Shown: positions 1-64,000 of the stretch, one piece after another
How positions within the stretch are numbered: the stretch's first letter is position 1
How the letters are laid out: every line of letters starts with the position of its first letter
From: Lachnospiraceae bacterium
GTDB taxonomy: Bacteria > Bacillota > Clostridia > Lachnospirales > Lachnospiraceae
Direction of reading: 5' to 3'
Length of the DNA: 64,000 nucleotides
NCBI GenBank assembly: GCA_910575155.1
Contig: CAJTDX010000001.1
Span: 62,001 to 126,000, forward strand
The notes under the pieces: model-generated
The model's input: only the letters and a program-made list of their open reading frames with translations
The model's database searches: none
Told to the model about the DNA's origin: nothing
Translations under genes and position numbers: made by a program

Positions 1-1120
1 GCTTGACATTTCCTTTCCGCTTGCCCCGTACTGCGTCCAGTTATCCGGGAATCCGTCAAGCCGTTCACATTCTAACGGGGTCAGGGAACGGACCCTGTAT
101 TTCTGCCGCCAGCTCTCTTCCGGGGCTGCCACGGCGTGTCTGTCGCTCTCTGTCAGCGTCGGGGAAATATCCTGCCCCACTCCCGTCTGATTGCCGCCGC
201 TCCCCGCTTTCCTTCCCAGTACATTCCCGATAATCGTATATACGGGAAGAAGATAGTACCCCGTCTTTGCCGCCCCGCCGCCTGCCCGCCCCATCAGCGT
301 CACGCTTTGTTTTGCGTCAATATATATCCTGTCGCCGGTCCGTCCAAAATCTAACTTTGTATGCTTCTTTTCTTCTCCCTCTTCAAAGTTCAGCTTCAAC
401 TGTCCGTCTGCGCCTTGTGCCAGTCCTCCGCTATTACCTCCAGAAGCGCAATCCGCAGTTTGTCCGGCATATCCCGTTTCATATCCTCTGCCCTCTGCAA
501 CATAGCCCAACACACTTTCGCACTCAAAAAGTATTTGTCCGGCACGGTCTGTTCTAAAATCTCTGACAAGATAGATTCGTTTTCGACGCTGGGGAACGCC
601 CCAGTATTGAGCGTCCAACATTCTCCAAGCTGTACTTCCCCCCCCTGCTTCTAACCATTCCGGCATTTGCCCATCTTCCGCTTGCAGGCATTGGAATTGC
701 GGTCTTTGTGATTTCTTCAAGCACCTTTTGAAAGTCCCTGCCTTTATTGCTTGAAAAAGCCCCTGCCACGTTCTCCCAGACTGCGTATTTTGGGTACTTT
801 CCATTTGTCGCACACCTCATTTCATCAATAATTCTGACCGCTTCAAAAAACAGTCTTGATTCTGACCCGGCAAGCCCTTTCCCGTTCCCTGCTACACTCA
901 AATTCTGACAGGGGGAACCAAAAGAAATAATGTCAACGGGCGGTATCTCTGCGCCGTTTATTTCCATGATGTTCCCTAACTGCTGCATATCCGGGAAATG
1001 TTTTGCGCTTATGTCTATGCAGTCCGCTTCAATTTCGCTTCCCCATACAGGCGTTATGCCCTGCCGCTTCGCCGCAAGCGGAAAGCCTGCTATCCCGTCA
1101 AATAAGCTCCCTAACGTCAT
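1..1120 (-). CDS. DNA (cytosine-5) methyltransferase, frameshifted at a G8 tract, partial at the window edge
   Basis: This is a Dcm-type C5 methyltransferase, which transfers a methyl group from S-adenosylmethionine to cytosine in DNA. The N-terminal part (1120 down to about 646) has motif I (GSLFDGIAGF), the catalytic loop FGSPCQNLS with its Cys, and motif VI WENVAG. At 638-645 there are eight G on the coding strand. Read as written, the frame continues for only about 30 unrelated residues and stops at 554. With one G fewer, the frame continues as RGGSTAWRMLDAQYWGV, then QRRKRIYLV (motif VIII), then a target-recognition stretch. It reaches the conserved RSLTPLECERLDGFPDNW and is open to base 1. 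I translated 637 to 1 by hand in this frame and saw no stop. The start has the ribosome site GGGAGGG. The gene is last of the visible leftward genes of the element. It is either phase variable, a recent pseudogene, or a homopolymer read error. Confidence 0.85.
638..645 (-). repeat. G8 homopolymer inside the methyltransferase gene
   Basis: Eight C on the plus strand are eight G on the coding strand. Both sides of the tract encode intact methyltransferase motifs in two different frames, so the tract length alone decides whether a full-length enzyme is made. G7 restores the frame. This is the usual form of a slipped-strand phase-variation tract. Confidence 0.75.
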
Positions 1121-1138
1121 TTTCCCCGCCCTCCCCTG

Positions 1139-1354
1139 CTATGAAAAGAAAGCTGCTGGCATAAGCTCATACCCGTCAATATCTTTGTTTTCAAGCGGCT
1201 TGTCATATTCGATATATCCCCACGCCATTCTTCCGATTTCCGGCACATATTCCCGGCTATTGAAATTGTGAATCAGCATTGCCGGATTGTCTTTCGGTTT
1301 CGGATATGTCCCCGGCATTACCGGGCGTTCTAAACTGTAATACTTGTATTTCAT
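1139..1354 (-). CDS. Small conserved protein of the mobile element, 71 aa
   Basis: This is a 71-residue acidic-to-neutral protein that begins MKYKYYSLERPVMPGTYPK and contains an aromatic-rich core (GRMAWGYIEYDKPL). From memory, similar short proteins with the start YYS-RPV-GTYPK occur in integrative elements of Lachnospiraceae and Ruminococcaceae, but I know of no function. It has no signal peptide, no membrane segment and no metal site. The ribosome site AAGGAGC lies 8 bases before ATG. It sits 18 bases upstream of the methyltransferase start, in the same operon, so it may belong with DNA modification or simply be element cargo. Confidence 0.7.
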   Translation of the reverse strand: MKYKYYSLERPVMPGTYPKPKDNPAMLIHNFNSREYVPEIGRMAWGYIEYDKPLENKDIDGYELMPAAFFS

Positions 1355-1384
1355 TCTTTTTAGCTCCTTCCTTCAATCTCTGTC

Positions 1385-1588
1385 TTAAAATCCTGCTTTT
1401 CCCAGAATCAACTCCCGCTTTATCTGTTCTTCCGCTTTCTCTTTGTCGAACCCATTCGCCACAATTACCTTTGCAACGTGTTCTGTGCAATACGGGTATT
1501 TTGCAGCTATTTCAGAAGCCGCCTTTTTCATTTCCGGGTCAAGCCTGCTATATATCGGGTATGCCCTCTTTGATTCGTCGTACAGCAT
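1385..1588 (-). CDS. Small unknown protein of the mobile element, 67 aa
   Basis: This is a 67-residue, mostly helical, charged protein (MLYDESKRAYPIYSRLDP...). I recognise no family. A middle segment rich in Ala and Lys (EMKKAASEIAAKYPY) and a segment EKAEEQIKRELILG look like two amphipathic helices. The start ATG lies 3 bases after the stop of the gene before it. Its ribosome site GGAGGG is made from the last codons of that gene, so the two are probably translationally coupled. Confidence 0.65.
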   Translation of the reverse strand: MLYDESKRAYPIYSRLDPEMKKAASEIAAKYPYCTEHVAKVIVANGFDKEKAEEQIKRELILGKAGF

Positions 1589-1591
1589 TTT

Positions 1592-1888
1592 CTATCCCTC
1601 CAGCACAACTTTTGTATAAATCTCCATTGCAAGGTCGGAAAAAGAAAATTCGCTGATACTTTCAACTGGTACTTCCTCCCCTGCGGTCATGTACTCTGCT
1701 GCTCCTACTCTTTTTAGCTCTTTCCGGTGTATATCCGTTGACAATCCGTGCCGCTTGACTTCCCGGCTCCTGTCAATCTGCGTATATCCCAGACAGGCAA
1801 CAAAACCCCTGTAAAGCTCCCCTGTGTTATCTTCAACAATCAGCCTGTCACTTGGGACAGCTCCTTTCATAAACTCTTCCAGAATCAC
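1592..1888 (-). CDS. Unknown protein of the mobile element, 98 aa
   Basis: This is a 98-residue protein that starts MILEEFMKGAVPSDRLIVED and contains short predicted beta strands followed by a C-terminal helix (FSDLAMEIYTKVVLEG). I do not recognise it. The likely start is GTG at 1886-1888, which overlaps the stop of the replication protein in a GTGA arrangement, so translation is probably coupled. An ATG seven codons later is a possible alternative start. It shares an operon with the replication initiator, the two short proteins that follow and the methyltransferase. Confidence 0.6.
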   Translation of the reverse strand: MILEEFMKGAVPSDRLIVEDNTGELYRGFVACLGYTQIDRSREVKRHGLSTDIHRKELKRVGAAEYMTAGEEVPVESISEFSFSDLAMEIYTKVVLEG

Positions 1889-2778
1889 TTCTTTTTCCCT
1901 CCTGTTTTTCTGCCTTTTTTCTTTCCCGGCTTTTTATCCGGCTTCTTCCACATCTTCAAGTAGATATGCCAGCCCGTTTCTTCGTAGTAGACAGGTTCAA
2001 TGCTTACAATGTCATAATTCGGGAATTGCTTCTTGAAGAACTCCTTCCCGCAATCATCAGACTTCGCCAGCTTCTCTATCTGCTTTTTCGTGTATTTATA
2101 ATCTGCGTTCGGCAGCTCTACCGGGCGCACAAGGTTTCTGCTACTGCTCCACCTCTTCTTCCCCTGCGGGTCCTTCACTATGTACTTGCAAAGTGCTTCA
2201 ATGCCGTTTTCATTCGTCTGTATGCGGTCAGCGTTCGCCCATCCCATCTGCTTTATACCTGCCCTATACTGCGGGTCATTCTGCGCTTTATTCCAGTTGA
2301 TACGGTCAGCCGTCCACATCAGTTCTACATCATCACGGGACAAACCGCCGTTCATGATAATGTGGTGGTGTACCCTCTTTATCATCTGCCCTGCCTTGTC
2401 GAATTTATATTCTGTCACAAGGATATATTTCAGCGGGTCCAGCCCTAATTTCCCCCGCCTGTATGCTATCCGGCGCAAGTAGTTATTCACTATCTTTTCC
2501 GCTTCCTCTATGCTGCCCGGCAGGTGGTCTTTATCGTATGTACAGGAAACGTGCAAATCACCTGTACCAAAATTCCCATTCCCTAACTGAACCAGATACC
2601 GCTTTGCGTTCTTTTCATTCAGGTCTTTTTGCTTTGGCTCCGATACCTTTTTACGCTTCCCCCTCTTTCCCTTTACCACCTTTTCTGCCTTTTCTGTCCG
2701 GGGAATTATATCCGCTTCCCGGTACTGCCCGCAGTCCACCTTCTTCTCCCTCATGAACACTTTACCCAATGCAACCAC
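1885..2778 (-). CDS. HUH-type replication initiator (Rep, G2P/ORF2-like)
   Basis: This 297-residue basic protein resembles rolling-circle replication initiators found in Firmicutes plasmids and integrative elements. The likely HUH metal-binding motif is VHHHIIMNG at about residues 140-150. The later KYIVKD fits a catalytic Tyr followed by Lys (YxxK). The N-terminal third is Lys/Arg-rich and the C-terminal end is a basic tail (KKPGKKKGRK). I placed the start at GTG 2776-2778, because AAGGAAGG precedes it and the protein then begins VALGKVFMREKK. The frame is open 44 codons further upstream, but that part looks non-coding. By family, it would nick one strand at a double-strand origin to allow replication of the excised element. 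Three direct repeats lie about 100 bases upstream. Confidence 0.8.
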   Translation of the reverse strand: MVALGKVFMREKKVDCGQYREADIIPRTEKAEKVVKGKRGKRKKVSEPKQKDLNEKNAKRYLVQLGNGNFGTGDLHVSCTYDKDHLPGSIEEAEKIVNNYLRRIAYRRGKLGLDPLKYILVTEYKFDKAGQMIKRVHHHIIMNGGLSRDDVELMWTADRINWNKAQNDPQYRAGIKQMGWANADRIQTNENGIEALCKYIVKDPQGKKRWSSSRNLVRPVELPNADYKYTKKQIEKLAKSDDCGKEFFKKQFPNYDIVSIEPVYYEETGWHIYLKMWKKPDKKPGKKKGRKTGGKKK

Positions 2779-2875
2779 ACCTTCCTTTTCTGTCCTTATA
2801 CCTGTGTGGCGTGGGTATGTTCCGGGCGGGGACTCTCCCCCTTCCCTTCTTTCCCTCCTGCTTATTATCCATGTG

Positions 2876-2945
2876 TTACGCAAGTATATAATATATATTA
2901 TCTTACGCAAGTATATATTCTATATCTATATTACGCAAGTATATA
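2876..2945. repeat. Three iteron-like direct repeats upstream of rep
   Basis: TTACGCAAGTATATA occurs at 2876-2890, 2903-2917 and 2931-2945, with start-to-start spacing of 27 and 28 bases in very AT-rich DNA. On the minus strand each repeat reads TATATACTTGCGTAA, which also holds a -10-like TATACT and a -35-like TTGCGT (TTGCGT-16-TATACT between neighbours). They may be initiator-binding iterons, repressor operators or tandem promoters for rep. The rest of the gene-free stretch 2779-3098 shows only a plus-strand promoter at 3037-3065. Confidence 0.7.
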
Positions 2946-3036
2946 TATACTATTCGTAGGAATGTTAATACCCCATACAAGCCCGTTTTCCGGGATAAAA
3001 ACCCGGCATTTTCAACGGTTTCACCGCTGATTTTGC

Positions 3037-3145
3037 TTGCTTTTACACCGCCAACATGGTATAATAAACATGAACTGATTTATTAAAAAATGTTAGCGAA
3101 AAACCTTTGTTGAATGTGTTTGCGGCACTTCTTCAAAGGTTTTTT
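3037..3145 (+). ncRNA. Possible small RNA: promoter and terminator with no ORF between
   Basis: A plus-strand promoter TTGCTT (3037-3042), 17 bases, TATAAT (3060-3065) is followed about 35 bases later by the hairpin 3099-3109/3134-3144 and a run of six T. The transcript would be about 70-75 nt. It would be antisense to any message that reads leftward from the 3175 gene towards rep. Rolling-circle replicons often control Rep with a countertranscribed RNA, so that role is possible, but it is inference. Confidence 0.4.
3099..3144 (-). terminator. Bidirectional rho-independent terminator
   Basis: The arms AAAAACCTTTG and CAAAGGTTTTT (11 bp) enclose a 24-base loop. On the minus strand the stem ends in TTTTT, so it can stop the leftward operon after the gene at 3175-3369. 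On the plus strand it is followed by TTTTTT. Confidence 0.65.
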
Positions 3146-3174
3146 GTTATGTCTTTTTCGCATTTCTGCGGGTT

Positions 3175-3369
3175 TTACAGCGGTTTATATAGTTCCTTCC
3201 TGCTTTCCCCGCACCACAACTTCTTTCCGTCTTTCGTCCTGATAGTTACTATCCCGTCCCGGAACCTGTACCCGGCTTCAATCGTTCCTTCATGCCACTT
3301 CCCTTCATGGAAAATCGCCGCAGGCTGACCGACGACATACGGGAATTTCAGATTTTCTTTTGCTTCCAT
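3175..3369 (-). CDS. Small conserved protein of the mobile element, 64 aa
   Basis: This is a 64-residue protein with strand-rich sequence (KFPYVVGQPAAIFHEGKW, YRFRDGIVTIRTKDG, KKLWCGESRKELYKPL). It looks like a compact beta barrel of SH3 or OB type. I recall similar short proteins in Lachnospiraceae integrative elements, but no function is known to me. It follows the lectin-fold protein by 31 bases and ends just before the terminator at 3099-3144, so it is the last gene of that transcription unit. Confidence 0.65.
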   Translation of the reverse strand: MEAKENLKFPYVVGQPAAIFHEGKWHEGTIEAGYRFRDGIVTIRTKDGKKLWCGESRKELYKPL

Positions 3370-3400
3370 TTTCCAGCCGCCTTTCTTTTAGCGGGCGTTG

Positions 3401-4438
3401 TCACGCCCTTTTCAGTATTTCAGTTACCAGTTTCCAGTCCTCCAGATATAAAGCGGAACGGAAGGACACATTGCCGTAGACGTTAGAACGGGCGTTGTCC
3501 AAGCCCAACGCCGCCACCCCACCGCCGGAAGTGCGGTCGAAGCCCGAACCCCGGAAAGGCACGGCTTCTTCAAGCTCACTGTCAACCCATATACCCGCTT
3601 TTTCCTGCTGCCAGTCCTGCGGCAATATCCCCAGCCTATGTATGATTTCCGGGACTTCTTTCAGGCTCCCGGCAAGCTGCAAATCCCGCATATGACAGCA
3701 ATTCCAGCCCCCGGCAATCTGTCCGTCTGTCAGCACGACTTTTCCGCACTGTGCGTCAAGATACAGCGGATTTCCGAACGGAAGCCCTTCTTCCCCCGGT
3801 TCCTCTGTCCGTGCAATCGTCCAGGCGGGGTCCTGCGGCTTGAAGTCTTCTGCTGCTGCGTTATTGTCCGGGATATACTCAATTACGCCTTTGTGAAGCC
3901 GCAGCCCTGCTACACGCTCCCAGAAGTTCCCGCAAAGTCCGAAAACCCCTTCCGGCGTTCCGTCGTGGCTCCATGAAAGCGGCTCTGTCCCAGTCAGAAC
4001 CGTGTAGCCGTCGTAACAATAGCCCTTTTCCTCCGGGTCGTCAGCGTTCTTCCCGTAGTCTGTGTTACCGCTGATTGTATGCCCTGCTGCCGCTGCGTCT
4101 TTCATCAGGTACACCCATTCAGCATTAGTCATTAAATGCCATCCGGGTCCCTTCCTCCGGCAAGCTGCCGCCGCTTCGTCATGGCTCATGCTTTCGGCGG
4201 GCTTCTGATACGGCAGGGAAGCGGGAATGTCCTTCATCATGACGTTTGTATATTGCGATATGAGAATCGCCGCCATATTTTTCCCGTTTACCTTGAACAT
4301 TTCCGGCACGTCCTCCGGCTTATACGTCCCCGGCTCCATGTAAAACATAGTCATGTAGTTGGGAAGCCCGGCTTCATCATGCACGACGACTGCCGCCTTG
4401 AAAATTCCCTTTTCCTGCGCTTCTGTCATTTTTGACAT
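3401..4438 (-). CDS. C-type-lectin / FGE-fold protein, likely diversity-generating retroelement target
   Basis: This 345-residue protein has no signal peptide. It has the formylglycine-generating-enzyme/C-type-lectin fold: WHLMTNAEWVYLM, then GLCGNFWERVAG, then a C-terminal FRGSGFD...SFRSALYL. The last part (residues about 295-329, nucleotides about 3454-3556) matches the layout of variable regions in DGR target proteins, which end in a short Arg-Ser-Ala-Leu-like motif after an Asn/Gly/Ser-rich stretch. The codons for GFDRTSGG are all NNC or NNT, as expected where AAY template codons were changed at A. The same holds for several codons of DNA and NVYGN. No reverse transcriptase, Avd or template repeat is visible here. 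The start has a perfect AAGGAGG. By analogy it would be a ligand-binding display protein. The alternative is a non-diversified FGE-fold protein. Confidence 0.7.
   Translation of the reverse strand: MSKMTEAQEKGIFKAAVVVHDEAGLPNYMTMFYMEPGTYKPEDVPEMFKVNGKNMAAILISQYTNVMMKDIPASLPYQKPAESMSHDEAAAACRRKGPGWHLMTNAEWVYLMKDAAAAGHTISGNTDYGKNADDPEEKGYCYDGYTVLTGTEPLSWSHDGTPEGVFGLCGNFWERVAGLRLHKGVIEYIPDNNAAAEDFKPQDPAWTIARTEEPGEEGLPFGNPLYLDAQCGKVVLTDGQIAGGWNCCHMRDLQLAGSLKEVPEIIHRLGILPQDWQQEKAGIWVDSELEEAVPFRGSGFDRTSGGGVAALGLDNARSNVYGNVSFRSALYLEDWKLVTEILKRA
3454..3556 (-). repeat. Putative DGR variable region (VR)
   Basis: This is the 3' end of the lectin-fold gene, encoding the presumed ligand-binding loop. 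The run of NNY codons and the closing FRSAL motif are the evidence. The matching template repeat was not found by eye in the window. Confidence 0.45.
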
Positions 4439-4474
4439 TCTGTTTTTCCTCCTTGTATCTGGTATGATATTTAT

Positions 4475-4639
4475 TTAGACAGCCGCCTTTCGGGGCTGCT
4501 GTTCTCCGTCTTCATGTACCGTCACCGTGATAGACACGTTTTCTTTCCGGGACAGAATCAACGCCAGCGTTTCAAAAAACCGCTTCGCATTGAAAGTCCC
4601 TTCTACCTGCACGCCTGCTGCCGCAAGCCTTTCTTTCAT
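4475..4639 (-). CDS. Small unknown protein, 54 aa
   Basis: This is a short gene with a perfect ribosome site (GGAGGTG, 5 bases before ATG). The protein starts MKERLAAAGVQVEGTFNAKR and contains a hydrophobic helix (FFETLALILSR) and a strand (VSITVTVHED). I do not recognise it. It lies 36 bases upstream of the lectin-fold gene in the same direction, and the good ribosome site makes it real rather than chance. Confidence 0.6.
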   Translation of the reverse strand: MKERLAAAGVQVEGTFNAKRFFETLALILSRKENVSITVTVHEDGEQQPRKAAV

Positions 4640-4710
4640 CTGCTCCACCTCCTACATTTCATAACACGCCAGCAGCCGGACGGCGTATTTGCCGCCCTGA
4701 TTTTCTGTGA

Positions 4711-4926
4711 CTATATGTATAGGCTGGTATCTTCAAACAACATTCCTTCTACCTCTGCGGCAAACTTATTGAATAAGTCCCGCAGTTCTGCAACCCTGCT
4801 TTCCTGCAATCCTTCAAATTCCAGATTGACTTTTGCGTATGCGTCCGGGTCACTTGATACTATTCTTTTTTGAAATGTCACGCCACTTGTTATCCGCACT
4901 TCCCTTTTTACTTCTTCCGCTTCCAT
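4711..4926 (-). CDS. Unknown protein of the mobile element, 71 aa
   Basis: I placed the start at ATG 4924-4926 because AAGGAA precedes it by 9 bases. The frame is open for 29 more codons upstream, but that part has an odd Arg/Cys-rich sequence. The protein (MEAEEVKREVRITSGVTFQK...) is acidic, with two strands and then a long helix (LQESRVAELRDLFNKFAAEVEGMLF). I recognise no family. It is in the leftward operon under the promoter at 5396-5424. Confidence 0.55.
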   Translation of the reverse strand: MEAEEVKREVRITSGVTFQKRIVSSDPDAYAKVNLEFEGLQESRVAELRDLFNKFAAEVEGMLFEDTSLYI

Positions 4927-5161
4927 TTCTGCACGTTCCTTTCCGCACCGCCGCTGCCGCTTTTCTCTACTAAAAAGCCGCCTGCCCGGAAAACTTGCTG
5001 TCCGACTATACACTTTATAGCTGGTGTAACCGCTGCCCGTTTGACAGTGCTTTATTTTCGGGGTCTGGCTGTCCCCTGATTGAACCGGGCGGGAATCGGA
5101 CCCGCCCCGCAGGTTTTCACGCCTGCTGCCCCTCTGCGGCTCCCGGTCCTTTGCTTTCTTC

Positions 5162-5344
5162 TTATACTGCTGCCGCTGCCAGCTTCGCCTGCCTTGCCTT
5201 TTCGATTTTCTGTCTATCAGCTAAAGCGGTCATGTAGGTTCTGGCAAGCACGATTGAATTTTCATCTAAACTTTCAAGAATCCTTGTTACTTCCTCCGTA
5301 TCGGAAGAAAGCATTGTTTTTCTGATTTCCTCTGCGCCTTTCAT
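5162..5344 (-). CDS. Small helical protein, first gene of the leftward operon, 60 aa
   Basis: This 60-residue all-helical protein (MKGAEEIRKTMLSSDTEEV...) ends in an Ala/Lys-rich helix (ADRQKIEKARQAKLAAAAV). The ribosome site GGGAGGAAG is strong. It is transcribed divergently from the CI-like repressor and starts 52 bases after the consensus promoter. Its place is that of an early regulator (Cro- or antirepressor-like position), but it has no recognisable HTH, so its role is open. Confidence 0.6.
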   Translation of the reverse strand: MKGAEEIRKTMLSSDTEEVTRILESLDENSIVLARTYMTALADRQKIEKARQAKLAAAAV

Positions 5345-5377
5345 GTGGTCTTCCTCCCTTCTGTTTTCTGCTTTGTT

Positions 5378-5455
5378 TTTCTTGACTATGGTATGATTAT
5401 ATCTACCTTTGGTAAGTTTGTCAATACCTTTTTCAGATTTTTCTTGACTATGGTA
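5378..5455. promoter_or_regulatory. Operator region of the repressor/operon switch
   Basis: A 16-base direct repeat (TTTCTTGACTATGGTA) occurs at 5378-5393 and 5440-5455, 62 bases apart. It flanks the palindrome TACCTTTGGTA at 5404-5414. The half-site GGTA is common to all three. The right copy also holds TTGACT, which with TATTCT at 5467-5472 could form the repressor's own promoter. This is the layout of a lambda-like switch with three operators. Confidence 0.6.
5396..5424 (-). promoter_or_regulatory. Consensus sigma-A promoter of the leftward operon with operator in the spacer
   Basis: On the minus strand TTGACA (5424-5419), a 17-base spacer and TATAAT (5401-5396) match the consensus exactly. 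The palindrome TACCTTTGGTA at 5404-5414 lies inside the spacer. Such a strong promoter needs repression, and the CI-like gene at 5504 is the obvious candidate. Confidence 0.8.
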
Positions 5456-5503
5456 AGTTTTTTTGATATTCTCTTTTTAGACGGACGGGAAAGGGGTGAT
5501 AAA

Positions 5504-5869
5504 ATGAATGAACGTCTAAAAGCTCTTAGAAAAGAATTGTCTTTAAGTCAGGAAGCCTTCGGGAAGAAGTTGGGTGTTACCGGGGCGGGAATCTCCAGAA
5601 TAGAAAGCGGCGTTAGAAGCCTTACGGAACAAATGATTCTTGCTACTTGCCGGGAATTTAATGTACGGGAAGAATGGCTGCGGGACGGAACCGGGGAAAT
5701 GTTTCTTGACTTCACGGAAGATGAATTTTCAAGGGCTGCTGCCACTCTCTCAAATGACGCTTTTGTTAGAAGCCTGATTGTTGAATACTGGAAACTTGAT
5801 GAAGACAGTAGACAGCTTTTCCGGGACTTCATACATAAGTTGTCAGACAATATGCGGGGGCTGGAATAA
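5504..5869 (+). CDS. XRE/CI-like repressor
   Basis: This 121-residue protein has an N-terminal helix-turn-helix of the XRE family (residues about 4-60: LKALRKELSLSQEAFGKKLG, then GISRIESGVRSL). An acidic helical C-terminal part (DFTEDEFSRAAATL...WKLDEDSRQLFRDFIHKL) is probably for dimerisation. The start ATG at 5504 has AAGGGGTG before it. The upstream open frame crosses the operator region and is not coding. It has no autoproteolytic S24 domain, so induction cannot be the LexA type. It faces away from the leftward operon and most likely represses the promoter at 5396-5424. Confidence 0.8.
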   Translation: MNERLKALRKELSLSQEAFGKKLGVTGAGISRIESGVRSLTEQMILATCREFNVREEWLRDGTGEMFLDFTEDEFSRAAATLSNDAFVRSLIVEYWKLDEDSRQLFRDFIHKLSDNMRGLE

Positions 5870-5914
5870 AAGCCCCCTGCACATCATCAGCAGCCGCACA
5901 AAAACATTTTCACA

Positions 5915-6019
5915 CTATTTCAGATACTTAATGAATGTGTAAATCTTAATTAAAATGTTTTTGTCTGAAATTGCGTCAACCATCTTGTGAATGGCTGCTT
6001 TCAACTCGTTTACCAACAT
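5915..6019 (-). CDS. Small ORF of 34 aa with perfect ribosome site
   Basis: On the minus strand AAAGGAGG lies 7 bases before an ATG that opens a 34-codon frame starting MLVNELKAAIHKMVDAISDK and ending with the basic FIKYLK. It is one amphipathic helix pair and resembles short helical regulators often seen beside repressors in Firmicutes prophages. It converges on the repressor gene. The arms AAAAACATTTT (5900-5910) and AAAATGTTTTT (5952-5962) form an 11-bp inverted repeat across its 3' end. No function can be assigned. Confidence 0.45.
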   Translation of the reverse strand: MLVNELKAAIHKMVDAISDKNILIKIYTFIKYLK

Positions 6020-6124
6020 TTGCGCTTCCTCCTTTCCTTCTCTGCAAGGTTTTCAAGTGACATTACAATTTTAAGATTGTCCGGGGATAGCACAAAGAAC
6101 ATGATTTTATGGGAGATTTTAAGA

Positions 6125-6844
6125 ATGGGAATAAGATATAGAAAAAGCATAAAAGTTGCTCCGGGTGTCAAAATCAACCTGAATAGAAAAAGTGCCAGCG
6201 TCACTGTAGGCGGCAAGGGTTTTCATAAAACCTACAATAGCAACGGGCAGACAACCACAAGCGTCAACCTTCCTGTAAAGGGATTGTCCTATGTGGACAG
6301 GAAGGGAAAGGCTTCTTCCTCTGCTTCCGCTTCTCCTGCTGCCAGCTCTGCGGAAATAGATAAAATATCCGTTCCAAAAGAAAAGAAGGTCACGGCGCAA
6401 GCTGTCCTTCCTGACCCTCCGACTGCTGGCGTTGCCGTTGTCGGTTTTTTCATCATTGTTGCCGGGTTCTTCCTTTCCGGTCCGTCTATCCCGGCAGGAA
6501 TCATTGTTGCGCTCTTTGGTGTCTATCTTATTTATGCCTACTTCGCATATAAGAAGAACCCGGACAGCGGAAAATATATTTCAGAAGGTCAGCTTTCACG
6601 CTGGCGGCAGCTTCTTTCCGTCACTTCCGGCACGGCTTCCGACTTAACGAAAAAGTCTTTGCCGATTCTGATTGAATTGAAAGCCGCTGCGGAAGAATAC
6701 GCACGGGAACTTCCCTATTCTGCGGAAGACTTGCTGAACACGCAACAAAGAATCATTGACTTTTCAGAATTTGTGATAATTAAAGGGGATAACCCAAAAC
6801 AAGACTATGACAAGTACGTTTCTTTGATTGATGAATCAAAGTGA
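6125..6844 (+). CDS. DUF4236-domain membrane protein
   Basis: This 239-residue protein begins MGIRYRKSIKVAPGVKINLNRK, the hallmark of DUF4236, a short N-terminal beta domain of unknown function. A Ser/Ala-rich linker (residues about 65-85) is followed by two membrane segments at about 97-135 (AGVAVVGFFIIVAGFFLSG and AGIIVALFGVYLIYAYFAY). The helical C-terminal part of about 100 residues is probably cytoplasmic. The ribosome site is GGGAGA. It is cargo of the element, between repressor and integrase. In other genomes DUF4236 proteins occur in mobile elements. A role in exclusion or defence is only a guess. Confidence 0.65.
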   Translation: MGIRYRKSIKVAPGVKINLNRKSASVTVGGKGFHKTYNSNGQTTTSVNLPVKGLSYVDRKGKASSSASASPAASSAEIDKISVPKEKKVTAQAVLPDPPTAGVAVVGFFIIVAGFFLSGPSIPAGIIVALFGVYLIYAYFAYKKNPDSGKYISEGQLSRWRQLLSVTSGTASDLTKKSLPILIELKAAAEEYARELPYSAEDLLNTQQRIIDFSEFVIIKGDNPKQDYDKYVSLIDESK

Positions 6845-6986
6845 AAACATAAAGGGAAGCGGCGGCAATACTGGGAATATCGCCGCCGCAAGTGCAAAGT
6901 ATATCATACCAGATACAACATACCGTCTGCAATTCTGATTATATCATCTGCGGGCGGGAAATTAAAGGAAATGCAGGTGATTTTTC

Positions 6987-8363
6987 ATGAAAAAGAAAAG
7001 CCTGCCGCCCCTTGTCCGTGTCGGTCTTTATATCAGGGTTTCCGGGGAAGAACAAAAAATAAAGGGTCTTTCCCTTGAAGCCCAACAAGAACGGCTGGAA
7101 GAATACGCACGGGAACGGGGGTGGCTGATAGTCGGGGTATATATCGACGCTGCGAAAACCGCCAGAAAGAATATGCACAAGCGGACAGAATTTCAAAAAA
7201 TGATTGAAGCCGTGAAGCGTGATGAATTAGACTTGCTTCTGTTCTGCCGCCTTGACCGCTGGTTCCGCTCCGTCGCTGACTATTACAAAGTTATGGAAAT
7301 CTTGCAGGCGCACGGCTGCGACTGGAAGACAATAGATGAAGAATACGACACGACAACCGCAAACGGGCGGTTATATATCAATGTGAAACTGTCTATCGCA
7401 CAAAATGAAGCTGATATTTGCGGGGAAAGAATCGACGTAGTATTTGACAGCAAGATTGCACACGGAACCGTTGTTTCCGGCTCCTGCCCGTTCGGGTACA
7501 AGGTCAATGAAGAAAAGCGGCTGGAAGTTTCCCCGGAAGAAGCCCGGATTGTTCAGGACGCTTTCAACCGCTTTGAAAGCACCGTCAGCCAGCGGGGGAC
7601 TGTGAAATATATCCGGGAAACTTACGGCGTGAACTGGTGTGACGCTACTTTCCGGCGTATGCTTTCAGAATCCTTGTATACTGGAATCTATGACCGGGGC
7701 GGCAGAAGGAATGAAAACTTCTGCCCGGCAATCATTGACCGGGCGCAATTTGACCGGGTTCAATCCCTCCTGAAAAGGAACGCCCGCAGCTCCCCTTCCG
7801 GCAGGGTCTACATTTTTACATCAATCTTGAAATGCGCTGAATGTAATCATAACATGGTGGGGCGTATTGCGGGCAGGTCAGGCAATCTTTATTATTACCG
7901 TTGCAACCAGCACTTTCAGCGGGGGCGTTGCTCCCACAAGGCAGAAGCACGGGAAGATATTATTGAAAAATGGCTTTTTGACAATCTGGAATCCGAACTG
8001 AACCGGGTCCGGCTTGAATGGGACGTAAAGGCGGCAGAAAAGAAAAAAGCTGTCCTGCGGACTGATAAAGCCGCCCTGAAAAGGAAGCTGACAAAGTTAA
8101 AAGAATTATATGTGAATGAGCTGATAGACATTGAAGAATACAAGAAGGACTATGAAATATATACGGCTGCGCTCCGGGAACTGCCGGAACCCGTAGCAGA
8201 AGCCCCGCCAGATTTTGCGGCAATAGAAAACCTGCTGCAAGCGGACTTCAAAAATATTTATGATACGCTGACCCGTGAAGAAAAGCGCACGTTGTGGCGG
8301 TCCGTGATTAAGGAAATCAGGATTGACAATGAAAACAATATCACGGGTATTTCTTTCGGGTAG
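6987..8363 (+). CDS. Large serine recombinase (integrase of the element)
   Basis: This 458-residue site-specific recombinase integrates and excises the element by concerted double-strand cleavage with a 5' phosphoserine. The resolvase domain (residues about 10-150) has YIRVSGEEQ with the catalytic Ser, and RLDRWFRS. The recombinase domain follows (about 160-260, PFGYKVNE, DAFNRFE). Then comes a zinc ribbon with CAEC and a later pair of Cys (RCNQHFQRGRC). A coiled-coil segment (about 330-400) normally controls direction. The length is typical of a compact family member. No xis/RDF gene is recognisable next to it. It is the last gene of the element: its stop codon lies in the inverted repeat 8357-8388, directly at the junction with the interrupted ABC gene. 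Confidence 0.9.
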   Translation: MKKKSLPPLVRVGLYIRVSGEEQKIKGLSLEAQQERLEEYARERGWLIVGVYIDAAKTARKNMHKRTEFQKMIEAVKRDELDLLLFCRLDRWFRSVADYYKVMEILQAHGCDWKTIDEEYDTTTANGRLYINVKLSIAQNEADICGERIDVVFDSKIAHGTVVSGSCPFGYKVNEEKRLEVSPEEARIVQDAFNRFESTVSQRGTVKYIRETYGVNWCDATFRRMLSESLYTGIYDRGGRRNENFCPAIIDRAQFDRVQSLLKRNARSSPSGRVYIFTSILKCAECNHNMVGRIAGRSGNLYYYRCNQHFQRGRCSHKAEAREDIIEKWLFDNLESELNRVRLEWDVKAAEKKKAVLRTDKAALKRKLTKLKELYVNELIDIEEYKKDYEIYTAALRELPEPVAEAPPDFAAIENLLQADFKNIYDTLTREEKRTLWRSVIKEIRIDNENNITGISFG

Positions 8364-8390
8364 TGTTGTACTAATTCGACACTACCCGTG
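8357..8390. other. Right junction (attR-like) of the element with inverted repeat
   Basis: A perfect 10-bp inverted repeat CGGGTAGTGT/ACACTACCCG (8357-8366 and 8379-8388) with a 12-base loop overlaps the last codons of the integrase. Immediately to the right the ABC ATPase reading frame starts at its codons for DEPTG. The symmetric arms fit a serine-integrase half-site pair, and the hairpin could also end integrase transcription. The exact crossover cannot be fixed without the left junction or an empty site. Confidence 0.6.
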
Positions 8391-8908
8391 GGTTCGTCTG
8401 CAAACAACATCCTGGGCATGTTAATCACTGCCCTTGCTATGGCGCACCGCTGCTGCTCTCCCCCGGAAACCTGTGAGGGAAGATGGTTTTTTACATGCGC
8501 GGCATTCATCTTATCAAGCAGTTCTTCTGCTTTTTGTTTTATCTCACTGGCTGTTTTTTTCTTATTCAGATATCCGGAAACTGCAACATTTTCAAATAAT
8601 GACAGATTGCTGACCAGATGCATCTGCTGAAAAATAAATCCAAAATCTGTGCAGCGCAGCCTGGTCAGCTCTTTTTCACGCATGGATACCAGATCTTTTT
8701 CATGGTACAGCACCTGGCCTGCCGTAGCTTTGTCCATGCCGCTTAACGCATACAGAAGCGTTGACTTTCCAGAGCCGGAGGCTCCCATAATCACGGTAAA
8801 ATCTCCCTCATATAAATCTAAATCAATGTGAGACAGGATATGCGTCTGCCTGCCATTGTGTACGAAACTTTTACTGATTCCCTTTGCTGATAAAATACAT
8901 TTTTTCAT
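8389..8908 (-). pseudogene. ABC transporter ATPase, 3' end cut off by the mobile element
   Basis: This is the first 173 residues of an ATPase of the MacB/LolD type, which powers export or peptide-detoxification permeases. Walker A GASGSGKS, the Q-loop FIFQQMHL, the signature VSGGEQQR and Walker B MLFADEPTG are all present. The sequence then runs into element DNA (SVELVQHYPKE...) and so loses the D-loop, switch His and C-terminal subdomain. The frame stays open to 8258 only by chance, on the strand opposite the integrase. The remaining 3' part and the permease gene should lie beyond the left end of the element. The start ATG has AAGGAGA. It follows a two-component system, the usual arrangement of antimicrobial-peptide sensing modules. 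Confidence 0.85.
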
Positions 8909-8957
8909 TCTCCATTCTCCTTTCCCTACGACGCGACATCATCAGCGGAATAAAAAA

Positions 8958-8990
8958 ACTATAACAGCAAAGTTATTAAGAAGTCCTTAA
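8958..8990 (-). promoter_or_regulatory. Probable response-regulator-dependent promoter of the ABC gene
   Basis: On the minus strand a -10 TATAGT (8963-8958) has no good -35. Instead the inverted repeat TTAAG-N5-CTTAA (8976-8990) covers the -35 position. OmpR-type regulators often bind such repeats and replace the -35. The regulator encoded at 10196-10882 is the natural candidate. Confidence 0.45.
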
Positions 8991-9056
8991 ATATTCAAAT
9001 TTCTCTACATTCGGGAACCATCGTTCCACAGACCATCTCCGCCATAGAAGATCTCC

Positions 9057-10199
9057 TTATTCCTGTATATCTGCCGGCAGCCGCACTGCCACGGACAAAC
9101 CGTCCGCCTTATTGTCCAGCAGTACGCTGCCCTGCATCTTTTCTATGAGATACTTCACAATATATAAGCCCAGACCCGAACCCTGTGCTTCCCCGCAATT
9201 TTTCCCGCGATAAAATTTACCGAAAATAAACGGCACATCCTCATCCATAAGTCCCGCTCCATAATCCCGGAATGAGATCTCAGCCTCTCCTTCCCCCGCG
9301 GCTACCGTTATGTCAATATCCGTCTTCGCATACTTTTGCGCATTATTAATAAGATTCTCACAGACCTGCATAAAACGCTTCTTATCCGCCGATATGATAA
9401 TTTTCTCCCTGGGAAGCATGAGATGGATATTATTCTGTTCTGCGCAAATTTCCTGTACGCATTCTTTTAAAAACGCGCACAGCTCAAACTGTTCCACAGA
9501 GATATTCAGCCTGTCCATACTGGAAACAGCGTGCCAGAGCAAATCATTGGTAAGCGCCGATACCTCGTCGCACTTCTTAATAATCACTGAAATGTATTTT
9601 TCCCGTTTTTCTGCGGAACTGTCCATATTTGCCTGAAGCCCTTCCGCATACGCCCGTATGGAGGCAATGGGCGTCCTGATATCGTGGGAAAGCGTTGAGA
9701 TCACCGTTTTATTGTTTTCAATTGCCTGCTTTTCACTGGAACGAGATCTGGTAATTTCTCTGCGCATACTGTCAAACGCCCACGTAAAATCCCCAAAATA
9801 ATTGGAGCGTTCATACCTGAGCGGAAGTTCAAAATTTCCTTTCGCTATTTCCCCGGCAAACTGTTTCATCCTGTAAAAGGGACGGAGAATGGATATATAG
9901 ATATAGCCGAAAACCAGCAGCAGATATCCCGTGTATACTCCGCCCAGCAGCAGATAATTTCTATCTCTTCCGGAATTATGCTGCAAACGGCTCAGGCTTT
10001 CCTGCAGCAAAGCAGATTTCTCTGAAACCTGATCCAGCTCTCCCTTGAATGCCAATTGTTCCAATTCGTTGACAGCTATGATCTGCTGCGCCATTCTCTC
10101 AGCTTCACCCGCTCCTTCGCTTTTCGCATAGAACAGAGCGGTAAGCAGCATCATACCTGCAAAACACAACAGAACAATCCCCATAAATCTGCTCTTCAT
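9057..10199 (-). CDS. Sensor histidine kinase
   Basis: This 380-residue membrane kinase has two membrane segments (residues about 5-24 and 82-103) flanking a short outer loop of about 55 residues that is rich in Glu, Leu and Gln. A HAMP-like linker follows. HisKA has the H-box STLSHDIRTPIAS with the phospho-accepting His. The HATPase domain has the N-box NLINNAQKYA, G1 RDYGAGL and G2 GSGLGLYIV. It would autophosphorylate and pass phosphate to the regulator at 10196-10882, whose stop overlaps this start by 4 bases (ATGA). The short sensor loop and the ABC gene downstream fit cell-envelope or peptide-antibiotic sensing. The ligand cannot be read from the sequence. Confidence 0.9.
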   Translation of the reverse strand: MKSRFMGIVLLCFAGMMLLTALFYAKSEGAGEAERMAQQIIAVNELEQLAFKGELDQVSEKSALLQESLSRLQHNSGRDRNYLLLGGVYTGYLLLVFGYIYISILRPFYRMKQFAGEIAKGNFELPLRYERSNYFGDFTWAFDSMRREITRSRSSEKQAIENNKTVISTLSHDIRTPIASIRAYAEGLQANMDSSAEKREKYISVIIKKCDEVSALTNDLLWHAVSSMDRLNISVEQFELCAFLKECVQEICAEQNNIHLMLPREKIIISADKKRFMQVCENLINNAQKYAKTDIDITVAAGEGEAEISFRDYGAGLMDEDVPFIFGKFYRGKNCGEAQGSGLGLYIVKYLIEKMQGSVLLDNKADGLSVAVRLPADIQE

Positions 10200-10882
10200 T
10201 CTCTCGCCTCCAACATATATCCCACTTTATACACTGTTTTGATATACTGAGGATTTGCCGGGTCCTGTTCAATCTTCTCTCTCAGCCAGCGGATATGGAC
10301 GGTCAGCGTGGAAGGCTCCGCGACGGAAAAAGCTCCCCACACCCGCGTCATAAGCCTGTCTTTAGAAACAGCGCTGTTTTTATACTCGCACAGACAGGCA
10401 AGCAAATCAAATTCTTTTAGAGAGAGTGAAATGTTCCTGCCATTCTTCTGTACGGTCCTGGCGGTGAGATTTACAACGACGCCCCCAAATGAAACTGTTT
10501 TCTCGGCCTCCTGAAATTCATAAGTACGGCGAAACAGCGCATTGACTCTGGAAAGAAGCTCTTTCATAGAATACGGTTTGGGAAGATAATCGTCTCCTCC
10601 TATATCAAATCCCATCACACGGTCTGTTTCACCGGTTCTTGCACTGGCAAAAATTACAGGAACCGTCGACGTCTCTCTTAATTTTTGGCATAATGCAAAC
10701 CCGTTGCAATCCGGAAGATTAATATCCAGCAAAATCAACTGAAATGTCTGTTTTGACAGAAGGTCGTACGCGGCTGCCTCGTCAGCCGCAGCAGATACCT
10801 GATAGCCATAATTTTCCAGCATCTCCGATATAATATAAGACAGATCTTCATCATCATCTACAATTAATATATTTTTCTGCAT
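10196..10882 (-). CDS. OmpR-family response regulator
   Basis: This 228-residue regulator has a receiver domain (residues 1-115) with the acidic pocket DDDED, the phospho-accepting Asp in LILLDINLPD, the Thr/Ser site VIFASA and Lys in LPKPYS. A winged-helix DNA-binding domain (about 130-226) has SLKEFDLLACL and VHIRWLREKIE followed by YIKTVYKVGY. It is the first gene of the regulator-kinase pair and is transcribed leftward. It probably controls the ABC gene through the inverted repeat at 8976-8990. Confidence 0.92.
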   Translation of the reverse strand: MQKNILIVDDDEDLSYIISEMLENYGYQVSAAADEAAAYDLLSKQTFQLILLDINLPDCNGFALCQKLRETSTVPVIFASARTGETDRVMGFDIGGDDYLPKPYSMKELLSRVNALFRRTYEFQEAEKTVSFGGVVVNLTARTVQKNGRNISLSLKEFDLLACLCEYKNSAVSKDRLMTRVWGAFSVAEPSTLTVHIRWLREKIEQDPANPQYIKTVYKVGYMLEARE

Positions 10883-10896
10883 TGATCCGCCTTTCT

Positions 10897-11487
10897 TTAC
10901 AAAATCCCCAGCGCCTCTTTTGCCAGATGGTCTGCAAGATCATTATATTGATCGCCGGAATGGCCTTTTACTTTTACAAACTGTATTTGCACGCTGGCGC
11001 TTGCCTCTTTATAAAAACCGGCATACGCAATCGTACCGGCTTTTTTTGCCTGCCACTCCCCATTACACCATTTTGCAATTCCCTCATAATCGTGATAAAT
11101 TGTGACACTGGAAATACCATGCTCCAGACAATAGCGGATTGCCGCTTCCGCTCCTTTTATTTCCCCGGCAACATTATGCATGGACGCCAGATCCTGATCC
11201 ACATATTTTTCCGAAAAATGCAGTTCCTGTCCCTCATGGAACATTACCATTCCATAAGAAAATGCTCCTGTTGACGAATCATAGCTTCCATCCACATATG
11301 CCGCCGCCTGTGTTTCTTCCTGTTTCTGCTTCACTCCCCCTCCGATAAATTCCATTGCCTCCTCTCTAGTGGCAAATCCTTTAAATACAGCTCCGGAAAA
11401 TCCATGAATCTGCTTTTGGCATTCTGCCCATGTCCCGTAAATCCCAGGTTTTTTACCCACTTTAACCGCATAAAATTTTTTAGCCAT
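10897..11487 (-). CDS. rnhA: Ribonuclease HI with N-terminal hybrid-binding domain
   Basis: This 196-residue enzyme cuts the RNA strand of RNA-DNA hybrids. The N-terminal caulimovirus viroplasmin/HBD domain (residues about 1-45: KFYAVKVGKKPGIYGTW...GFSGAVFKGFATREEA) binds the hybrid. The RNase H domain (about 62-196) carries the catalytic acids in AYVDGSYD, GEIKGAEAA, YHDYEGI and NDLADHLAKEA. The start ATG at 11485-11487 follows GGAGG by 5 bases. An in-frame ATG four codons earlier has no such site. It stands 14 bases from the response regulator start, and nothing links the two functionally. Confidence 0.9.
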   Translation of the reverse strand: MAKKFYAVKVGKKPGIYGTWAECQKQIHGFSGAVFKGFATREEAMEFIGGGVKQKQEETQAAAYVDGSYDSSTGAFSYGMVMFHEGQELHFSEKYVDQDLASMHNVAGEIKGAEAAIRYCLEHGISSVTIYHDYEGIAKWCNGEWQAKKAGTIAYAGFYKEASASVQIQFVKVKGHSGDQYNDLADHLAKEALGIL

Positions 11488-11623
11488 GATATCCTCCATT
11501 CTCAGTACGTTTCTATCTGAACTCGTTTCTGTTCCAGATCAGAATTTCAGTTTCAGTATACAATGTCTGACCAGACCCGTCCAGAATATTTTCGCAAAAC
11601 AGTTTCCCTGCGCTGGTACAGAC

Positions 11624-11650
11624 ACATCCGCCTGTTATTTTCATATATTG
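11624..11650 (+). promoter_or_regulatory. Possible sigma-K promoter of dpaAB
   Basis: AC at 11624-11625, 16 bases, then CATATATTG at 11642-11650 differs at one position from the sigma-K -10 CATANNNTA. Dipicolinate synthase is made in the mother cell under sigma-K in Bacillus, so a match 29 bases before dpaA is plausible but weak. Confidence 0.3.
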
Positions 11651-11678
11651 TAAAGACCATTTATTTTTGAGGAAACCT

Positions 11679-12548
11679 ATGGAACAATCCATTGCCATAA
11701 TAGGCGGAGACTTAAGACAATGTTATGCTGCAGAATATTTCCGCACTCTGGGCTGGCAGGTCGTCTGCTGGCACACGCCTGATTTTCCCTTCCATTCAGA
11801 AATACGTATCGCCAGTCATCTGGACGACGCACTGCAGTATTCGAGGCTGATTCTTGCGCCTGCCCCGCTGACACGGGACGCAGACAACTTAGTTCAGTCA
11901 GAAACCATCCACACGCCCTGTCCTCTGAACAGTCTCTGGAGCAAATTAACGGAAACGCAGATCTTTGCCGCTTTGAGTCTGGATGATACACAGCAGCAAA
12001 TTCTGAGGGAAAAAAACTGCCGCGTACTCGCCTATGGCGCTTCTTCGCTTTTTATGAATGAAAATGCCTTATTAACTGCTGAAGGACTTTTGTCTGAGGT
12101 AATTCGATGCACGCCCTTTTCTCTGTCCTCTGCAAATATACTGCTGTTAGGTTACGGACGCTGCGGTTTTGCAATCGGCAAATTGTTCTCTCCTCTTTGC
12201 CAAAGTATTTATTTAGTGGAAAAAGACGGTAAAAAACAGAACCTTGCCAAAAATAACGGCCTCTTATCTGTTACAGCAGAAGACCTGTCCCAGATACTGC
12301 CCCGATGCCAGATTCTTATCAATACCATACCTGCTTCTGTGCTTGAGCCGTCAATGCTGCGCCTGCTTCACCATTCCTGCCATATATTTGACATCGCCTC
12401 TGCTCCTTACGGCTTCCCCGCAGACACCACCAGGAACTATCTGCTTCCCTATTACCGGCTTCCAGGCATTCCCGGACGTTTTTCTCCCATTACTGCCGGA
12501 GAACTCATCGGCAAAACTATAGAAAGGATGACAGAACATGATTTATGA
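11679..12548 (+). CDS. dpaA: Dipicolinate synthase subunit A
   Basis: This 289-residue protein is one of two subunits that turn a tetrahydrodipicolinate-pathway intermediate into dipicolinic acid, which fills the spore core with calcium and gives heat resistance. A first Rossmann-like segment starts IAIIGGDLRQCYAAEYF. A second, the NAD(P)-binding fold, has NILLLGYGRCGFAIGKLF at about residues 148-166. The C-terminal part has IFDIASAPYGFP and the closing PGRFSPITAGELIG. I chose ATG 11679 because TGAGGA precedes it, whereas the upstream TTG in the same frame has no ribosome site. It overlaps dpaB by 11 bases. It should act in the mother cell late in sporulation. Confidence 0.9.
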   Translation: MEQSIAIIGGDLRQCYAAEYFRTLGWQVVCWHTPDFPFHSEIRIASHLDDALQYSRLILAPAPLTRDADNLVQSETIHTPCPLNSLWSKLTETQIFAALSLDDTQQQILREKNCRVLAYGASSLFMNENALLTAEGLLSEVIRCTPFSLSSANILLLGYGRCGFAIGKLFSPLCQSIYLVEKDGKKQNLAKNNGLLSVTAEDLSQILPRCQILINTIPASVLEPSMLRLLHHSCHIFDIASAPYGFPADTTRNYLLPYYRLPGIPGRFSPITAGELIGKTIERMTEHDL

Positions 12549-13137
12549 TTTTCATGACAAATCCATAGGAATCGGTTTTACTGGTTCCTTCTGCACTTAT
12601 GAAAAAATTTTTCACGCGCTGGAAAATCTCAAAGAAACAGGGGCAAAGCTTCTCCCGGTATTTTCTCTGAACGCCTCTTCCCTGGATTCCCGTTTTGGAA
12701 CCAGCGCCTCTTTTATGGAACGGGCAAAGGATCTGACCGGCCATGCGCCTATCACTTCCATTCCGGCGGCGGAGCCTATCGGCCCCAAAGGACTTATGGA
12801 TATCCTTGTTATCGCTCCCTGTACCGGAAATACTCTTTCCAAACTGGCAAACGGCATTTCCGATACTCCTGTGCTGATGGCTGCAAAATCCCATCTGCGC
12901 AATAACCGTCCTCTGGTGATTTCCCTGTCCACCAACGACGCTCTGGGCATGAACCTGAAAAATATCGGGATACTTCTCAATACCAAAAATATTTATTTTG
13001 TCCCCTTCGGACAGGACGATTACCAGGCAAAACCCAATTCCATGACGGCATTTACCGAACTTCTGCCTGAAACCATTGAAGCCGCCCTGAAGGGAAAACA
13101 GATTCAGCCTGTGATCCGCAGCCCTCATAACGCATAG
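12538..13137 (+). CDS. dpaB: Dipicolinate synthase subunit B, flavoprotein
   Basis: This 199-residue protein of the flavoprotein (PF02441) fold partners DpaA. The N-terminal IGIGFTGSFCTYEKIF is the nucleotide-binding start, DILVIAPCTGNTLSKLANGISD the FMN-site-like middle, and PLVISLSTNDALGMNLKNIG the region after it. The length matches SpoVFB. Its start lies inside the end of dpaA, so the two are co-translated. A convergent terminator follows at 13153-13173. Confidence 0.92.
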   Translation: MIYDFHDKSIGIGFTGSFCTYEKIFHALENLKETGAKLLPVFSLNASSLDSRFGTSASFMERAKDLTGHAPITSIPAAEPIGPKGLMDILVIAPCTGNTLSKLANGISDTPVLMAAKSHLRNNRPLVISLSTNDALGMNLKNIGILLNTKNIYFVPFGQDDYQAKPNSMTAFTELLPETIEAALKGKQIQPVIRSPHNA

Positions 13138-13152
13138 TCAAAGCTGAAAAAA

Positions 13153-13173
13153 CAGCCGCTTTTGAGGCGGCTG
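13153..13173 (-). terminator. Terminator for the gene at 13204
   Basis: The stem CAGCCGC/GCGGCTG has a 7-base loop. On the minus strand it is followed by TTTTTT. It has no T-run on the plus strand, so dpaAB probably has no intrinsic stop here. Confidence 0.75.
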
Positions 13174-13203
13174 CTACATAGATGCAGTATTTCAGACGTA
13201 TTT

Positions 13204-13380
13204 TTAACGGATCGTATACTCCATCATCTCATAATGAAGCTCTGTCCCTTCTGCGATCTCCGGCGGCAGCAAAGCTCTTGCCACACATTTCAGCTCCTGC
13301 TGCGGATCATCCATCTGCTGCAGATATGCATAATCTCCGTCAATTCTCGCTACTTTATATTCTATCGGCCCTAAATTCAT
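13204..13380 (-). CDS. Small unknown protein, DUF3006-like, 58 aa
   Basis: This 58-residue protein begins MNLGPIEYKVARIDGDYAYL and continues to LLPPEIAEGTELHYEMMEY. The pattern (a short strand with IDGDYA, then an LPPEI-EGT turn) resembles DUF3006, a small beta-barrel domain of unknown function, but the middle part is longer. AAAGGAG lies 6 bases before ATG and a clean terminator follows, so the gene is well supported. It follows the sigma-like gene by 61 bases on the same strand. Confidence 0.65.
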   Translation of the reverse strand: MNLGPIEYKVARIDGDYAYLQQMDDPQQELKCVARALLPPEIAEGTELHYEMMEYTIR

Positions 13381-13441
13381 ATTCTTCTCCTTTCTCTTCT
13401 GACACAGGCGGCTGCATAATCCAGCAATTTGTTACCATCTG

Positions 13442-14248
13442 CTATTTATGTTCTTTCGTCTCATGCAAAGCCAGAAGATCTGCAATTTCCTCAGGCGGAA
13501 TCATTGTGTACTCGCAGAGTTCCTGTAACGTGGGATCCGTCCCATTTTCTTCAGCAAGCGCTTTTCTTGCTTCATAGACCAGGTTTACCTTTGCCAGAAT
13601 GGCATTCTCGCTGTCTCGTTCCCCTTCCAGTTCCCTGCGGTAACTTTCCAGTCCGTCAATAACAGAAGCCTCCAGTCTTTGCTCCAGCTTCGTTCTCTGA
13701 TCCTCCCCCAAAGTCCCCTGGCCGCTGCCTGCCATACCGTATTTTGCTCCCTCTCCCAAAAGCTGACGCAGACACAGCAGAAGGCTCATATTTCCTTCCT
13801 GTACCAGATCTTCCAGAAACGCCCTGGGGGCAATATAGTTTTCCGCAAGCTCAATCACCCGTTTCAGCCATTGTCCGGACAAGTCTGCAATCGCCGCTTC
13901 TTCTCCCTTAAGGAGACGTTCATACAGGCTCCTTTCCTGATCCTTGTCCAGCCTGGGGACAGCGGAAATCTCTTTCAGGTACATGCGAAAATGAGCGGAA
14001 TAAGAAGATTTCTTTTCAGCGCCCGTCCCGGCCGCCTGTCTCTGTTCCTTCTGCTCCTTATGCTTCTCTTTTCTGTCGTCTTCTCCGGGCGTCTGCAGGT
14101 ACTGGTATATCATCTCCTGCTGCTCTTTTGACAGATCCATATCCTGAAAATAACTTTGTATTTCTTCTTTAGACATTGGCTCTGCACTTGTCTTTGCAAT
14201 CTCCTGTACAAAACGCAGCGTTTCCATAAAGGTTATTTTATCTACCAT
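13442..14248 (-). CDS. Sigma-70-like protein lacking promoter-recognition regions
   Basis: This 268-residue protein has a Glu/Lys/Gln-rich N-terminal arm with a coiled-coil look (EDDRKEKHKEQKEQRQ). Then a clear sigma region 1.2/2.1 follows (FRMYLKEISAVPRLDKDQERSLYERLLKGEEAA) with 2.2 (IELAENYIAPRAFLEDLVQEGNMSLLLCL). The normal 2.3/2.4 (FSTYA-WWIRQ) is missing and is replaced by a Gly/Gln-rich stretch. A region-3-like HTH remains near the end (TDPTLQELCEYTMIPPEEIADLL), and there is no region 4. It can probably still touch core RNA polymerase but should not read a -10 or -35. The start ATG 14246-14248 has GGAGG, and an upstream in-frame ATG lacks one. It may be an RNAP-binding regulator or a decayed sigma factor. 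Confidence 0.7.
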   Translation of the reverse strand: MVDKITFMETLRFVQEIAKTSAEPMSKEEIQSYFQDMDLSKEQQEMIYQYLQTPGEDDRKEKHKEQKEQRQAAGTGAEKKSSYSAHFRMYLKEISAVPRLDKDQERSLYERLLKGEEAAIADLSGQWLKRVIELAENYIAPRAFLEDLVQEGNMSLLLCLRQLLGEGAKYGMAGSGQGTLGEDQRTKLEQRLEASVIDGLESYRRELEGERDSENAILAKVNLVYEARKALAEENGTDPTLQELCEYTMIPPEEIADLLALHETKEHK

Positions 14249-14623
14249 AATTTCCTCCAATCTGCAGATTCTTCGGCGCATACTTACGTTCTATATAAAA
14301 TATAGCAAAAAGCAGCGTTATTTTCAATGGAGAGTTTTTCTGCAAAAGGGATTTTTCACGGTTTATTTACCCATGTATTTGTCCCGGATCCGCATACTTC
14401 TTTCTTTACACTGCCTGAATATCATGATAGAATAAACAGGCGAACGTCTGTAAAGGCTATGTATTACTCCGGCGGTTTCATATCATAGCAGATTGCGCAA
14501 AGCGAATCTTCATGGCAAAAGATTGCGCCGCGGCGATTGATGACGCGCGGCAGATGGAAATTTGGGCGAATAATCTGACAATCATCTATTTTATTTACAT
14601 ACATAAGAAAGGAGCTTTTAACT
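14249..14623. other. Gene-free stretch, 375 bases
   Basis: The left part is the AT-rich upstream region of the sigma-like gene (TATATT-type elements near 14300). The right part leads to the HicB-like gene. A plus-strand frame beginning near 14512 (MAKDCAAAIDD...) overlaps that gene, lacks a ribosome site and is not convincing. I looked here for a HicA toxin and found none. Confidence 0.5.
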
Positions 14624-15019
14624 ATGGCAAAGTATGCTTATCCTGCAGTTTTCACCCCGGAAGAGGAGGGCGGTTTTTCAATTGTATTTCCTGATCTGGA
14701 AAACTGTTATACTTACGGAGATGACATCGTAGACGGGCTGATGCGGGCGGAAGACGTCCTGTCCCTTGTCCTGTATAATTATGAAAAGGAACGGAGAGAA
14801 ATACCTTTACCATCCGACGCCGCTTACCTTGCCGTCCCAGAAGACGGGTTTGTAAATTTTGTGGCGTGCGATACCGTGCAATACCGAAAAATGTACAATA
14901 ACAAATCTGTGAAAAAAACGCTTACCATTCCGGAATGGCTCAGCGACGCTGCCGCGGAAAAGGAAATGAATCTCTCTCAGGTATTGCAGGAAGCCCTGAT
15001 TTCCAAAATACAAATATAA
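14624..15019 (+). CDS. HicB-like antitoxin-fold protein without HicA
   Basis: This 131-residue protein has the partial RNase H-like HicB fold (residues about 1-75: YPAVFTPEEEGGFSIVFPDLENCYTYGDD, then GLMRAEDVLSLVLYNYEKE). A C-terminal ribbon-helix-helix follows (KKTLTIPEWLSDAAAEKEMNLSQVLQEALISKI) for DNA binding. AAAGGAG precedes ATG. In HicAB pairs the 60-residue HicA mRNase is normally adjacent, but none is found up- or downstream. It may be an orphan antitoxin or a stand-alone regulator. Confidence 0.8.
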   Translation: MAKYAYPAVFTPEEEGGFSIVFPDLENCYTYGDDIVDGLMRAEDVLSLVLYNYEKERREIPLPSDAAYLAVPEDGFVNFVACDTVQYRKMYNNKSVKKTLTIPEWLSDAAAEKEMNLSQVLQEALISKIQI

Positions 15020-15051
15020 TGAAAAAGCAAAGTGTGCATCATTGATGTTCT

Positions 15052-15095
15052 CTTATAGGAAATACACTTTCGTGTGACAAGGTATTTCCTATAAG
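15052..15095. repeat. Hairpin repeat (member of dispersed family)
   Basis: The perfect 14-bp arms CTTATAGGAAATAC and GTATTTCCTATAAG surround a 16-base loop. The arm core TATAGGAAAT/ATTTCCTATA recurs near 25530, 45850 and 53620, each time beside a terminator at the 3' end of a minus-strand gene. Confidence 0.65.
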
Positions 15096-15101
15096 AAAAA
15101 A

Positions 15102-15151
15102 GAAAGGCAGTCATCATGCGTATTTATTCCACGCTGTTTTGACTGCCTTTC
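15102..15151 (-). terminator. Terminator of the GH110 gene
   Basis: The 12-bp arms GAAAGGCAGTCA (15102-15113) and TGACTGCCTTTC (15140-15151) form a stem that on the minus strand is followed by TTTTTT, 64 bases after the stop of the GH110 gene. Confidence 0.75.
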
Positions 15152-15214
15152 TGGTTCGCTATTTCATCCGGCTGCACTGCGGGCGCCATTGCATTTTGGA
15201 CAAAATAACATCTT

Positions 15215-18200
15215 TTATTTTACACTTTTTAATTTCATTGTCTTCTTATAACCGGTAGAACTCTTGAACAACTTCTTATAAGCTTTCTTTTTGCTTTTGG
15301 GAATTTGAATTACCGCCTTTTTACTGATACCTTTGATCGCATTCTTCTTGATGGATTTCAATTTCTTTCCCTTCAGTTGTATGCTGCGCAGCTTCCTGCA
15401 ATTGCGGAAGGCATTTGTCCCTATGGTTTTTATATTTGTTCCCAAAACAACTTTCCTGAGCTTTTTGTAGTTTTTGAATGCATTATTTCCAATTGCTGTA
15501 ATCTGGAAAACTTTTCCACCGATTCTGACTGTATTTTTCACTTTCAAAGAAGAGATCTTTTTGCTGGACGCGCCTGTAAGCATTACCGTTGATGTGCCTG
15601 TGATCTTATATTTCATACGGCTAATGGTATAAGACGCTCCTTTGGGCGCATAAATATTAAATGTCTTTTGAACATGTTCCGTATAATTGCCTTTGCCGGA
15701 AATTGTCACGTTATATTTTCCAATATTGGCGCTCGAGGTTGGATAAACAACCGTGTAATCCACTCCTTCTGTCAGTGCTGCATCATTATCCTTCACGATT
15801 ACTGCAGGTCTGATTTGTTTTCCTTTTTCCCATGCAAACTTATTGTTCATTGTCACCATGGAAATTTCTAAAGGTTTTTCCTGAATGGTAAATACTACTG
15901 TTTTGCTTCCCTGATAGTTTCCATGTTCAGCGGTAATTACTGCCTTTGCCTCCTTGCCCGCATTGACATTGTCCAGATAAGCCACCTGATATTCTGTCTC
16001 AGATACAATCTGCCCCTGATAAGTTACCGTAACGGCAGGCTGCTGCGGTTTCCCATTATAGACGCAGGTTTCCGGATTCAAGCTGATTGTACAGTCTTTT
16101 AAGTCTATCTTTTCAGATTCCTGCTCTCTAATGATCTCAAATTCTTTCGTCACCTTTCCCTGGTAGCCGGCTCCGGTCGCCGTTACTGTCACTGTCGCCG
16201 TTCCAGGTTCCTTATTATTCGCATACTCTGTCTTATATTCCGTCTCCGGCACGGTCTTTCCTTCATATTTGACCGTTACTTGCGGACGCTGTTCTTCTCC
16301 ATTGTATACGCAGGTTTCCGGATTCAGGACGATTGTACAGTCTTTCAGGTCTATTACTTCCGGCTCCTGTTCTCTAATAATCTCAAATTCTTTTGTCACT
16401 TCTCCCTGGTAGCCGGCTCCGGTCGCCGTTATTGTCACTGTCGCCGTTCCGGGTTCCTTATTATTCGCATACTCTGTCTTATATTCCGTCTCCGGCACGG
16501 TCTTTCCTTCATATTTGACCGTTACTTGCGGACGCTGCTCTTCTCCATTGTATACGCAGGTTTCCGGATTCAGGATGATGGTACAGTCTTTCAGGTCTAT
16601 TACTTCCGGCTCCTGTTCTCTAATGATCTCAAATTCTCTCGTCACTTCTCCCTGGTAGCCGGCTCCGGTTGCCGTTATTGTCACTGTCGCCGTTCCAGGT
16701 TCCTTATTATTCGCATACTCTGTCTTATATTCCGTTTTCGGCACGGTCTTTCCTTCATATTCTACCGTTACTTCCGGACGCTGTTCTTCTCCGTTGTATA
16801 CGCAGGTTTCCGGATTCAGACTGATGGTACAGTCTTTCAGGTCTATTACTTCCGATTCCTGTTCTCTAATGATCTCAAATTCTTTTGTCACTTCTCCCTC
16901 ATAGCCGTCTCCAATTGCCGTTATTGTCACTGTCGCCGTTCCGGGTTCCTTATTATTCGCATACTCTGTCTTATATTCCGTTTTCGGCACGGTCTTTCCT
17001 TCATATTCTACCGTTACTTCCGGACGCTGTTCTTCTCCATTGTATACGCAGGTTTCCGGATTCAGACTGATGGTACAGTCTTTGAGATCTATTACTTCAG
17101 GTATTATTGATGTAATATTGTCTAATTCCGTTTTCAATTGCTCATTGACCGTGTTGATCTGATCTTGTGTGACATTTTCGCCTTTCTTTGCTTTTTCCCA
17201 CAAGGTCTCAGCCTCATGAATTTTTTGCAGAAAAGCCTGAACCTGTTCCGCTGTACAATAAGAAAGATTTATACCGTCCGCCTGATCCAGCAAGTTCGTT
17301 AATGCTGATACGTCTGCTGATTCCTGCGGCTGATCTTCAAATGATACAGTCAGCTTCATGTCCGCCCAGTCTGCGTGAGCATCCCAGTTATTTGGCTGCT
17401 GGATTACTTTTAATGTAACAGCGCTGGAACCTGTAAGATCCAGGGAAAATGTTTTTTGTGGAGTTGATCCATTCATTACTCCGCTCGCAAACAACTCTGA
17501 TCCCTCATCTGACAATATGGAAAATTCAAGCGCAGCAAATTCGCTGTCGCGCTTTTCATAATCTGCCCCTACAGCGCCCTGCAAAGTCTTAAAAGCTGTA
17601 TCCGGCAAATCATAGGTGATTTCAGAATCCGCATGAGTACCAATACCCTTTTCATAGAGAACAGGATTCCCATCTTCTCCGGTAAGACGGATTGCCTTTC
17701 CTGACGAAGCTTTGTCGCGCATAATAGCGTCATATCCTACGGTTGCCCCCGGCCGGTATTTCAAATCTGACAAATAGATATCTTTTTCACAGATAATCCG
17801 GTAAGTTCTGGTTTCTTTTCCATTAAACGAAGTCACATGAATTTGTATATCCAGGCTTCCCTCAAACAAATCAATCTCTTTTTCAACACTGCCCTGTCCT
17901 GTCTGCCGCTCCGTATTGGTCTGCAGTTTTACAATCGCACGGCTGTCTTCTGCCTTCGCCTGAATCCTCAGTTTCCCTTCTGTTGGAATCCATGAGATTG
18001 TCTGGTTTTCAATGTCAGAATAGACGCTCCCGCCGTTAATAGCCAGATCAAAAAGCTCTGCGTTTGAAACGTCTGACACAAGCAACACAATGGTATAAGC
18101 CTGACGTGTCCCATCAGATGCTTTTGCAATGATGCGGATCTCATTGCTGCCCCCTGCTAAATCACTGAGTTCTGCATGTGTTCCTTTTATGACTTTACTG

Positions 18201-21200
18201 CCTGATATAATAATAACCTCCGCCGCATTTCCTTTTTCTACATCGATCTGTGCCGAAACGCTGCCTTCATCTAATGTCTTTAACATGCGCACTCCTTCAT
18301 GGTTCAGGTCTTCCAGCGAAACATTGTTAACCTTAATATCCGCCAGTTTGGCGTCTGTAGAAGAAGCATAATTCACATGCACCAGATACTGGTTCTCCGT
18401 GATTCCATCCTTTGCTGCCGCGCGTATATAATAGGAGTTAAGGCCGTTAGAAAAACTAAGCGGCGCTGTCCAGACATTTCCGTTTCTTGTCAAAGCCGTC
18501 TTCTCACGGCCATACCCTCTCATAAGCTCTATACTGCCAATCCGCTCATCCGCCGTTATCTTTAATTCTGCTTGCGAGACCGTGCTGTCCGCGTTCAGAA
18601 ACCAACTTCCTTCAGATAAAGAAGTCTGTGTGAAAGATAAATCTTTTATGGAAATCTCCGTCAGTTCCGCATAATTATCCTCCACTGCATGAAGACGGAT
18701 GAGAAACGATTCCTGTCCGCATGTTAGGCGAACTTCCTCTTGATTCTCTGTCTCAATAACTGCCGGAGAAGCGACAACGTTTCCATTTACACTTACCTCG
18801 CCTGATACCGTCTGATATTCGAGTACTGCCTTTGAAAGCTCTCTCGGAAAATATACATCAAATTCTTTTTTGTTCTGTCCCATTTGATATAAAACATCTC
18901 CATTAAACGCCAGCTGCGCAACGGCGCTTCCACCTCCCTGTAGCTGCACCTGGGCCGTTCCACTGCTGACTGGAGCGCCCACACAGCCCTTTGCATCTAC
19001 CGGATACACCGTACATGTCAGCGTACCGGCATGCATTAATGGCACAGACGGCGTTTCACTAATTTCTTCCCATACCGTTCCATCTTCATCCACACATGTA
19101 AAACGGTACAAAGTCGCTCCCTGCAAATCGGCATCGGCATCCTGAAAATCAAATGTCACATTTGCATTCTCACCCACCTGGTAAGAAGCTTTATCTAACG
19201 CTGCATTTGCAGCCGTAGGGAGCTGATTATCTAAAAGCTGGAGGAATGGAACCGCCTCCTGACTGCACAGGTCTTCATATGATGTATCTCCAGAACCTAT
19301 ATGCAAATCGGAACACACCAAATTTTTGCCCCTGAGATTTGACACCCAGCCTGCAAATCCTATTTTGAAATTATCCCCTAAATTAACATCGGTAATATCC
19401 ATAAGATGTTGCCACTCATTTGTCCCATCTACTTTATAATCTACAGATATACCACTGTCATTTTTATAGAATCCAAAGGACGCTTTTGTTACTCCGTCAT
19501 TTGTCTCATCAGCTTCCTCCAGTTCCGTGGCATTCCCTCCTGTTTCTTTTACTACCGCAATTCCCTTTTTATGGGATTTCTTTCCTACTGTTATATAATT
19601 GTCGTCGTCTTTGTAAAGAATAAAAGACGCCGTGTCCCATTGATTCTGCTCTCTGGGTGGAAGGTTATCAATTGTCAGGACTGTGCGCAGATTATTTTTC
19701 GCAATCTTTTCAGGAATCTCAAACAGAAACAGGTTCTTAACCGTGTTGTCACTACCGTACAAATCTCCTCTTTCCAAATTGATCGTTATCTGATTCTTTT
19801 CCATCATGTAATTAGAGGCGTTTTCCCTTGTGACAGCCATGGTTGGATTTTTTCCTTCCAATTGGGGAATCGCAAGAACAACTGCTCTTTTGTCCGACGC
19901 TCCGCCCGCAGAAGCCTTCACCCAGACGACTCCGTTTTCATGCGCCGTCAGCACGCCGTTTTCATCTATCTGCGCTGCGTCCGTGGCCTCCCCGGTCGCA
20001 AAATCTTCTACAGACCACGTGATCGACCCGCTTTCCGCCCCAGAAACGGTAAATGTGTGCGTTTCCCCAATGGTATCCAGTATCACATTTTCTTCACCGT
20101 CAATTGTCACGTCTACGGACGGCAGCTGCCCGGCGCCTACCGTTACTGTAATTTTATCAGAGCGCACAATCGTGCCATTCCATTTGTAATAAGCTAAAAT
20201 ATCTGCTGTTCCTTCTTTCTTTGCAGTATATTTCCCGGAATGATCGACAAAAACAACTTCCGGATCCGTACTTGCATAAGAGATCTTCCCCACTGGCTGC
20301 GAGGGAGACAAACCGCGTTCAGAAACGACCTGGATCTCAGAATCATGGTTTGTCAGATTTGCCTCCTGCATTCCCTGCAAAACGGCATAGCGTTTCAAAC
20401 CATCGTCATATGTATTGCCTTCCAGGACAACGTTCTTACATTTTTTAAACTCATAAACATTATCTGTAATGCCATCGTTTACCGTTCCGTCTGCCTCTGT
20501 CTGCAAACGCCCGGCTTCTCCAATGCTCAATTCTGTTTTGGATGCAGAAATTCCCAGCGAAATATCCGGGTTAGTCCTGATAATCGAATTATTGCGAATG
20601 ATTAAATTTTCCACACTCTCTGCTTTTACAACAGTATCTACATCCATATGGAAGGTATTTCCTTCAATTGTAATATTTTTGTGGATTGGATTGTCTTCTG
20701 AAGGCAGACCCCCTCCTTTTGTTACCGGATGAACATAAACTGCCGGCGCATATTCCCATGACGTCCTTCCTATCGTCTTTACATAAAATGTATTATCACG
20801 AATCGTCATATCACGGATAGGACCGGATTCATACCATTCATCAGAATCGTTGGACAAAAATATGGACGCCATCGACATATTTAAAAATGTATTGCCCTCA
20901 ATCAAAACCGGATTTCTGGTAGTGCAAAGGATTCCGCGTGTGGGAACGTTTTTAAACGTACAGTTGCGAATAGTCACCTTTGGCGCATACGTTACATTTT
21001 CCGCCACGTATTTTGGCTGTCCTCCTACCTGATCACTCAAATTCTCCGGCAATACTTCTTCAAAACGAACGACCATGGTCCGCAGGTCGTTATCAGCCTC
21101 TCCGGGATTCGAAATTACTTCTGCCACCGTATATAATGTCTCTCCATCTGTAGACTCCAGAGTATCTCTGGTAAAAAAGGCTACTTTATCGCCTGCATGG

Positions 21201-22426
21201 TACTGCGGAAATCCTCCTTGCTGAGTATGGATATACTTTAACTGAAGGGTATGTCCATCCGTCCTTTCTTCTACTCTGGTAAATGTTCCATGAAGATTAA
21301 TCGGATCATCGTGCGTATTGGAAAAATTACAGTTTTCAATCACCAAATCCCCTGCCGCTCCGGAGGCATGGATACCGTCTGCGTAACTCACCGTTATATG
21401 ACCTGAATTTTCTCTGGGCATTAAATTGCAGTCATAATAATAAACATCTGTGCTCATTTGAACCAGCCAGCCAAATCCATGCATAAAATGAACGTTTATA
21501 TTTCTTGCGGTTACGTTTTGGCTTTCCCATGTAAAAGCTCCCGCGGTCTCCCTGAACGTGCTGCTGGCCAGTTCCAGAATCATACCCATTTTCTGCATTG
21601 ACGGACGCGCGTTGGAATAAGTAATTCTTACCACCGTTCCATCAGTTCCCTCTAAAGCCTTTATACCAGATACTCCGCCAAAGGGTGTGTCTGAAGTATA
21701 ATAAGCCCTTGTCATTTCTTCTTCCGGATGATATGCCACGATGGAATATGCACTGTGGATTCCCATCTCCGTCCAGTAATAATCTCCTGTATAAGGACTG
21801 GGTTCACTGTTCCACTGAATGGTGTTCCCCTGTATCTCATATGGGAAGCATTTGGGAATATAAAAATCTGTATATGGTTTTCCTTCCTCTTCACCCATAT
21901 TTATTATGGTCATCTCTGAAACAGTAGGAACCGCAAAATCCCATGAAAAATCCTCCAGTGTTACATTGCTGGAATTTACAACCGCGAGAGCCATCATATT
22001 TCCGTGCATCATAAACAAAGAACCATTGCCCTGCAATGTAAAATCATGCTGATCTTCAATCAAAAGACCAATTGTCTTTTCAGGGCTTTCAATACTATTT
22101 GTGTTTGAAGTATGATACTCTCTTTTTTCTGCATAATCTTTGTAAATATGGTATTCTCCCTTGGGAAAGTCCACAATTACCTCTGCAGCCCCCGCTTCTT
22201 TTGCTTCCTTTGCAGCCTCAAATGCCTGTTGAATCGCCTTTGCACTGTCTTCAAGCCCGTTCGGGTCTGCTCCGTACTCTTCTGCATGAATGATGACTTG
22301 TCCCGTCCCTTCTGTACGTTCCTGCGCCTGAACAGTCAGTCCCGCAGGCATACATAACTGTATAATAAGCGCCAGGGATGTCAGACAAGATAATAATTTG
22401 TTCCTGCTAATCACTTTATCTTTCAT
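15215..22426 (-). CDS. Giant secreted GH110 alpha-1,3-galactosidase with CBM51 and LRR tail
   Basis: This 2403-residue secreted protein has a signal peptide at 1 to about 38. A right-handed beta-helix at about 40-620 has AEEYGADPNGLEDSAKAIQQA and the GH110 motif SNTHDDPINLHGTF followed by LKYIHTQQGGF. GH110 enzymes remove terminal alpha-1,3-galactose, for example from blood group B. Then follow Big_2-like domains (about 680-860), a concanavalin-like domain (about 880-1055), cadherin-like sandwiches (about 1255-1540), an NPCBM/CBM51 (about 1550-1695, GIGTHADSEITYDLP) and a helical linker. Five 82-residue Ig-like repeats start at 1779, followed by an MBG-like domain and a basic BspA-type LRR tail (about 2250-2403). 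There is no LPXTG. The ATG at 22426 has GGAGG 8 bases upstream. CBM51 members bind galactose and A/B antigens, which fits the enzyme. Exact linkage is inferred. Confidence 0.85.
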   Translation of the reverse strand: MKDKVISRNKLLSCLTSLALIIQLCMPAGLTVQAQERTEGTGQVIIHAEEYGADPNGLEDSAKAIQQAFEAAKEAKEAGAAEVIVDFPKGEYHIYKDYAEKREYHTSNTNSIESPEKTIGLLIEDQHDFTLQGNGSLFMMHGNMMALAVVNSSNVTLEDFSWDFAVPTVSEMTIINMGEEEGKPYTDFYIPKCFPYEIQGNTIQWNSEPSPYTGDYYWTEMGIHSAYSIVAYHPEEEMTRAYYTSDTPFGGVSGIKALEGTDGTVVRITYSNARPSMQKMGMILELASSTFRETAGAFTWESQNVTARNINVHFMHGFGWLVQMSTDVYYYDCNLMPRENSGHITVSYADGIHASGAAGDLVIENCNFSNTHDDPINLHGTFTRVEERTDGHTLQLKYIHTQQGGFPQYHAGDKVAFFTRDTLESTDGETLYTVAEVISNPGEADNDLRTMVVRFEEVLPENLSDQVGGQPKYVAENVTYAPKVTIRNCTFKNVPTRGILCTTRNPVLIEGNTFLNMSMASIFLSNDSDEWYESGPIRDMTIRDNTFYVKTIGRTSWEYAPAVYVHPVTKGGGLPSEDNPIHKNITIEGNTFHMDVDTVVKAESVENLIIRNNSIIRTNPDISLGISASKTELSIGEAGRLQTEADGTVNDGITDNVYEFKKCKNVVLEGNTYDDGLKRYAVLQGMQEANLTNHDSEIQVVSERGLSPSQPVGKISYASTDPEVVFVDHSGKYTAKKEGTADILAYYKWNGTIVRSDKITVTVGAGQLPSVDVTIDGEENVILDTIGETHTFTVSGAESGSITWSVEDFATGEATDAAQIDENGVLTAHENGVVWVKASAGGASDKRAVVLAIPQLEGKNPTMAVTRENASNYMMEKNQITINLERGDLYGSDNTVKNLFLFEIPEKIAKNNLRTVLTIDNLPPREQNQWDTASFILYKDDDNYITVGKKSHKKGIAVVKETGGNATELEEADETNDGVTKASFGFYKNDSGISVDYKVDGTNEWQHLMDITDVNLGDNFKIGFAGWVSNLRGKNLVCSDLHIGSGDTSYEDLCSQEAVPFLQLLDNQLPTAANAALDKASYQVGENANVTFDFQDADADLQGATLYRFTCVDEDGTVWEEISETPSVPLMHAGTLTCTVYPVDAKGCVGAPVSSGTAQVQLQGGGSAVAQLAFNGDVLYQMGQNKKEFDVYFPRELSKAVLEYQTVSGEVSVNGNVVASPAVIETENQEEVRLTCGQESFLIRLHAVEDNYAELTEISIKDLSFTQTSLSEGSWFLNADSTVSQAELKITADERIGSIELMRGYGREKTALTRNGNVWTAPLSFSNGLNSYYIRAAAKDGITENQYLVHVNYASSTDAKLADIKVNNVSLEDLNHEGVRMLKTLDEGSVSAQIDVEKGNAAEVIIISGSKVIKGTHAELSDLAGGSNEIRIIAKASDGTRQAYTIVLLVSDVSNAELFDLAINGGSVYSDIENQTISWIPTEGKLRIQAKAEDSRAIVKLQTNTERQTGQGSVEKEIDLFEGSLDIQIHVTSFNGKETRTYRIICEKDIYLSDLKYRPGATVGYDAIMRDKASSGKAIRLTGEDGNPVLYEKGIGTHADSEITYDLPDTAFKTLQGAVGADYEKRDSEFAALEFSILSDEGSELFASGVMNGSTPQKTFSLDLTGSSAVTLKVIQQPNNWDAHADWADMKLTVSFEDQPQESADVSALTNLLDQADGINLSYCTAEQVQAFLQKIHEAETLWEKAKKGENVTQDQINTVNEQLKTELDNITSIIPEVIDLKDCTISLNPETCVYNGEEQRPEVTVEYEGKTVPKTEYKTEYANNKEPGTATVTITAIGDGYEGEVTKEFEIIREQESEVIDLKDCTISLNPETCVYNGEEQRPEVTVEYEGKTVPKTEYKTEYANNKEPGTATVTITATGAGYQGEVTREFEIIREQEPEVIDLKDCTIILNPETCVYNGEEQRPQVTVKYEGKTVPETEYKTEYANNKEPGTATVTITATGAGYQGEVTKEFEIIREQEPEVIDLKDCTIVLNPETCVYNGEEQRPQVTVKYEGKTVPETEYKTEYANNKEPGTATVTVTATGAGYQGKVTKEFEIIREQESEKIDLKDCTISLNPETCVYNGKPQQPAVTVTYQGQIVSETEYQVAYLDNVNAGKEAKAVITAEHGNYQGSKTVVFTIQEKPLEISMVTMNNKFAWEKGKQIRPAVIVKDNDAALTEGVDYTVVYPTSSANIGKYNVTISGKGNYTEHVQKTFNIYAPKGASYTISRMKYKITGTSTVMLTGASSKKISSLKVKNTVRIGGKVFQITAIGNNAFKNYKKLRKVVLGTNIKTIGTNAFRNCRKLRSIQLKGKKLKSIKKNAIKGISKKAVIQIPKSKKKAYKKLFKSSTGYKKTMKLKSVK
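15872..17092 (-). repeat. Five tandem 246-bp coding repeats in the GH110 protein
   Basis: Units start at 17092, 16846, 16600, 16354 and 16108 and encode IDLKDCTISLNPETCVYNGE and what follows, 82 residues each. The first four are almost identical at the nucleotide level and the fifth (79 residues) is diverged. They are Ig-like stalk domains. The near identity points to recent duplication and to possible length variation between strains. Confidence 0.9.
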
Positions 22427-22963
22427 AATAAATACCTCCGTAACCATTTGAACAGCAGCAAATCTGCCGTCGTTTTAAATAAAATTTCTTCTGCCGGACA
22501 TTTTCCCCGCTAATAACATCATATTAGCTGCATTACTTACTGTTCCTCATCTCTGTGCCGCAAACAGGGCTATCCATACGGTGGTTATGCCCCTTCCTCC
22601 TCCCCTGCTGCTAAATTGATACTCTGTTTTGGCTTTCCATCAAGAAAATGTATAATAAATCCATGAAAATATCACAAAAAGAAATCGTAAACATATAATA
22701 AAATCAGTTGTATTGCCCCCGAATTTTGTATATGAATTAAATTTACAATATCATATATGCATGATTTTTGCAATAATAACAATGCATTTTTGTTATTATT
22801 GTCCAATTTTTATTCAGCTTATGTAAATCACATTCTGTCTGAATGATTTATAATCCTATTATTTTGAAACCTGTTGTGCATCTGCAAATACCTCTTTTAC
22901 GTTCTGTATTGACATTGAAAAGAACTGTCATCTGTCTAAAATAGTGAAAAAATGAAAAATGAA
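22427..22963. other. Long AT-rich upstream region of the GH110 gene
   Basis: These 537 bases carry no convincing gene. The right two thirds (about 22640-22960) are very AT-rich. On the minus strand TTGTGA-17-TTATAC near 22650-22680 could be a promoter, but the match is weak. No known riboswitch or clear operator was seen. The length suggests regulation. Confidence 0.5.
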
Positions 22964-22992
22964 AAAAGCCGCTTTTCGCACAAGCGGCTTTT
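22964..22992 (-). terminator. Terminator after the LytTR operon
   Basis: The 11-bp stem AAAAGCCGCTT/AAGCGGCTTTT has a 7-base loop and is followed on the minus strand by T-rich sequence. It ends the transcript that carries the gene at 23034. Confidence 0.8.
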
Positions 22993-23033
22993 ATGTTTGA
23001 TACTGTCGATTTGATTTATAGAATTGATTCGTT

Positions 23034-23807
23034 TTACCGCCAGATTTCTCTAAGTACCTGCTCCCAATAAGAGCCAATGGACAAATCCAGCCGGTATTCC
23101 TGAAAAGAATCTGCTTTCCGCCGCAGCCGTTCCAGATTTTCATCTGATACCGCCTGCTTATATGCGTCTTTCACTTTTTGTTCTATTGCCTCCGGAGACT
23201 CCGGAGGTTTTTTCCCGCCAAAAGCTTCCTGGATCTGCACCATGACTTTCTTAGAGGCGGCAATGAACGTAGCGTGCGCTTCATAGGCGTAATCCAGCTC
23301 TGCCAGTCTGTCATCGACGGTTTCTTCCCGCCGTTCTCCAGTGGCATGATCAATCACATATGTAACCTCTCTGTCCGTTCTGGAAAATTCATCTACAATA
23401 CGGTCATGCACTACCTGATATGCCTTTGCCAGAGAATTCACAGAATCATCAAAAGAATTTTCTCCTGCCTGGCTTCCCCCTGCATTACGTTCTTCTTTTA
23501 TGACCTCTCCCATTTCCTGCCAGAACATGTTCGTATAGTCCATTGTTTTTGTGCGGAGCTGTTTATCAAGTTCTTCCAGATTCCCCTGAATATCCACAGA
23601 AAAATTCAAGCCGTTTTTATTCAGGTATTCCCGCATTTCTTTGGCGGACTCCAGACCTTCCCGGGAAAAGGTAATTTGATCTCTGCTAAAATTCTGTACT
23701 TTTGGCTCCTGTTTCTGCTCATTGGCACGGGCGGCAAGTTCTTCATAGGTAGAAATATGTTTATTGATTCTGGGAATTTCTGTTCTTCCCGCATAGATTT
23801 TGCTCAT
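23034..23807 (-). CDS. Unknown protein linked to a LytTR regulator, 257 aa
   Basis: This is a 257-residue, highly charged, mostly helical protein (MSKIYAGRTEIPRINKHIST...). It has no signal peptide and no membrane segment. Long helices (SREGLESAKEMREYLNKNG, DDRLAELDYAYEAHATFIAASKKV) suggest a coiled coil or helical bundle. It includes a possible hairpin VTYVIDHATGERREETV and a Pro-rich break (KKPPESPEAIEQ). I recognise no family. It follows the 216-residue protein by 8 bases and closes a three-gene operon headed by the LytTR regulator, so the three probably serve one process. Confidence 0.75.
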   Translation of the reverse strand: MSKIYAGRTEIPRINKHISTYEELAARANEQKQEPKVQNFSRDQITFSREGLESAKEMREYLNKNGLNFSVDIQGNLEELDKQLRTKTMDYTNMFWQEMGEVIKEERNAGGSQAGENSFDDSVNSLAKAYQVVHDRIVDEFSRTDREVTYVIDHATGERREETVDDRLAELDYAYEAHATFIAASKKVMVQIQEAFGGKKPPESPEAIEQKVKDAYKQAVSDENLERLRRKADSFQEYRLDLSIGSYWEQVLREIWR

Positions 23808-23815
23808 AAGTACGC

Positions 23816-24466
23816 CTAACTCCAGAAATTATATCTGCTGGATTCTGTAAAATAGTTGTAACCGGAAGCATTATACTGACTTGATGCACTGGCCGCGTTT
23901 GCTTTCGCATTATCTGCCACTTTGTCAGCCAAAAAGGATATTTTTTCTGTAAAAGATCCTCCTAACACCTGCTCTAACGTATCTGCATCCGTCTCGTTCA
24001 GTTTATCTTTATCAAGACTTAATGTGCCGTCTTTTTCCTGGGTAATGCCAATACTGATCAACTGGTCTTTTTCTTTTTGAGCCGCTTCCTTCAATGACTG
24101 ACGGTAAAACTGGTTCAGAGGCGACGTTGTGCCGTTCAATGATTTTAAGGTCTGATTATAATGTTCCAGCAGACGTTCTGCATAATCGCTGACAGCCTGG
24201 GTATCGCCGCTCTCCCTTGCCTCTTTATACAACTCTTCGGATTGCAGCTCATCGGCAGACTGCTGTAAATTCTCTGCTGATTTCCTGAGCGCCTCATATT
24301 TTTTGCGGTCTGTGGATACCGTATTTCCCTTATTCAGTGCCGATAAGGGATTATCATTCTGAACTCCGCTGCTTTTCATACAATCCAGCAATGACACCGT
24401 ATTTATCGGCAGCCCTGCTTTCCTCATAGATGCGTTCAACACTTGTGTCGTAATTCTCATATTCAT
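23816..24466 (-). CDS. Unknown protein with flagellar-hook-protein-like traits, 216 aa
   Basis: This 216-residue protein begins MNMRITTQVLNASMRKAG and ends in a Ser/Asn/Tyr-rich tail with the last residues SSRYNFWS. The middle is helical and contains LISIGITQEKDGTLSLDKDK followed by a helical DADTLEQVLGGSF. This resembles the C-terminal part of FliD-type hook-associated proteins (the IGI-DGTLSLD-L pattern). The start MRIT also resembles FlgL and flagellin N-termini. It has no Sec signal. It could be exported by a flagellar-type route or be a structural paralogue, but no other flagellar gene is in the window. The ribosome site is AGGAGG. Confidence 0.7.
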   Translation of the reverse strand: MNMRITTQVLNASMRKAGLPINTVSLLDCMKSSGVQNDNPLSALNKGNTVSTDRKKYEALRKSAENLQQSADELQSEELYKEARESGDTQAVSDYAERLLEHYNQTLKSLNGTTSPLNQFYRQSLKEAAQKEKDQLISIGITQEKDGTLSLDKDKLNETDADTLEQVLGGSFTEKISFLADKVADNAKANAASASSQYNASGYNYFTESSRYNFWS

Positions 24467-24476
24467 CCTCCTTTAG

Positions 24477-25196
24477 TCAATGCTGTTCCTGCCCTCTTTC
24501 TATATAGGCAAGATATTCTTTTACAAATTCAGCATATTTATATCTTGAAATTAACAGTTTCTCTCCATTGGTGAGAAGAACCGCCGTCTTACTGTACCCA
24601 TCCACAAAGGACAAATTGACCAGATAACCTTTGTGGATCCGGAAAAACTGCCCGCAAAGCTCCTGCTCCAACGCGCTGATCTTGGCATAATATTCCAGCT
24701 TGCTGTCCTCCATATGAAGTATCACTTTATGTCCCTGGCTTTCCGCATAATATATACTGTCCAAGCAAATTGCTTTACTGGCCCCTGCGTATTGTATTAC
24801 CAGAGACTGTTTTTGATTTTTCATTCCTGACTGGATCTGTTCTACGGCACGCTCTAAAACTGAGGCAAACTTTCTCTCATTCACAGGTTTCAGCAGATAT
24901 TGAAATGCTCCCACATCAAAGGCGTCGTACACATATTTCTCATAAGCGGTCACAAAGACAATTAAAGGCTGTTTTTCTCCAACTCTGCTGCGAATCTCCT
25001 GCGCAAGCTTCATGCCGTCTCCTGGAATCTGCAGTTTCATATCAAGAAACACCAGATCAAATCCGCCTTTCCCTGCCAGATATTCCCGGCCGGAATGGTA
25101 TTCTGTAATCTCACATTCCGCATATTGTTTTTTCACAAGCTCAGAAAGATAGGCTCGTGCATCCTTTTCACTGTCACATACTGCAATTCTTATCAT
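24477..25196 (-). CDS. LytTR-type response regulator
   Basis: This 239-residue regulator has a receiver domain (about 1-120) with the Asp in LVFLDMKLQI, Thr in VFVTAYE and Lys in YLLKPVN. A LytTR DNA-binding domain follows (about 135-235: SIYYAESQGHKVILHM, FFRIHKGYLVNLSFVDGY, LLISRYKYAEFVKEY). LytTR proteins bind direct repeats and often control surface, toxin or competence genes. No histidine kinase gene is adjacent, so its signal partner must be elsewhere. The ATG at 25196 follows GAGG, and the frame upstream of it is not coding. It heads the operon with the two unknown proteins. Confidence 0.88.
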   Translation of the reverse strand: MIRIAVCDSEKDARAYLSELVKKQYAECEITEYHSGREYLAGKGGFDLVFLDMKLQIPGDGMKLAQEIRSRVGEKQPLIVFVTAYEKYVYDAFDVGAFQYLLKPVNERKFASVLERAVEQIQSGMKNQKQSLVIQYAGASKAICLDSIYYAESQGHKVILHMEDSKLEYYAKISALEQELCGQFFRIHKGYLVNLSFVDGYSKTAVLLTNGEKLLISRYKYAEFVKEYLAYIERGQEQH

Positions 25197-25331
25197 ATTT
25201 TCCTCTGCTTTCCTTATTTTTATCGGAAGCCGGAAAATATAATTAACACAATTTGCACAAATTGACGCTTTTCCGACGTAAGTGGAATCGCTGACAACAG
25301 GCATAAAATAATGACTGTAAAACGAAACAAT

Positions 25332-25379
25332 GGAGGATATTTCCAGTGCGGTGAAAAATAATTATGCGGAGGATATTTC
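25332..25379 (-). promoter_or_regulatory. Direct repeat upstream of the LytTR operon
   Basis: GGAGGATATTTC occurs at 25332-25343 and 25368-25379, 36 bases apart, about 140-180 bases before the regulator start. Direct repeats are the normal LytTR target, so autoregulation is possible. The spacing is larger than the usual 21-23. Confidence 0.35.
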
Positions 25380-25529
25380 TTATATTTGTATACCGGTTTC
25401 ATAACAGAACAAGCCTGCTTTCATGCCTCTGCCCCTTCAATCCTGAAGGGATTGCACGCTTTGGGACGCCGCGTGCAGTTTCCTTGACGATATAATACTA
25501 TTCACACGCATGTATATAATATTTTATAT

Positions 25530-25625
25530 TATAGGAACTTCATCAACTTGAACACTTCACAGTAACAAGGTGTTTCTTATAAATAAAAAAACAGTATAAT
25601 CGGCGCCATTGCCTTTTATACTGTC
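25530..25625 (-). repeat. Hairpin repeat and terminator downstream of tRNA-Tyr
   Basis: An imperfect hairpin (TTATAGGAAC ... GTTTCTTATAA) is followed by the stem ACAGTATA/TATACTGT, a plausible stop for the tRNA transcript. It shares ACACTTC and ACAAGGT with the repeat at 15052 and GGCGCCATTGC with the sequence near 15182. The stretch 25380-25530 shows nothing else that I can name. Confidence 0.5.
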
Positions 25626-25670
25626 TTCTAAACTCACTTATGCTGTTTTACTTTTTCTCAATTGAGATTA

Positions 25671-25789
25671 ATGGATCGAGAAGGATTCGAACCGTTTTGG
25701 TTTTTCTCATCTGTTTTCATGGATGGAGAAGAATTCGAACCGTTTTGGTTTTTCTCATCTGTTTTCATGGATGGAGAAGGATTCGAACC
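25671..25789 (-). repeat. Tandem copies of the tRNA-Tyr 3' end (48-bp period)
   Basis: The T-arm and acceptor half of the tRNA (ATGGATGGAGAAGGATTCGAACC on the plus strand in two parts) starts at 25767 inside the gene. It recurs at 25719 and, with one change, at 25671. The 25-base linker GTTTTGGTTTTTCTCATCTG TTTTC separates the copies. The unit thus lies two extra times directly downstream of the tRNA. It may be a relic of attachment sites or local slippage. Confidence 0.85.
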
Positions 25790-25849
25790 TTCGAAGGCGT
25801 TGCCAACAGATTTACAGTCTGCCCCCTTTGGCCACTCGGGAATCCATCC
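25768..25849 (-). tRNA. tRNA-Tyr (GTA)
   Basis: An 82-base tRNA on the minus strand has the acceptor GGATGGA/TCCATCC, the D-arm with GAGTGGCCAAAGG, the anticodon loop CTGTAAA (GTA), a long class II variable arm typical of tRNA-Tyr, and the T-arm GAAGGTTCGAATCCTTC. The discriminator is A. CCA is not encoded, so the CCA-adding enzyme at 58913-60250 is needed. Confidence 0.95.
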
Positions 25850-25899
25850 AAATTCAGAAACAATTATTTCTGTTTCAATACTTGTCCTGACAGTAGTAA

Positions 25900-25928
25900 A
25901 TTATAACACATGTTCTTTTAACTTGCAA
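25900..25928 (-). promoter_or_regulatory. Promoter of tRNA-Tyr
   Basis: On the minus strand TTGCAA (25928-25923), a 17-base spacer and TATAAT (25905-25900) lie 51 bases before the tRNA. Confidence 0.75.
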
Positions 25929-26290
25929 GATTAATTTCACACTTTCTTCCATAATCCTAACCCTGCGAATGTATTGCATCATTTCTTGATAAAAGATATA
26001 AGCAATACTGGTTCATGCTGATTCCTTACCGTTTGGATTGTTCGGAAAGCTGACGATGCAGGCTTTTAGGAATCCGTAACTTAAACTGCCCGAAATAATC
26101 TTCTATCTGTCCGGCATCGGAGTCTCCTGCCACTCCTTTTTTGCAGTTTCACCCACATGATCCTTAAATCTTTTATACATATTATATTTCGTTTATTGCA
26201 GAATACAAGCCGCACAAATAAATTTCCACCATAAAATATTACAACACTTTTTATTATAAATGTCCACAAAATCCGTCCTTCTCAAATAAA
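25929..26290. other. Gene-free stretch, 362 bases
   Basis: I see no frame with a ribosome site and no recognisable RNA in this AT-rich sequence. It separates the tRNA promoter from the 3' end of the GH5-CotH gene. Confidence 0.5.
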
Positions 26291-26326
26291 ACAAAGAGGC
26301 ATACAGATCTGCTCCATATACCTCTT
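26291..26326 (-). terminator. Terminator of the GH5-CotH gene
   Basis: An imperfect stem AAAGAGG-ATA/TAT-CCTCTTT on the minus strand is followed by TTTGTTTTA, 24 bases after the stop codon. Confidence 0.6.
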
Positions 26327-26349
26327 TGCGCCGTCATCTTTCTGCCGTC

Positions 26350-29300
26350 TTATTTTATCATTGCTTTCTTACTGGTTCCTGCTTTTTGGAACAGTTTTTT
26401 AATACTGCTGCGTTTCTTAGCTGTCATCCCTTTGGGAAGCGTTATTTTCATCTTTGTACTGGTATTCTTAAACGCCCCGGATCTGATGGCGGTAAGCTTC
26501 TTTCCTTTCAGGATTACCGTTTTCAGTTTTTTACAGCCGTAAAAACTTTTCGTTCCAATGTTCTTCACATTCTTGCCCAGAGTTACTCTGGTAAGCCTGC
26601 GGCAGCCATAAAAGCTGCTGTCGCCAATAACTGCCGCTTTGGCGCCGATAGTTACGCCTGTCAGCCCCGTACATTTACGGAAACTGCTCTTTCCTATTTT
26701 AACGGCATTCCTGGTATCTATCCCGGTAAGTTTTGCGCAGCCGTAAAAACTGCTGTCGCCAATAGTTTCCACATTCCTGCCAATAGTCGCCTTCTTTAGC
26801 TTCTTAAAATTCTTAAACGCTCCTTTTTCAATTGCGGTTACTTTGCAGTTTATTCCGCTGATTTTGACGGTATCAGGAATTTTAACCGCAGCCGCATTTT
26901 TATTCAGTCCCTTCACTGCCGCCGCCGTTTTTTTCACTGCGTCAGTCACCTTATATTGTATACCTGTCTGATTATCATTGAAAATCTGCCCCTTGTTCAG
27001 CTCCTCTGTAAGAGGCGGAAGTTCCTCTTTTTGTTTCAGTTTGCTCTGCGCGTCCGTCAGCTCCTTTGCCAGCCCGTTCAGCTCCTCTATATCTTTGGAG
27101 CCTTTTGCCGCTTCCGCGTTTTTATAAGCTTTTTCAAATTCCGACCAGCTTTCCTTCGTATAATTCTTCTGGCCTGCCTCATAGATGCTCTTTGCCGCCT
27201 GCAGAGCATGGCTGTATTCTGCCTGTGCCGCCTGCAGAGGGGTAGCCAAAGCTTCTTTTGCCGCTTTGAGCGCCGCCGCCAGCTTCTTTAACTGTTCCAC
27301 ATCGTCAGATTCCTTTGCCGCCAGAGCAGCGTCATAGGCGCTCTGGAACGATAACCAGCTCTGTTTTGTATAGTTCCTCTGGCCTGCCCTGTAAAATCCC
27401 TGCGCGGCTGTTAGCTCATCCGTTAATTCTTCCCGCGCGGCTTCCAGCGGCGTATACTGCGTTTCTGTTTTCTTTAAGGCATTCTGCGCGGCTGTTAAAG
27501 CCTGCGCGCATGTTTTTACATGCTGCGCGTCAGTCGCTCTCATAGCAGCCTCGGCCTCTTTATAGGCGTTCTCAAACAACGACCAGCTCTCCCTGGTATA
27601 ATTTTTGCACCCTGCGCCATAAATCCCTTCGGCGGCTGTCAGCGCAAGTTCCAGTTCTTCCCGGGACGCTTCCAACTGCGTGATTAAAGCTGTTCGCGCA
27701 GCATCCAAAGTCCCCGCCAGCTTTCTTAACTGTTCCACATTGTCAGATTCCTTTGCCGCCCCGGCGCGCTCATAAGCTTTTATAAATTCCGACCAGCTTT
27801 CCTCCGTATAATTTTTGCGCCCCGCTTCATAAATTCCTTTTGCCGCTGTCAGCGCGTCCGTTAACTGTTGCTGTACAATTTGCAGCGGCGTATGTTGTCC
27901 CTGATCTTTGATTTCCAAAGCGTTCTGCGCATATTCAAGAACCTCTGCCAGCTTCTTTAATTGCGCGGCGTCATTCGAACTTTTCATCGCTTCCGCATCA
28001 GTACAGGCGTTCTGAAACAGCCTCCAGCTTTCGTCCGTATAATTTCTCCTGCCCGCCTCAGAAATCCCCTTTGCCGCTGTCAGCGCGCGTTCCAGCCTGT
28101 CTTTTGCAATTTCCAGTTCCGGACTTGTCAAATCATTTTGCGCTTCTGTAAGAGCTTCTGCTAATTTCCGCAGCTTTGCTACATCACTGATCTGTTCCGC
28201 CGCTCTGGCGTCTTCATAAGCGTTCTGAAAAGCTCTCCAGCTCTCGTCTGTATAATGCTTCTGTCCGGCGTCAAATATGCTCTTTGCTCCTTTTAACACC
28301 TCGTTTAATGCTTTCTTTGCTTCCTCTAAATCTGTGTCTCTGGCATTCTCATTCTGCACCAGCGTCACATAATTGGAACCTGTATACGTTCCACCGGATG
28401 ATCTTCCGTAAATCTGAATCGTATTCTTCAATCCCTGCGCTTCCGTAAACAAAGAGGACTCCAGGAGTATGGAAGCCGTTTGTTCCGATACATCCGTTTT
28501 TCCCGCCAGAATACCGTTTACATAGCACTCCGCTGTTTTTACATTGGAACTGCCAAAAGATACTTTGGCAAGAACATTTTTTTCCGGACGTATATCGCCT
28601 GTAAGCGGTTTTGTTCCATGCTCGGTATACAGGGAAATCCGGCAGTTTTTGTCCGCCTTATACTGATAAACGCTCCCAAAGGAATCTGTCAGCGTTTTTG
28701 CGCTGGCAAACTGAGCGTCCAGCCACTGAATACGGTTGTACATCCATGTTTTAAAATTAGCCGCGCCGCCGTCAAACGTGTAATCCGGCCACCATTTTGC
28801 AAAATCCTTTGCCGCGGAAGCAGAAAGATATGCGGCGTAACGGTCAATGTTACTTAACAGATCTTCTATCAATGTGCCGCGGATACTCTGGTACAGTTCC
28901 AGCGCTTTTTCTACAAAATAAGGATCTCTGATCATCTGTGCAAACCAGTTGCGGTAATTGGTATCCGCCGTTTCCGTGGTATGCCAGTAAGCTGCGCTTT
29001 GGGACGCTTCATAATTCTGTCCGCCCGCGCCATAATCCATATCCCATAAAGGTCCCATATATAAAACAGAGTCAATATCTTTATACATATAGGTGCTGTT
29101 TTTTCCGGCGTCCATATTGCAGAAGATCTCGTTCACAAGCCAGTATTTTATCGCAGAATCAAAGTCCATCAGCTCTGTATACCGCACCTGTTTTCCCTGA
29201 TATTCTGTATAAAAATTCTCGGAATACACTGCGTCCTCGACGGCCTGAACATAATCTTTTATATAAGAAAACATTTCACGATTGGTATTTAAATATTCCG

Positions 29301-31878
29301 GATCCTTGACGTTCATCTCCTTGCCGTGACTGGTCTTCCATTTGCTGATTTCATCATAGTACATATCGTTTTCCAGCAGGAACCCGCCGTTAAAGTCAGG
29401 TATCTGAAATTTATCCCTGTAGTCTTGCAGATGATATTCGGTATTCTCAAACGTCACCCGCTTTGTTGTAATCCAGCTCAGATTTTCCACAAGCTGCTCC
29501 TCAAGCGCGTCCCTTTTGTCCTTTGGCACAAGCGCTTTAGCGATCTCTTCCGCCAGCCCTTCCCAGTCAAAGATATTCACCCGGTTCTTGTCCACGCGGA
29601 TCTGTTCTGTGAGCTGGTAAGTTCCGACGTAACTGCCATTGAGAACCACTTCCACCCAGGTGGATTTCATATACGGCATTCCCAGTTCCCCGGACAGGTC
29701 ATAAGCCAGTTTGTTTTTCATAAAACTGTAATCTTTGTAGTTTGCAAGCAGAACCCAATGTTTGTTTGCTCCCATACCCAGCAGATCCTTTTTGGTACCG
29801 AGTTTTATTTTGTAGGGCATTTTTCCTCCCCGCATAGCCCAGTCCCAGGTGGCGTTTCCCCGCCCGCGGATCTGAACAGGAGCGTCCCCGCCTCCCGTAC
29901 TGTCGTATAACATGCTTTCATCCGCAAACTGTTCATTTCCCACAAGTTTCATATCTGCGGTCACATATTCTGTCTTGCTGCTTATTGGCTCTCCATTTTC
30001 CGGTGTGATATACAAAACCGGAAGTATCTGCGGCTTTATCTGCTCATCTTCTGAGTTATCATACGCCCCGCTGGGTGTTTTGAGCGTAAACTGCAGATAA
30101 TCCATGTTAAGCTTTGCCTTACCCGGATCAGAGCCATCCATAATTTTCACTCCGTGCAGACCAGTCTCAGGAATATTGATTGTGCCAATCACAACCTCCT
30201 GATATCCGTCCGTCACCCTTGTGTCAATGGTTGTGGTCGTCACCCCGTCTCCCGTCGTTTCTGTGCTTAAGCCAAACATAAAATTGCTGTCGCTGCTCTG
30301 CTCCACTTTCATTCGTACCTTAACTTCATAAGTACCCGCCTGACGAAAATATACAACCCATTTGGCGTTTCCCCAGCTTTCGGCATTCCATCTGACGTAC
30401 TTTACGTGTTCGCCTCCGGCCTCTTCTTCAGCGATCGAAACATGATAAGATGAAAACTCGCCTGATGTGGGATTGCAGTATTCTGCCTGCAGTCTGCCGC
30501 CATATTTCTCCAAATCCACCCCGCCGCTGCGCGTCAGAATTTTTTCTTTCCTGGCAAAAGGCCGGGCCGCTTCCTCAGCCGCTGCTTTTACCACATCGCA
30601 AAATCCTTCCCTGTGATTGATATGGGACGAGCCGTTATCGCTCCATCTTGCCAGAATATCTTCGTACTCTGCAGTGGCTGCATTTACTTTACGGCTGTCG
30701 TCCAGATAGTACTGGCACCAGTTTTGGGCGGTAGTAGTTTCTGTTTCAATTCCTTTATAGCTCCAGGTCGTCCAGCTAATTCCCGCCTTGTTCAGAAGCT
30801 CAAGCCCCTGTTCCCATGCAGAAGGCTGATTCATCAGACAAAATTCACCAATGTAGGACGGAACATTATAATCCTGGTTAACGATATTGTCTATCTTATT
30901 TTTTAGACTGGATATCTGCTCTCCGGCAATATTATCATAGTCATCATAATGATACTGATGATATTCATACATAACATTTTCCCAGCCGTAAGTTTCAGGA
31001 TCAGGCAGATCAACGGGATCCCAGGTAGCTTCCATAATCAGCATATGATCCGCATCCACCGCCCGGATTCTCTGATAAGCCTCATCATAAATCTTCCACA
31101 GCAGCTCATGCAGCTCGTCTGCAGAAAGCTGTGAATTGTAGCGGTAGGTACAATATGGCTCGTTGAGAAGGTCATAACCGGCCACAGTTGGATTTCCTTT
31201 ATAATGTCCGGCAAGATCTTCCCACAGTTTATAGTACAGTTCCTGGTTCGCTTTGGCATTGCCGCCAAAGAAAAATTCTGATCTGGCTTCTTTCTGGCTG
31301 CCGCCGTCAATTCCGGAATGGTCGCTGCCATTTTGTGATCCGGGCGCGCCGTGCATATCGAGAATCACATAGATCCCCCTTTTTCCCGCTTCTTCCACAA
31401 ACCAGTCCATCCGTTCATAGCGGTTCTCCAGCAGGTTTCCCTCAAAATCCACCAGATTCATATACCAAAATGGCAGACGGATGCAGTTCATTCCCAGGGC
31501 GGCGATATGGTCAAAATCCTCCTCGGTCCAAAATCCTTTCTGGTAGGTTTGGATGATTTCTCTCATATGATCCTCGCCAAAGCGCTGGGTAAGCTTTTGG
31601 TACATATCCATCTCAGCCGCAATGCCGTTTTCTTTGTCCGCCTGCAGCGTACACATCCACGGCTCCTGTATAAGATATCCGCCTGCATTCGTTCCTTTTA
31701 ACTGCACAATCTCTCCCTGCCCGGAATTGCTGCAGACTTCTCTGCCATTGGCTTTTAGAAAATCAAGGTTCGTCATAGCTTCTGCACTTTGCGCATATAC
31801 CCCGGCTGGCGCTGAGATCTTGCTTAGAACAATCGCCGCCGTCAGTGCAGCGGCAATCCATTTTTTTAGTATTTTCAT
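26350..31878 (-). CDS. Giant secreted GH5-CBM-CotH-FIVAR-LRR protein
   Basis: This 1842-residue protein has a signal peptide at 1-29. A GH5 domain at about 36-420 has the proton donor in YDLLNEPYCTY and the nucleophile in YIGEFCLM. LKGTNAGGYLIQEPW and DMHGAPGSQNGSDHSG are typical of the exo-beta-1,3-glucanase branch. A CBM6/35-like domain lies at about 453-600. A CotH-type kinase-like domain at about 620-1063 has RGRGNATWDW, YMKSTWVEVVLNGSYVGTY and GPLWDMDYGAG. An Ig-like domain follows. Six FIVAR helical repeats (about 1180-1622, with AGQKNYTKESW) and a basic BspA-type LRR tail (about 1633-1842) close it. CotH domains phosphorylate proteins in spore coats and occur in some cellulosomal proteins. 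A GH5 fusion is unusual. ATG 31878 has AAAGGAAAG before it. The substrate is inferred. Confidence 0.85.
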   Translation of the reverse strand: MKILKKWIAAALTAAIVLSKISAPAGVYAQSAEAMTNLDFLKANGREVCSNSGQGEIVQLKGTNAGGYLIQEPWMCTLQADKENGIAAEMDMYQKLTQRFGEDHMREIIQTYQKGFWTEEDFDHIAALGMNCIRLPFWYMNLVDFEGNLLENRYERMDWFVEEAGKRGIYVILDMHGAPGSQNGSDHSGIDGGSQKEARSEFFFGGNAKANQELYYKLWEDLAGHYKGNPTVAGYDLLNEPYCTYRYNSQLSADELHELLWKIYDEAYQRIRAVDADHMLIMEATWDPVDLPDPETYGWENVMYEYHQYHYDDYDNIAGEQISSLKNKIDNIVNQDYNVPSYIGEFCLMNQPSAWEQGLELLNKAGISWTTWSYKGIETETTTAQNWCQYYLDDSRKVNAATAEYEDILARWSDNGSSHINHREGFCDVVKAAAEEAARPFARKEKILTRSGGVDLEKYGGRLQAEYCNPTSGEFSSYHVSIAEEEAGGEHVKYVRWNAESWGNAKWVVYFRQAGTYEVKVRMKVEQSSDSNFMFGLSTETTGDGVTTTTIDTRVTDGYQEVVIGTINIPETGLHGVKIMDGSDPGKAKLNMDYLQFTLKTPSGAYDNSEDEQIKPQILPVLYITPENGEPISSKTEYVTADMKLVGNEQFADESMLYDSTGGGDAPVQIRGRGNATWDWAMRGGKMPYKIKLGTKKDLLGMGANKHWVLLANYKDYSFMKNKLAYDLSGELGMPYMKSTWVEVVLNGSYVGTYQLTEQIRVDKNRVNIFDWEGLAEEIAKALVPKDKRDALEEQLVENLSWITTKRVTFENTEYHLQDYRDKFQIPDFNGGFLLENDMYYDEISKWKTSHGKEMNVKDPEYLNTNREMFSYIKDYVQAVEDAVYSENFYTEYQGKQVRYTELMDFDSAIKYWLVNEIFCNMDAGKNSTYMYKDIDSVLYMGPLWDMDYGAGGQNYEASQSAAYWHTTETADTNYRNWFAQMIRDPYFVEKALELYQSIRGTLIEDLLSNIDRYAAYLSASAAKDFAKWWPDYTFDGGAANFKTWMYNRIQWLDAQFASAKTLTDSFGSVYQYKADKNCRISLYTEHGTKPLTGDIRPEKNVLAKVSFGSSNVKTAECYVNGILAGKTDVSEQTASILLESSLFTEAQGLKNTIQIYGRSSGGTYTGSNYVTLVQNENARDTDLEEAKKALNEVLKGAKSIFDAGQKHYTDESWRAFQNAYEDARAAEQISDVAKLRKLAEALTEAQNDLTSPELEIAKDRLERALTAAKGISEAGRRNYTDESWRLFQNACTDAEAMKSSNDAAQLKKLAEVLEYAQNALEIKDQGQHTPLQIVQQQLTDALTAAKGIYEAGRKNYTEESWSEFIKAYERAGAAKESDNVEQLRKLAGTLDAARTALITQLEASREELELALTAAEGIYGAGCKNYTRESWSLFENAYKEAEAAMRATDAQHVKTCAQALTAAQNALKKTETQYTPLEAAREELTDELTAAQGFYRAGQRNYTKQSWLSFQSAYDAALAAKESDDVEQLKKLAAALKAAKEALATPLQAAQAEYSHALQAAKSIYEAGQKNYTKESWSEFEKAYKNAEAAKGSKDIEELNGLAKELTDAQSKLKQKEELPPLTEELNKGQIFNDNQTGIQYKVTDAVKKTAAAVKGLNKNAAAVKIPDTVKISGINCKVTAIEKGAFKNFKKLKKATIGRNVETIGDSSFYGCAKLTGIDTRNAVKIGKSSFRKCTGLTGVTIGAKAAVIGDSSFYGCRRLTRVTLGKNVKNIGTKSFYGCKKLKTVILKGKKLTAIRSGAFKNTSTKMKITLPKGMTAKKRSSIKKLFQKAGTSKKAMIK

Positions 31879-31948
31879 CTTCTTTCCTTTCTCAAATAAA
31901 ACCAAAGCAGACTATTCATCCCTTTCCACGCGTACGCAAATATAAAAA

Positions 31949-31987
31949 GGGAGCCGCCCCCTGTACTCTCTGTTGGAGGCGGCTCCC
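31949..31987 (-). terminator. Terminator of the CBM-GH3 operon
   Basis: The 10-bp stem GGGAGCCGCC/GGCGGCTCCC has a 19-base loop and on the minus strand is followed by TTTTTATA. It separates the GH3 gene from the GH5-CotH gene. Confidence 0.85.
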
Positions 31988-32040
31988 CTTCAGGAACATC
32001 ATGTATTCTTAAGCCTGCCGCTGTACGAAAGACTTTAGAA

Positions 32041-35000
32041 TTATTTTACTTTAATTTTAAATGTCTTTTTAATCTTTCCGGAAGTTGCAACTACTGTCAC
32101 GCTGCCTTTCTTCTTTGCTGTGAATTTGCCGGCTTTTGTAAGTTTGGCAACCTTGGAAGATTTCTTTAAGGACCAGGTAATTTTAGCGGAAGATCCGTAT
32201 GCTTTTGCTTTCAGCTTCACTGATTTGCCCTTTTTCACAGAAGCCGGAACTTTCACTTTTTTGATATAAGCTTTCTTGACCGTCACATTAAATGTGAATA
32301 CTTTGGACTCTCCGTTTGTCAATTCCACTTTTGCCGTAATTGCCGCTTTGCCTGCTTTGGCAGCCGTAATTTCACCGGCAATATTAATTGCCGCTGCTTT
32401 CACATTGGATGTGCCGTAGTCAACGCTCTTAATTTCTGCGCCCTGAGGCACGGTTACTGTAATCTTCGCTGTATTTTCGGTGTTTCCGCCTGCATAGAGC
32501 AATGATTTGCTGCAGGCAGCTTTCACCTGATTAATCGCTCCCTGATTGGAAGTTACCGGAGGCTTGGGCTTATCGCCGTCCGGATTATACTTCTCAACGA
32601 CTACTGTACAGGATGCTTTCAGGGAACCTGCGCTTACCGTGATCACAGCAGTTCCTTCTGCCGCGCCTGTTACCACGCCGTCTTTGACAGTTGCCACTTT
32701 CTCATCGCTGCTGCTCCAGATCAGTGTATCCGTATGTTCTGCGGGCGCTGTTACAGCGTTCAATACCACGCTGTTTCCAGGAATCAGAGAGAGTTCTTTC
32801 GCCTCTAATTTGATGGATGTAACAGGAGTTTTTACAGCAAGGTTCTTATCTGCTTCCTGCAATGCCTGCAGAGCCGCGTCCAGTTCACCCTGTGACGCTG
32901 CGTTTGCCGCCGCTTCCTTTGCGGCTTCCAACGCAAGCCGGAATGCTTCCTGTCTTGCCGCCGGATATGCGGAAATGTCTTTTGCTTCCGCCGCTTCAAT
33001 GGCATTCTTCAACTCAGTGTCGGACAATTCACTTGCCAGTTTCATGTTAATCCAGTTCAGCTCCATACCTGCCATATCAAAATATACTTTGAGTTTGTGT
33101 TTTCCAGCTGTGAGCTTAACCTTGTTGACCTGAGAAGTCACCCATTCCTGAGCTCCTCCGGTACCGCTGGTTACAAAGCTTGTAGCTTCTTCACCGTCCA
33201 GATATACGATCGCTTTCACCTGGGCAGTCTCAGAGGCTGCGGACGCCATACGCGCTGTAAAGTCATAGATGCCTGTCTTGGCGACGTTAACGTTGTAGGT
33301 CACATATTCGCCTTTGTTGCAGTTTGTAAAATTCTTTCCGCCGTCCTCATCTTTACATACCGTCGGTCTTAAGCCGCTGCTGATGGCAACAGGCTCAGTC
33401 TGCGCCACCTTCAGTTTTGTATCATTGCCGATCTCCAGAACAGGCGCCGCTACGTCGGTATTGAATTTTACATAATCAAAATTCGCTGCCAGACTGTCTG
33501 CATTCTCTACGGAACCGTTGCAATTGATCAGTGCAAACTTGGGATCGCTGTATTCGCCGGAAGCTGCCGCGGAGAAGTTCATATATGTTTCGCCGTCCGG
33601 GCTTACTGCCGCGGTGTAGGTATTGCCGATTTTTTTCAGTTTAAAATAAACAGTATCGGAGAATTTCTCTAAATCACTGGCAGGAAGCTCTTCCAAAATA
33701 CTGATTGTGGCATTTGTTTCCTGCGTGAGGCTGATTGTCAGTTTGCTGCTCCATTCAGCCTTCAGATTAATGTAGTTGTCATTGTCCTGTTTTACCACGA
33801 TACCCGTACTCTGATAATTTGTCCATGGAAGCTTTGCAACATCCAGTTTTGCAACGGCTTCCCAGTCGCCATATGCGGACTGTACAAACAAATTGTGGGC
33901 GTTTGTCTCAGGCTTATCACTCTGGTCCTGATATAAGCTTCCATACTCAGAATTGATGGTCAAATGACCGTTTCCAATGGACCAGTTATCCGGATTCTCA
34001 TTTTCCACAGTCCAGATCGTTTCATTGAGGCTGTTATCATTGAACTCGTCGTTCTGCGGTCTCACACCAAAACGAATACGGTAATATTTTACCTGGTCCG
34101 TCGTGGTACATGTAATCGTCGCCATCTTTAATTCATTGTCCCATGATTTGGAAACGGTTACATCATCGGAAGCCGTCCAGGTAATTGCCGGCTCGCTGCT
34201 GATGGATTCTACCGGAATCGCATACTCATATACTTCGGGAGTAAATCCTTCAATGGTTGCGCCGTTTATTCTGATATCGTCAAGAACTGCATAAACCGGA
34301 TTATCAAATACTGGCGGCAGACCTTCCTGCGCAGAGAAGATGACGCGGTAGATGGTCTCCTCACCGTTCTCTTTTACATAAATCTTAGCAACACGAGAGT
34401 CTTTTGTCGCCTGCTCCACGGTAACTGCGCCATTGCCCAGAGCCGTGCCGCTGACTTCTGGCATCTTATCGATCTGAGACGGCATATAAACATTGTATTC
34501 AAATACATATTCGTCAAAGGTAGTAATCTCACGTCCGTCAACTGTGATGGCGGTAAGTCTGGGATCGCCAAACTGAGATTTCTCAACGCTGAACCACTCG
34601 TCGCCACTCGTACTGTACGGCTCAAATTCTCTTCCGGTCAGTCTTGCAAACGCCTGAGACTTCAGCAGATAATTACAGATATTCACGGCTGATCTTTGCA
34701 GTTCTGCAGTTGTAAGACCGTCTGTCACAATCTTGGTTCCTACATTGGAAGCGCTGTCTGTGGAGGAATCCGGCGTAACCTTGTACAGGTCATTCTGGGA
34801 TTTTACCATAGCATTGAGATACTGCACGCCGCTGGATGTGGTGCTGGCGTCGCCAATGTTTTTATTCATTCTTGCCCACCAGTCAGTCATTACAATTCCT
34901 TCAAATCCCCACTCTTTGCGCAGGATATCAGTTGCCAGATCATAATTGCTGGCTGCCCACAGTCCGTTGATCGGATTGTAGGAAGTCATAACAGAACGGG

Positions 35001-37113
35001 CATGACCTTCTTTTACCGCAATCTCAAATCCTCTCAGATAAATCTCACGGAGCGCCCGTTCCGATACACGGGAATCATCATAATGTCTGTTCGTCTCCTG
35101 GTTGTTAGCGCAGAAGTGCTTGATTGTCACGGTTGCTCCTGATTTCTGAATCCCCTTTGTATATGCGGCTGCAACGCGGCCGGTTACCAGAGGATCTTCG
35201 GAATAATACTCAAAGTTACGTCCGTTTAAGGGGTTACGGTGAATGTTGATACCAGGGCCGAGAAGAGAATCAATTTCATTTTCAATCATTTCCTGGCCTT
35301 CGAGCGTCATCATTTTCTCAATCAGATCCAGATTCCATGTACAGGCAATGGCAGCCCCTCCCGGAATACTGGTAGCGTTTGCTGTCTGGCGGATTCCGGA
35401 AGGACCGTCGGCAGTGCAGGCGCGCGGAATCCCGTACAGCTCTGTCAATGTGGTAACTGTGCCGTCCTCCAGTTTGGTGTTCACGCCGCCGAACGCAGAT
35501 GCAACTCCTGCAGTGACGCCTGCGGGACTCATACCTTCGCCCTGTACGATGGAAATCAGTTCTGACCAGCTCAACTGAGCCACAAACTGCTCAATCGTTA
35601 CTTTTCCATCGGCAACATCTTTCAAATCGTAATGCTGATTATCCTTTTTCACAAGCTCTTCTGGCAGATTATCCAGTATCTTCTTGGGTACGTCAACCGT
35701 CTGAAGCGGAACATCTTCGTAACCTACCGCTGTCACCATGGTTCCGTCTTCGTCCGTAACCAGAGGTTTTATACGCTGGAATGCTTTCACCGGAGCCATT
35801 TCTTCTTCCAGCTGCTCTACCACTTTTAATTCTTTCTGATTATACACATAAGCAAGCTTGCTGTCGCGCACATTATTTCCCACATAAACGCTGTAATCTC
35901 CCGCTTCTAACACATATGCGGACTTATGCCCTGTGACGCCGCTGTCATCGTAGGTCTTCATATTATCTTTCTTAAAAGTCAGTGTGATATCCTGAGACTC
36001 GCCCGGCTCTAAGAGCTTTGTTTTTGCAAATGCCACCAGCTCTTTGGCGGGTCTTCCAAGCTTGCCCTGAGGCGCTCCAAAATAAACCTGTACCGTTTCT
36101 TTTCCCGCGCGGTCGCCGGTATTTTCAACTGTTGTAAACACATTGATACTGTCTTCTGTCTCTGTTACAGAATAAGCGCTGGTATCAAAGGTGGTATAAG
36201 ACAGTCCATAGCCGAACGGATACAGGACTCTGTCTTTTGCAAAAGTTTCAAAATAACGGTATCCTACGTAGATATCCTCTGCATAGTAATTGTAATCCGT
36301 TCTTCCGAAATTTTTGGAAGACGGATAGTCTTCATATTCTTTGGCAATGGTATCTGTCAGATGTCCGCTTGGATTTACATCGCCCGTCAGCACATCTGCA
36401 ACGCCGTCGCCGCCGCTCATGCCGCCCTGCCATACATAAATGACAGAATCAATATCGTAATCATCCATCCACAGCATATCCATGATGGCCGGCACGTTCA
36501 GCACTACCGCAACTTTATCAAACGCGGCTGAGACTTTTGTGAGCATATCTTTCTCTGTCTCTGTCAGCAGGTAGCTTCCGGCTGCAACAGCAGAATCTTT
36601 ATCCTCGCCTGCCGTACGTCCGATTAAAACGACTGCCGTATCGGATTTTGCTTTCGCCGCTTCCACCTGTTCCTGCGTCAGAGGCATTTCTTCCTGAAAC
36701 CACGGCTCTGCAGCCCATCCGCCGCCGCCGTTGTCAAAAGGATGGCTTTTTACCCACTCTGTGTAGGTATCTGCCAGTTCTTCATTGACCTGGACTTTGG
36801 GGTTCTTTCTCAATCCTTCCAGAATTCCGGTTGTATAAGGAACCTTTACATCTCCTCCGGAACCAGTACCGCTCTTGTAATAATTGCACTGCGCGCGGCC
36901 GAATACAGAAATCTTCTCTCCGCCCTCTATTGGCAGTACCGCATTTTCATTTTTTATTAACACACACCCTTCTGCAACTACCTGACGGGCAACATTGCTC
37001 AATCCGTCCAGTACCTTTGCTTCCGCGACCCTGGCGGGGGCCACAGGCAAGCCTGTAACCGCCATAGCCGCTGCACATGCAAGGGCAAGAAAACGTTTTT
37101 TGAATTTCGTCAT
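32041..37113 (-). CDS. Secreted GH3 beta-glucosidase with permuted domains
   Basis: This 1690-residue protein has a signal peptide at 1-31. The GH3 halves are in swapped order: the alpha/beta sandwich and FnIII come first (about 35-415: ARQVVAEGCVLIKNENAVLP, YPFGYGLSYTTF). The TIM barrel follows (about 505-822: ADGPSGIRQ, GPGINIHRNPLNGRNFEYYSEDP, KHFCANNQETNR) with the nucleophile Asp in GIVMTDWWA. Then come cadherin-like strands, a concanavalin-like domain (about 1021-1218), a CBM6-like domain (about 1231-1358), a FIVAR-like helical segment, Big_2 (about 1426-1508) and a Lys-rich Ig-like tail. The permuted order is known from ruminal clostridial beta-glucosidases. The start ATG follows GGAAGGA. 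It lies 42 bases after the CBM protein gene in one operon. Confidence 0.9.
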   Translation of the reverse strand: MTKFKKRFLALACAAAMAVTGLPVAPARVAEAKVLDGLSNVARQVVAEGCVLIKNENAVLPIEGGEKISVFGRAQCNYYKSGTGSGGDVKVPYTTGILEGLRKNPKVQVNEELADTYTEWVKSHPFDNGGGGWAAEPWFQEEMPLTQEQVEAAKAKSDTAVVLIGRTAGEDKDSAVAAGSYLLTETEKDMLTKVSAAFDKVAVVLNVPAIMDMLWMDDYDIDSVIYVWQGGMSGGDGVADVLTGDVNPSGHLTDTIAKEYEDYPSSKNFGRTDYNYYAEDIYVGYRYFETFAKDRVLYPFGYGLSYTTFDTSAYSVTETEDSINVFTTVENTGDRAGKETVQVYFGAPQGKLGRPAKELVAFAKTKLLEPGESQDITLTFKKDNMKTYDDSGVTGHKSAYVLEAGDYSVYVGNNVRDSKLAYVYNQKELKVVEQLEEEMAPVKAFQRIKPLVTDEDGTMVTAVGYEDVPLQTVDVPKKILDNLPEELVKKDNQHYDLKDVADGKVTIEQFVAQLSWSELISIVQGEGMSPAGVTAGVASAFGGVNTKLEDGTVTTLTELYGIPRACTADGPSGIRQTANATSIPGGAAIACTWNLDLIEKMMTLEGQEMIENEIDSLLGPGINIHRNPLNGRNFEYYSEDPLVTGRVAAAYTKGIQKSGATVTIKHFCANNQETNRHYDDSRVSERALREIYLRGFEIAVKEGHARSVMTSYNPINGLWAASNYDLATDILRKEWGFEGIVMTDWWARMNKNIGDASTTSSGVQYLNAMVKSQNDLYKVTPDSSTDSASNVGTKIVTDGLTTAELQRSAVNICNYLLKSQAFARLTGREFEPYSTSGDEWFSVEKSQFGDPRLTAITVDGREITTFDEYVFEYNVYMPSQIDKMPEVSGTALGNGAVTVEQATKDSRVAKIYVKENGEETIYRVIFSAQEGLPPVFDNPVYAVLDDIRINGATIEGFTPEVYEYAIPVESISSEPAITWTASDDVTVSKSWDNELKMATITCTTTDQVKYYRIRFGVRPQNDEFNDNSLNETIWTVENENPDNWSIGNGHLTINSEYGSLYQDQSDKPETNAHNLFVQSAYGDWEAVAKLDVAKLPWTNYQSTGIVVKQDNDNYINLKAEWSSKLTISLTQETNATISILEELPASDLEKFSDTVYFKLKKIGNTYTAAVSPDGETYMNFSAAASGEYSDPKFALINCNGSVENADSLAANFDYVKFNTDVAAPVLEIGNDTKLKVAQTEPVAISSGLRPTVCKDEDGGKNFTNCNKGEYVTYNVNVAKTGIYDFTARMASAASETAQVKAIVYLDGEEATSFVTSGTGGAQEWVTSQVNKVKLTAGKHKLKVYFDMAGMELNWINMKLASELSDTELKNAIEAAEAKDISAYPAARQEAFRLALEAAKEAAANAASQGELDAALQALQEADKNLAVKTPVTSIKLEAKELSLIPGNSVVLNAVTAPAEHTDTLIWSSSDEKVATVKDGVVTGAAEGTAVITVSAGSLKASCTVVVEKYNPDGDKPKPPVTSNQGAINQVKAACSKSLLYAGGNTENTAKITVTVPQGAEIKSVDYGTSNVKAAAINIAGEITAAKAGKAAITAKVELTNGESKVFTFNVTVKKAYIKKVKVPASVKKGKSVKLKAKAYGSSAKITWSLKKSSKVAKLTKAGKFTAKKKGSVTVVATSGKIKKTFKIKVK

Positions 37114-37155
37114 CAATATTCCTTCCTCTCTGCATTTCATGCTATCAAATTTCGC

Positions 37156-40100
37156 CTATTTGATCTTTACCTTAAATGTCAGTTTCACTTTTCCGGCATA
37201 AGCGGTGATTTTCGCCGTACCTTTCTTCTTTCCGGTAAGCTTGCCGCTCTTTGTCACAGACGCAAGTTTTTTACTGGCTTTATTCGCCATCTTGAAGCTT
37301 ATTTTCTTGGAAGATCCGTATACGCTTGCCTTCATGGTAACGGATTTGCCCTTCTTTACGCTGTAACTCTTCTTTTTCAGTTTGATATATGCTTTTTTAA
37401 CCGTAATCTTCTTGCTCAGAGAAGTTGTTTCGCCATTTGTCAGCGTAATTTTTGCAGTGATAACTGCCTTACCTGCCTTCTTGGCTGTGACAACGCCATT
37501 TGCAGACACGCTTGCCACTTTGCTGTTGTCCACAGAGTATTCCACTTTAGAAAGGCTTGCTCCGGTAGGCAGGAGAGGCTTAACGGTGGTTTTCTTATCA
37601 GCATCGCCGCCTGCATACAGTGTATTGAGCATCGGATATAACGTAACCTTGCTGATAAAGCTTGCCGGTGTGTTTACACTGGGCTGCTGTGGCTGCGGCT
37701 TTTTGCCGACAACTACCGCACAGGTTGTTTTTACGCCGTCTGCCGCTGCCGTAATCACCGTTGTTCCGTCTTTGACTGCCCGTACCAAACCGTCTTCAAC
37801 GGTTGCCACTGCCGGATCGCTGCTCGTCCATGTAACCGCGGATGTGCTGTTTTCCGGAGTAATGGCAGCCTGAAGCTGGAATGTATCATTCACATCCATG
37901 TTCAGTTTATGTATATTCAGGGAAATGCCTGACGCCAGTACAGGTTTTTCACCAAATTTGAAGCTCTTTAAGTCAACGCCGTCGTTTTTCATGGCGATGC
38001 GCAGTGTATAACTGCCGGACGGCAGTACGACAGGCGCTCCGTCTGAATCGGTAAATTCGCCGTTGGTAGCGTTCAGTTTTACTGCAGCTAACACAGTTTC
38101 TGTGCCATCCTTAATCATGGACAATTCCAGTTCCGGACTCTTGCTTCCTGTATAGGAATAATTGAAATATAAAATTCCATCCAATGCTGCATTTATGGAG
38201 ATTGGATAATCCAAAGCTGTTCCTGCCGCTGTTCCTGTTACAATACCGGATGAGATTATACAGGAACCTGAAGCATCGCTGAAATTAGCCGCCTGGAATA
38301 CGCTTTCTGCGCCCGGCTGCGGCATATCAACGGTTCCCGCCTGTTTCTTTGTGATTTTCACACGGTTCAGACGCACCTTATCGCTCTCTGCGAAAAGACG
38401 GATCGTCTGTTCGCCTGCTTTCAGGGAAACTGTGCTGCGGATCTCTTTTACAAGATTTCCTTCTGCTTCCATCTTTGGTACGCTTACCGTCGCGTAAACA
38501 TCCTTTACTTCTTCCGGATATTCACGGTTTTCCCCGTTGTTATATTTGATGCTGAAAGCTTTTTCCACCGCCTCGTCGCTGTAAAGCGCACAGGTAAAGG
38601 TGTAATCTCCTGCTTCTTTTACATCTACATAGTAATCCGCCCAGTTTCCGGCCTTGACATTGCTGTTCATAAAGCCGTTCGCACGGTATGATTTTGTCTG
38701 AGCCAGAACAATTGTATTACTGTTTGTTAAAATAATAGGCTGTAATTTTTTCCTGACAGCCTCCATGGCTTTCTTAGCGTCTTTACATGCCTTTTGCGCA
38801 TCGGCAATGGTTGCCGCGGCATTAATCGCTGCGATGCCTGCATCCTTTGCCGCAACCAGCTCCTGCCATTCTTTTTCATGGTAATCGTTCTGATTATATC
38901 TTCCAAATTCTTTCTGTAAATCCTTAATCTCATCTTCTTTTGCTTTTACAAGCTCCAAAGCCTCAATCTTTGCCAGGCACTCATTTAATTTTGTCACAAG
39001 CGCAGGAGCGATTTCTGCTTTCTCCTGTGCTGTCAGTGCGTCGTAAAAATTCTTTGCTTTCTCGACTTCTTCCTTATGTTCCAGAGTCAGACTATCCTGA
39101 GACGGAAGATCTTCAAGCAGTTTATTCACATAACTTACCGGGCTGCCTGCATACATAAACGTGATTGTCTTCAAATTGATATCAGCAGAATCCCAGTGAA
39201 GACAGAACGTATATCTTCCTTTCGGCAGAAGAACCCCTTCGGGAACGCTGTCTGTGTACTTATCTGTATCATACCAGTTTCCGCTGCCGCCCCCTGTGGT
39301 TGCCAGAGCGCTGGTTCCCAGATCAATCACTTTGCCGTCAGCTATGCGCTGTGCGGTAAGAGAAGAATTGCCATTTGAGGTATAATTGTAAACCAGGTTA
39401 TAGATTGCGGCTGCTTCCACATTAATCTCATATTTCAAAGTCAGGCCGTTTGCCGCATATCCGATATTGGCGCCGTTATTTTCAATCGCGTAATATTCCG
39501 TGCCATCGCTGCATTTTGTCGCATCAATGGTAACAGGCAAACGCGTATCCGCGCCGGATAACTCTCCGGTTACATTGTGAACTTCCATGTCGACCACATC
39601 CACTTTGGTCAGGCTGAATCCTTCTGCCAGCGCTCTGGTCCGCAGAATATATTCTCCCGCCTTCAGATGCAGGCTCTGTCTTTGCTGGATCGCTCCGTAA
39701 TAATGCGTAAGCTGAACCGGATTCAGTTTTATAGTAAAATCAGAATCCTTCATTTCATCTTTTTTCTCTCCGGCAAGAATCTGGAACGCATCCTCAACCG
39801 CTGAATCGTTTGCAGCAATGTTGTATACTAAGGTATAATCTCCTTCTTCCTCTACATTCAGCCAATAATCTACATAGTTTCCTGCGGCAACGCCTCTGCG
39901 GAGACTGCCGTTCTTTCTGTTTTCCGCAACCTTATTTTCATTTAATTCCAGCGCCTCGCCTTTTGTCAGAATCAGCGCCTCATCCAGGATCTCTTCCTGT
40001 TCCTGCGGATCATTACAGGTAAATCTGAATTTATCTACCTTGAAATCACTTCCCTCTGCCCAGGAGCCAAATTTCAAATCATAATTTCCTGCCTCTTCAA

Positions 40101-42570
40101 TGTTGAGATCCCATCCGGTATCGACCCACGCATAAGTATTCGCCGTAGCTGTTGGATCAAGGGAAATTTCTTTCATGCTCTCATCCATTTTGCCGCCCAG
40201 CGGAGCGTATTCCATATGGACATTCGTTGCCGCCGTCGGAACTGCGACCAGCAGTTCCATGCGATAGATGCCGGCATTTGGAAATGCTATGATACTTCTT
40301 CCATTGTTCCATTGTCCCGGATAAGACGCGTATGTAACTTCTGTGCCGTCTGCCGCCGTCTCTTTACCTACGGTTACATTCCATGACCCTTCTCCTTCTG
40401 CGCCGTCCTCAGCCTCTGTCGTGATAATCACAGGCTCCGGTATCTTTTTAAGCGTCAGTTCCAGAGAAGCCACATCTATATCTGCGTCGCCCCAGTCCGC
40501 TGTGAGCGTATGTTTTCCTGCTTTGAGTTTGAACTCTGCCGCCGCTGTGTCTGCATAGGACTGACCTGCATTTACTGTGCTTTCCGCTACTTTCGCTCCG
40601 TCAACTCTGGTTGTCAGAGCTGCATTTTTTGCTGCCAGGGCTTTATAGGTAATCGCATAAGTTCCCGCCTGTTTTACGTCAATGGCATAATGAAGTTTCA
40701 GTCCCTTTGACGGATACACAATGTTTCCACTTTGATCGAATGCATGATAGCCGTCCCTGCTTCCGTACGCATCCGCCTTAATCACGGTTTGATCATTGAC
40801 TGCGTCGCCTTTCACTGCATGTGTTTTTGCATCGGCGCCGCTGATCTCTATTTTTGTGATTGTTACTCCTGCCGCCAGTGTCTGAACACGCAGAACCTGA
40901 GAAGCAACGCCCAGAGTTACGGTTTCTTTTACCTGAACTGCTTCTGTAAACTTTGACAGCTCCAACGCCGCGTTCTCAACTTTATTGCTGTCCTCCGGAT
41001 TTACCGTGGACTGAATACCGGCCGTACCTGCTGCAAAATCTGCCGCTTCTACTGGCGCGACCGTATATGTAACCGTATATTCGCCTGCATCCTGCACATT
41101 TAATTCATAATCCTTTGCGCCGTTTGCTCCGCTGATTTCATCTGTAAATACTGCCGGAGTATCTTTTCCCAGCTCTGTTGCGTCCTCGCTGGCCTCTTTG
41201 ATTTTTTTGAGCGTCAGTGATTTTACATTCAGGTCTGTCGAACCCCAAACAGCGCTCAGCACATGTTCGCCTGCTTCCAGTTTGATTGCGACTGCTTCAC
41301 TGTCCTGATAATCTCCTTCATACCAGTTTCCTTCACCGGCATATTTGATCATCTGGCTCTCTGCCGCATTTTCACCGTCAACCTTCGTACCCAATGTGGT
41401 ATCGTTGTTTGAGACATAATTATAGGAAATCGTATACGTGCCGCTCTCTGCCGCACGAACCGCATAAGCAAGTTCCAGACCCCTGGCAGCGTAAGAAATA
41501 TTACCTGCGCCTTCAATGTCGCAGCCATCGCTTGCATTGACAAACGCTCCTGCGGGAATTGTCGTATTCTCTCCCAGGTCATGTATGGTCTGAGCATTGA
41601 TCACAGCTCCTTTTACGGAGCCTCCCTTCTTCAGAGCCTGTATACGCAGCACCTGGTTTCCTGCATCCAAATGAACGCTCTGCCTCGTCGGAAAGTCTCC
41701 CCAGATATAAGGTACGTTTACAGGCGCAAGCTTCGTTTCACCTTCGGCTCCCGGATTGATAATTGTCTGGAACGATTCCTGTATTCCTTCCGCCGGAACG
41801 CCTTCTGTCTGGGCGTTCTTCCCCTGCAGATAGGTAATGGTGTAATCGCCCGCCTGCTTTACATTGATCCTGTAATCTGCATAGCTGGTCTCATCCTCAA
41901 TCGGATTGAGCGTTCCTTTCTTTTCACTTGCAAAAGATTCTGCCAGCTCCAGCTCATCCTCTGTATTCAGTTCCCGATATGCGTCCTTGTCTATTAATTT
42001 GAAACGAATTTCCTGGATTTTAAGACCTTTGTCTTTCTCCTCCTCGTCGTTCTCCCAACCTGTCCAGTCGCCAATTTTAAATACATAGTCTCCCGCCTGC
42101 GCAATATCAATTGCAGCACAGTCAAACTCTTTATATTCGCCTGCATTTGTCTTTTCAAACAACGTGCCCGGCGTATTGCCGCTGGCAAAAACCGTTTCAT
42201 CTTTTCCATCATTGCCTTCGCCTGATCCCACTACATGAAACACACAGAAATTTCCCGGAACATGCTCTACCTCCGCCAGAAAACTGATCTGGTATCTTCC
42301 CGGCGTTGTAAAATTCACATCCCACACTGCATTTGAATATTGTTTTGAAGTAATCTTACAGAACGTCGCCTCCTCACCGTCGCTTCCGCTTACGATTCCT
42401 TTCTCGACCGCGTTAGAGCTGGGATTTCCCTGACCTGCCGGCCGAAAGTCGCCGCTCTTTACGACAACCGTTGGCGTTTCTGCCGCCTGCACGACGGTCT
42501 GCGGGGGCGTGACAAGCACTGTGGTCAGAAACATGACCAGCGCCAGAAACATTGATAATTTTTGTTTCAT
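37156..42570 (-). CDS. Giant secreted protein built of repeated CBM-like modules, no catalytic domain
   Basis: This 1804-residue protein has a signal peptide at 1-29. I can align its beta-sandwich modules by eye as three types in the order A-B-C-B-C-A-B-C, a helical FIVAR-like segment, then B-C. Type A ends with WDLNIEEAGNYDLKFGSW-like text. Type B has NVKQAGDYTITY and SVHLDAGNQVLRIQAL. Type C has YAARGLELAYAV and IKLEAGEHVLSAVWGS-DLNVKSL. Then a Big_2 domain and a Lys-rich tail homologous to that of the GH3 protein follow. The modules resemble CBM6/CBM35 sandwiches. No glycosidase motif is visible, so it should bind glycan at the cell surface, beside the GH3 enzyme made from the same message. 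AGAAGGAGG precedes ATG. A TATAAT at 42616-42611 has no good -35, which fits activation by a regulator. Confidence 0.75.
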   Translation of the reverse strand: MKQKLSMFLALVMFLTTVLVTPPQTVVQAAETPTVVVKSGDFRPAGQGNPSSNAVEKGIVSGSDGEEATFCKITSKQYSNAVWDVNFTTPGRYQISFLAEVEHVPGNFCVFHVVGSGEGNDGKDETVFASGNTPGTLFEKTNAGEYKEFDCAAIDIAQAGDYVFKIGDWTGWENDEEEKDKGLKIQEIRFKLIDKDAYRELNTEDELELAESFASEKKGTLNPIEDETSYADYRINVKQAGDYTITYLQGKNAQTEGVPAEGIQESFQTIINPGAEGETKLAPVNVPYIWGDFPTRQSVHLDAGNQVLRIQALKKGGSVKGAVINAQTIHDLGENTTIPAGAFVNASDGCDIEGAGNISYAARGLELAYAVRAAESGTYTISYNYVSNNDTTLGTKVDGENAAESQMIKYAGEGNWYEGDYQDSEAVAIKLEAGEHVLSAVWGSTDLNVKSLTLKKIKEASEDATELGKDTPAVFTDEISGANGAKDYELNVQDAGEYTVTYTVAPVEAADFAAGTAGIQSTVNPEDSNKVENAALELSKFTEAVQVKETVTLGVASQVLRVQTLAAGVTITKIEISGADAKTHAVKGDAVNDQTVIKADAYGSRDGYHAFDQSGNIVYPSKGLKLHYAIDVKQAGTYAITYKALAAKNAALTTRVDGAKVAESTVNAGQSYADTAAAEFKLKAGKHTLTADWGDADIDVASLELTLKKIPEPVIITTEAEDGAEGEGSWNVTVGKETAADGTEVTYASYPGQWNNGRSIIAFPNAGIYRMELLVAVPTAATNVHMEYAPLGGKMDESMKEISLDPTATANTYAWVDTGWDLNIEEAGNYDLKFGSWAEGSDFKVDKFRFTCNDPQEQEEILDEALILTKGEALELNENKVAENRKNGSLRRGVAAGNYVDYWLNVEEEGDYTLVYNIAANDSAVEDAFQILAGEKKDEMKDSDFTIKLNPVQLTHYYGAIQQRQSLHLKAGEYILRTRALAEGFSLTKVDVVDMEVHNVTGELSGADTRLPVTIDATKCSDGTEYYAIENNGANIGYAANGLTLKYEINVEAAAIYNLVYNYTSNGNSSLTAQRIADGKVIDLGTSALATTGGGSGNWYDTDKYTDSVPEGVLLPKGRYTFCLHWDSADINLKTITFMYAGSPVSYVNKLLEDLPSQDSLTLEHKEEVEKAKNFYDALTAQEKAEIAPALVTKLNECLAKIEALELVKAKEDEIKDLQKEFGRYNQNDYHEKEWQELVAAKDAGIAAINAAATIADAQKACKDAKKAMEAVRKKLQPIILTNSNTIVLAQTKSYRANGFMNSNVKAGNWADYYVDVKEAGDYTFTCALYSDEAVEKAFSIKYNNGENREYPEEVKDVYATVSVPKMEAEGNLVKEIRSTVSLKAGEQTIRLFAESDKVRLNRVKITKKQAGTVDMPQPGAESVFQAANFSDASGSCIISSGIVTGTAAGTALDYPISINAALDGILYFNYSYTGSKSPELELSMIKDGTETVLAAVKLNATNGEFTDSDGAPVVLPSGSYTLRIAMKNDGVDLKSFKFGEKPVLASGISLNIHKLNMDVNDTFQLQAAITPENSTSAVTWTSSDPAVATVEDGLVRAVKDGTTVITAAADGVKTTCAVVVGKKPQPQQPSVNTPASFISKVTLYPMLNTLYAGGDADKKTTVKPLLPTGASLSKVEYSVDNSKVASVSANGVVTAKKAGKAVITAKITLTNGETTSLSKKITVKKAYIKLKKKSYSVKKGKSVTMKASVYGSSKKISFKMANKASKKLASVTKSGKLTGKKKGTAKITAYAGKVKLTFKVKIK

Positions 42571-42652
42571 TTTGTTTCCTCCTTCTCTCCTTTTCTAAAA
42601 GATACTTAAAATTATACCTGTTTTCCAGAAAAAATGAAGTAGGCATTCTTTT

Positions 42653-42692
42653 AAAAAAGTGGACTATTTTTAAAAAAATAGTCCACTTTTTT
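42653..42692. terminator. Strong bidirectional terminator
   Basis: An almost perfect palindrome of about 19 bp per arm (AAAAAAGTGGACTATTTTT and its complement) with a 2-base loop ends in T-runs on both strands. It stops transcription after the AraC-type regulator (minus strand) just before the CBM operon promoter. Confidence 0.85.
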
Positions 42693-42704
42693 ATATTCTT
42701 CCAA

Positions 42705-43436
42705 TTAATGGTTTTTCTTATATTCTCTTGCCGACATTCCCATTACCTTTTTAAACACCCTGGAAAAGTATTTTTCATCCTGATAACCAACCGCATGAGC
42801 GATCTGATACGTCTTAAGGTAATTTTGCTTCAGATAACCGCAGGCCCGCCTGATTCGGATCTGATTGAGATAATCAATATACCCGCACCCCAGATATTTG
42901 GGAAACAAGGTCGAGAGATACCCCGCCGAGATTCCCACCTCATCCGCAATGCGCTGCAGCGTAAGTTCTTCCATATAGAAATCTTCTATATATGCTTTCG
43001 CCCGGTTTATAATATTCCAATGCCCTCCTTCCGCCTCATCATGCACGTCCTCCTGTCTTCCTTCAATTTCATCAACAATATCAAGAATCCGTTTTAAAAT
43101 ATCCGTGGAACGGATGGGTTTCAGCATGTAATCCTGCGCCCCATAATGCAGCGCCTGCTGCGCATATTTAAACTCCTTAAACCCGCTGAGAATGATTGTC
43201 TGAGGCAAAACGTCCACCGCCTTCGCCTCTCTCATAACGTCCAGACCGCTTTTCAGCGGCATCTGTATATCCAAAAGCATCACATCCGGCCGGTTCGTAA
43301 AAATAATTTCAAGCGCCTCCTGTCCGTTCTTTGCCGTATAAATTTTTGAAAACCGGTCTGTATGCAGACGTATATACTTCTCCATTCCACTGCGGGTCAT
43401 ATCCTCATCATCTGCGATCAATAACTTTACCGCCAT
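42705..43436 (-). CDS. AraC-type response regulator (YesN-like)
   Basis: This 243-residue regulator has a receiver domain (about 1-120) with the acidic pair IADDED, the phospho-Asp in VMLLDIQMP, Ser in IILSGFKE and Lys in MLKPIRS. A C-terminal AraC double HTH follows (about 140-243: ELTLQRIADEVGISAGYLSTLFPKY and TYQIAHAVGYQDEKYFSRVFKK). Such regulators pair with YesM-type kinases and turn on glycan-use genes. No kinase gene is adjacent. It lies between the CBM-GH3 operon and the GH13 gene and is a good candidate for their control. The start ATG 43436 follows GGAGG by 8 bases. Confidence 0.88.
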   Translation of the reverse strand: MAVKLLIADDEDMTRSGMEKYIRLHTDRFSKIYTAKNGQEALEIIFTNRPDVMLLDIQMPLKSGLDVMREAKAVDVLPQTIILSGFKEFKYAQQALHYGAQDYMLKPIRSTDILKRILDIVDEIEGRQEDVHDEAEGGHWNIINRAKAYIEDFYMEELTLQRIADEVGISAGYLSTLFPKYLGCGYIDYLNQIRIRRACGYLKQNYLKTYQIAHAVGYQDEKYFSRVFKKVMGMSAREYKKNH

Positions 43437-43540
43437 ATCAGCAACCTCCATGACTGCGGACGATTTTTCGTGCAGTTTCAAAAGCTTTGCCCGGGGTGTG
43501 TAAAAAATTCCGGAACCGATATTCTTCACACAGCCTTTTG

Positions 43541-45646
43541 CTACTCCTTACCGATATTTTTCAGAATCACCGCCGAATTGGGCGGAAGCGAGATGTGAAG
43601 ACGCCCGTTGTTCACCTGGTAGCGCTCTGGTTCCAGGGTATAGGAATCCGGCGTTGTAAACAAAATCCGTTCCAGTCTGGTACTGCGGTCCATCTGCGCA
43701 GGCCATACGCGCCACACCATATCTCTCTGAACATAATCGTTGTTAATCACAATCACAAACTGCTGCAGGCGGTTGAAACGGCCATAACACATAACCTGAT
43801 AATCTCCGCCGAGAAATTTCAAAGACCCGGTGCGAAACGCCTCATATCTTTTGTGAATCCGTATAATATCACGATGAAACGCCAGAAGTTCCTGGTCCTC
43901 TTTTCCCCATGGATAGGTTCTGCGGTTATCCGGATCTGTGAAGCCCACTACTCCTGCCTCGTCTCCGTAGTAGATCGTAGGCGCTCCCGGCCAGGTCATC
44001 TGAATCACTACCGCCTCTTTCATAACGCCTTTATTTACTTCTTCCCCCGCCGCTGCGCTTCCCAGATTGTCCACTCTTCCGACTTTATGATTGGTACGGG
44101 TCAAAAATCTGGAATGATCGTGGTTGGATAATTCATTCATGGCGCACTGTAATGAAGAGGTCATAAAGCGTGTCATATAATAATTCATGGCTCCTTCAAA
44201 ATTCTGATAATTCCCCAGCATATCCTGGCGGTAACCGTCGCTGTGCTTCTCCATTCCGGTGAGAAACCAGGTCAAAGGCTCCATAAAGGCGTCATAGTTC
44301 ATTACCGTATCCCACTGATCGCCGCGCAGCCATTCCACCGGATCTCCATAATGCTCGGCAAGCACAATGGCCTGCGGATTGGCTTCCCGCACAGCCTTTC
44401 GGAAATCTCTCCAAAACTGATGATTAAATTCCACGGAATGGCCCAGATCGGCCGCTACATCGAGACGCCAGCCGTCCGCATTAAAGGGCGGGGAAACCCA
44501 TTTCCTGCCTATATCCAGAATATACTCATACAATTCTTCAGAACCCTCATAATTGAGCTTCGGCAGCGTATCATGCCCCCACCAGCCGTCGTAACTGCCG
44601 TTATAAGGCCAGTGGTTCTCATCGTGAAACTGAAAAAAATTACGATACGGGCTGTCTCCCGATATATATGCCCCGGTGGCATATCCCAGCTCCTTCTCAT
44701 AAATTAATTCCCGGTCCAGCCATTTATTAAAGGAGCCGCAATGATTAAACACACCGTCCAGAATTACACGCATTCCCCGCTTATGCGCTTCTTCTACCAG
44801 TTTTGCGAACAATTCGTTGCTTGCCTCCAGATTTCTGCGGTCTGAAACACGCCTGATATATCTGGTCGCCCTGGTATTGTCGGTATCGCCGGGATTGAGC
44901 AGTTCTCCCCCGTCTTCTACAATTTTTCCATAATGCGGATCAATATAGTCGTAATCCTGGATATCGTATTTATGGTTGGAAGGAGAGACAAACAGGGGAT
45001 TAAAATACAGTACCTCCACGCCAAGATCCTGTAAATAATCAAGTTTCTGCATCACTCCTGTCAGATCTCCGCCATAAAATTCCCCTACCCCGAACTGAGC
45101 CGGGCATTTTTCCCAGTCATCCACATGCTGGCTGTATACCTTAATATAGTAATATTCATTTGTCAGTACATCATTGGTGGGATCTCCTTTACAGAAACGG
45201 TCCACCAGAATCTGATACATCACCGCCCCCTTCGCCCAGTCAGGAATAGAAAAGCCCGGTACAATGGTAAAAGCGTAATCCTGGCGGATCTCCGGAGATA
45301 CGCCCATACGGTCATAATAACAATGAAGCATTCCCGTGGCAATCTCAAAATAATACCGATAAGGTTCTGTCCCAAGCTGCACCTTTATCTTATAATAATC
45401 AAAAGGTCCTTTGGTCTCCTGCTTTTTCATAGGAATCTTTCCCGCATCACTGCGCAGCCATACAATATCCACATTATCTCTGGCTGTACGGAACGTAAGG
45501 GTCACTTCCCCGTTCTCCTCAGGTTCCGGCGGATCTCTGTAATCTCTGGTTCCATCAGAAAACAACGCATGTTTATGCAGCAAAGGCCGCATCAGCATCA
45601 TATATTGCTGCCTCTGATTTAATTCATAGATCGAATATTCTTTCAT
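43541..45646 (-). CDS. GH13 neopullulanase / cyclomaltodextrinase-like enzyme
   Basis: This 701-residue protein has no signal peptide and is therefore probably cytoplasmic. An N-terminal beta domain (about 30-140: GEVTLTFRTARDNVDIVWLR) precedes the (beta/alpha)8 barrel, which starts AVMYQILVDRFCKGDP. The catalytic residues are in DGWRLDVAADLG (Asp), VLAEHYGDP (Glu) and ELSNHDHSRF (Asp). A C-terminal beta domain ends LPPNSAVILKNIG. The layout is that of GH13_20 enzymes, which open cyclodextrins, maltodextrins or pullulan. I placed the start at ATG 45646, which has GAGG 8 bases upstream. It is separate from the AraC-type regulator by 104 bases. Confidence 0.88.
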   Translation of the reverse strand: MKEYSIYELNQRQQYMMLMRPLLHKHALFSDGTRDYRDPPEPEENGEVTLTFRTARDNVDIVWLRSDAGKIPMKKQETKGPFDYYKIKVQLGTEPYRYYFEIATGMLHCYYDRMGVSPEIRQDYAFTIVPGFSIPDWAKGAVMYQILVDRFCKGDPTNDVLTNEYYYIKVYSQHVDDWEKCPAQFGVGEFYGGDLTGVMQKLDYLQDLGVEVLYFNPLFVSPSNHKYDIQDYDYIDPHYGKIVEDGGELLNPGDTDNTRATRYIRRVSDRRNLEASNELFAKLVEEAHKRGMRVILDGVFNHCGSFNKWLDRELIYEKELGYATGAYISGDSPYRNFFQFHDENHWPYNGSYDGWWGHDTLPKLNYEGSEELYEYILDIGRKWVSPPFNADGWRLDVAADLGHSVEFNHQFWRDFRKAVREANPQAIVLAEHYGDPVEWLRGDQWDTVMNYDAFMEPLTWFLTGMEKHSDGYRQDMLGNYQNFEGAMNYYMTRFMTSSLQCAMNELSNHDHSRFLTRTNHKVGRVDNLGSAAAGEEVNKGVMKEAVVIQMTWPGAPTIYYGDEAGVVGFTDPDNRRTYPWGKEDQELLAFHRDIIRIHKRYEAFRTGSLKFLGGDYQVMCYGRFNRLQQFVIVINNDYVQRDMVWRVWPAQMDRSTRLERILFTTPDSYTLEPERYQVNNGRLHISLPPNSAVILKNIGKE

Positions 45647-45811
45647 AGACCTCAACCTCGTCATAAATTCTTCATAAATTAGTCTGTTGCTATCTATTTT
45701 ATATGATAGTTTCCCGGAAGTCAACAATTCCCCAAAAACACTTCACAGCGACAGGCTGTAATAGAACGGATATGATTTTCTTTTAATAGGAAGATACCTG
45801 CACGCTTCAGC

Positions 45812-45893
45812 GGCATATTTCTTTTCCGACGCAGTGCGATCATTGTTTTTTATTTTATGGGGAATCCGAAGGAATTTCCTATAAAATGAAAAA
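45812..45893. repeat. Dispersed repeat, copy A
   Basis: About 80 bases from GGCATATTTCTTTTC through GCAGTGCGAT to the hairpin GGGGAATCCGAAGGAATTTCC and ATAAAAT match 53570-53649 with about 10 differences. The hairpin part belongs to the TATAGGAAAT family. It lies against a terminator. Confidence 0.8.
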
Positions 45894-45917
45894 AGGCAGC
45901 ATCATCTGCTGCCTTTT
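45891..45917 (-). terminator. Terminator of the ftsH operon
   Basis: The 11-bp stem AAAAGGCAGCA/TGCTGCCTTTT has a 5-base loop and on the minus strand is followed by TT and an AT-rich tract. Confidence 0.75.
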
Positions 45918-46107
45918 AGGAGAAGGTATTTTTACTATGGGGTGTAGCAAAAACTATATAATGTATTGGGGGGTTTTTACAGTCATTATAGTACCACAGA
46001 ATGCGCAATAAGTGTGCACAAATTTCACAAAAATGAATATCAGTTTTTTAGTAATTTGTATGGTACTATTTTCCCAATACCATGCTTTTCACCGTATTCT
46101 GCACAAA

Positions 46108-47946
46108 TTATCCTTCAAACAGCGCCTCAAACTCATCTCTGCTTATTTTTTCCTTTTCCAGCAGAAGATCCGCGCATTTATGGAGAATCGTTTCATGCTC
46201 CTTAAGAATGCTCTTTGACCTGGCATAACATTCATCAATAATCCGTTTAATTTCCTGGTCAATGATACCTGCAATATTCTCGCCGTAAGATCTGGTATGC
46301 GCCAAATCTCTGCCGATAAATACCTCGTCGTCGTCGTTATCGTAGTTGATAAGGCCCACATGCTCCGACATACCATAACGTGTCACCATCGCCTTGGCCA
46401 CTCCGGTTGCCTGTTTGATATCCTGGGAGGCTCCTGTGGTGATATCATCAAAAATCATTTCTTCCGCCACTCTGCCGCCCAGATCCACAATAATCTCCTG
46501 CAGCATTCTGCCTCTGGTATTAAACATTTCTTCGCGTTCCGGCAAAGGCATCGTATAGCCCGCGGCTCCGACTCCGGTCGGAATGATAGACACGGAATAC
46601 ACCGGCCCCACATCCGGCAGCACATGAAACAGAATGGCATGACCCGCCTCATGATATGCTGTGATCCGCTTTTCTTTGTCCGTAATAATGCGGCTCTTCT
46701 TCTCAGAACCAATTCCAACCTTCACAAAAGATTTGCGGATATCTCCCTGAATAATATAGCCCCGGTCTTCCTTTGCCGCAAAAATAGCGGCCTCATTGAG
46801 CAGGTTTTCCAGATCTGCGCCTGTAAACCCGGCCGTGGTCTGGGCAATCTGCTTCAAATCCACATCATCGCCCAGCGGTTTATTTTTAGCATGGACTTTC
46901 AGGATTTCTTCTCTGCCGCCCACATCCGGACGTCCCACGTGTACCTTCCGGTCAAAACGACCCGGACGCATGATCGCGGGATCCAGAATATCCACACGGT
47001 TTGTCGCCGCCATCACAATAATCCCCTCATTGACGCCAAAACCGTCCATTTCTACCAGAAGCTGATTCAAAGTCTGTTCTCTTTCATCGTGACCGCCGCC
47101 CATACCAGTTCCGCGCCGCCTTGCCACGGCGTCAATCTCGTCAATAAATACAATACAGGGGGCGTTTTTCTTCGCCTCCTCGAAGAGATCCCGCACACGG
47201 GAGGCTCCCACGCCTACAAACATTTCCACAAAATCGGAACCGGAAATGCTGAAAAACGGAACGCCCGCTTCTCCGGCAACCGCTTTGGCAAGCAGCGTCT
47301 TACCAGTTCCGGGAGGCCCCACCAGAAGCACTCCCTTGGGAATCCTCGCACCCAGTTTGGTATATTTTCTGGGAGCGCGCAAAAAATCCACCAGTTCCTC
47401 TAATTCTTCTTTCTCTTCCTTTAGTCCGGCAACGCTGGCAAAATTGACTTTTTTATTTTCATCGGTAGTCATTTTGGCACGGCTTTTGCCGAAATTCATC
47501 ATCCTATTTCCGCCGCCGGAAGAAGCTGCCGCGTGATTCGTCATTATAATATAGAAGACAAACAGTACGCCAAACAGAATCAGCGTGGGCAGCAGGGAAA
47601 TCAGCCAGTTTTCCTCCGGCATCTGCTGCACCACAAAATCTTTAAATCCATATGATTTCATGGTCTCCTGAAGCGTATTGATATCTGACACATACAGGGT
47701 CCTCACTGCATTACGGGATTCACTCTTCAAAGTCACGTCCGCCTCGCCGCTTGGGACCTCCCGGTTCTGGGAAACCACCACAGACAATACATGCTCTGTC
47801 TCCAGGTCTTCTTCAAACTGCGCGTACGTATAGACGGAATTCTGGCCAAACCCGGAAGAGCTGTCACGAAATATCCAGAGCAATGCGAGAATGACAATTA
47901 CCGCAATATACAATCCGAATGCCCTGTAACGTTTTTGATTACTCAT
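46108..47946 (-). CDS. ftsH: ATP-dependent zinc metalloprotease FtsH
   Basis: This 612-residue membrane-anchored AAA+ protease degrades misfolded membrane proteins and short-lived regulators. It has two membrane segments (about 9-26 and 113-136) around an extracytoplasmic domain. The AAA module has Walker A GPPGTGKT, Walker [11 protein letters not shown] and the SRH ([19 protein letters not shown]). The M41 protease domain has the zinc site HEAGHAILF and a later Asp. The length is typical. It follows hpt by 34 bases and closes the sporulation/division cluster, as in Bacillus. Confidence 0.96.
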
Positions 47947-47980
47947 TATTAATAACTTTTCTCCTTTCCTGTTATCTACT

Positions 47981-48502
47981 TCAAAGCTCTACCACTCCCA
48001 CATAGGGAAGATTACGGTAATGCTGCATATAATCAAGACCATAGCCTACGACAAATTCATCCGGAATGGCAAATCCGGTATAATCCACATGCACATCCGC
48101 AATCCGGCGTTCCGGTTTATCCAGCAGTGTGCAGAGCCGCAGGCTCTTTGGTTTTCTGCTTTTCAAATTCTCCAACAAATAACTCAGCGTCCTGCCGGAA
48201 TCCACAATATCCTCCACTACCAGCACATGTTTGCCCTGGATTTCCTCATCGAGGTCTTTCACAAGTTTTACCACGCCGCTGGATTTGGTTCCGTTCCCAT
48301 AACTGGACACGGACATAAAGTCAATAGATACCGGTACTGTCAGCCGCTTTGCCAGCTCACAGGTGAAAAAAACGCCTCCTTTCAGGACGCTGACCAGATG
48401 CACTGGCTCTCCCTGATAATGCTCACTGATCTCTTTTCCCATCTCACAAATTCTTCTCTCAACTTCCTCTTCTGAAATTAACACGCGGACTGTCTCACTC
48501 AT
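47981..48502 (-). CDS. hpt: Hypoxanthine phosphoribosyltransferase
   Basis: This 173-residue purine-salvage enzyme converts hypoxanthine or guanine plus PRPP to IMP or GMP. It has the PRPP-binding motif VLVVEDIVDSGRTLSYLL, the flexible-loop region MSVSSYGNGTKSSG and the C-terminal DEFVVGYGLDY. The start ATG 48502 lies just after the overlapping end of tilS, with GGAGGAG as ribosome site, so the two are coupled. The tilS-hpt-ftsH order is conserved in Firmicutes. Confidence 0.95.
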   Translation of the reverse strand: MSETVRVLISEEEVERRICEMGKEISEHYQGEPVHLVSVLKGGVFFTCELAKRLTVPVSIDFMSVSSYGNGTKSSGVVKLVKDLDEEIQGKHVLVVEDIVDSGRTLSYLLENLKSRKPKSLRLCTLLDKPERRIADVHVDYTGFAIPDEFVVGYGLDYMQHYRNLPYVGVVEL

Positions 48503-49886
48503 GTGCTGCTCCTCCATTTACTCGTATCTCCAGGACTCTTCTGGTATGCTCTGTCACCTTTACATCTTCACTGATGCGATAACCAAGAACCCAAAGAATA
48601 TGGGTATCATCTGCCAGAAGCAACGTCTGGTCCCTCTGATATCCCGGCACCTTCTCATCTACAAAGTATTTCTTCAGCTTTTTTCTTCTGCCCTGTGCAT
48701 CGATCACCAGGAAATCATGTTCCCGCCGGGTTCTTATTCGCATAGTACCTTTTATTCTATCATAGTCCATCCATTTCGTATACCTATTTTGCGGAATTTC
48801 TTCTTTTTGAGGAATTTTATTCCATATGCGGGTATGAATTTCATATCCGTACGGAGAAATGCACAGCCTGCCATTGTCAGAAATCTCCCATTCCAACGTA
48901 TGGTTCCGCTCCTGCTTTTCTCTCGTTCTCAGCAAAACCCCCTCGTAAATACGTACCGCCTCCACGTTTCCGGGAAAAGAAACGCTCCTTCCGCTCTGCA
49001 GATCAAACAAATCCTGCAGATTCTCCACATGGACTCTTGAAATATCACGGCTGCTCCCTGCCGCCTTTACCAGCGCTTTTCGAAGCGCTTCCCTGAAAAC
49101 CACCGGTTTTTCATTCAGCAGTTCCCGCAAAATGCAGATTCCGCCTGCCTGTTCACAGATATAGGCTTTTGCCGCCTGCTCTGACAGTTCTTCAATCAGC
49201 TCCGCCGCCTCTGATACAAACGCCGCGGACTGGTGCATATGAACGACGGCGCCCGGATTAATTTCACACAATACCGGCAGCGCCTGATGGCGGATTTTAT
49301 TGCGGGTATATAAAATCTCCCCATTGGTCTGGTCTGTGCGGTATGACTGGTTTTTCTGCGCCAGATCATGCTCAATCTCCCGGCGGGTTACGCACAACAG
49401 CGGACGGATAATCTGCCCCCGCACCGCAGGGATTCCGCATAAGCCTTTCAGCCCCGCGCCCCGCGCCAAATGAAAAAGCATCGTCTCTGCACAGTCGTTC
49501 TGATTATGCGCCACCGCAATTTTATCCGCTCCAAATTCTCCGGCTGCCTGTTCAAAATACCGATAACGCAATTCCCTGGCTCCTTCTTCCAGAGACAGCT
49601 TTTTGCTTCTGGCATATCCTTTGGCGTCGCAGTGGTATATTCTGCATGGGATCTGGCGCTTTTCACAGAATTTTTCCACAAATTCCGCATCCTCAAGGCT
49701 CTCCCGCCCGCGAATGCCATGTTCCACATGAACTGCGCACAGTCTGATTCCAAGCTCTTTGTGCAGTTCCAGCAGCGTCAGCAGCAGACAGAGAGAATCC
49801 GCTCCCCCGGACACTGCCGCAAGCACGCAGTCCCCCTCTTCTACCATATGATGTTCCTCTATAAAATTTCTCACTTTATTCCGCAT
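48495..49886 (-). CDS. tilS: tRNA(Ile)-lysidine synthase
   Basis: This 463-residue essential enzyme changes C34 of tRNA-Ile(CAU) to lysidine with ATP and lysine, so that AUA is read as Ile. The PP-loop AAVSGGADSLCLL lies at about residues 23-36. HVEHGIRG and KIAVAHNQNDCAETMLFHLARG complete the N-terminal domain. The C-terminal domain is present (RRKKLKKYFVDEKVP...). It lies 34 bases after spoIIE and overlaps hpt. Confidence 0.94.
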   Translation of the reverse strand: MRNKVRNFIEEHHMVEEGDCVLAAVSGGADSLCLLLTLLELHKELGIRLCAVHVEHGIRGRESLEDAEFVEKFCEKRQIPCRIYHCDAKGYARSKKLSLEEGARELRYRYFEQAAGEFGADKIAVAHNQNDCAETMLFHLARGAGLKGLCGIPAVRGQIIRPLLCVTRREIEHDLAQKNQSYRTDQTNGEILYTRNKIRHQALPVLCEINPGAVVHMHQSAAFVSEAAELIEELSEQAAKAYICEQAGGICILRELLNEKPVVFREALRKALVKAAGSSRDISRVHVENLQDLFDLQSGRSVSFPGNVEAVRIYEGVLLRTREKQERNHTLEWEISDNGRLCISPYGYEIHTRIWNKIPQKEEIPQNRYTKWMDYDRIKGTMRIRTRREHDFLVIDAQGRRKKLKKYFVDEKVPGYQRDQTLLLADDTHILWVLGYRISEDVKVTEHTRRVLEIRVNGGAAHE

Positions 49887-49920
49887 CGCTATCTCCTGTA
49901 AATAAAAATGTCCCGGCGCC

Positions 49921-51771
49921 TCACTTCTTCCAGATTCCGGTAACCAGAACCGTCATATCGTCGGGAACCTTCCCCGCGGTAAATAACAGAATCTGTTCCA
50001 GAATCTGCTTTGCCATCTGTCCGGGATTGTTGCCCTCAAGCGTCTCTAAAATCTCCCGCATCGTTTCTTCCGGCACAGGCACTTTGAGATAATCCAGCAC
50101 GCCGTCAGAAAGAAGCACCACAAAATCTCCATCCTGGAGCTGTCTGCGGCTCTGCTCAATTTCAATCTGATGAAAAATCCCTGCCGGAAGACTGGCGGAA
50201 GAAATACACTCTACTTCCTCTCCCCGCTTTATGAACGTCGCCGACGCCCCGATTTTATAAAATTCACACATTCCGGTATACAAATCCAAAGAAGCGAGAT
50301 CCACCGTAGAAAACATTCCGTCTTCCCCCTGAATCACCATTGCCGAATTCATCATGCGGATGGCCGTCTCTTTCTGAAAGCCGGATTCTAAAAATTTCTC
50401 TATTAACTCTATCACCATTTCGCTTTCCTTACAAGCATTGATTCCAGAACCCATACCGTCAGACAATGCCATCACGCATTCTCCACCCTCCAGATCGAGA
50501 AATGAAAAGCTGTCGCCGGACACCTGGGCATGGTCTTTGGTCAGTCTCGCCACTCCCTGGAGAACATGAAACAGAGTGTCTTCCTCAAAAGTCAGAAATG
50601 TTTCCTCTTTTCCAATAAGGCTGCGCGTATATTTTCCGGGAACCATCTCCCTTCTCAGACCCTGACTGGCCGCTTTTGCCAGTTCCTTTACCGGCACACA
50701 GTTCCCCCATTTTGACGCTGCTCTTAACTGCAAAGACAATTTTTCATTGTGCCGCTGGTACAAATGGATCTCTTTGACCTGTATTCCCCTCTCTTTGAGA
50801 CGGTATTTTACAGACGATACCATCCTTGCTTCCTGCTGGCTTACATCACGGTATTCTCTGGCGCAGTCTTCCATGATATATGCCATGGCGTCAAGCTGTT
50901 CTGCAATAATCCCCCGGTTTTCCAGCAGGCGGTTATACCAGGCAAGATTTAACCTTGCCTTTTCAAATATTCCCACCGCTTCCTCCACAATACTGTCTGA
51001 ATAAGGACAGCAGCCGGCCAGTTCCCGGTGTACTTCTTCCTCTGCGCTTCCCCGGTTTTCTATGGAATGAAACAGCCGGAAAAAAAGCTCATACATAGGA
51101 CTGGTTTCCTCCTGCCAGCAAATCGCGCACTGGTCGCAGCTTATACAAATCTTGCCCGTAATCTCCTGCTGCATCTTTCCCATTTCCTCTGGTTCAAAAT
51201 CGCTCTTAAAACTCTCCATCTGCGAAAAAATCTTAGACAGACCGCTGAATGACCTGGCGTACGTCTGCAGCTTCTCGCCATGCTCCGGAGCAGTCTGTTC
51301 GACGCTGCTTCTCACCGGAAGCGGCAAGAGATGATCTTCCAAAAACCTGTGTACCACCGGAGACAAGACCAATACCATGGTATATACCAGCACGGATTCC
51401 AACACGCCCATCCAGATGACCGTGCGGTTGCGCACCAGCATCAGCTCTCCCGCGATGGTGAGCAGAAGCACACTGGCGCCCGCCGTCCCTGCCCCCACAT
51501 AAGTACGGCAGTTTTTGTACGCCCATTCCACCAGCTTAATCACCACCCCTGTAATCAGCAGAACCATCGTATACTTCGCCATCGCCTGCACGGATGTAAA
51601 CAACGCCATACCAAAAATACCAAAAATCAAAAGCAGCGTCCGGTTCACTTCTTCCAGACAGATCGCCGCAAAGACTCCCGGGATCAGCGGATAGCACCCC
51701 GCAAACTCCACTTTTGCCGCCAGCGCCGCAATCCCATACAGCGCTATTTCTTTCCATTTTCTTTTATCCAT
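49921..51771 (-). CDS. spoIIE: Stage II sporulation protein E (PP2C phosphatase)
   Basis: This 616-residue membrane phosphatase dephosphorylates SpoIIAA-P to release sigma-F in the forespore and takes part in polar septation. The N-terminal part (about 1-150) has several membrane segments (ALYGIAALAAKVEF..., LLLIFGIFGMALFTS, ASVLLLTIAGEL, ESVLVYTMVLVLSPVV). The central region carries conserved Cys (CISCDQCAICW). The C-terminal PPM domain (about 390-616) has ALSDGMGSGINACKES and FVVLLSDGVLDYL. It is shorter than the 827-residue Bacillus protein, mainly in the membrane region, as is common in clostridia. Its promoter at 51815-51848 has Spo0A-type features. Confidence 0.94.
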   Translation of the reverse strand: MDKRKWKEIALYGIAALAAKVEFAGCYPLIPGVFAAICLEEVNRTLLLIFGIFGMALFTSVQAMAKYTMVLLITGVVIKLVEWAYKNCRTYVGAGTAGASVLLLTIAGELMLVRNRTVIWMGVLESVLVYTMVLVLSPVVHRFLEDHLLPLPVRSSVEQTAPEHGEKLQTYARSFSGLSKIFSQMESFKSDFEPEEMGKMQQEITGKICISCDQCAICWQEETSPMYELFFRLFHSIENRGSAEEEVHRELAGCCPYSDSIVEEAVGIFEKARLNLAWYNRLLENRGIIAEQLDAMAYIMEDCAREYRDVSQQEARMVSSVKYRLKERGIQVKEIHLYQRHNEKLSLQLRAASKWGNCVPVKELAKAASQGLRREMVPGKYTRSLIGKEETFLTFEEDTLFHVLQGVARLTKDHAQVSGDSFSFLDLEGGECVMALSDGMGSGINACKESEMVIELIEKFLESGFQKETAIRMMNSAMVIQGEDGMFSTVDLASLDLYTGMCEFYKIGASATFIKRGEEVECISSASLPAGIFHQIEIEQSRRQLQDGDFVVLLSDGVLDYLKVPVPEETMREILETLEGNNPGQMAKQILEQILLFTAGKVPDDMTVLVTGIWKK

Positions 51772-51814
51772 CTCTCATATCCTCCTTTTCTGCCGCCCTC
51801 TGCGTGCAGGAGTT

Positions 51815-51848
51815 ATTATAAAAAGAGGACTCTGAAATGTTTGTCAAA
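51815..51848 (-). promoter_or_regulatory. Spo0A-type promoter of spoIIE with 21-bp spacer
   Basis: On the minus strand a perfect -35 TTGACA (51847-51842) and a perfect -10 TATAAT (51820-51815) are 21 bases apart. The Spo0A box TTTGTCAAA (51840-51848, plus strand) matches TTTGTCRAA and covers the -35. Bacillus spoIIE and spoIIG promoters have the same unusual 21-22 bp spacing and are activated by Spo0A-P with sigma-A. Confidence 0.75.
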
Positions 51849-51882
51849 ACCGGTATCGGTTTTCAAAAACTTTTAGACAAAA

Positions 51883-51922
51883 AATCCCTTAGAATCACTG
51901 CTTATGGCGATTCTAAGGGATT
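51883..51922 (-). terminator. Terminator of the yabP-yabQ-divIC operon
   Basis: The 14-bp stem AATCCCTTAGAATC/GATTCTAAGGGATT has a 12-base loop and is followed on the minus strand by TTTTTTGTC. It separates divIC from spoIIE. Confidence 0.9.
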
Positions 51923-51966
51923 CAGGCTTCTCAGGAAATTCACTTTCACTTCCTGGTGTCTTGCGT

Positions 51967-52314
51967 TCAGTTCTTTTCCCTTTTTTCCTTAAAAATAATC
52001 TCATTATCATGAACGAGACCCAGTCTGGTCTTTGCTGCCTGTTCTATGTATTCTTCTGTATTTATATATTTCTCATATTCCTCCAGTTCTTTCTTGCGCT
52101 GTTCCTCAGATTCCAGTTGTGCCTGCATTTCTTTCTGTCTGCTTCTGTAGGACTCATTCTTATGGTGCAAATTAATAATCTGAATAGACATAACACCTGC
52201 CAAAATCAGTACAATCAGAGTAATGCATAGCATCCCGTTTTTATTCTGCCTTCCTCTTCTGCGCATTCGGGTTCTCTGTGCACTTGCCTTTCGTGCTTCT
52301 TGTCTTCTTCCCAT
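51967..52314 (-). CDS. divIC: Septum formation initiator, DivIC/FtsB family
   Basis: This 115-residue single-pass membrane protein belongs to the division machinery (with DivIB and FtsL). It has a basic cytoplasmic N-terminus (RRQEARKASAQRTRMRRRG), one membrane helix (about 29-47, LCITLIVLILAGVMSIQII) and an outer coiled coil (KNESYRSRQKEMQAQLESEEQRKKELE). It ends with the conserved YIEQAAKTRLGLVHDNEIIF. Its place after yabQ is the conserved one. Confidence 0.9.
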   Translation of the reverse strand: MGRRQEARKASAQRTRMRRRGRQNKNGMLCITLIVLILAGVMSIQIINLHHKNESYRSRQKEMQAQLESEEQRKKELEEYEKYINTEEYIEQAAKTRLGLVHDNEIIFKEKREKN

Positions 52315-52341
52315 TTAAATGCCTTTCATTCTTTAATTCGT

Positions 52342-52815
52342 TTAAAGTTTACACATTCCTATTCTAACCGCTCTCCATAATTTTTTCAATTGTTTTTTTA
52401 AAAACCGTAAGACTTTTTTCGATTTCTTTCTCACGTGACCTACAGGCCTTTTTAGCAGACGGGCTGTCCATGCCAAAGGTCTGCTGAGGACAAACAGTAT
52501 TTTTTCCAATAGAAATACGCTGCCTTTTACCACCCAGGCGCTGAATATCAGGTTATAGATCAACATTCCCACCAACACTCCGCCAATGACAAAGCCCCGA
52601 ATGTAACCGCTGTTTTCCCGATACAGCATTGCAAACAGCGCTGCCGCGCTTCCAATCCAGAATATCAAATCTTCTCCGCCAACCAGCCACAGCTTATGCG
52701 GAACGATTCTGCGGAAAATGCGCAGAACATCGTAAATCAGCAGCAATAAGATCCCTGTAAAGAATGCTGCCAGCAGCACATCGGTTTCTTTTAAAATCCC
52801 CGCGCTGACTTCCAT
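52342..52815 (-). CDS. yabQ: Spore cortex protein YabQ
   Basis: This 157-residue membrane protein is needed for spore cortex formation in Bacillus. It has several membrane helices (LLAAFFTGILLLLIYDVLRIF, LIFWIGSAAALFAMLYR, GFVIGGVLVGMLIYNLIFSAWVV). The motif YDVLRIFRRI is typical, and a basic C-terminal tail ends LKKQLKKLWRAVRIG. Its ATG overlaps the yabP stop by one base. Confidence 0.9.
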   Translation of the reverse strand: MEVSAGILKETDVLLAAFFTGILLLLIYDVLRIFRRIVPHKLWLVGGEDLIFWIGSAAALFAMLYRENSGYIRGFVIGGVLVGMLIYNLIFSAWVVKGSVFLLEKILFVLSRPLAWTARLLKRPVGHVRKKSKKVLRFLKKQLKKLWRAVRIGMCKL

Positions 52816-53102
52816 TATTTAAAGAGCCTTCCCAGCAGGGATTCATTCTGTTTTGCAGAAGGCTTTACGTCTGAGTAGGTAAGACTGTCTATTTTCCCTT
52901 CGATATCTATTTCTCCCTTTTCCAGCGTCAGGCGGTTTACATGAAGGTCGTTCCCCTTTATCATTAGCATACCCAGTTCCGTCTCCAGCAAGACTTCTCC
53001 CACATCAAAGGAAAGTACGTCTATTACACCGTTGAGCACCCCGCTTTTCCGGTTGGAGATCATAAGCTTATGACCGCCCCCTGTCCCGGTTCTTTCTTCC
53101 AT
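52815..53102 (-). CDS. yabP: Sporulation protein YabP
   Basis: This 95-residue protein has the YabP/YqfC fold (HKLMISNRKSGVLNGVIDVLSFDVGEVLLETELGML, then GNDLHVNRLTLEKGEIDIEGKIDSL). YabP is made in the mother cell and works with YabQ in cortex formation. GGAGG lies 6 bases before the start. It heads the yabP-yabQ-divIC transcript, 92 bases after rqcP. Confidence 0.92.
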   Translation of the reverse strand: MEERTGTGGGHKLMISNRKSGVLNGVIDVLSFDVGEVLLETELGMLMIKGNDLHVNRLTLEKGEIDIEGKIDSLTYSDVKPSAKQNESLLGRLFK

Positions 53103-53194
53103 TCAAAAACCTCCTTCCATATATCCAGGATCAAGTATGTCCTTTTTAAATATATGAAAGAGGTATGGTTTTATTCCTGATTTCTATTCTTCTA

Positions 53195-53434
53195 TTATAA
53201 ATATTTAAACAGCTCTTTTGCTTCTTCCTTCTTGCTGGTGTCCTGGATGGAAAGCACTTCCACCTTTACATTTTTCGTTCCAAAACCAATCTCAATCGTG
53301 TCTCCCACCTTCACATCCTGCGAGGCTTTTGCTGTTTTTCCGTTTACAGATACTCTTCCGGCGTCACACGCTTCATTTGCCACCGTTCTGCGTTTGATTA
53401 ACCGGGATACTTTTAAATATTTGTCAAGTCTCAT
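53195..53434 (-). CDS. rqcP: S4-domain RNA-binding protein RqcP (Hsp15 family)
   Basis: This 79-residue protein is an S4 domain (MRLDKYLKVSRLIKRRTVANEACDAGRV, then VSVNGKTAKASQDVKVGDTIEI). In Bacillus the same gene (yabO) encodes RqcP, which helps RqcH add C-terminal alanine tails to peptides on obstructed 50S subunits. The length and the position before yabP match. Confidence 0.9.
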   Translation of the reverse strand: MRLDKYLKVSRLIKRRTVANEACDAGRVSVNGKTAKASQDVKVGDTIEIGFGTKNVKVEVLSIQDTSKKEEAKELFKYL

Positions 53435-53569
53435 ATACGTCTCCTTAAATACATAGAATTAAACATCATCGCGTGGCAGGGTCTTTCCTGTAAGAATCGA
53501 GGATTCCTCTTCCCCTGCCTGCGCGCCAAGCACAATTGCGAAGCAATATTTTACCTCTTGTGCGAGTGC

Positions 53570-53649
53570 GCATATTTCTTTTTCGCCGCAGTGCGATAAT
53601 TGTTTTTTATTTTACAGGGAATCCGAAGAAATCTCCCATAAAATAAAAA
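53570..53649. repeat. Dispersed repeat, copy B
   Basis: This is the second copy of the repeat at 45812-45893, with GCATATTTCTTTT, GCAGTGCGAT, ATTGTTTTTTATTTTA and a hairpin around GGGAATCCGAAG. It lies between the 3' end of the HU gene and rqcP, directly after a weak stem near 53650-53677. The rest of 53435-53569 shows short palindromes but no gene. Confidence 0.8.
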
Positions 53650-53692
53650 GAGGACCTTCTCTCGAAAGCCCTCCGTAATGTCATAAACTTAA

Positions 53693-53968
53693 TTATGCGT
53701 TAACCATATCCTTCAAAGCTTTTCCCGCCTTAAATTTCGGCGCCCTGGACGCCGGGATCTTCATCTCCTTACCGCTCTGAGGATTCCTTCCAACTCTTGC
53801 TGCTCTTTCAGAAACTTCAAATGTTCCAAATCCAACTAACTGGATCTTCTCTCCTTTTTTCAATTCCTCAGCTACAACATCTGTAAAAGCCTTCAATGCT
53901 TTCTCTGCATCTTTCTTGGATAATTCGGTTTTGTCAGCAATTGCTGCAACTAATTCTGTTTTGTTCAT
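53693..53968 (-). CDS. hup: HU-type nucleoid protein
   Basis: This 91-residue histone-like protein bends DNA and compacts the nucleoid. It has N-terminal helices (MNKTELVAAIADKTELSKKDAEKALKAF in two parts), the beta saddle IQLVGFGTFEV, and the DNA-binding arm with the signature GRNPQSGKEMKIPASRAPKF. The length is exact for HU. Its promoter is at 54157-54185, leaving a leader of about 180 bases. Confidence 0.96.
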   Translation of the reverse strand: MNKTELVAAIADKTELSKKDAEKALKAFTDVVAEELKKGEKIQLVGFGTFEVSERAARVGRNPQSGKEMKIPASRAPKFKAGKALKDMVNA

Positions 53969-54156
53969 GACAAAGTTCCTCCTCTGGATTTCTCTCTAAA
54001 AATATTATTTCGGCCCGCTTACCTGGAAAGCCTTTGCTTCCACAGTAAGGATGGCTATTCAGACTGTCTCACGGCCAGATAGCACATTACAGAAATTCTA
54101 TCAAAGTAACCGATTTTTCCATTCAAAATTACTCTTCAAGATTACCTACACACATA

Positions 54157-54185
54157 TTTATACTTGTTTTTGAATTGTTTGTCAA
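54157..54185 (-). promoter_or_regulatory. Strong promoter of the HU gene
   Basis: On the minus strand TTGACA (54185-54180), 17 bases and TATAAA (54162-54157) are nearly consensus. The leader between it and the gene (about 53969-54150) holds no gene, but it has GC-rich segments that could fold. Confidence 0.8.
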
Positions 54186-54331
54186 GGAATTTTCCATGTT
54201 TGCCAAAGAATTTTGTAACCATTGAACCATCCGTCATACAATCAGTGAATCAAGCTTGTATGAATGTACAAACGATTCGGCTAAACTGTGACAAAATTTT
54301 ACCTCTGGTTTCCGTTTACTGTCATATATCC

Positions 54332-54363
54332 AAAAAACCTGCCGCATCTGCGGCAGGTTTTTT
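54332..54363 (-). terminator. Bidirectional terminator after the phosphohexomutase gene
   Basis: The 15-bp arms AAAAAACCTGCCGCA/TGCGGCAGGTTTTTT with a 2-base loop form a perfect hairpin with T-runs on both strands. Confidence 0.9.
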
Positions 54364-54455
54364 GGGCATATTGACTTTATATTTCAGACGTTTCTGTTAC
54401 AGAAAACAGAAAAATCTCGGAACAAAATACCGTTCTCTGTAAAAAAGCAAAGAAA

Positions 54456-56189
54456 TTACAACATCTCATTGATCATGGAAAGCACTTCTTTTCCAAGCTT
54501 TTCAGATTTATCATCTGCATCCACGAGAGAAGTTCCCTTTACGCCATAGTAAAATTTAACCTTTGGCTCTGTACCAGACGGCCTTACGCACACCCATGCG
54601 TCATCGCAGAGATCATAATAGAGCACGTTGGAAGCGGGAAGTCCGGTAGGCTGTGTCGCGCCTGTTTCCATATTCTTTATGGTGTCCGTCTTGTAATCTC
54701 TTGCGGAAACCACCTGATAAGCGCCGATTTTGGCGGGCGTATGTTCTCTTAACGTATTCATGATTTCCTGAATCTTCTCCAGCCCCTCGATTCCTTTTAA
54801 GGTAATGGCTTTTACATCATCCTTATAGTAGCCATAACGTTCATACATAGCAATCATAGCGTCCCATAAGGTCATATTTTTAGTCTTATAATAAGCGGCC
54901 GCTTCACACAATGTCATAGAAGCCACCACAGCGTCTTTATCTCTTGCATAAGTTCCGGTCAGGCAGCCGTAGCTTTCCTCCATACCAAAAAGATATGTTC
55001 CTTTGCCGGTATTCTCAAATTCCAGAATCTTCTGTCCGATAAATTTAAATCCGGTGAGCACTTCTACCAGGGCAATTCCATAATATTTGGCGATTGCATC
55101 CGCCATATTTGTGGAAACGATGGACTTAATAAACGCTCCGTCTTCTGGAAGCCCTTCCTTCTCTTTTCTCTGGCTGATCACATAATCTCCAATCAGGCAT
55201 CCGGACATATTTCCGGTAAGACTGTGGTATTCGCCTGTCTGCGCATCCTTGACATACACGCCGAGACGGTCTGCATCCGGATCGGTTGCCAGAATCAGGT
55301 CCGCATCCACTTCTTTTCCAAGCTTTAAGCCAAGCTGGAACGCCTCTTCTGCCTCCGGATTTGGATAACTTACGGTTGGGAACTCGCCGTCCGGCAATTC
55401 CTGCTCAGGTACTACATAAACATGTTCAAAGCCAAGCTCTTTCAACACGCGGCGTACCGGAATATTTCCTGTTCCATGAAGAGGGGTGTACACAATTTTC
55501 AAATCCTTTGCCACTGCGTCGATACAATCCTGGCGAAGTACCAGGCTCTTCAATTCTTCTATATAAGGATCGTCAATATCCCTGCCAATAACGGTATAAA
55601 GTCCTGCCGCCTCTGCCTCCTGCTTATCCATAGTTTTCACCGTGCTATAATCGGTTACTTTCTTAACCTCATCCATAATGCCCTTGTCATGAGGCGGGGT
55701 AATCTGGGCGCCGTCCTCCCAATATACCTTATATCCATTATATTCCGGGGGATTGTGGCTGGCGGTAATATTGATTCCCGCGATACATCCCAGTCTGCGC
55801 ACTGCATAAGACAGTTCCGGCGTTGGTCTTAAAGATTCAAATACATAAGCTTTGATTCCATTTGCCGCAAGGCAGAGAGCTGCTTCATCTGCAAACTCCG
55901 GAGACATTCTTCTGGAATCGTAGGCAATTGCAACCCCTTTTGCCTGTCCATTTACTGAGGCTATATAATTGGCGAGTCCCTGAGTTGCCTTGCGCACGGT
56001 ATAGATGTTCATACGGTTCGTTCCTGCTCCAATGACTCCTCTCAGTCCCGCTGTGCCAAATTCCAGATCCATATAGAAACGTTCCTCAATTTCTTTTTCA
56101 TCATCTGCAATCCCCTGAAGCTCCGCCTGAACTGCCTCGTCAAAATAAGGGTTATTCAACCATTCATTGTAAAGTTTCCTGTAATCCAT
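54456..56189 (-). CDS. Phosphoglucomutase / phosphomannomutase
   Basis: This 577-residue alpha-D-phosphohexomutase interconverts hexose 1- and 6-phosphates. The phospho-Ser loop is ITASHNPPEYNGYK, the metal loop ATDPDADRLGV, the sugar-binding loop FGMEESYG and the phosphate-binding loop VRPSGTEPKVKFY. The length and GTAGLRGVIGAGTNRMN match the PgcA type of Firmicutes. It links glucose from the glycosidases above to UDP-glucose and wall precursors. GGAGGAAG precedes ATG. It appears to be transcribed alone. Confidence 0.94.
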   Translation of the reverse strand: MDYRKLYNEWLNNPYFDEAVQAELQGIADDEKEIEERFYMDLEFGTAGLRGVIGAGTNRMNIYTVRKATQGLANYIASVNGQAKGVAIAYDSRRMSPEFADEAALCLAANGIKAYVFESLRPTPELSYAVRRLGCIAGINITASHNPPEYNGYKVYWEDGAQITPPHDKGIMDEVKKVTDYSTVKTMDKQEAEAAGLYTVIGRDIDDPYIEELKSLVLRQDCIDAVAKDLKIVYTPLHGTGNIPVRRVLKELGFEHVYVVPEQELPDGEFPTVSYPNPEAEEAFQLGLKLGKEVDADLILATDPDADRLGVYVKDAQTGEYHSLTGNMSGCLIGDYVISQRKEKEGLPEDGAFIKSIVSTNMADAIAKYYGIALVEVLTGFKFIGQKILEFENTGKGTYLFGMEESYGCLTGTYARDKDAVVASMTLCEAAAYYKTKNMTLWDAMIAMYERYGYYKDDVKAITLKGIEGLEKIQEIMNTLREHTPAKIGAYQVVSARDYKTDTIKNMETGATQPTGLPASNVLYYDLCDDAWVCVRPSGTEPKVKFYYGVKGTSLVDADDKSEKLGKEVLSMINEML

Positions 56190-56322
56190 TTTCTTCCTCC
56201 TTACATTATTTCAGTATCTCAAATCACTCATAACCATAATTCTATCATACTTCATGAGATGATTTTTCTCAACTGTTTTTTGCGATTATGTTCGTTTTTC
56301 TCAGCAGCTCATTCTGTTTCTC

Positions 56323-57831
56323 TCAAACGCCGCCGTCGATTCTTCCGCTGCCAGTACGATCGTCGTCAGTTCCATTCTGATCACCGGAATTGCCGCTGCC
56401 ATTTCCATTATTGTCATTGGAATTATTATTGTTGCTGTTATTATTATTGTTATTGTTGTTATTGCTATTATTATTGCTATTGTTATTGCTGTTATTGTTC
56501 CGGTTATTATTATTGCTGTTACTGTTGTTTCGATTGTTATTATTGTTGCTGTTATTATTATTGTTATTACTGTTATTATTATTGTTGTTATTGTTCGTTA
56601 TATTATTTCTGTTGTTATTTGTCGTATTACCATTACTGTTATTATTGTTTGTTATATTGTTCCTGTTGTTATTTGTCGTATTGCCATTATTGTTATTATT
56701 GTTTGTTGTATTGTTCCTGTTGTTATTGTTCTCCGTTGTATTATTGCTGTCATTATCGGATTTTGCTCCGGAAGTGGAAATCGTCTCGTCCTTCTCCTCT
56801 TCTTCCTCACGGGTCATTTCAATGGAAATCTCTGCGGTTGCGGAGTTTACAATCAGCGTCCTTTTCCAGTCCGTATACCCCTCTGCCTCCGCTGTCAGCC
56901 GATGGGCTCCATAAGTCACCTCGACAGCCTGGCCGAGCTGCACCTGTTCTCCGTCCAGTTTCACCACAGCGTTTTCCGGCGTCGCTTTGAACTGTATCTG
57001 ACAGATCTTCGGACCTTCTCCTTTCAGTTCATCCAGATTTACCTTCAGCTCACGATTTGCCTCCACGGTAATATTCCTGCTTCCGCCATAACCATTATTG
57101 GCTACTGCAAGAAGATATGTTCCTTCCGGTACCTCAATGCGCATCTGGGGCGTAATTTTTTTCGACAATATATTCCCGATGGTAATATATCCGCCCTGGA
57201 ACAGCTCTGTATTTTCCAGCACTACCGTTCCATGTCCTGTCGTCACCTGGATCACATAGATCTGCTGTCCTATGCCTTTCATACATATCGTATCCTGCTC
57301 ACTGATCTCAGACACAGAAATCTTGCTGTTTTCATGGTATATCAGCAGGTTTTCATCAAAATAATAACTTTCGTTTCCCACTGTCAGGGACTTCATCTCT
57401 TTGTCCAGGGTATAGCGGTACAGGTCGTCATATGAGAACGCCTCCGCGGAAATCTGTACAGTGGCCAGCGTCTCTTTCTTCTCTTCGATCGTAACCAGCT
57501 CTCCCAGTTCCAACTGCTCTATGGTCAGGTTATCGCCATATTTATTCTTAATGTAAGTTCCTCCTGTGTAGCTATAGGGCTTTTCTTTGGTTGTTTTGCA
57601 GTCGCGCAGCGTCAAAAGCCGGTGATCCGTGTCAATACCTGTCACCGCATACAATGCCTGCGGATCCTGTTTCTCTTCCTCTACCTGTATGTCCTCAGAC
57701 GCTTTTGTTTCTTCTCTTTTTACATAAACCTCGCTGCCATCTGTAATCTTTTTTTTCTTTTCCCCGCAGCCCGCTGCCGTAATAAGAAACAGCAGCAGCA
57801 GAAGCAGAATCTGTCCTTTTCTCTTTCGCAA
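56323..57831 (-). CDS. PEGA-domain lipoprotein with long poly-Asn tail
   Basis: This 502-residue lipoprotein has the lipobox ITAAGC at about residue 22. Two beta-rich regions (about 60-270) of unknown family are followed by a PEGA domain (about 275-340: IQFKATPENAVVKLDGEQV, YGAHRLTAEAEGYTDWKR), a cell-surface beta domain. From about 350 to the end the sequence is mostly Asn with Thr, Ser, Arg and Gly (NNNNSNGN-type), ending in an acidic Gly-rich tip. The start codon is TTG with AGGAGGAA. The tail is coded by AAT/AAC triplets, which are prone to slippage. It lies 19 bases after the CotS-like gene, so a spore-surface role is possible. Confidence 0.8.
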   Translation of the reverse strand: MRKRKGQILLLLLLFLITAAGCGEKKKKITDGSEVYVKREETKASEDIQVEEEKQDPQALYAVTGIDTDHRLLTLRDCKTTKEKPYSYTGGTYIKNKYGDNLTIEQLELGELVTIEEKKETLATVQISAEAFSYDDLYRYTLDKEMKSLTVGNESYYFDENLLIYHENSKISVSEISEQDTICMKGIGQQIYVIQVTTGHGTVVLENTELFQGGYITIGNILSKKITPQMRIEVPEGTYLLAVANNGYGGSRNITVEANRELKVNLDELKGEGPKICQIQFKATPENAVVKLDGEQVQLGQAVEVTYGAHRLTAEAEGYTDWKRTLIVNSATAEISIEMTREEEEEKDETISTSGAKSDNDSNNTTENNNNRNNTTNNNNNNGNTTNNNRNNITNNNNSNGNTTNNNRNNITNNNNNNNNSNNNNNNSNNNNNRNNSNSNNNNRNNNSNNNSNNNSNNNNNNNNNSNNNNSNDNNGNGSGNSGDQNGTDDDRTGSGRIDGGV

Positions 57832-57850
57832 CTTTATTCCTCCTAAACTT

Positions 57851-58894
57851 TTATGTTCTGATCAGATGGAGAAAATTCTCCCTGTCTTCATTTTGATGTA
57901 TAAATTTCTGCAGCTTTTCCAGATTTCTTCCGCAAACCCATGCCTTACTGGTATTAAAATAATGATTGGCAATCTTCCAGAATTTTTCAGGATAGGCAAG
58001 ACGGATATAAAGCTGCTTCATCTCCGGACGGCTCAGCGTTCTTACATCATTATAAGCCTTCAACATATCCATGCCAAGACCCATATTCCAATTATGTTTT
58101 TCCAGAATCTTACGCATAAAATTCCCCAAATCCGCTGCCTGCACATCGTAAGACGCTTTTTCAAAATTGAGGACGGCCATGCCTTTGCGCAGAAAAATTA
58201 CATTATGCTGATTGTAATCGCCATGGCAGATTCCATAAATGCCCTGCCGTTCCTCCGCAGCTTCTCCGCTGCACAATTCCTGCTGCAGTGCGACTATATT
58301 CCGCGCCTCCTCATAGAAGATCTCAAAACTGCGGAGAAATTCCATCTCAAAATCACTTTTCTTTTTACGGTTAAAAATAAAATTCCGAACTTTCTTTAAC
58401 TCTCTGGTATGCCTGTCATTTTCCTGAAGCAGACTATCGTCTTTAATCTGAAGATAGTCCGGGATTTCTTCCGGAAACGTTCTGAGAATGCTATGTATAT
58501 CTGCAAGCTGCCGAATGGCACGTAAAATATCTTCCCGGCTTTTAGTATCGCATTCTCTGCCCTCGTACCAGTCGCGCACCATATAGACGGTTCCATCTAC
58601 ATCTCTGGCAAGGGTTTTTTCCTCACTGGTCCGCACAATGCAGTCCACCTGTTCTTGTCCATGCTCTGTCAAAAACTGCAGAAGACGGTACAAAAAATCA
58701 GCTCTGCCTTCCGAACCTCTGTATTCTTTTAAAATTTTTAGTCCCTGGCTGGTGTCGCAAATCAATGCGCCTCTGCCCTTTACCGTCTGTTTTACCTCAA
58801 ACGGGTACTGTTCCAGAATCAGATTTTCTCGATTAAACACATAAACCCCTCCACCATGATATTCACAAATCCATTTCTTGTGTCTTTCTATCAT
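57851..58894 (-). CDS. CotS-like spore coat kinase-fold protein
   Basis: This 347-residue protein has the aminoglycoside phosphotransferase fold of the CotS/YutH family found in spore coats. The ATP-binding N-lobe spans about 30-115 (GLKILKEYRGSEGRADFLYRL, VYMVRDWYEGREC). The catalytic loop is ICHGDYNQHNVIF. The metal-binding Asp is replaced in AVLNFEKASYDVQAADLGNFM (NFE for the usual DFD). It continues as FMRKILEKHNWNMG. The replacement may mean weak or no kinase activity. From memory, clostridial CotS homologues often share it. It follows cca by 18 bases. Confidence 0.8.
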   Translation of the reverse strand: MIERHKKWICEYHGGGVYVFNRENLILEQYPFEVKQTVKGRGALICDTSQGLKILKEYRGSEGRADFLYRLLQFLTEHGQEQVDCIVRTSEEKTLARDVDGTVYMVRDWYEGRECDTKSREDILRAIRQLADIHSILRTFPEEIPDYLQIKDDSLLQENDRHTRELKKVRNFIFNRKKKSDFEMEFLRSFEIFYEEARNIVALQQELCSGEAAEERQGIYGICHGDYNQHNVIFLRKGMAVLNFEKASYDVQAADLGNFMRKILEKHNWNMGLGMDMLKAYNDVRTLSRPEMKQLYIRLAYPEKFWKIANHYFNTSKAWVCGRNLEKLQKFIHQNEDRENFLHLIRT

Positions 58895-58912
58895 ATGTGA
58901 AGAGGTTGCATT

Positions 58913-60250
58913 CTATTCTGCTTTTTGTTCTGTTTTTATCAAATTCATTAAAATCTCCCTGGTATTGTCCTCGGGATACTCCAGGACATGCATCAGAAGA
59001 TGGTTTAATGCCACTCCGATTTCCTTTCCGCGCTCCAGTCCCAGCTCCATCATGTCAAGCCCGTTCACTGCAAGATCTTTAATGTCAAGGCATTGTTTTT
59101 TTTCCAGAATCTCCTGGTACAACGCCTGATATTCATCAATCAGCCCCAGTTTCTCCCTGCGCCTGTAATTATTTTTTGCCAGAGTATCGGCGCGTTTCAC
59201 TTCAAACAGTGCCGGATACTGTTCCTGTCCCACCCGGTGAATGGCGCGGCGGACTGAAGATTCCTTCAGCGAAGGTCTGTCATCATGCCATTGAATCAGC
59301 GCCGTCACTCTGCGGATGGTATCGTTGTCAAATTTTAAACGGCGAAGTATCGTTTTCGCTATTCTGGCTCCTTCTGTCGGATGTCCTAAAAAATGATAGA
59401 TGCCGTTTTCATCTACCGTTTTGCAAAGCGGCTTTCCTACGTCATGCAAAAGCATGGTAAGACGCAAAACCTTATCCGGGCGGATATTCTGCATTGCCAA
59501 AATAGTATGTTCTCCTACATTGTAGCGGTGATAGCGGTTGTTCTGGGGCGTGCGCATCATCTCGTCAAATTCCGGCAGAAAGACGCGGCTCATCCCTGTC
59601 TCATACACAGTCCGCATTTCCTCCGGGTGTTCGGAAACCAGCAGCTTTACCAGCTCAGCCTGAATCCGTTCTGCGCTGATTTTCGCCAGATCAGAGGCAA
59701 ACTCTGAAATTGCCGCTCTGGTATGTTCCTCAATGGTAAATCCAAGCTGCGCCGCAAACCTTACCGCGCGCATCATCCGCAACGCGTCTTCCGTAAACCG
59801 GTGTTCCGGCTTCCCCACACAGCGGATTATCTGATTCTTAATATCTTCCATTCCGCCAAATGCATCGATCAGACCTTCCGTCTCATTGTACGCCATGGCA
59901 TTAATGGTAAAATCCCTTCGTTTCAGGTCTTCCAGCAAATCAGAGGTAAATATGACTTCTCTGGGATGCCTCTGGTCCTCATATTCTCCGTCAATCCGGT
60001 AGGTAGTCACCTCGAAGCCTTCTTTTCCTTCCATGACCGTAACCGTACCATGCAGAATTCCCGTATCAACCGTTTTGGGAAAAAGCTGCTTTACCTGCCA
60101 GGGTGACGCCGAAGTAGTAATATCCCAATCGCCAGGAACCCTTCCCAGTATAGAATCTCTGACACAACCGCCAACAGCATATGCTTCATAACCGGCACAG
60201 ACCAGTGTGTCGATGATATATTTCACTTTTCCGGGTAACTGAATCGTCAT
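58913..60250 (-). CDS. cca: CCA-adding tRNA nucleotidyltransferase
   Basis: This 445-residue enzyme adds or repairs the 3' CCA of tRNAs, needed here because tRNA-Tyr at 25768 encodes no CCA. The class II head has AVGGCVRDSILGRVPGDWDIT with the two catalytic Asp, the motif RRDFTINAMAYN and EDALRMMRAVRFAAQLGF. A C-terminal HD domain (LTMLLHDVGKPLCKT, HPTEGARIA) adds phosphatase-like metal binding. I chose ATG 60250, since the upstream frame overlaps the end of yqeY. Confidence 0.93.
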   Translation of the reverse strand: MTIQLPGKVKYIIDTLVCAGYEAYAVGGCVRDSILGRVPGDWDITTSASPWQVKQLFPKTVDTGILHGTVTVMEGKEGFEVTTYRIDGEYEDQRHPREVIFTSDLLEDLKRRDFTINAMAYNETEGLIDAFGGMEDIKNQIIRCVGKPEHRFTEDALRMMRAVRFAAQLGFTIEEHTRAAISEFASDLAKISAERIQAELVKLLVSEHPEEMRTVYETGMSRVFLPEFDEMMRTPQNNRYHRYNVGEHTILAMQNIRPDKVLRLTMLLHDVGKPLCKTVDENGIYHFLGHPTEGARIAKTILRRLKFDNDTIRRVTALIQWHDDRPSLKESSVRRAIHRVGQEQYPALFEVKRADTLAKNNYRRREKLGLIDEYQALYQEILEKKQCLDIKDLAVNGLDMMELGLERGKEIGVALNHLLMHVLEYPEDNTREILMNLIKTEQKAE

Positions 60251-60266
60251 TTTCCACGCCTGCTTT

Positions 60267-60704
60267 CTACTGACAAAGTTTTGCAACCACCTGGTTGATT
60301 ACCTTTCCGTCCGCTTTGCCTTTTAATTCCGCCATAACTGCCTTCATAATCTGACCTTTATTTTTCGTTGCCACTATTTCTGCGAACTTTTCGGTAATAT
60401 AGTGTTCTACCTCTTCTTCCGACATCATCTGCGGCGCATATTCTTTAATCACATCGTGGCGGAGCTGGTATTCTTCCTGTAAATCAACGCGCTCTGCCGG
60501 ACAGGTGTCAAGCTGTTCCTTTGCCGTTTTAAGTTCCTTTAAAATCACGCGGTCCACCAGGGCTTCCGGGATGTCCTCACGGCACCCTTCGTCAATGGCT
60601 GCCTTTTTCACCGCCGATACCAGCGCAGAAATCGCGTCCTTTCTTCCTTTATTTTTTGCCTTCATGGCTGCAATCATATCTCCCTGAAGGGTCTTGATAT
60701 CCAT
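60267..60704 (-). CDS. YqeY / GatB-tail family protein
   Basis: This 145-residue helical protein has the YqeY domain (DIKTLQGDMIAAMKAKNKGRKDAISALVSAVK, then KGQIMKAVMAELKGKADGKVINQVVAKLC). The domain resembles the tRNA-binding tail of GatB. Stand-alone members have no firm function. The length is typical. It lies 16 bases before cca. Confidence 0.9.
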   Translation of the reverse strand: MDIKTLQGDMIAAMKAKNKGRKDAISALVSAVKKAAIDEGCREDIPEALVDRVILKELKTAKEQLDTCPAERVDLQEEYQLRHDVIKEYAPQMMSEEEVEHYITEKFAEIVATKNKGQIMKAVMAELKGKADGKVINQVVAKLCQ

Positions 60705-60748
60705 AGTTGTGTTTCCTCCTGTTCATGTAATTATTTACAGCATGTCCC

Positions 60749-62077
60749 TTATAATACCCGCCGCACTGTAATAATTGGACGGTACGTTGCATTGTCGTAT
60801 GCTACGATTCCATATGCTGTTCCTTTGGCGTGGACAATCTGTCCATTTCCCATATAGATTGCCACATGGCCGTTATAACAAATCAGGTCTCCCGCCTGGG
60901 CGTTGGCATAACTGACTTCCCTGCCAACAGAACGCTGGGAATAAGAATAACTGGGAATGCTGATTCCAAAATGCGCGTACACATAACTGGTGAATCCGCT
61001 GCAGTCCGCGCCGGTATTGGGATCTTTTCCGCCCCAGACATAGGGATTCCCCACAAAGTTCATGGCATATTGAACCACTGAGCTGCCGCTTACGCCAGTA
61101 GAATAATCAGGGTTTTTATTGCCGCTGTCTGACGCTGCCGGCGGGGCTTCCTGGCTGCCGTTCTCTTCAGTTCCTGCATTTCCTGAATTTCCTGAAGAGC
61201 TGCTGTCATCGTCCGCTTCGTCAGAACTGTCAGTTCTTGTGTTATTCTGCGCCACCTGACTCTGCCGGCGGGCAATTTCCTGACGTTCCCGCTCCTGCTG
61301 CGCCAAACGCTCCTGGCGTTCCCGTTCTTCGCGTTCCCGGCGTTCCCGCTCTTCACGCTCATTTTCCTGGGCAATAATAACATTCTGCGCGTTAATGGTG
61401 TCCTGATACTGGGCTGCCAGAGACTGGGCTTCTGCCAGAAGATGGTCAAAATTTGTGGATTCCTCTTTCTTCTGTGCAATTACCACACGATAATTTTCTT
61501 CCGCCGCCTGAAACTCCTGCCGCTTCTGTTCCAGCGCCGCAACTTCTTTCTTCTGCTGCTTCTGCAGTTTGGCCACCTGCTTTTTGGTAGTCTCATACTG
61601 GGTCAGAAGATTTCTGTCATAATCATATACCTGATTGACATACTCCACACGGTTCAAAAGATCGGCAATGCTTCTGGATTCCAGGATACTGGTGAGCATG
61701 GCGCTGTCGCCTTTTTCATACATAAAGCGAATCCGAAGCTTCATGGCCTCATACTGGTTCTTTTCATCCTCTTTCGCCTGTTTTAAATTCTCCTTCGTCT
61801 GCGCAAGCTCGTCCTGCTTGATCGAAAGCTCCTCCTCCAGAGTGGACAATTCTACAATAACATTTACAAGCTCCGCATCCAGTGCATTAATCTCTTCCTG
61901 AAGCTGCCCTTGTTCCTGTTCAATATTATCTATTTCATTCTGTTTCGACTTTAAATTTTCTTCTGCTCTTTTCTTGGCGTTTTCTGCCTCTGACTTCTTG
62001 TCCGCTAAGGCAACGTTAAACTGTGAAATCCCCATAGCAGCTACCAGCAATACCGCAATCAGCTTCTTTGATCTCAT
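60749..62077 (-). CDS. Secreted NlpC/P60 peptidoglycan hydrolase with coiled coil
   Basis: This 442-residue protein has a signal peptide (1-25, ending NVALA). A long coiled coil (about 28-270, rich in Glu/Gln/Lys) includes an EREERERREREE-type block of the kind found in PcsB/CwlO proteins. An acidic Ser-rich linker follows. The C-terminal NlpC/P60 domain (about 325-442) has the catalytic Cys in GADCSGFTSYVYAHFG and His in CYNGHVAIYMG and QIVHAKG. It cuts stem peptides (gamma-D-Glu-diamino acid bond in the family) during growth and division. In related proteins the coiled coil contacts FtsEX. A promoter TTGCTA-17-TATAAT lies upstream. Confidence 0.9.
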   Translation of the reverse strand: MRSKKLIAVLLVAAMGISQFNVALADKKSEAENAKKRAEENLKSKQNEIDNIEQEQGQLQEEINALDAELVNVIVELSTLEEELSIKQDELAQTKENLKQAKEDEKNQYEAMKLRIRFMYEKGDSAMLTSILESRSIADLLNRVEYVNQVYDYDRNLLTQYETTKKQVAKLQKQQKKEVAALEQKRQEFQAAEENYRVVIAQKKEESTNFDHLLAEAQSLAAQYQDTINAQNVIIAQENEREERERREREERERQERLAQQERERQEIARRQSQVAQNNTRTDSSDEADDDSSSSGNSGNAGTEENGSQEAPPAASDSGNKNPDYSTGVSGSSVVQYAMNFVGNPYVWGGKDPNTGADCSGFTSYVYAHFGISIPSYSYSQRSVGREVSYANAQAGDLICYNGHVAIYMGNGQIVHAKGTAYGIVAYDNATYRPIITVRRVL

Positions 62078-62180
62078 AAACAGGGGCTCCTTTCTGAATC
62101 TGTTTTATTCACAAGTGATTATAACATCATATTACCCGGATAGCAACCAGTGAACATTTGAATTTTTGTGGAATTTTAAA

Positions 62181-62211
62181 GACAAGCCCCCATATTTTAT
62201 GGGGGCTTGTC
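62181..62211 (-). terminator. Terminator of hpf
   Basis: The stem GACAAGCCCCCATA/TATGGGGGCTTGTC touches the hpf stop codon and is followed on the minus strand by a short T-rich tract. Confidence 0.7.
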
Positions 62212-62212
62212 C

Positions 62213-62740
62213 TCAGAATTCCGGTTCAATCAGACCGTATGTACTTCCTTTTCTCTTATAAACAACATTCACCTGCTCTGTCTCTGCATTTTGGAACACA
62301 AAAAAATTATGACCCAACAGCTCCATCTGCACACAGGCGTCCTCCGGATACATCGGCTTCATGCCGAAGCGCTTGGTACGTATGATCTTAACGTCTTCAT
62401 CGTCTTCCACTTCTTTATCAATATATTCCTTCTGGAAATTAGGCGCTGACTGCTTCTGATCCACAATTTTGTTCTTATATTTCTTCAACTGCCGTTCAAT
62501 GACTTCTTCCACCAGATCTATAGAAACATACATATCATTGCTAACCTGCTCTGAACGGATAATGTTACCTTTTACCGGAATGGTAACTTCAATCTTCTGG
62601 CGTTCCTTTTCTACGCTCAAGGTTACGAGAATGTCAGTATCCGGAGTAAAATATCTCTCTAATTTAGATAATTTATCCTCAACTGCCTGTTTTAAGCCTG
62701 CGGTCACTTCAATATTTTTTCCACTGATTGTAATCTGCAT
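62213..62740 (-). CDS. hpf: Ribosome hibernation promoting factor, long form
   Basis: This 175-residue protein inactivates ribosomes in stationary phase by pairing them into 100S dimers. The N-terminal beta-alpha domain (about 1-95: MQITISGKNIEVTAGLKQAVEDKLSKLERYF in parts) binds the 30S. The C-terminal dimerisation domain (about 115-175) has IIRTKRFGMKPMYPEDACVQMELLGHNFFVF. AAGGGGG precedes ATG 62740. An in-frame TTG three codons earlier is a less likely start. Confidence 0.94.
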   Translation of the reverse strand: MQITISGKNIEVTAGLKQAVEDKLSKLERYFTPDTDILVTLSVEKERQKIEVTIPVKGNIIRSEQVSNDMYVSIDLVEEVIERQLKKYKNKIVDQKQSAPNFQKEYIDKEVEDDEDVKIIRTKRFGMKPMYPEDACVQMELLGHNFFVFQNAETEQVNVVYKRKGSTYGLIEPEF

Positions 62741-62781
62741 GGTGTCCAACCCCCTTGATGTTTATTTTTCTGAATATAGGT

Positions 62782-62810
62782 ATTATAGCATACTTGTCTT
62801 TTCAATACAA
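62782..62810 (-). promoter_or_regulatory. Promoter of hpf
   Basis: On the minus strand TTGTAT (62810-62805), 17 bases and a perfect TATAAT (62787-62782) lie about 42 bases before the start. Confidence 0.6.
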
Positions 62811-62831
62811 TAAATCTCTGCGGAAATTTTC

Positions 62832-62860
62832 TTGACATTTCAAGGGCCTGGTAATAGTAT
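62832..62860 (+). promoter_or_regulatory. Promoter of the short-chain dehydrogenase
   Basis: TTGACA at 62832-62837, a 17-base spacer and TAGTAT at 62855-62860 lie 27 bases before the start. An AAAGGAG ribosome site follows. Confidence 0.65.
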
Positions 62861-62886
62861 ATCCTCAACGAAAGGAGTACCTGTCT

Positions 62887-63621
62887 ATGAAACAAGAAAT
62901 TGCCTTTATTACCGGCGCTTCCCGCGGAATCGGACGCGCCATTGCCACAGCATTCGCCGGAGCGGGATTTGCTCTCGCCATCAATTGCCAAAATTCTTCC
63001 CAGGCACTGGAACAGCTTGCGGCAGATCTTACGAAAACATACCATGTACCCTGCATTACCCTCGTGGGTGACATTGGAAGAGAAAATTTCGTGAAAAATG
63101 CCTTCTATATTATAGAGGAAAAGCTGGGACCTGTCTCTGTCCTAATCAACAATGCCGGCATCTCACAGATCGGCCTGCTCACAGATCTGAGCCTGGAAGA
63201 CTGGAACCGCGTCATTCAGACGAATCTGACCTCTGTGTTCTGCTGCTGTAAATATGCCGTTCCCTCTATGGTGCGCAGACAAGCCGGCAAAATCTTAAAT
63301 ATTTCTTCTGTCTGGGGCAGCGTCGGCGCTTCCTGTGAAGTGGCATATTCGGCGTCAAAAGGCGGCGTCAACGCATTCACCCGCGCTCTGGCAAAAGAAC
63401 TGGCGCCCAGCAATATCTCTGTAAACGCCATTGCCTGCGGCGTCATTGATACGCAGATGAATCAGTGCTTTTCCCGGGAAGAACAGACAAGTCTTGCCCA
63501 GGAAATTCCGGCGGGGCGTTTCGGCGCTCCTGAAGAAGCGGCGGAACTTGCACTGTCTCTGGCGTCGGCGCCCTCCTATCTGACGGGACAAATTATCACG
63601 CTGGACGGAGGATGGCAATAA
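62887..63621 (+). CDS. Short-chain dehydrogenase/reductase (FabG-like)
   Basis: This 244-residue classical SDR has the NAD(P)-binding TGASRGIGRAIA, the NNAG motif, Ser in LNISSVWGS and the catalytic YSASKGG. SLASAPSYLTGQIITLDGGW closes it. The overall sequence resembles 3-oxoacyl-ACP reductase, but no fatty-acid genes are near, so the substrate is open. It is transcribed alone and divergently from hpf. Confidence 0.88.
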   Translation: MKQEIAFITGASRGIGRAIATAFAGAGFALAINCQNSSQALEQLAADLTKTYHVPCITLVGDIGRENFVKNAFYIIEEKLGPVSVLINNAGISQIGLLTDLSLEDWNRVIQTNLTSVFCCCKYAVPSMVRRQAGKILNISSVWGSVGASCEVAYSASKGGVNAFTRALAKELAPSNISVNAIACGVIDTQMNQCFSREEQTSLAQEIPAGRFGAPEEAAELALSLASAPSYLTGQIITLDGGWQ

Positions 63622-63733
63622 ATACGCATTTGTGAATTGTATATGAGTTTTGCATATTTCCATTATTTTCCACTTATTTTTTCGTAAAATATTGGTAGTA
63701 CATTTGTCTTATTTTACTGCAGAGGAATATTTT

Positions 63734-64000
63734 ATGAAATTTACAACCAGACTGGAAAATCTTTTGGAAGAACGGAATCTTACCCAAAAATTCTTATCTA
63801 CAGAACTGAATATTGCTCCCTCCACATTAAATGGATATTTGCGCCAAAACCGGGAACCGGATTTTGATACTTTAATTAATCTGGCTAATTTTTTCGGTGT
63901 GTCCATAGATTATCTGCTTGGCATCACCAATATCCGGAATCCTTATATTCTTAACGGCTGTTATGATGATAACGAAGAGGATCTGCTGGAAACTTACCGC
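63734..64000 (+). CDS. XRE-family regulator, partial at the window end
   Basis: This is an open frame of 89 codons running off the window. It starts MKFTTRLENLLEERNLTQKF and has a clear helix-turn-helix (TQKFLSTELNIAPSTLNGYLR, then DFDTLINLANFFGVSIDYLLG, in parts) of the CI/SinR type. An acidic segment (DDNEEDLLETY) begins after it. AGAGGAA precedes ATG. The C-terminal part and so the function are not visible. Confidence 0.75.
   Translation, partial: MKFTTRLENLLEERNLTQKFLSTELNIAPSTLNGYLRQNREPDFDTLINLANFFGVSIDYLLGITNIRNPYILNGCYDDNEEDLLETYR

Follow-up and report, generated by a model that had tools for sequence, protein, structure and literature searches.

The prophage and the operon around VP2

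The window (the whole stretch of 64,000 nucleotides analysed here) comprises bases 62001-126000 of contig C1 (342,605 bases) in a genome of 4.19 Mb. Its left end holds part of a prophage of ~49 kb which, from a reading of the open reading frames of C1:1-82000, extends over about C1:21.0-70.4 kb. The prophage is of the tailed type, with genes for terminase, portal, major head protein, tail sheath, baseplate, endolysin and integrase, alongside others for a terminase small subunit, ParA, ParB, a methyltransferase and a replication initiation protein. The front part of an ABC-transporter ATPase gene lies on the right flank (window 8258-8908) and its remainder was recognised by frame reading on the left (C1:about 20.8-21.3 kb); the two parts were read separately, and their presence on both flanks indicates that the prophage was inserted inside that gene. 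The short repeats at the prophage ends include no clear att core, and the DNA of C1:20001-40000 had no match among phage records. Named by reading, the neighbours of the split ATPase are permease-like on the left and sensor-kinase- and response-regulator-like on the right, and a host protein further along the window (56323-57831) carries a long asparagine-rich tail. The early region of this phage, which has an integrase as well, includes ParA- and ParB-like genes (L011 13557-15775), on the strength of which a plasmid-like stage of the prophage is possible.

The gene of interest here, VP2, belongs to a series that runs from a promoter through three small ORFs, VP2 itself and a further small ORF to a replication initiation gene (Table 1). 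Two exact copies of the operator-like repeat TTGACTATGGTA in the window flank the promoter; with one mismatch allowed, 0.28 copies are expected and at least two occurred in 4 of 100 shuffles. A scan of 2700-5600 found no terminator-like site on the minus strand. As read from the sequence, the genes are ordered as in an early lytic operon, which would suggest early expression. The perfect promoter is particular to this prophage, the matches of relatives being weaker or absent. Across 12 compared sequences (own included), the replication gene lay downstream of VP2 in 11, the exception (L030) being a contig of 3.2 kb, and the 57-aa ORF lay upstream of VP2 in all 12. The latter was not found in the phage Lagaffe and has no PHROG match; it is a possible partner of VP2. 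Judged by the baseplate genes and the reverse transcriptase (RT), VP2 lies outside the tail module and its homologue VP1 inside it.

Table 1. Features of the VP2 locus and of the distant DGR cassette (window positions unless prefixed C1)
Feature	Position	Strand	Remarks
C5-cytosine DNA methyltransferase-like gene, further along early region	554..1120	-	phrog_116; PF00145 E 1.5e-27
Replication initiation protein, in VP2's operon and downstream of it	1885..2757	-	phrog_3584 E 1.6e-79
Small ORF downstream of VP2, 64 aa	3175..3369	-	
GGGCGT-GACA-ACGCCC hairpin, GRNA loop	3393..3408	-	overlaps VP2 stop codon; found as inverted repeat; consensus from Guo 2011
VP2, remote DGR target protein, 345 aa	3401..4438	-	CLec/FGE-type fold; PHROG_2889
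VR2, variable repeat matching TR	3450..3565	-	116-bp alignment
Small ORF upstream of VP2, 57 aa	4475..4648	-	
Small early ORF, 71 aa	4711..4926	-	start inferred inside longer open frame
First small ORF of early operon, 60 aa	5162..5344	-	
Operator-like repeat TTGACTATGGTA, copy 1	5382..5393	+	
Sigma-70 promoter TTGACA-17-TATAAT, facing VP2's early operon	5396..5424	-	consensus match 12/12
Operator-like repeat TTGACTATGGTA, copy 2	5444..5455	+	
HTH repressor-like regulator, divergent from early operon	5504..5869	+	phrog_8 E 7.7e-17
Serine recombinase/integrase, right end of prophage	6987..8363	+	phrog_95 integrase E 4.1e-108; PF00239 Resolvase, PF07508 Recombinase
DGR RT	C1:27624-28283		PF00078 E 1.2e-21
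TR, template repeat	C1:28776-28891		matches VR1 and VR2
VP1, first DGR target, tail module	C1:29431-30519		adjoins cassette on baseplate side

One template repeat, two targets

The first-pass annotation of this DNA had read 3401..4438 as a lectin-fold DGR target whose C-terminal stretch is the variable region, had supposed that the RT might lie left of the window or that the target might be a remote one, and had proposed a search of the genome for a DGR-type RT and a template repeat (TR) differing at adenines alone. That search found both, together with an Avd, and bore out both suppositions at once: RT, Avd, TR and VP1 all lie 35-38 kb left of VP2 in the same prophage, where RT, TR and Avd form a classical cassette. 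The RT is 49% identical to the annotated DGR RT of Lagaffe, and the Avd matches the bAvd family (PF22296, E 7.3e-20). Over 116 bp, the repeat of VP2 (VR2) differs from the TR at 14 of 24 template adenines and at none of the 92 other bases, across a separation of 36.6 kb; that of VP1 (VR1), the adjacent target in the tail module, is aligned over 113 bp, with changes at 11 of 24 template adenines and nowhere else. Looked for across the genome with up to two mismatches allowed, the TR-core pattern gave exact matches at the TR, VR1 and VR2 only, and three more places elsewhere in the genome with two mismatches. Several features by which a DGR is recognised are found: a DGR-type RT near a TR, an Avd, A-only differences between TR and VR, and a VR in the 3'-terminal part of a CLec-fold gene. 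VP2 is almost certainly the remote target of this prophage's DGR. That it is an ordinary lectin-fold protein whose NNC/NNT codons arose by coincidence has next to no probability, being refuted by the TR match as well as by the A-only VRs of six prophages and the VR-confined change in relatives described below. Absence of an RT was likewise rejected as an explanation, an RT having been found on the same contig.

An RT-family search of the whole genome gave eight places. On C36 (L014 7907-8014, 8704-8811), an RT of a further kind has a nearby 108-bp repeat pair with 14 mismatches, 10 of them at A in one reading, and the two could possibly be a second, older DGR of the same genome; C51 (L013) carries another RT, equal to it in length and close to it in score. 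Outside the prophage, an RT of 344 aa (C1:4664-5698, L005 1165-2199; PF00078 E 4.7e-9) adjoins genes that read as HTH-like and methyltransferase-like, and is perhaps a retron or defence RT.

Diversification of the remote target

The present prophage (G000) was compared with five related prophages or phages whose contigs carry both VP2 and the RT, giving a set of six (G000, G002, G008, G009, G011, G012). In all six, every mismatch of VR1 and of VR2 to their own TR falls at a template A, over aligned lengths of 110-116 bp; these lengths are given because the aligner, used here and for the IMG/VR contigs below, penalises non-A mismatches and its spans therefore favour A-only segments. In the order listed, template adenines differ at 11/24, 9/23, 11/24, 11/24, 11/24 and 15/27 positions in VR1, and at 14/24, 9/23, 11/24, 14/24, 12/24 and 10/28 in VR2. 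The TRs of G008 and G009 are identical to that of G000; those of G002, G011 and G012 differ from it at non-A bases, where both VRs of each track their own TR, as repeated homing would bring about.

The VP2 genes of three relatives (G008, G009 and L026) have no pairwise differences outside the VR (0/919), and differ within it at 17, 20 and 15 positions, of which 17, 19 and 14 fall at template A when the TR of the G000 prophage, rather than L026's own, is taken as the template. A comparison between strains had been set beforehand as a test of the first-pass reading, and its outcome agreed with that reading, change in the repeat being mostly non-synonymous at A sites and the rest of the gene synonymous-rich. 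Between G008 and L021, 22 codons ahead of the VR carry synonymous changes and 4 non-synonymous ones, as against 1 and 7 within it. Such patterns in the near-identical genes of relatives indicate that the remote VP2 site has been diversified recently in nature, and the VR-only differences between them led us to reject an orphaned or decayed target.

A hairpin behind the repeats

Efficient homing in BPP-1 requires a hairpin behind the VR (Guo 2011, PMC3240598), and phage DGR hairpins are described there as having a GC-rich stem of 7-10 bp and a GRNA loop, 4-34 bp behind the VR. The hairpin of VR2 spans the stop codon, as does that of BPP-1 (PMC3240598); however, its stem of 6 bp falls just outside the published range of 7-10, and the hairpins here begin 38-43 nt after the VR core, compared with 4-34 bp in the published set (PMC3240598). 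In the present prophage, a GRNA hairpin is found at both VRs and none at the TR. Across the six prophages, a GRNA hairpin with a stem of at least 6 follows 11 of the 12 VRs (VR1 in 6/6, VR2 in 5/6, the one without being VP2 of G012) and 0/6 TRs; of 24000 stretches of 110 bases taken at random from these prophages, 90 contain one. By analogy with BPP-1, the hairpin at the VP2 stop codon is probably a target-recognition element. It is not general beyond the six prophages. Lagaffe has it behind neither target; in the hairpin search that included Lagaffe, seven targets gave no VR end by the pattern used. In a wider set under a strict rule (loci classed as described below), 33 early-class loci had an identifiable VR end, of which 14 carry the hairpin and 19 do not, and it was found in 7 of 15 tail-class loci, the other 8 having a 5-bp stem.

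Transplanting the IMH and hairpin region of BPP-1 sufficed to target a heterologous gene (PMC3240598), so that VP2 could in principle be an idle duplicate of the tail target which still receives cDNA through a kept repeat and hairpin. This is very improbable in the face of the clear purifying selection ahead of the VR noted above between G008 and L021, and of a paralogue lineage that is deep and present in many phages.

Early and tail-located branches of one family

VP1 and VP2 share 30% identity, a PHROG and a common VR scaffold. To place them among their relatives, an IMG/VR scan was seeded with relatives of VP2, and the best 80 of 148 stretches encoding a relative gave 79 loci. By marker genes, 83 loci (78 from the scan's best 80 of 148 and 5 from genomes) were classed as 40 early, 22 tail and 21 undecided, proportions that, from a VP2-seeded scan, are not a survey; none of the 83 had both early and tail markers. 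Left out of the 83 and of alignment A1 were L023 (partial) and L030 (stop in match), the latter being kept in the 12-sequence synteny comparison above. The tblastn match was interrupted by a stop in fifteen of the 83 loci; 14 of these, with the stop close to the end, were cut there, and one (L085), with the stop near the start, was dropped. Alignment A3 was built from VP2 of the window together with 69 of the 82 loci. A first predicted structure, from 11 close sequences, reached a pLDDT of 41.5 and was set aside.

In a tree of 93 sequences, from which five duplicates of the six prophages had been dropped and in which 16 named proteins (six prophages, Lagaffe, Dulem) were labelled by position relative to the RT, tail and early copies separate, 30/30 against 0/42, with a support of 0.999 that becomes 1.0 with the VR masked; the split between the 30 tail and 42 early copies was recovered in 100/100 FastTree bootstraps. 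An N-terminal NFD motif is present in 17 of 22 tail-class loci (the other five have a different N-terminus) and in 0/34 early-class loci. VP2 is without it, and early-class copies have variable N- or C-terminal additions instead. The early VP starts in L103, L105, L106, L107, L112, L130 and others with an extra N-terminal stretch of ~70 residues that has no Pfam match, and Lagaffe-like early members have a C-terminal extension of ~120 residues. Pfam searches of ten extended early proteins gave FGE matches, 3/10 over the cut-off, and nothing firm in their extra parts. Residue use at the variable sites showed no clear difference between tail and early copies. On these comparisons, VP2 belongs to a distinct and old family of paralogues, found outside the tail module and mostly in early operons by replication or recombination genes, and is not a stray copy of VP1. 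Such a split between early and tail families also offers a rule by which tail and early targets could be told apart from sequence.

These results bear on the main alternative, that VP2 is a second virion receptor-binding protein, two diversified binders widening the receptor range, as has been proposed in print for the Lagaffe pair (PMC11792537). The homology of VP1 and VP2, with their shared PHROG and VR scaffold, fits such a role, but VP2 is not in a tail location, the tree sets it apart from tail-located copies, and in place of the NFD N-terminus its class has variable N- or C-terminal additions; we regard this role as unlikely, though far from negligible.

Of 32 contigs that carry a VP2-type gene and were searched for an RT, 16 have one and 16 gave none, though many are fragments. 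Fifteen IMG/VR contigs (9 early, 6 undecided by markers; G026, with an RT match below the cut-off, left out) were tested for a TR, and in 15/15 the TR matches the VP2-type gene, which is separated from the RT by about 6 to 80 kb. Non-A mismatches in the VP2-type VR numbered 0 in 8 contigs (including L098, which matches over 60 bp only), 1 in 6, and 9 in one (L087), and 14/15 have, next to the RT, a second repeat in which non-A mismatches number 0 or 1. For the second RT of G039 (L165) no match was obtained. Six genome loci with a VP2 gene bear the names Lachnospiraceae, Clostridiaceae, Ruminococcus, Eubacterium and Lachnoclostridium. Within the host family, 11 of 397 genomes (own included) have a VP2 homologue at E 1e-20 or better, early and tail types being undistinguished in this count, and the same-genus genome among those 397 has none. 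One host-family genome (G072) has five VP2 homologues, two of them adjoining on C88.

What VP2 may bind

Phage DGRs have been explained mostly by tail proteins and receptor switching, and a conserved, non-tail second target in a family of its own raises the question of what a phage gains by randomising an early protein. The following sequence of events would account for the observations, its homing path being taken from BPP-1. RT and Avd would copy the TR RNA with errors at adenines, and the cDNA would overwrite the 3' repeat of VP1 and, 36.6 kb away, that of VP2. An altered VP1 would be carried on the progeny particle; an altered VP2 would come into play only once a further cell expresses that genome, and selection on VP2 should consequently act inside or at that cell. 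There, VP2 would be made early and stay soluble, its randomised surface binding a variable molecule of the host or of a rival phage. The most likely purpose of such binding would be counter-defence or takeover.

An early-type position, no sign of export (VP2 has low hydropathy and no strongly hydrophobic segment) and no tail N-terminus together make an early soluble binder of a host-variable molecule the simplest reading. Counting against an early role, the VP2 location in 6 of the 15 TR-tested contigs was not classed as early by markers. PADLOC models matched 0 of 6 proteins, a result with little bearing on counter-defence, PADLOC covering defence systems. We consider an early intracellular role slightly favoured, and the account as a whole, a remote DGR target that serves as an early soluble intracellular binder, probable by a small balance.

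It is worth considering, however, that VP2 might be produced by the lysogen, or set free when the cell lyses, and act at the cell surface, for instance by blocking receptors or serving as a decoy against superinfecting phages. VP2 adjoins the integrase/repressor region, near which exclusion genes are often located, and its surface would suit receptor binding. Against this stand the lack of a strongly hydrophobic segment and a promoter whose position suggests that the repressor shuts it off in lysogens, and a role at the surface seems improbable. Returning to the early soluble binder, we put forward tentatively, at somewhat less than even confidence, that in a gut phage lineage one TR randomises two paralogous lectin-fold proteins: a late tail binder that would act outside the cell, and an early soluble binder that would act inside it, in an arms race within the cell of which counter-defence is an example. 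The early binders form a family of their own apart from all sampled tail targets.

Comparison with known systems

The TR/VR/Avd/RT logic is the same as in the DGR of BPP-1 (PMC3240598), the target of which, Mtd, is a tail-tip protein and three-domain trimer, whereas VP2 lies outside the tail module (PMC6328139 for Mtd). TaqVP (5vf4), of a Thermus aquaticus prophage DGR, shares 31% identity with VP2 in the aligned part, but the TaqVP gene shares a cassette with avd and the TR (PMC6328139), unlike the remote VP2.

Phage DGRs with a remote, apparently non-structural second target are already known, as described in PMC8008677 and PMC12629997. The Quimbyvirus DGR has two targets, one near tail genes and one distal, the latter judged non-structural and lying near defence and counter-defence genes (PMC8008677); these are phages of Bacteroidetes with the RT in overlapping frames, and we liken the distal target to VP2 by its published description. 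Four inducible gut prophage species have a second VR distal from the RT (PMC12629997); they too are likened by description, and the parts of that report available to us describe no paralogue family or early-operon conservation. The literature searched yielded no description of a separate early paralogue family, its operon position, or a hairpin at the remote site. Dulem virus 37 encodes two such proteins, the second between lysis genes and integrase in no clear early operon, with a VR that has 16/27 A and 4 non-A mismatches.

Two VRs have been reported for Lagaffe_CP (near-identical to Lagaffe), Lelie and CP11 (PMC11792537). In Lagaffe (NC_047911; PMC5883640), a Faecalibacterium phage, gp26, Avd, TR and RT lie in the tail module, as does the VP1 cassette here, and the second, homologous target, gp40, lies among early genes, those for transposase, exonuclease, Gam, ERF and SSB. 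Its TR differs from gp26 at 13/25 A and no other base over 115 bp, and from gp40 at 11/25 A and no other base over 105 bp. Phage and host are different from those described here, gp40 has a C-terminal extension, and VP2 and gp40 share 33% identity. The gp26/gp40 pair, in a prophage reported to produce virions, offers a testable pair for a role of DGRs in intracellular conflict.
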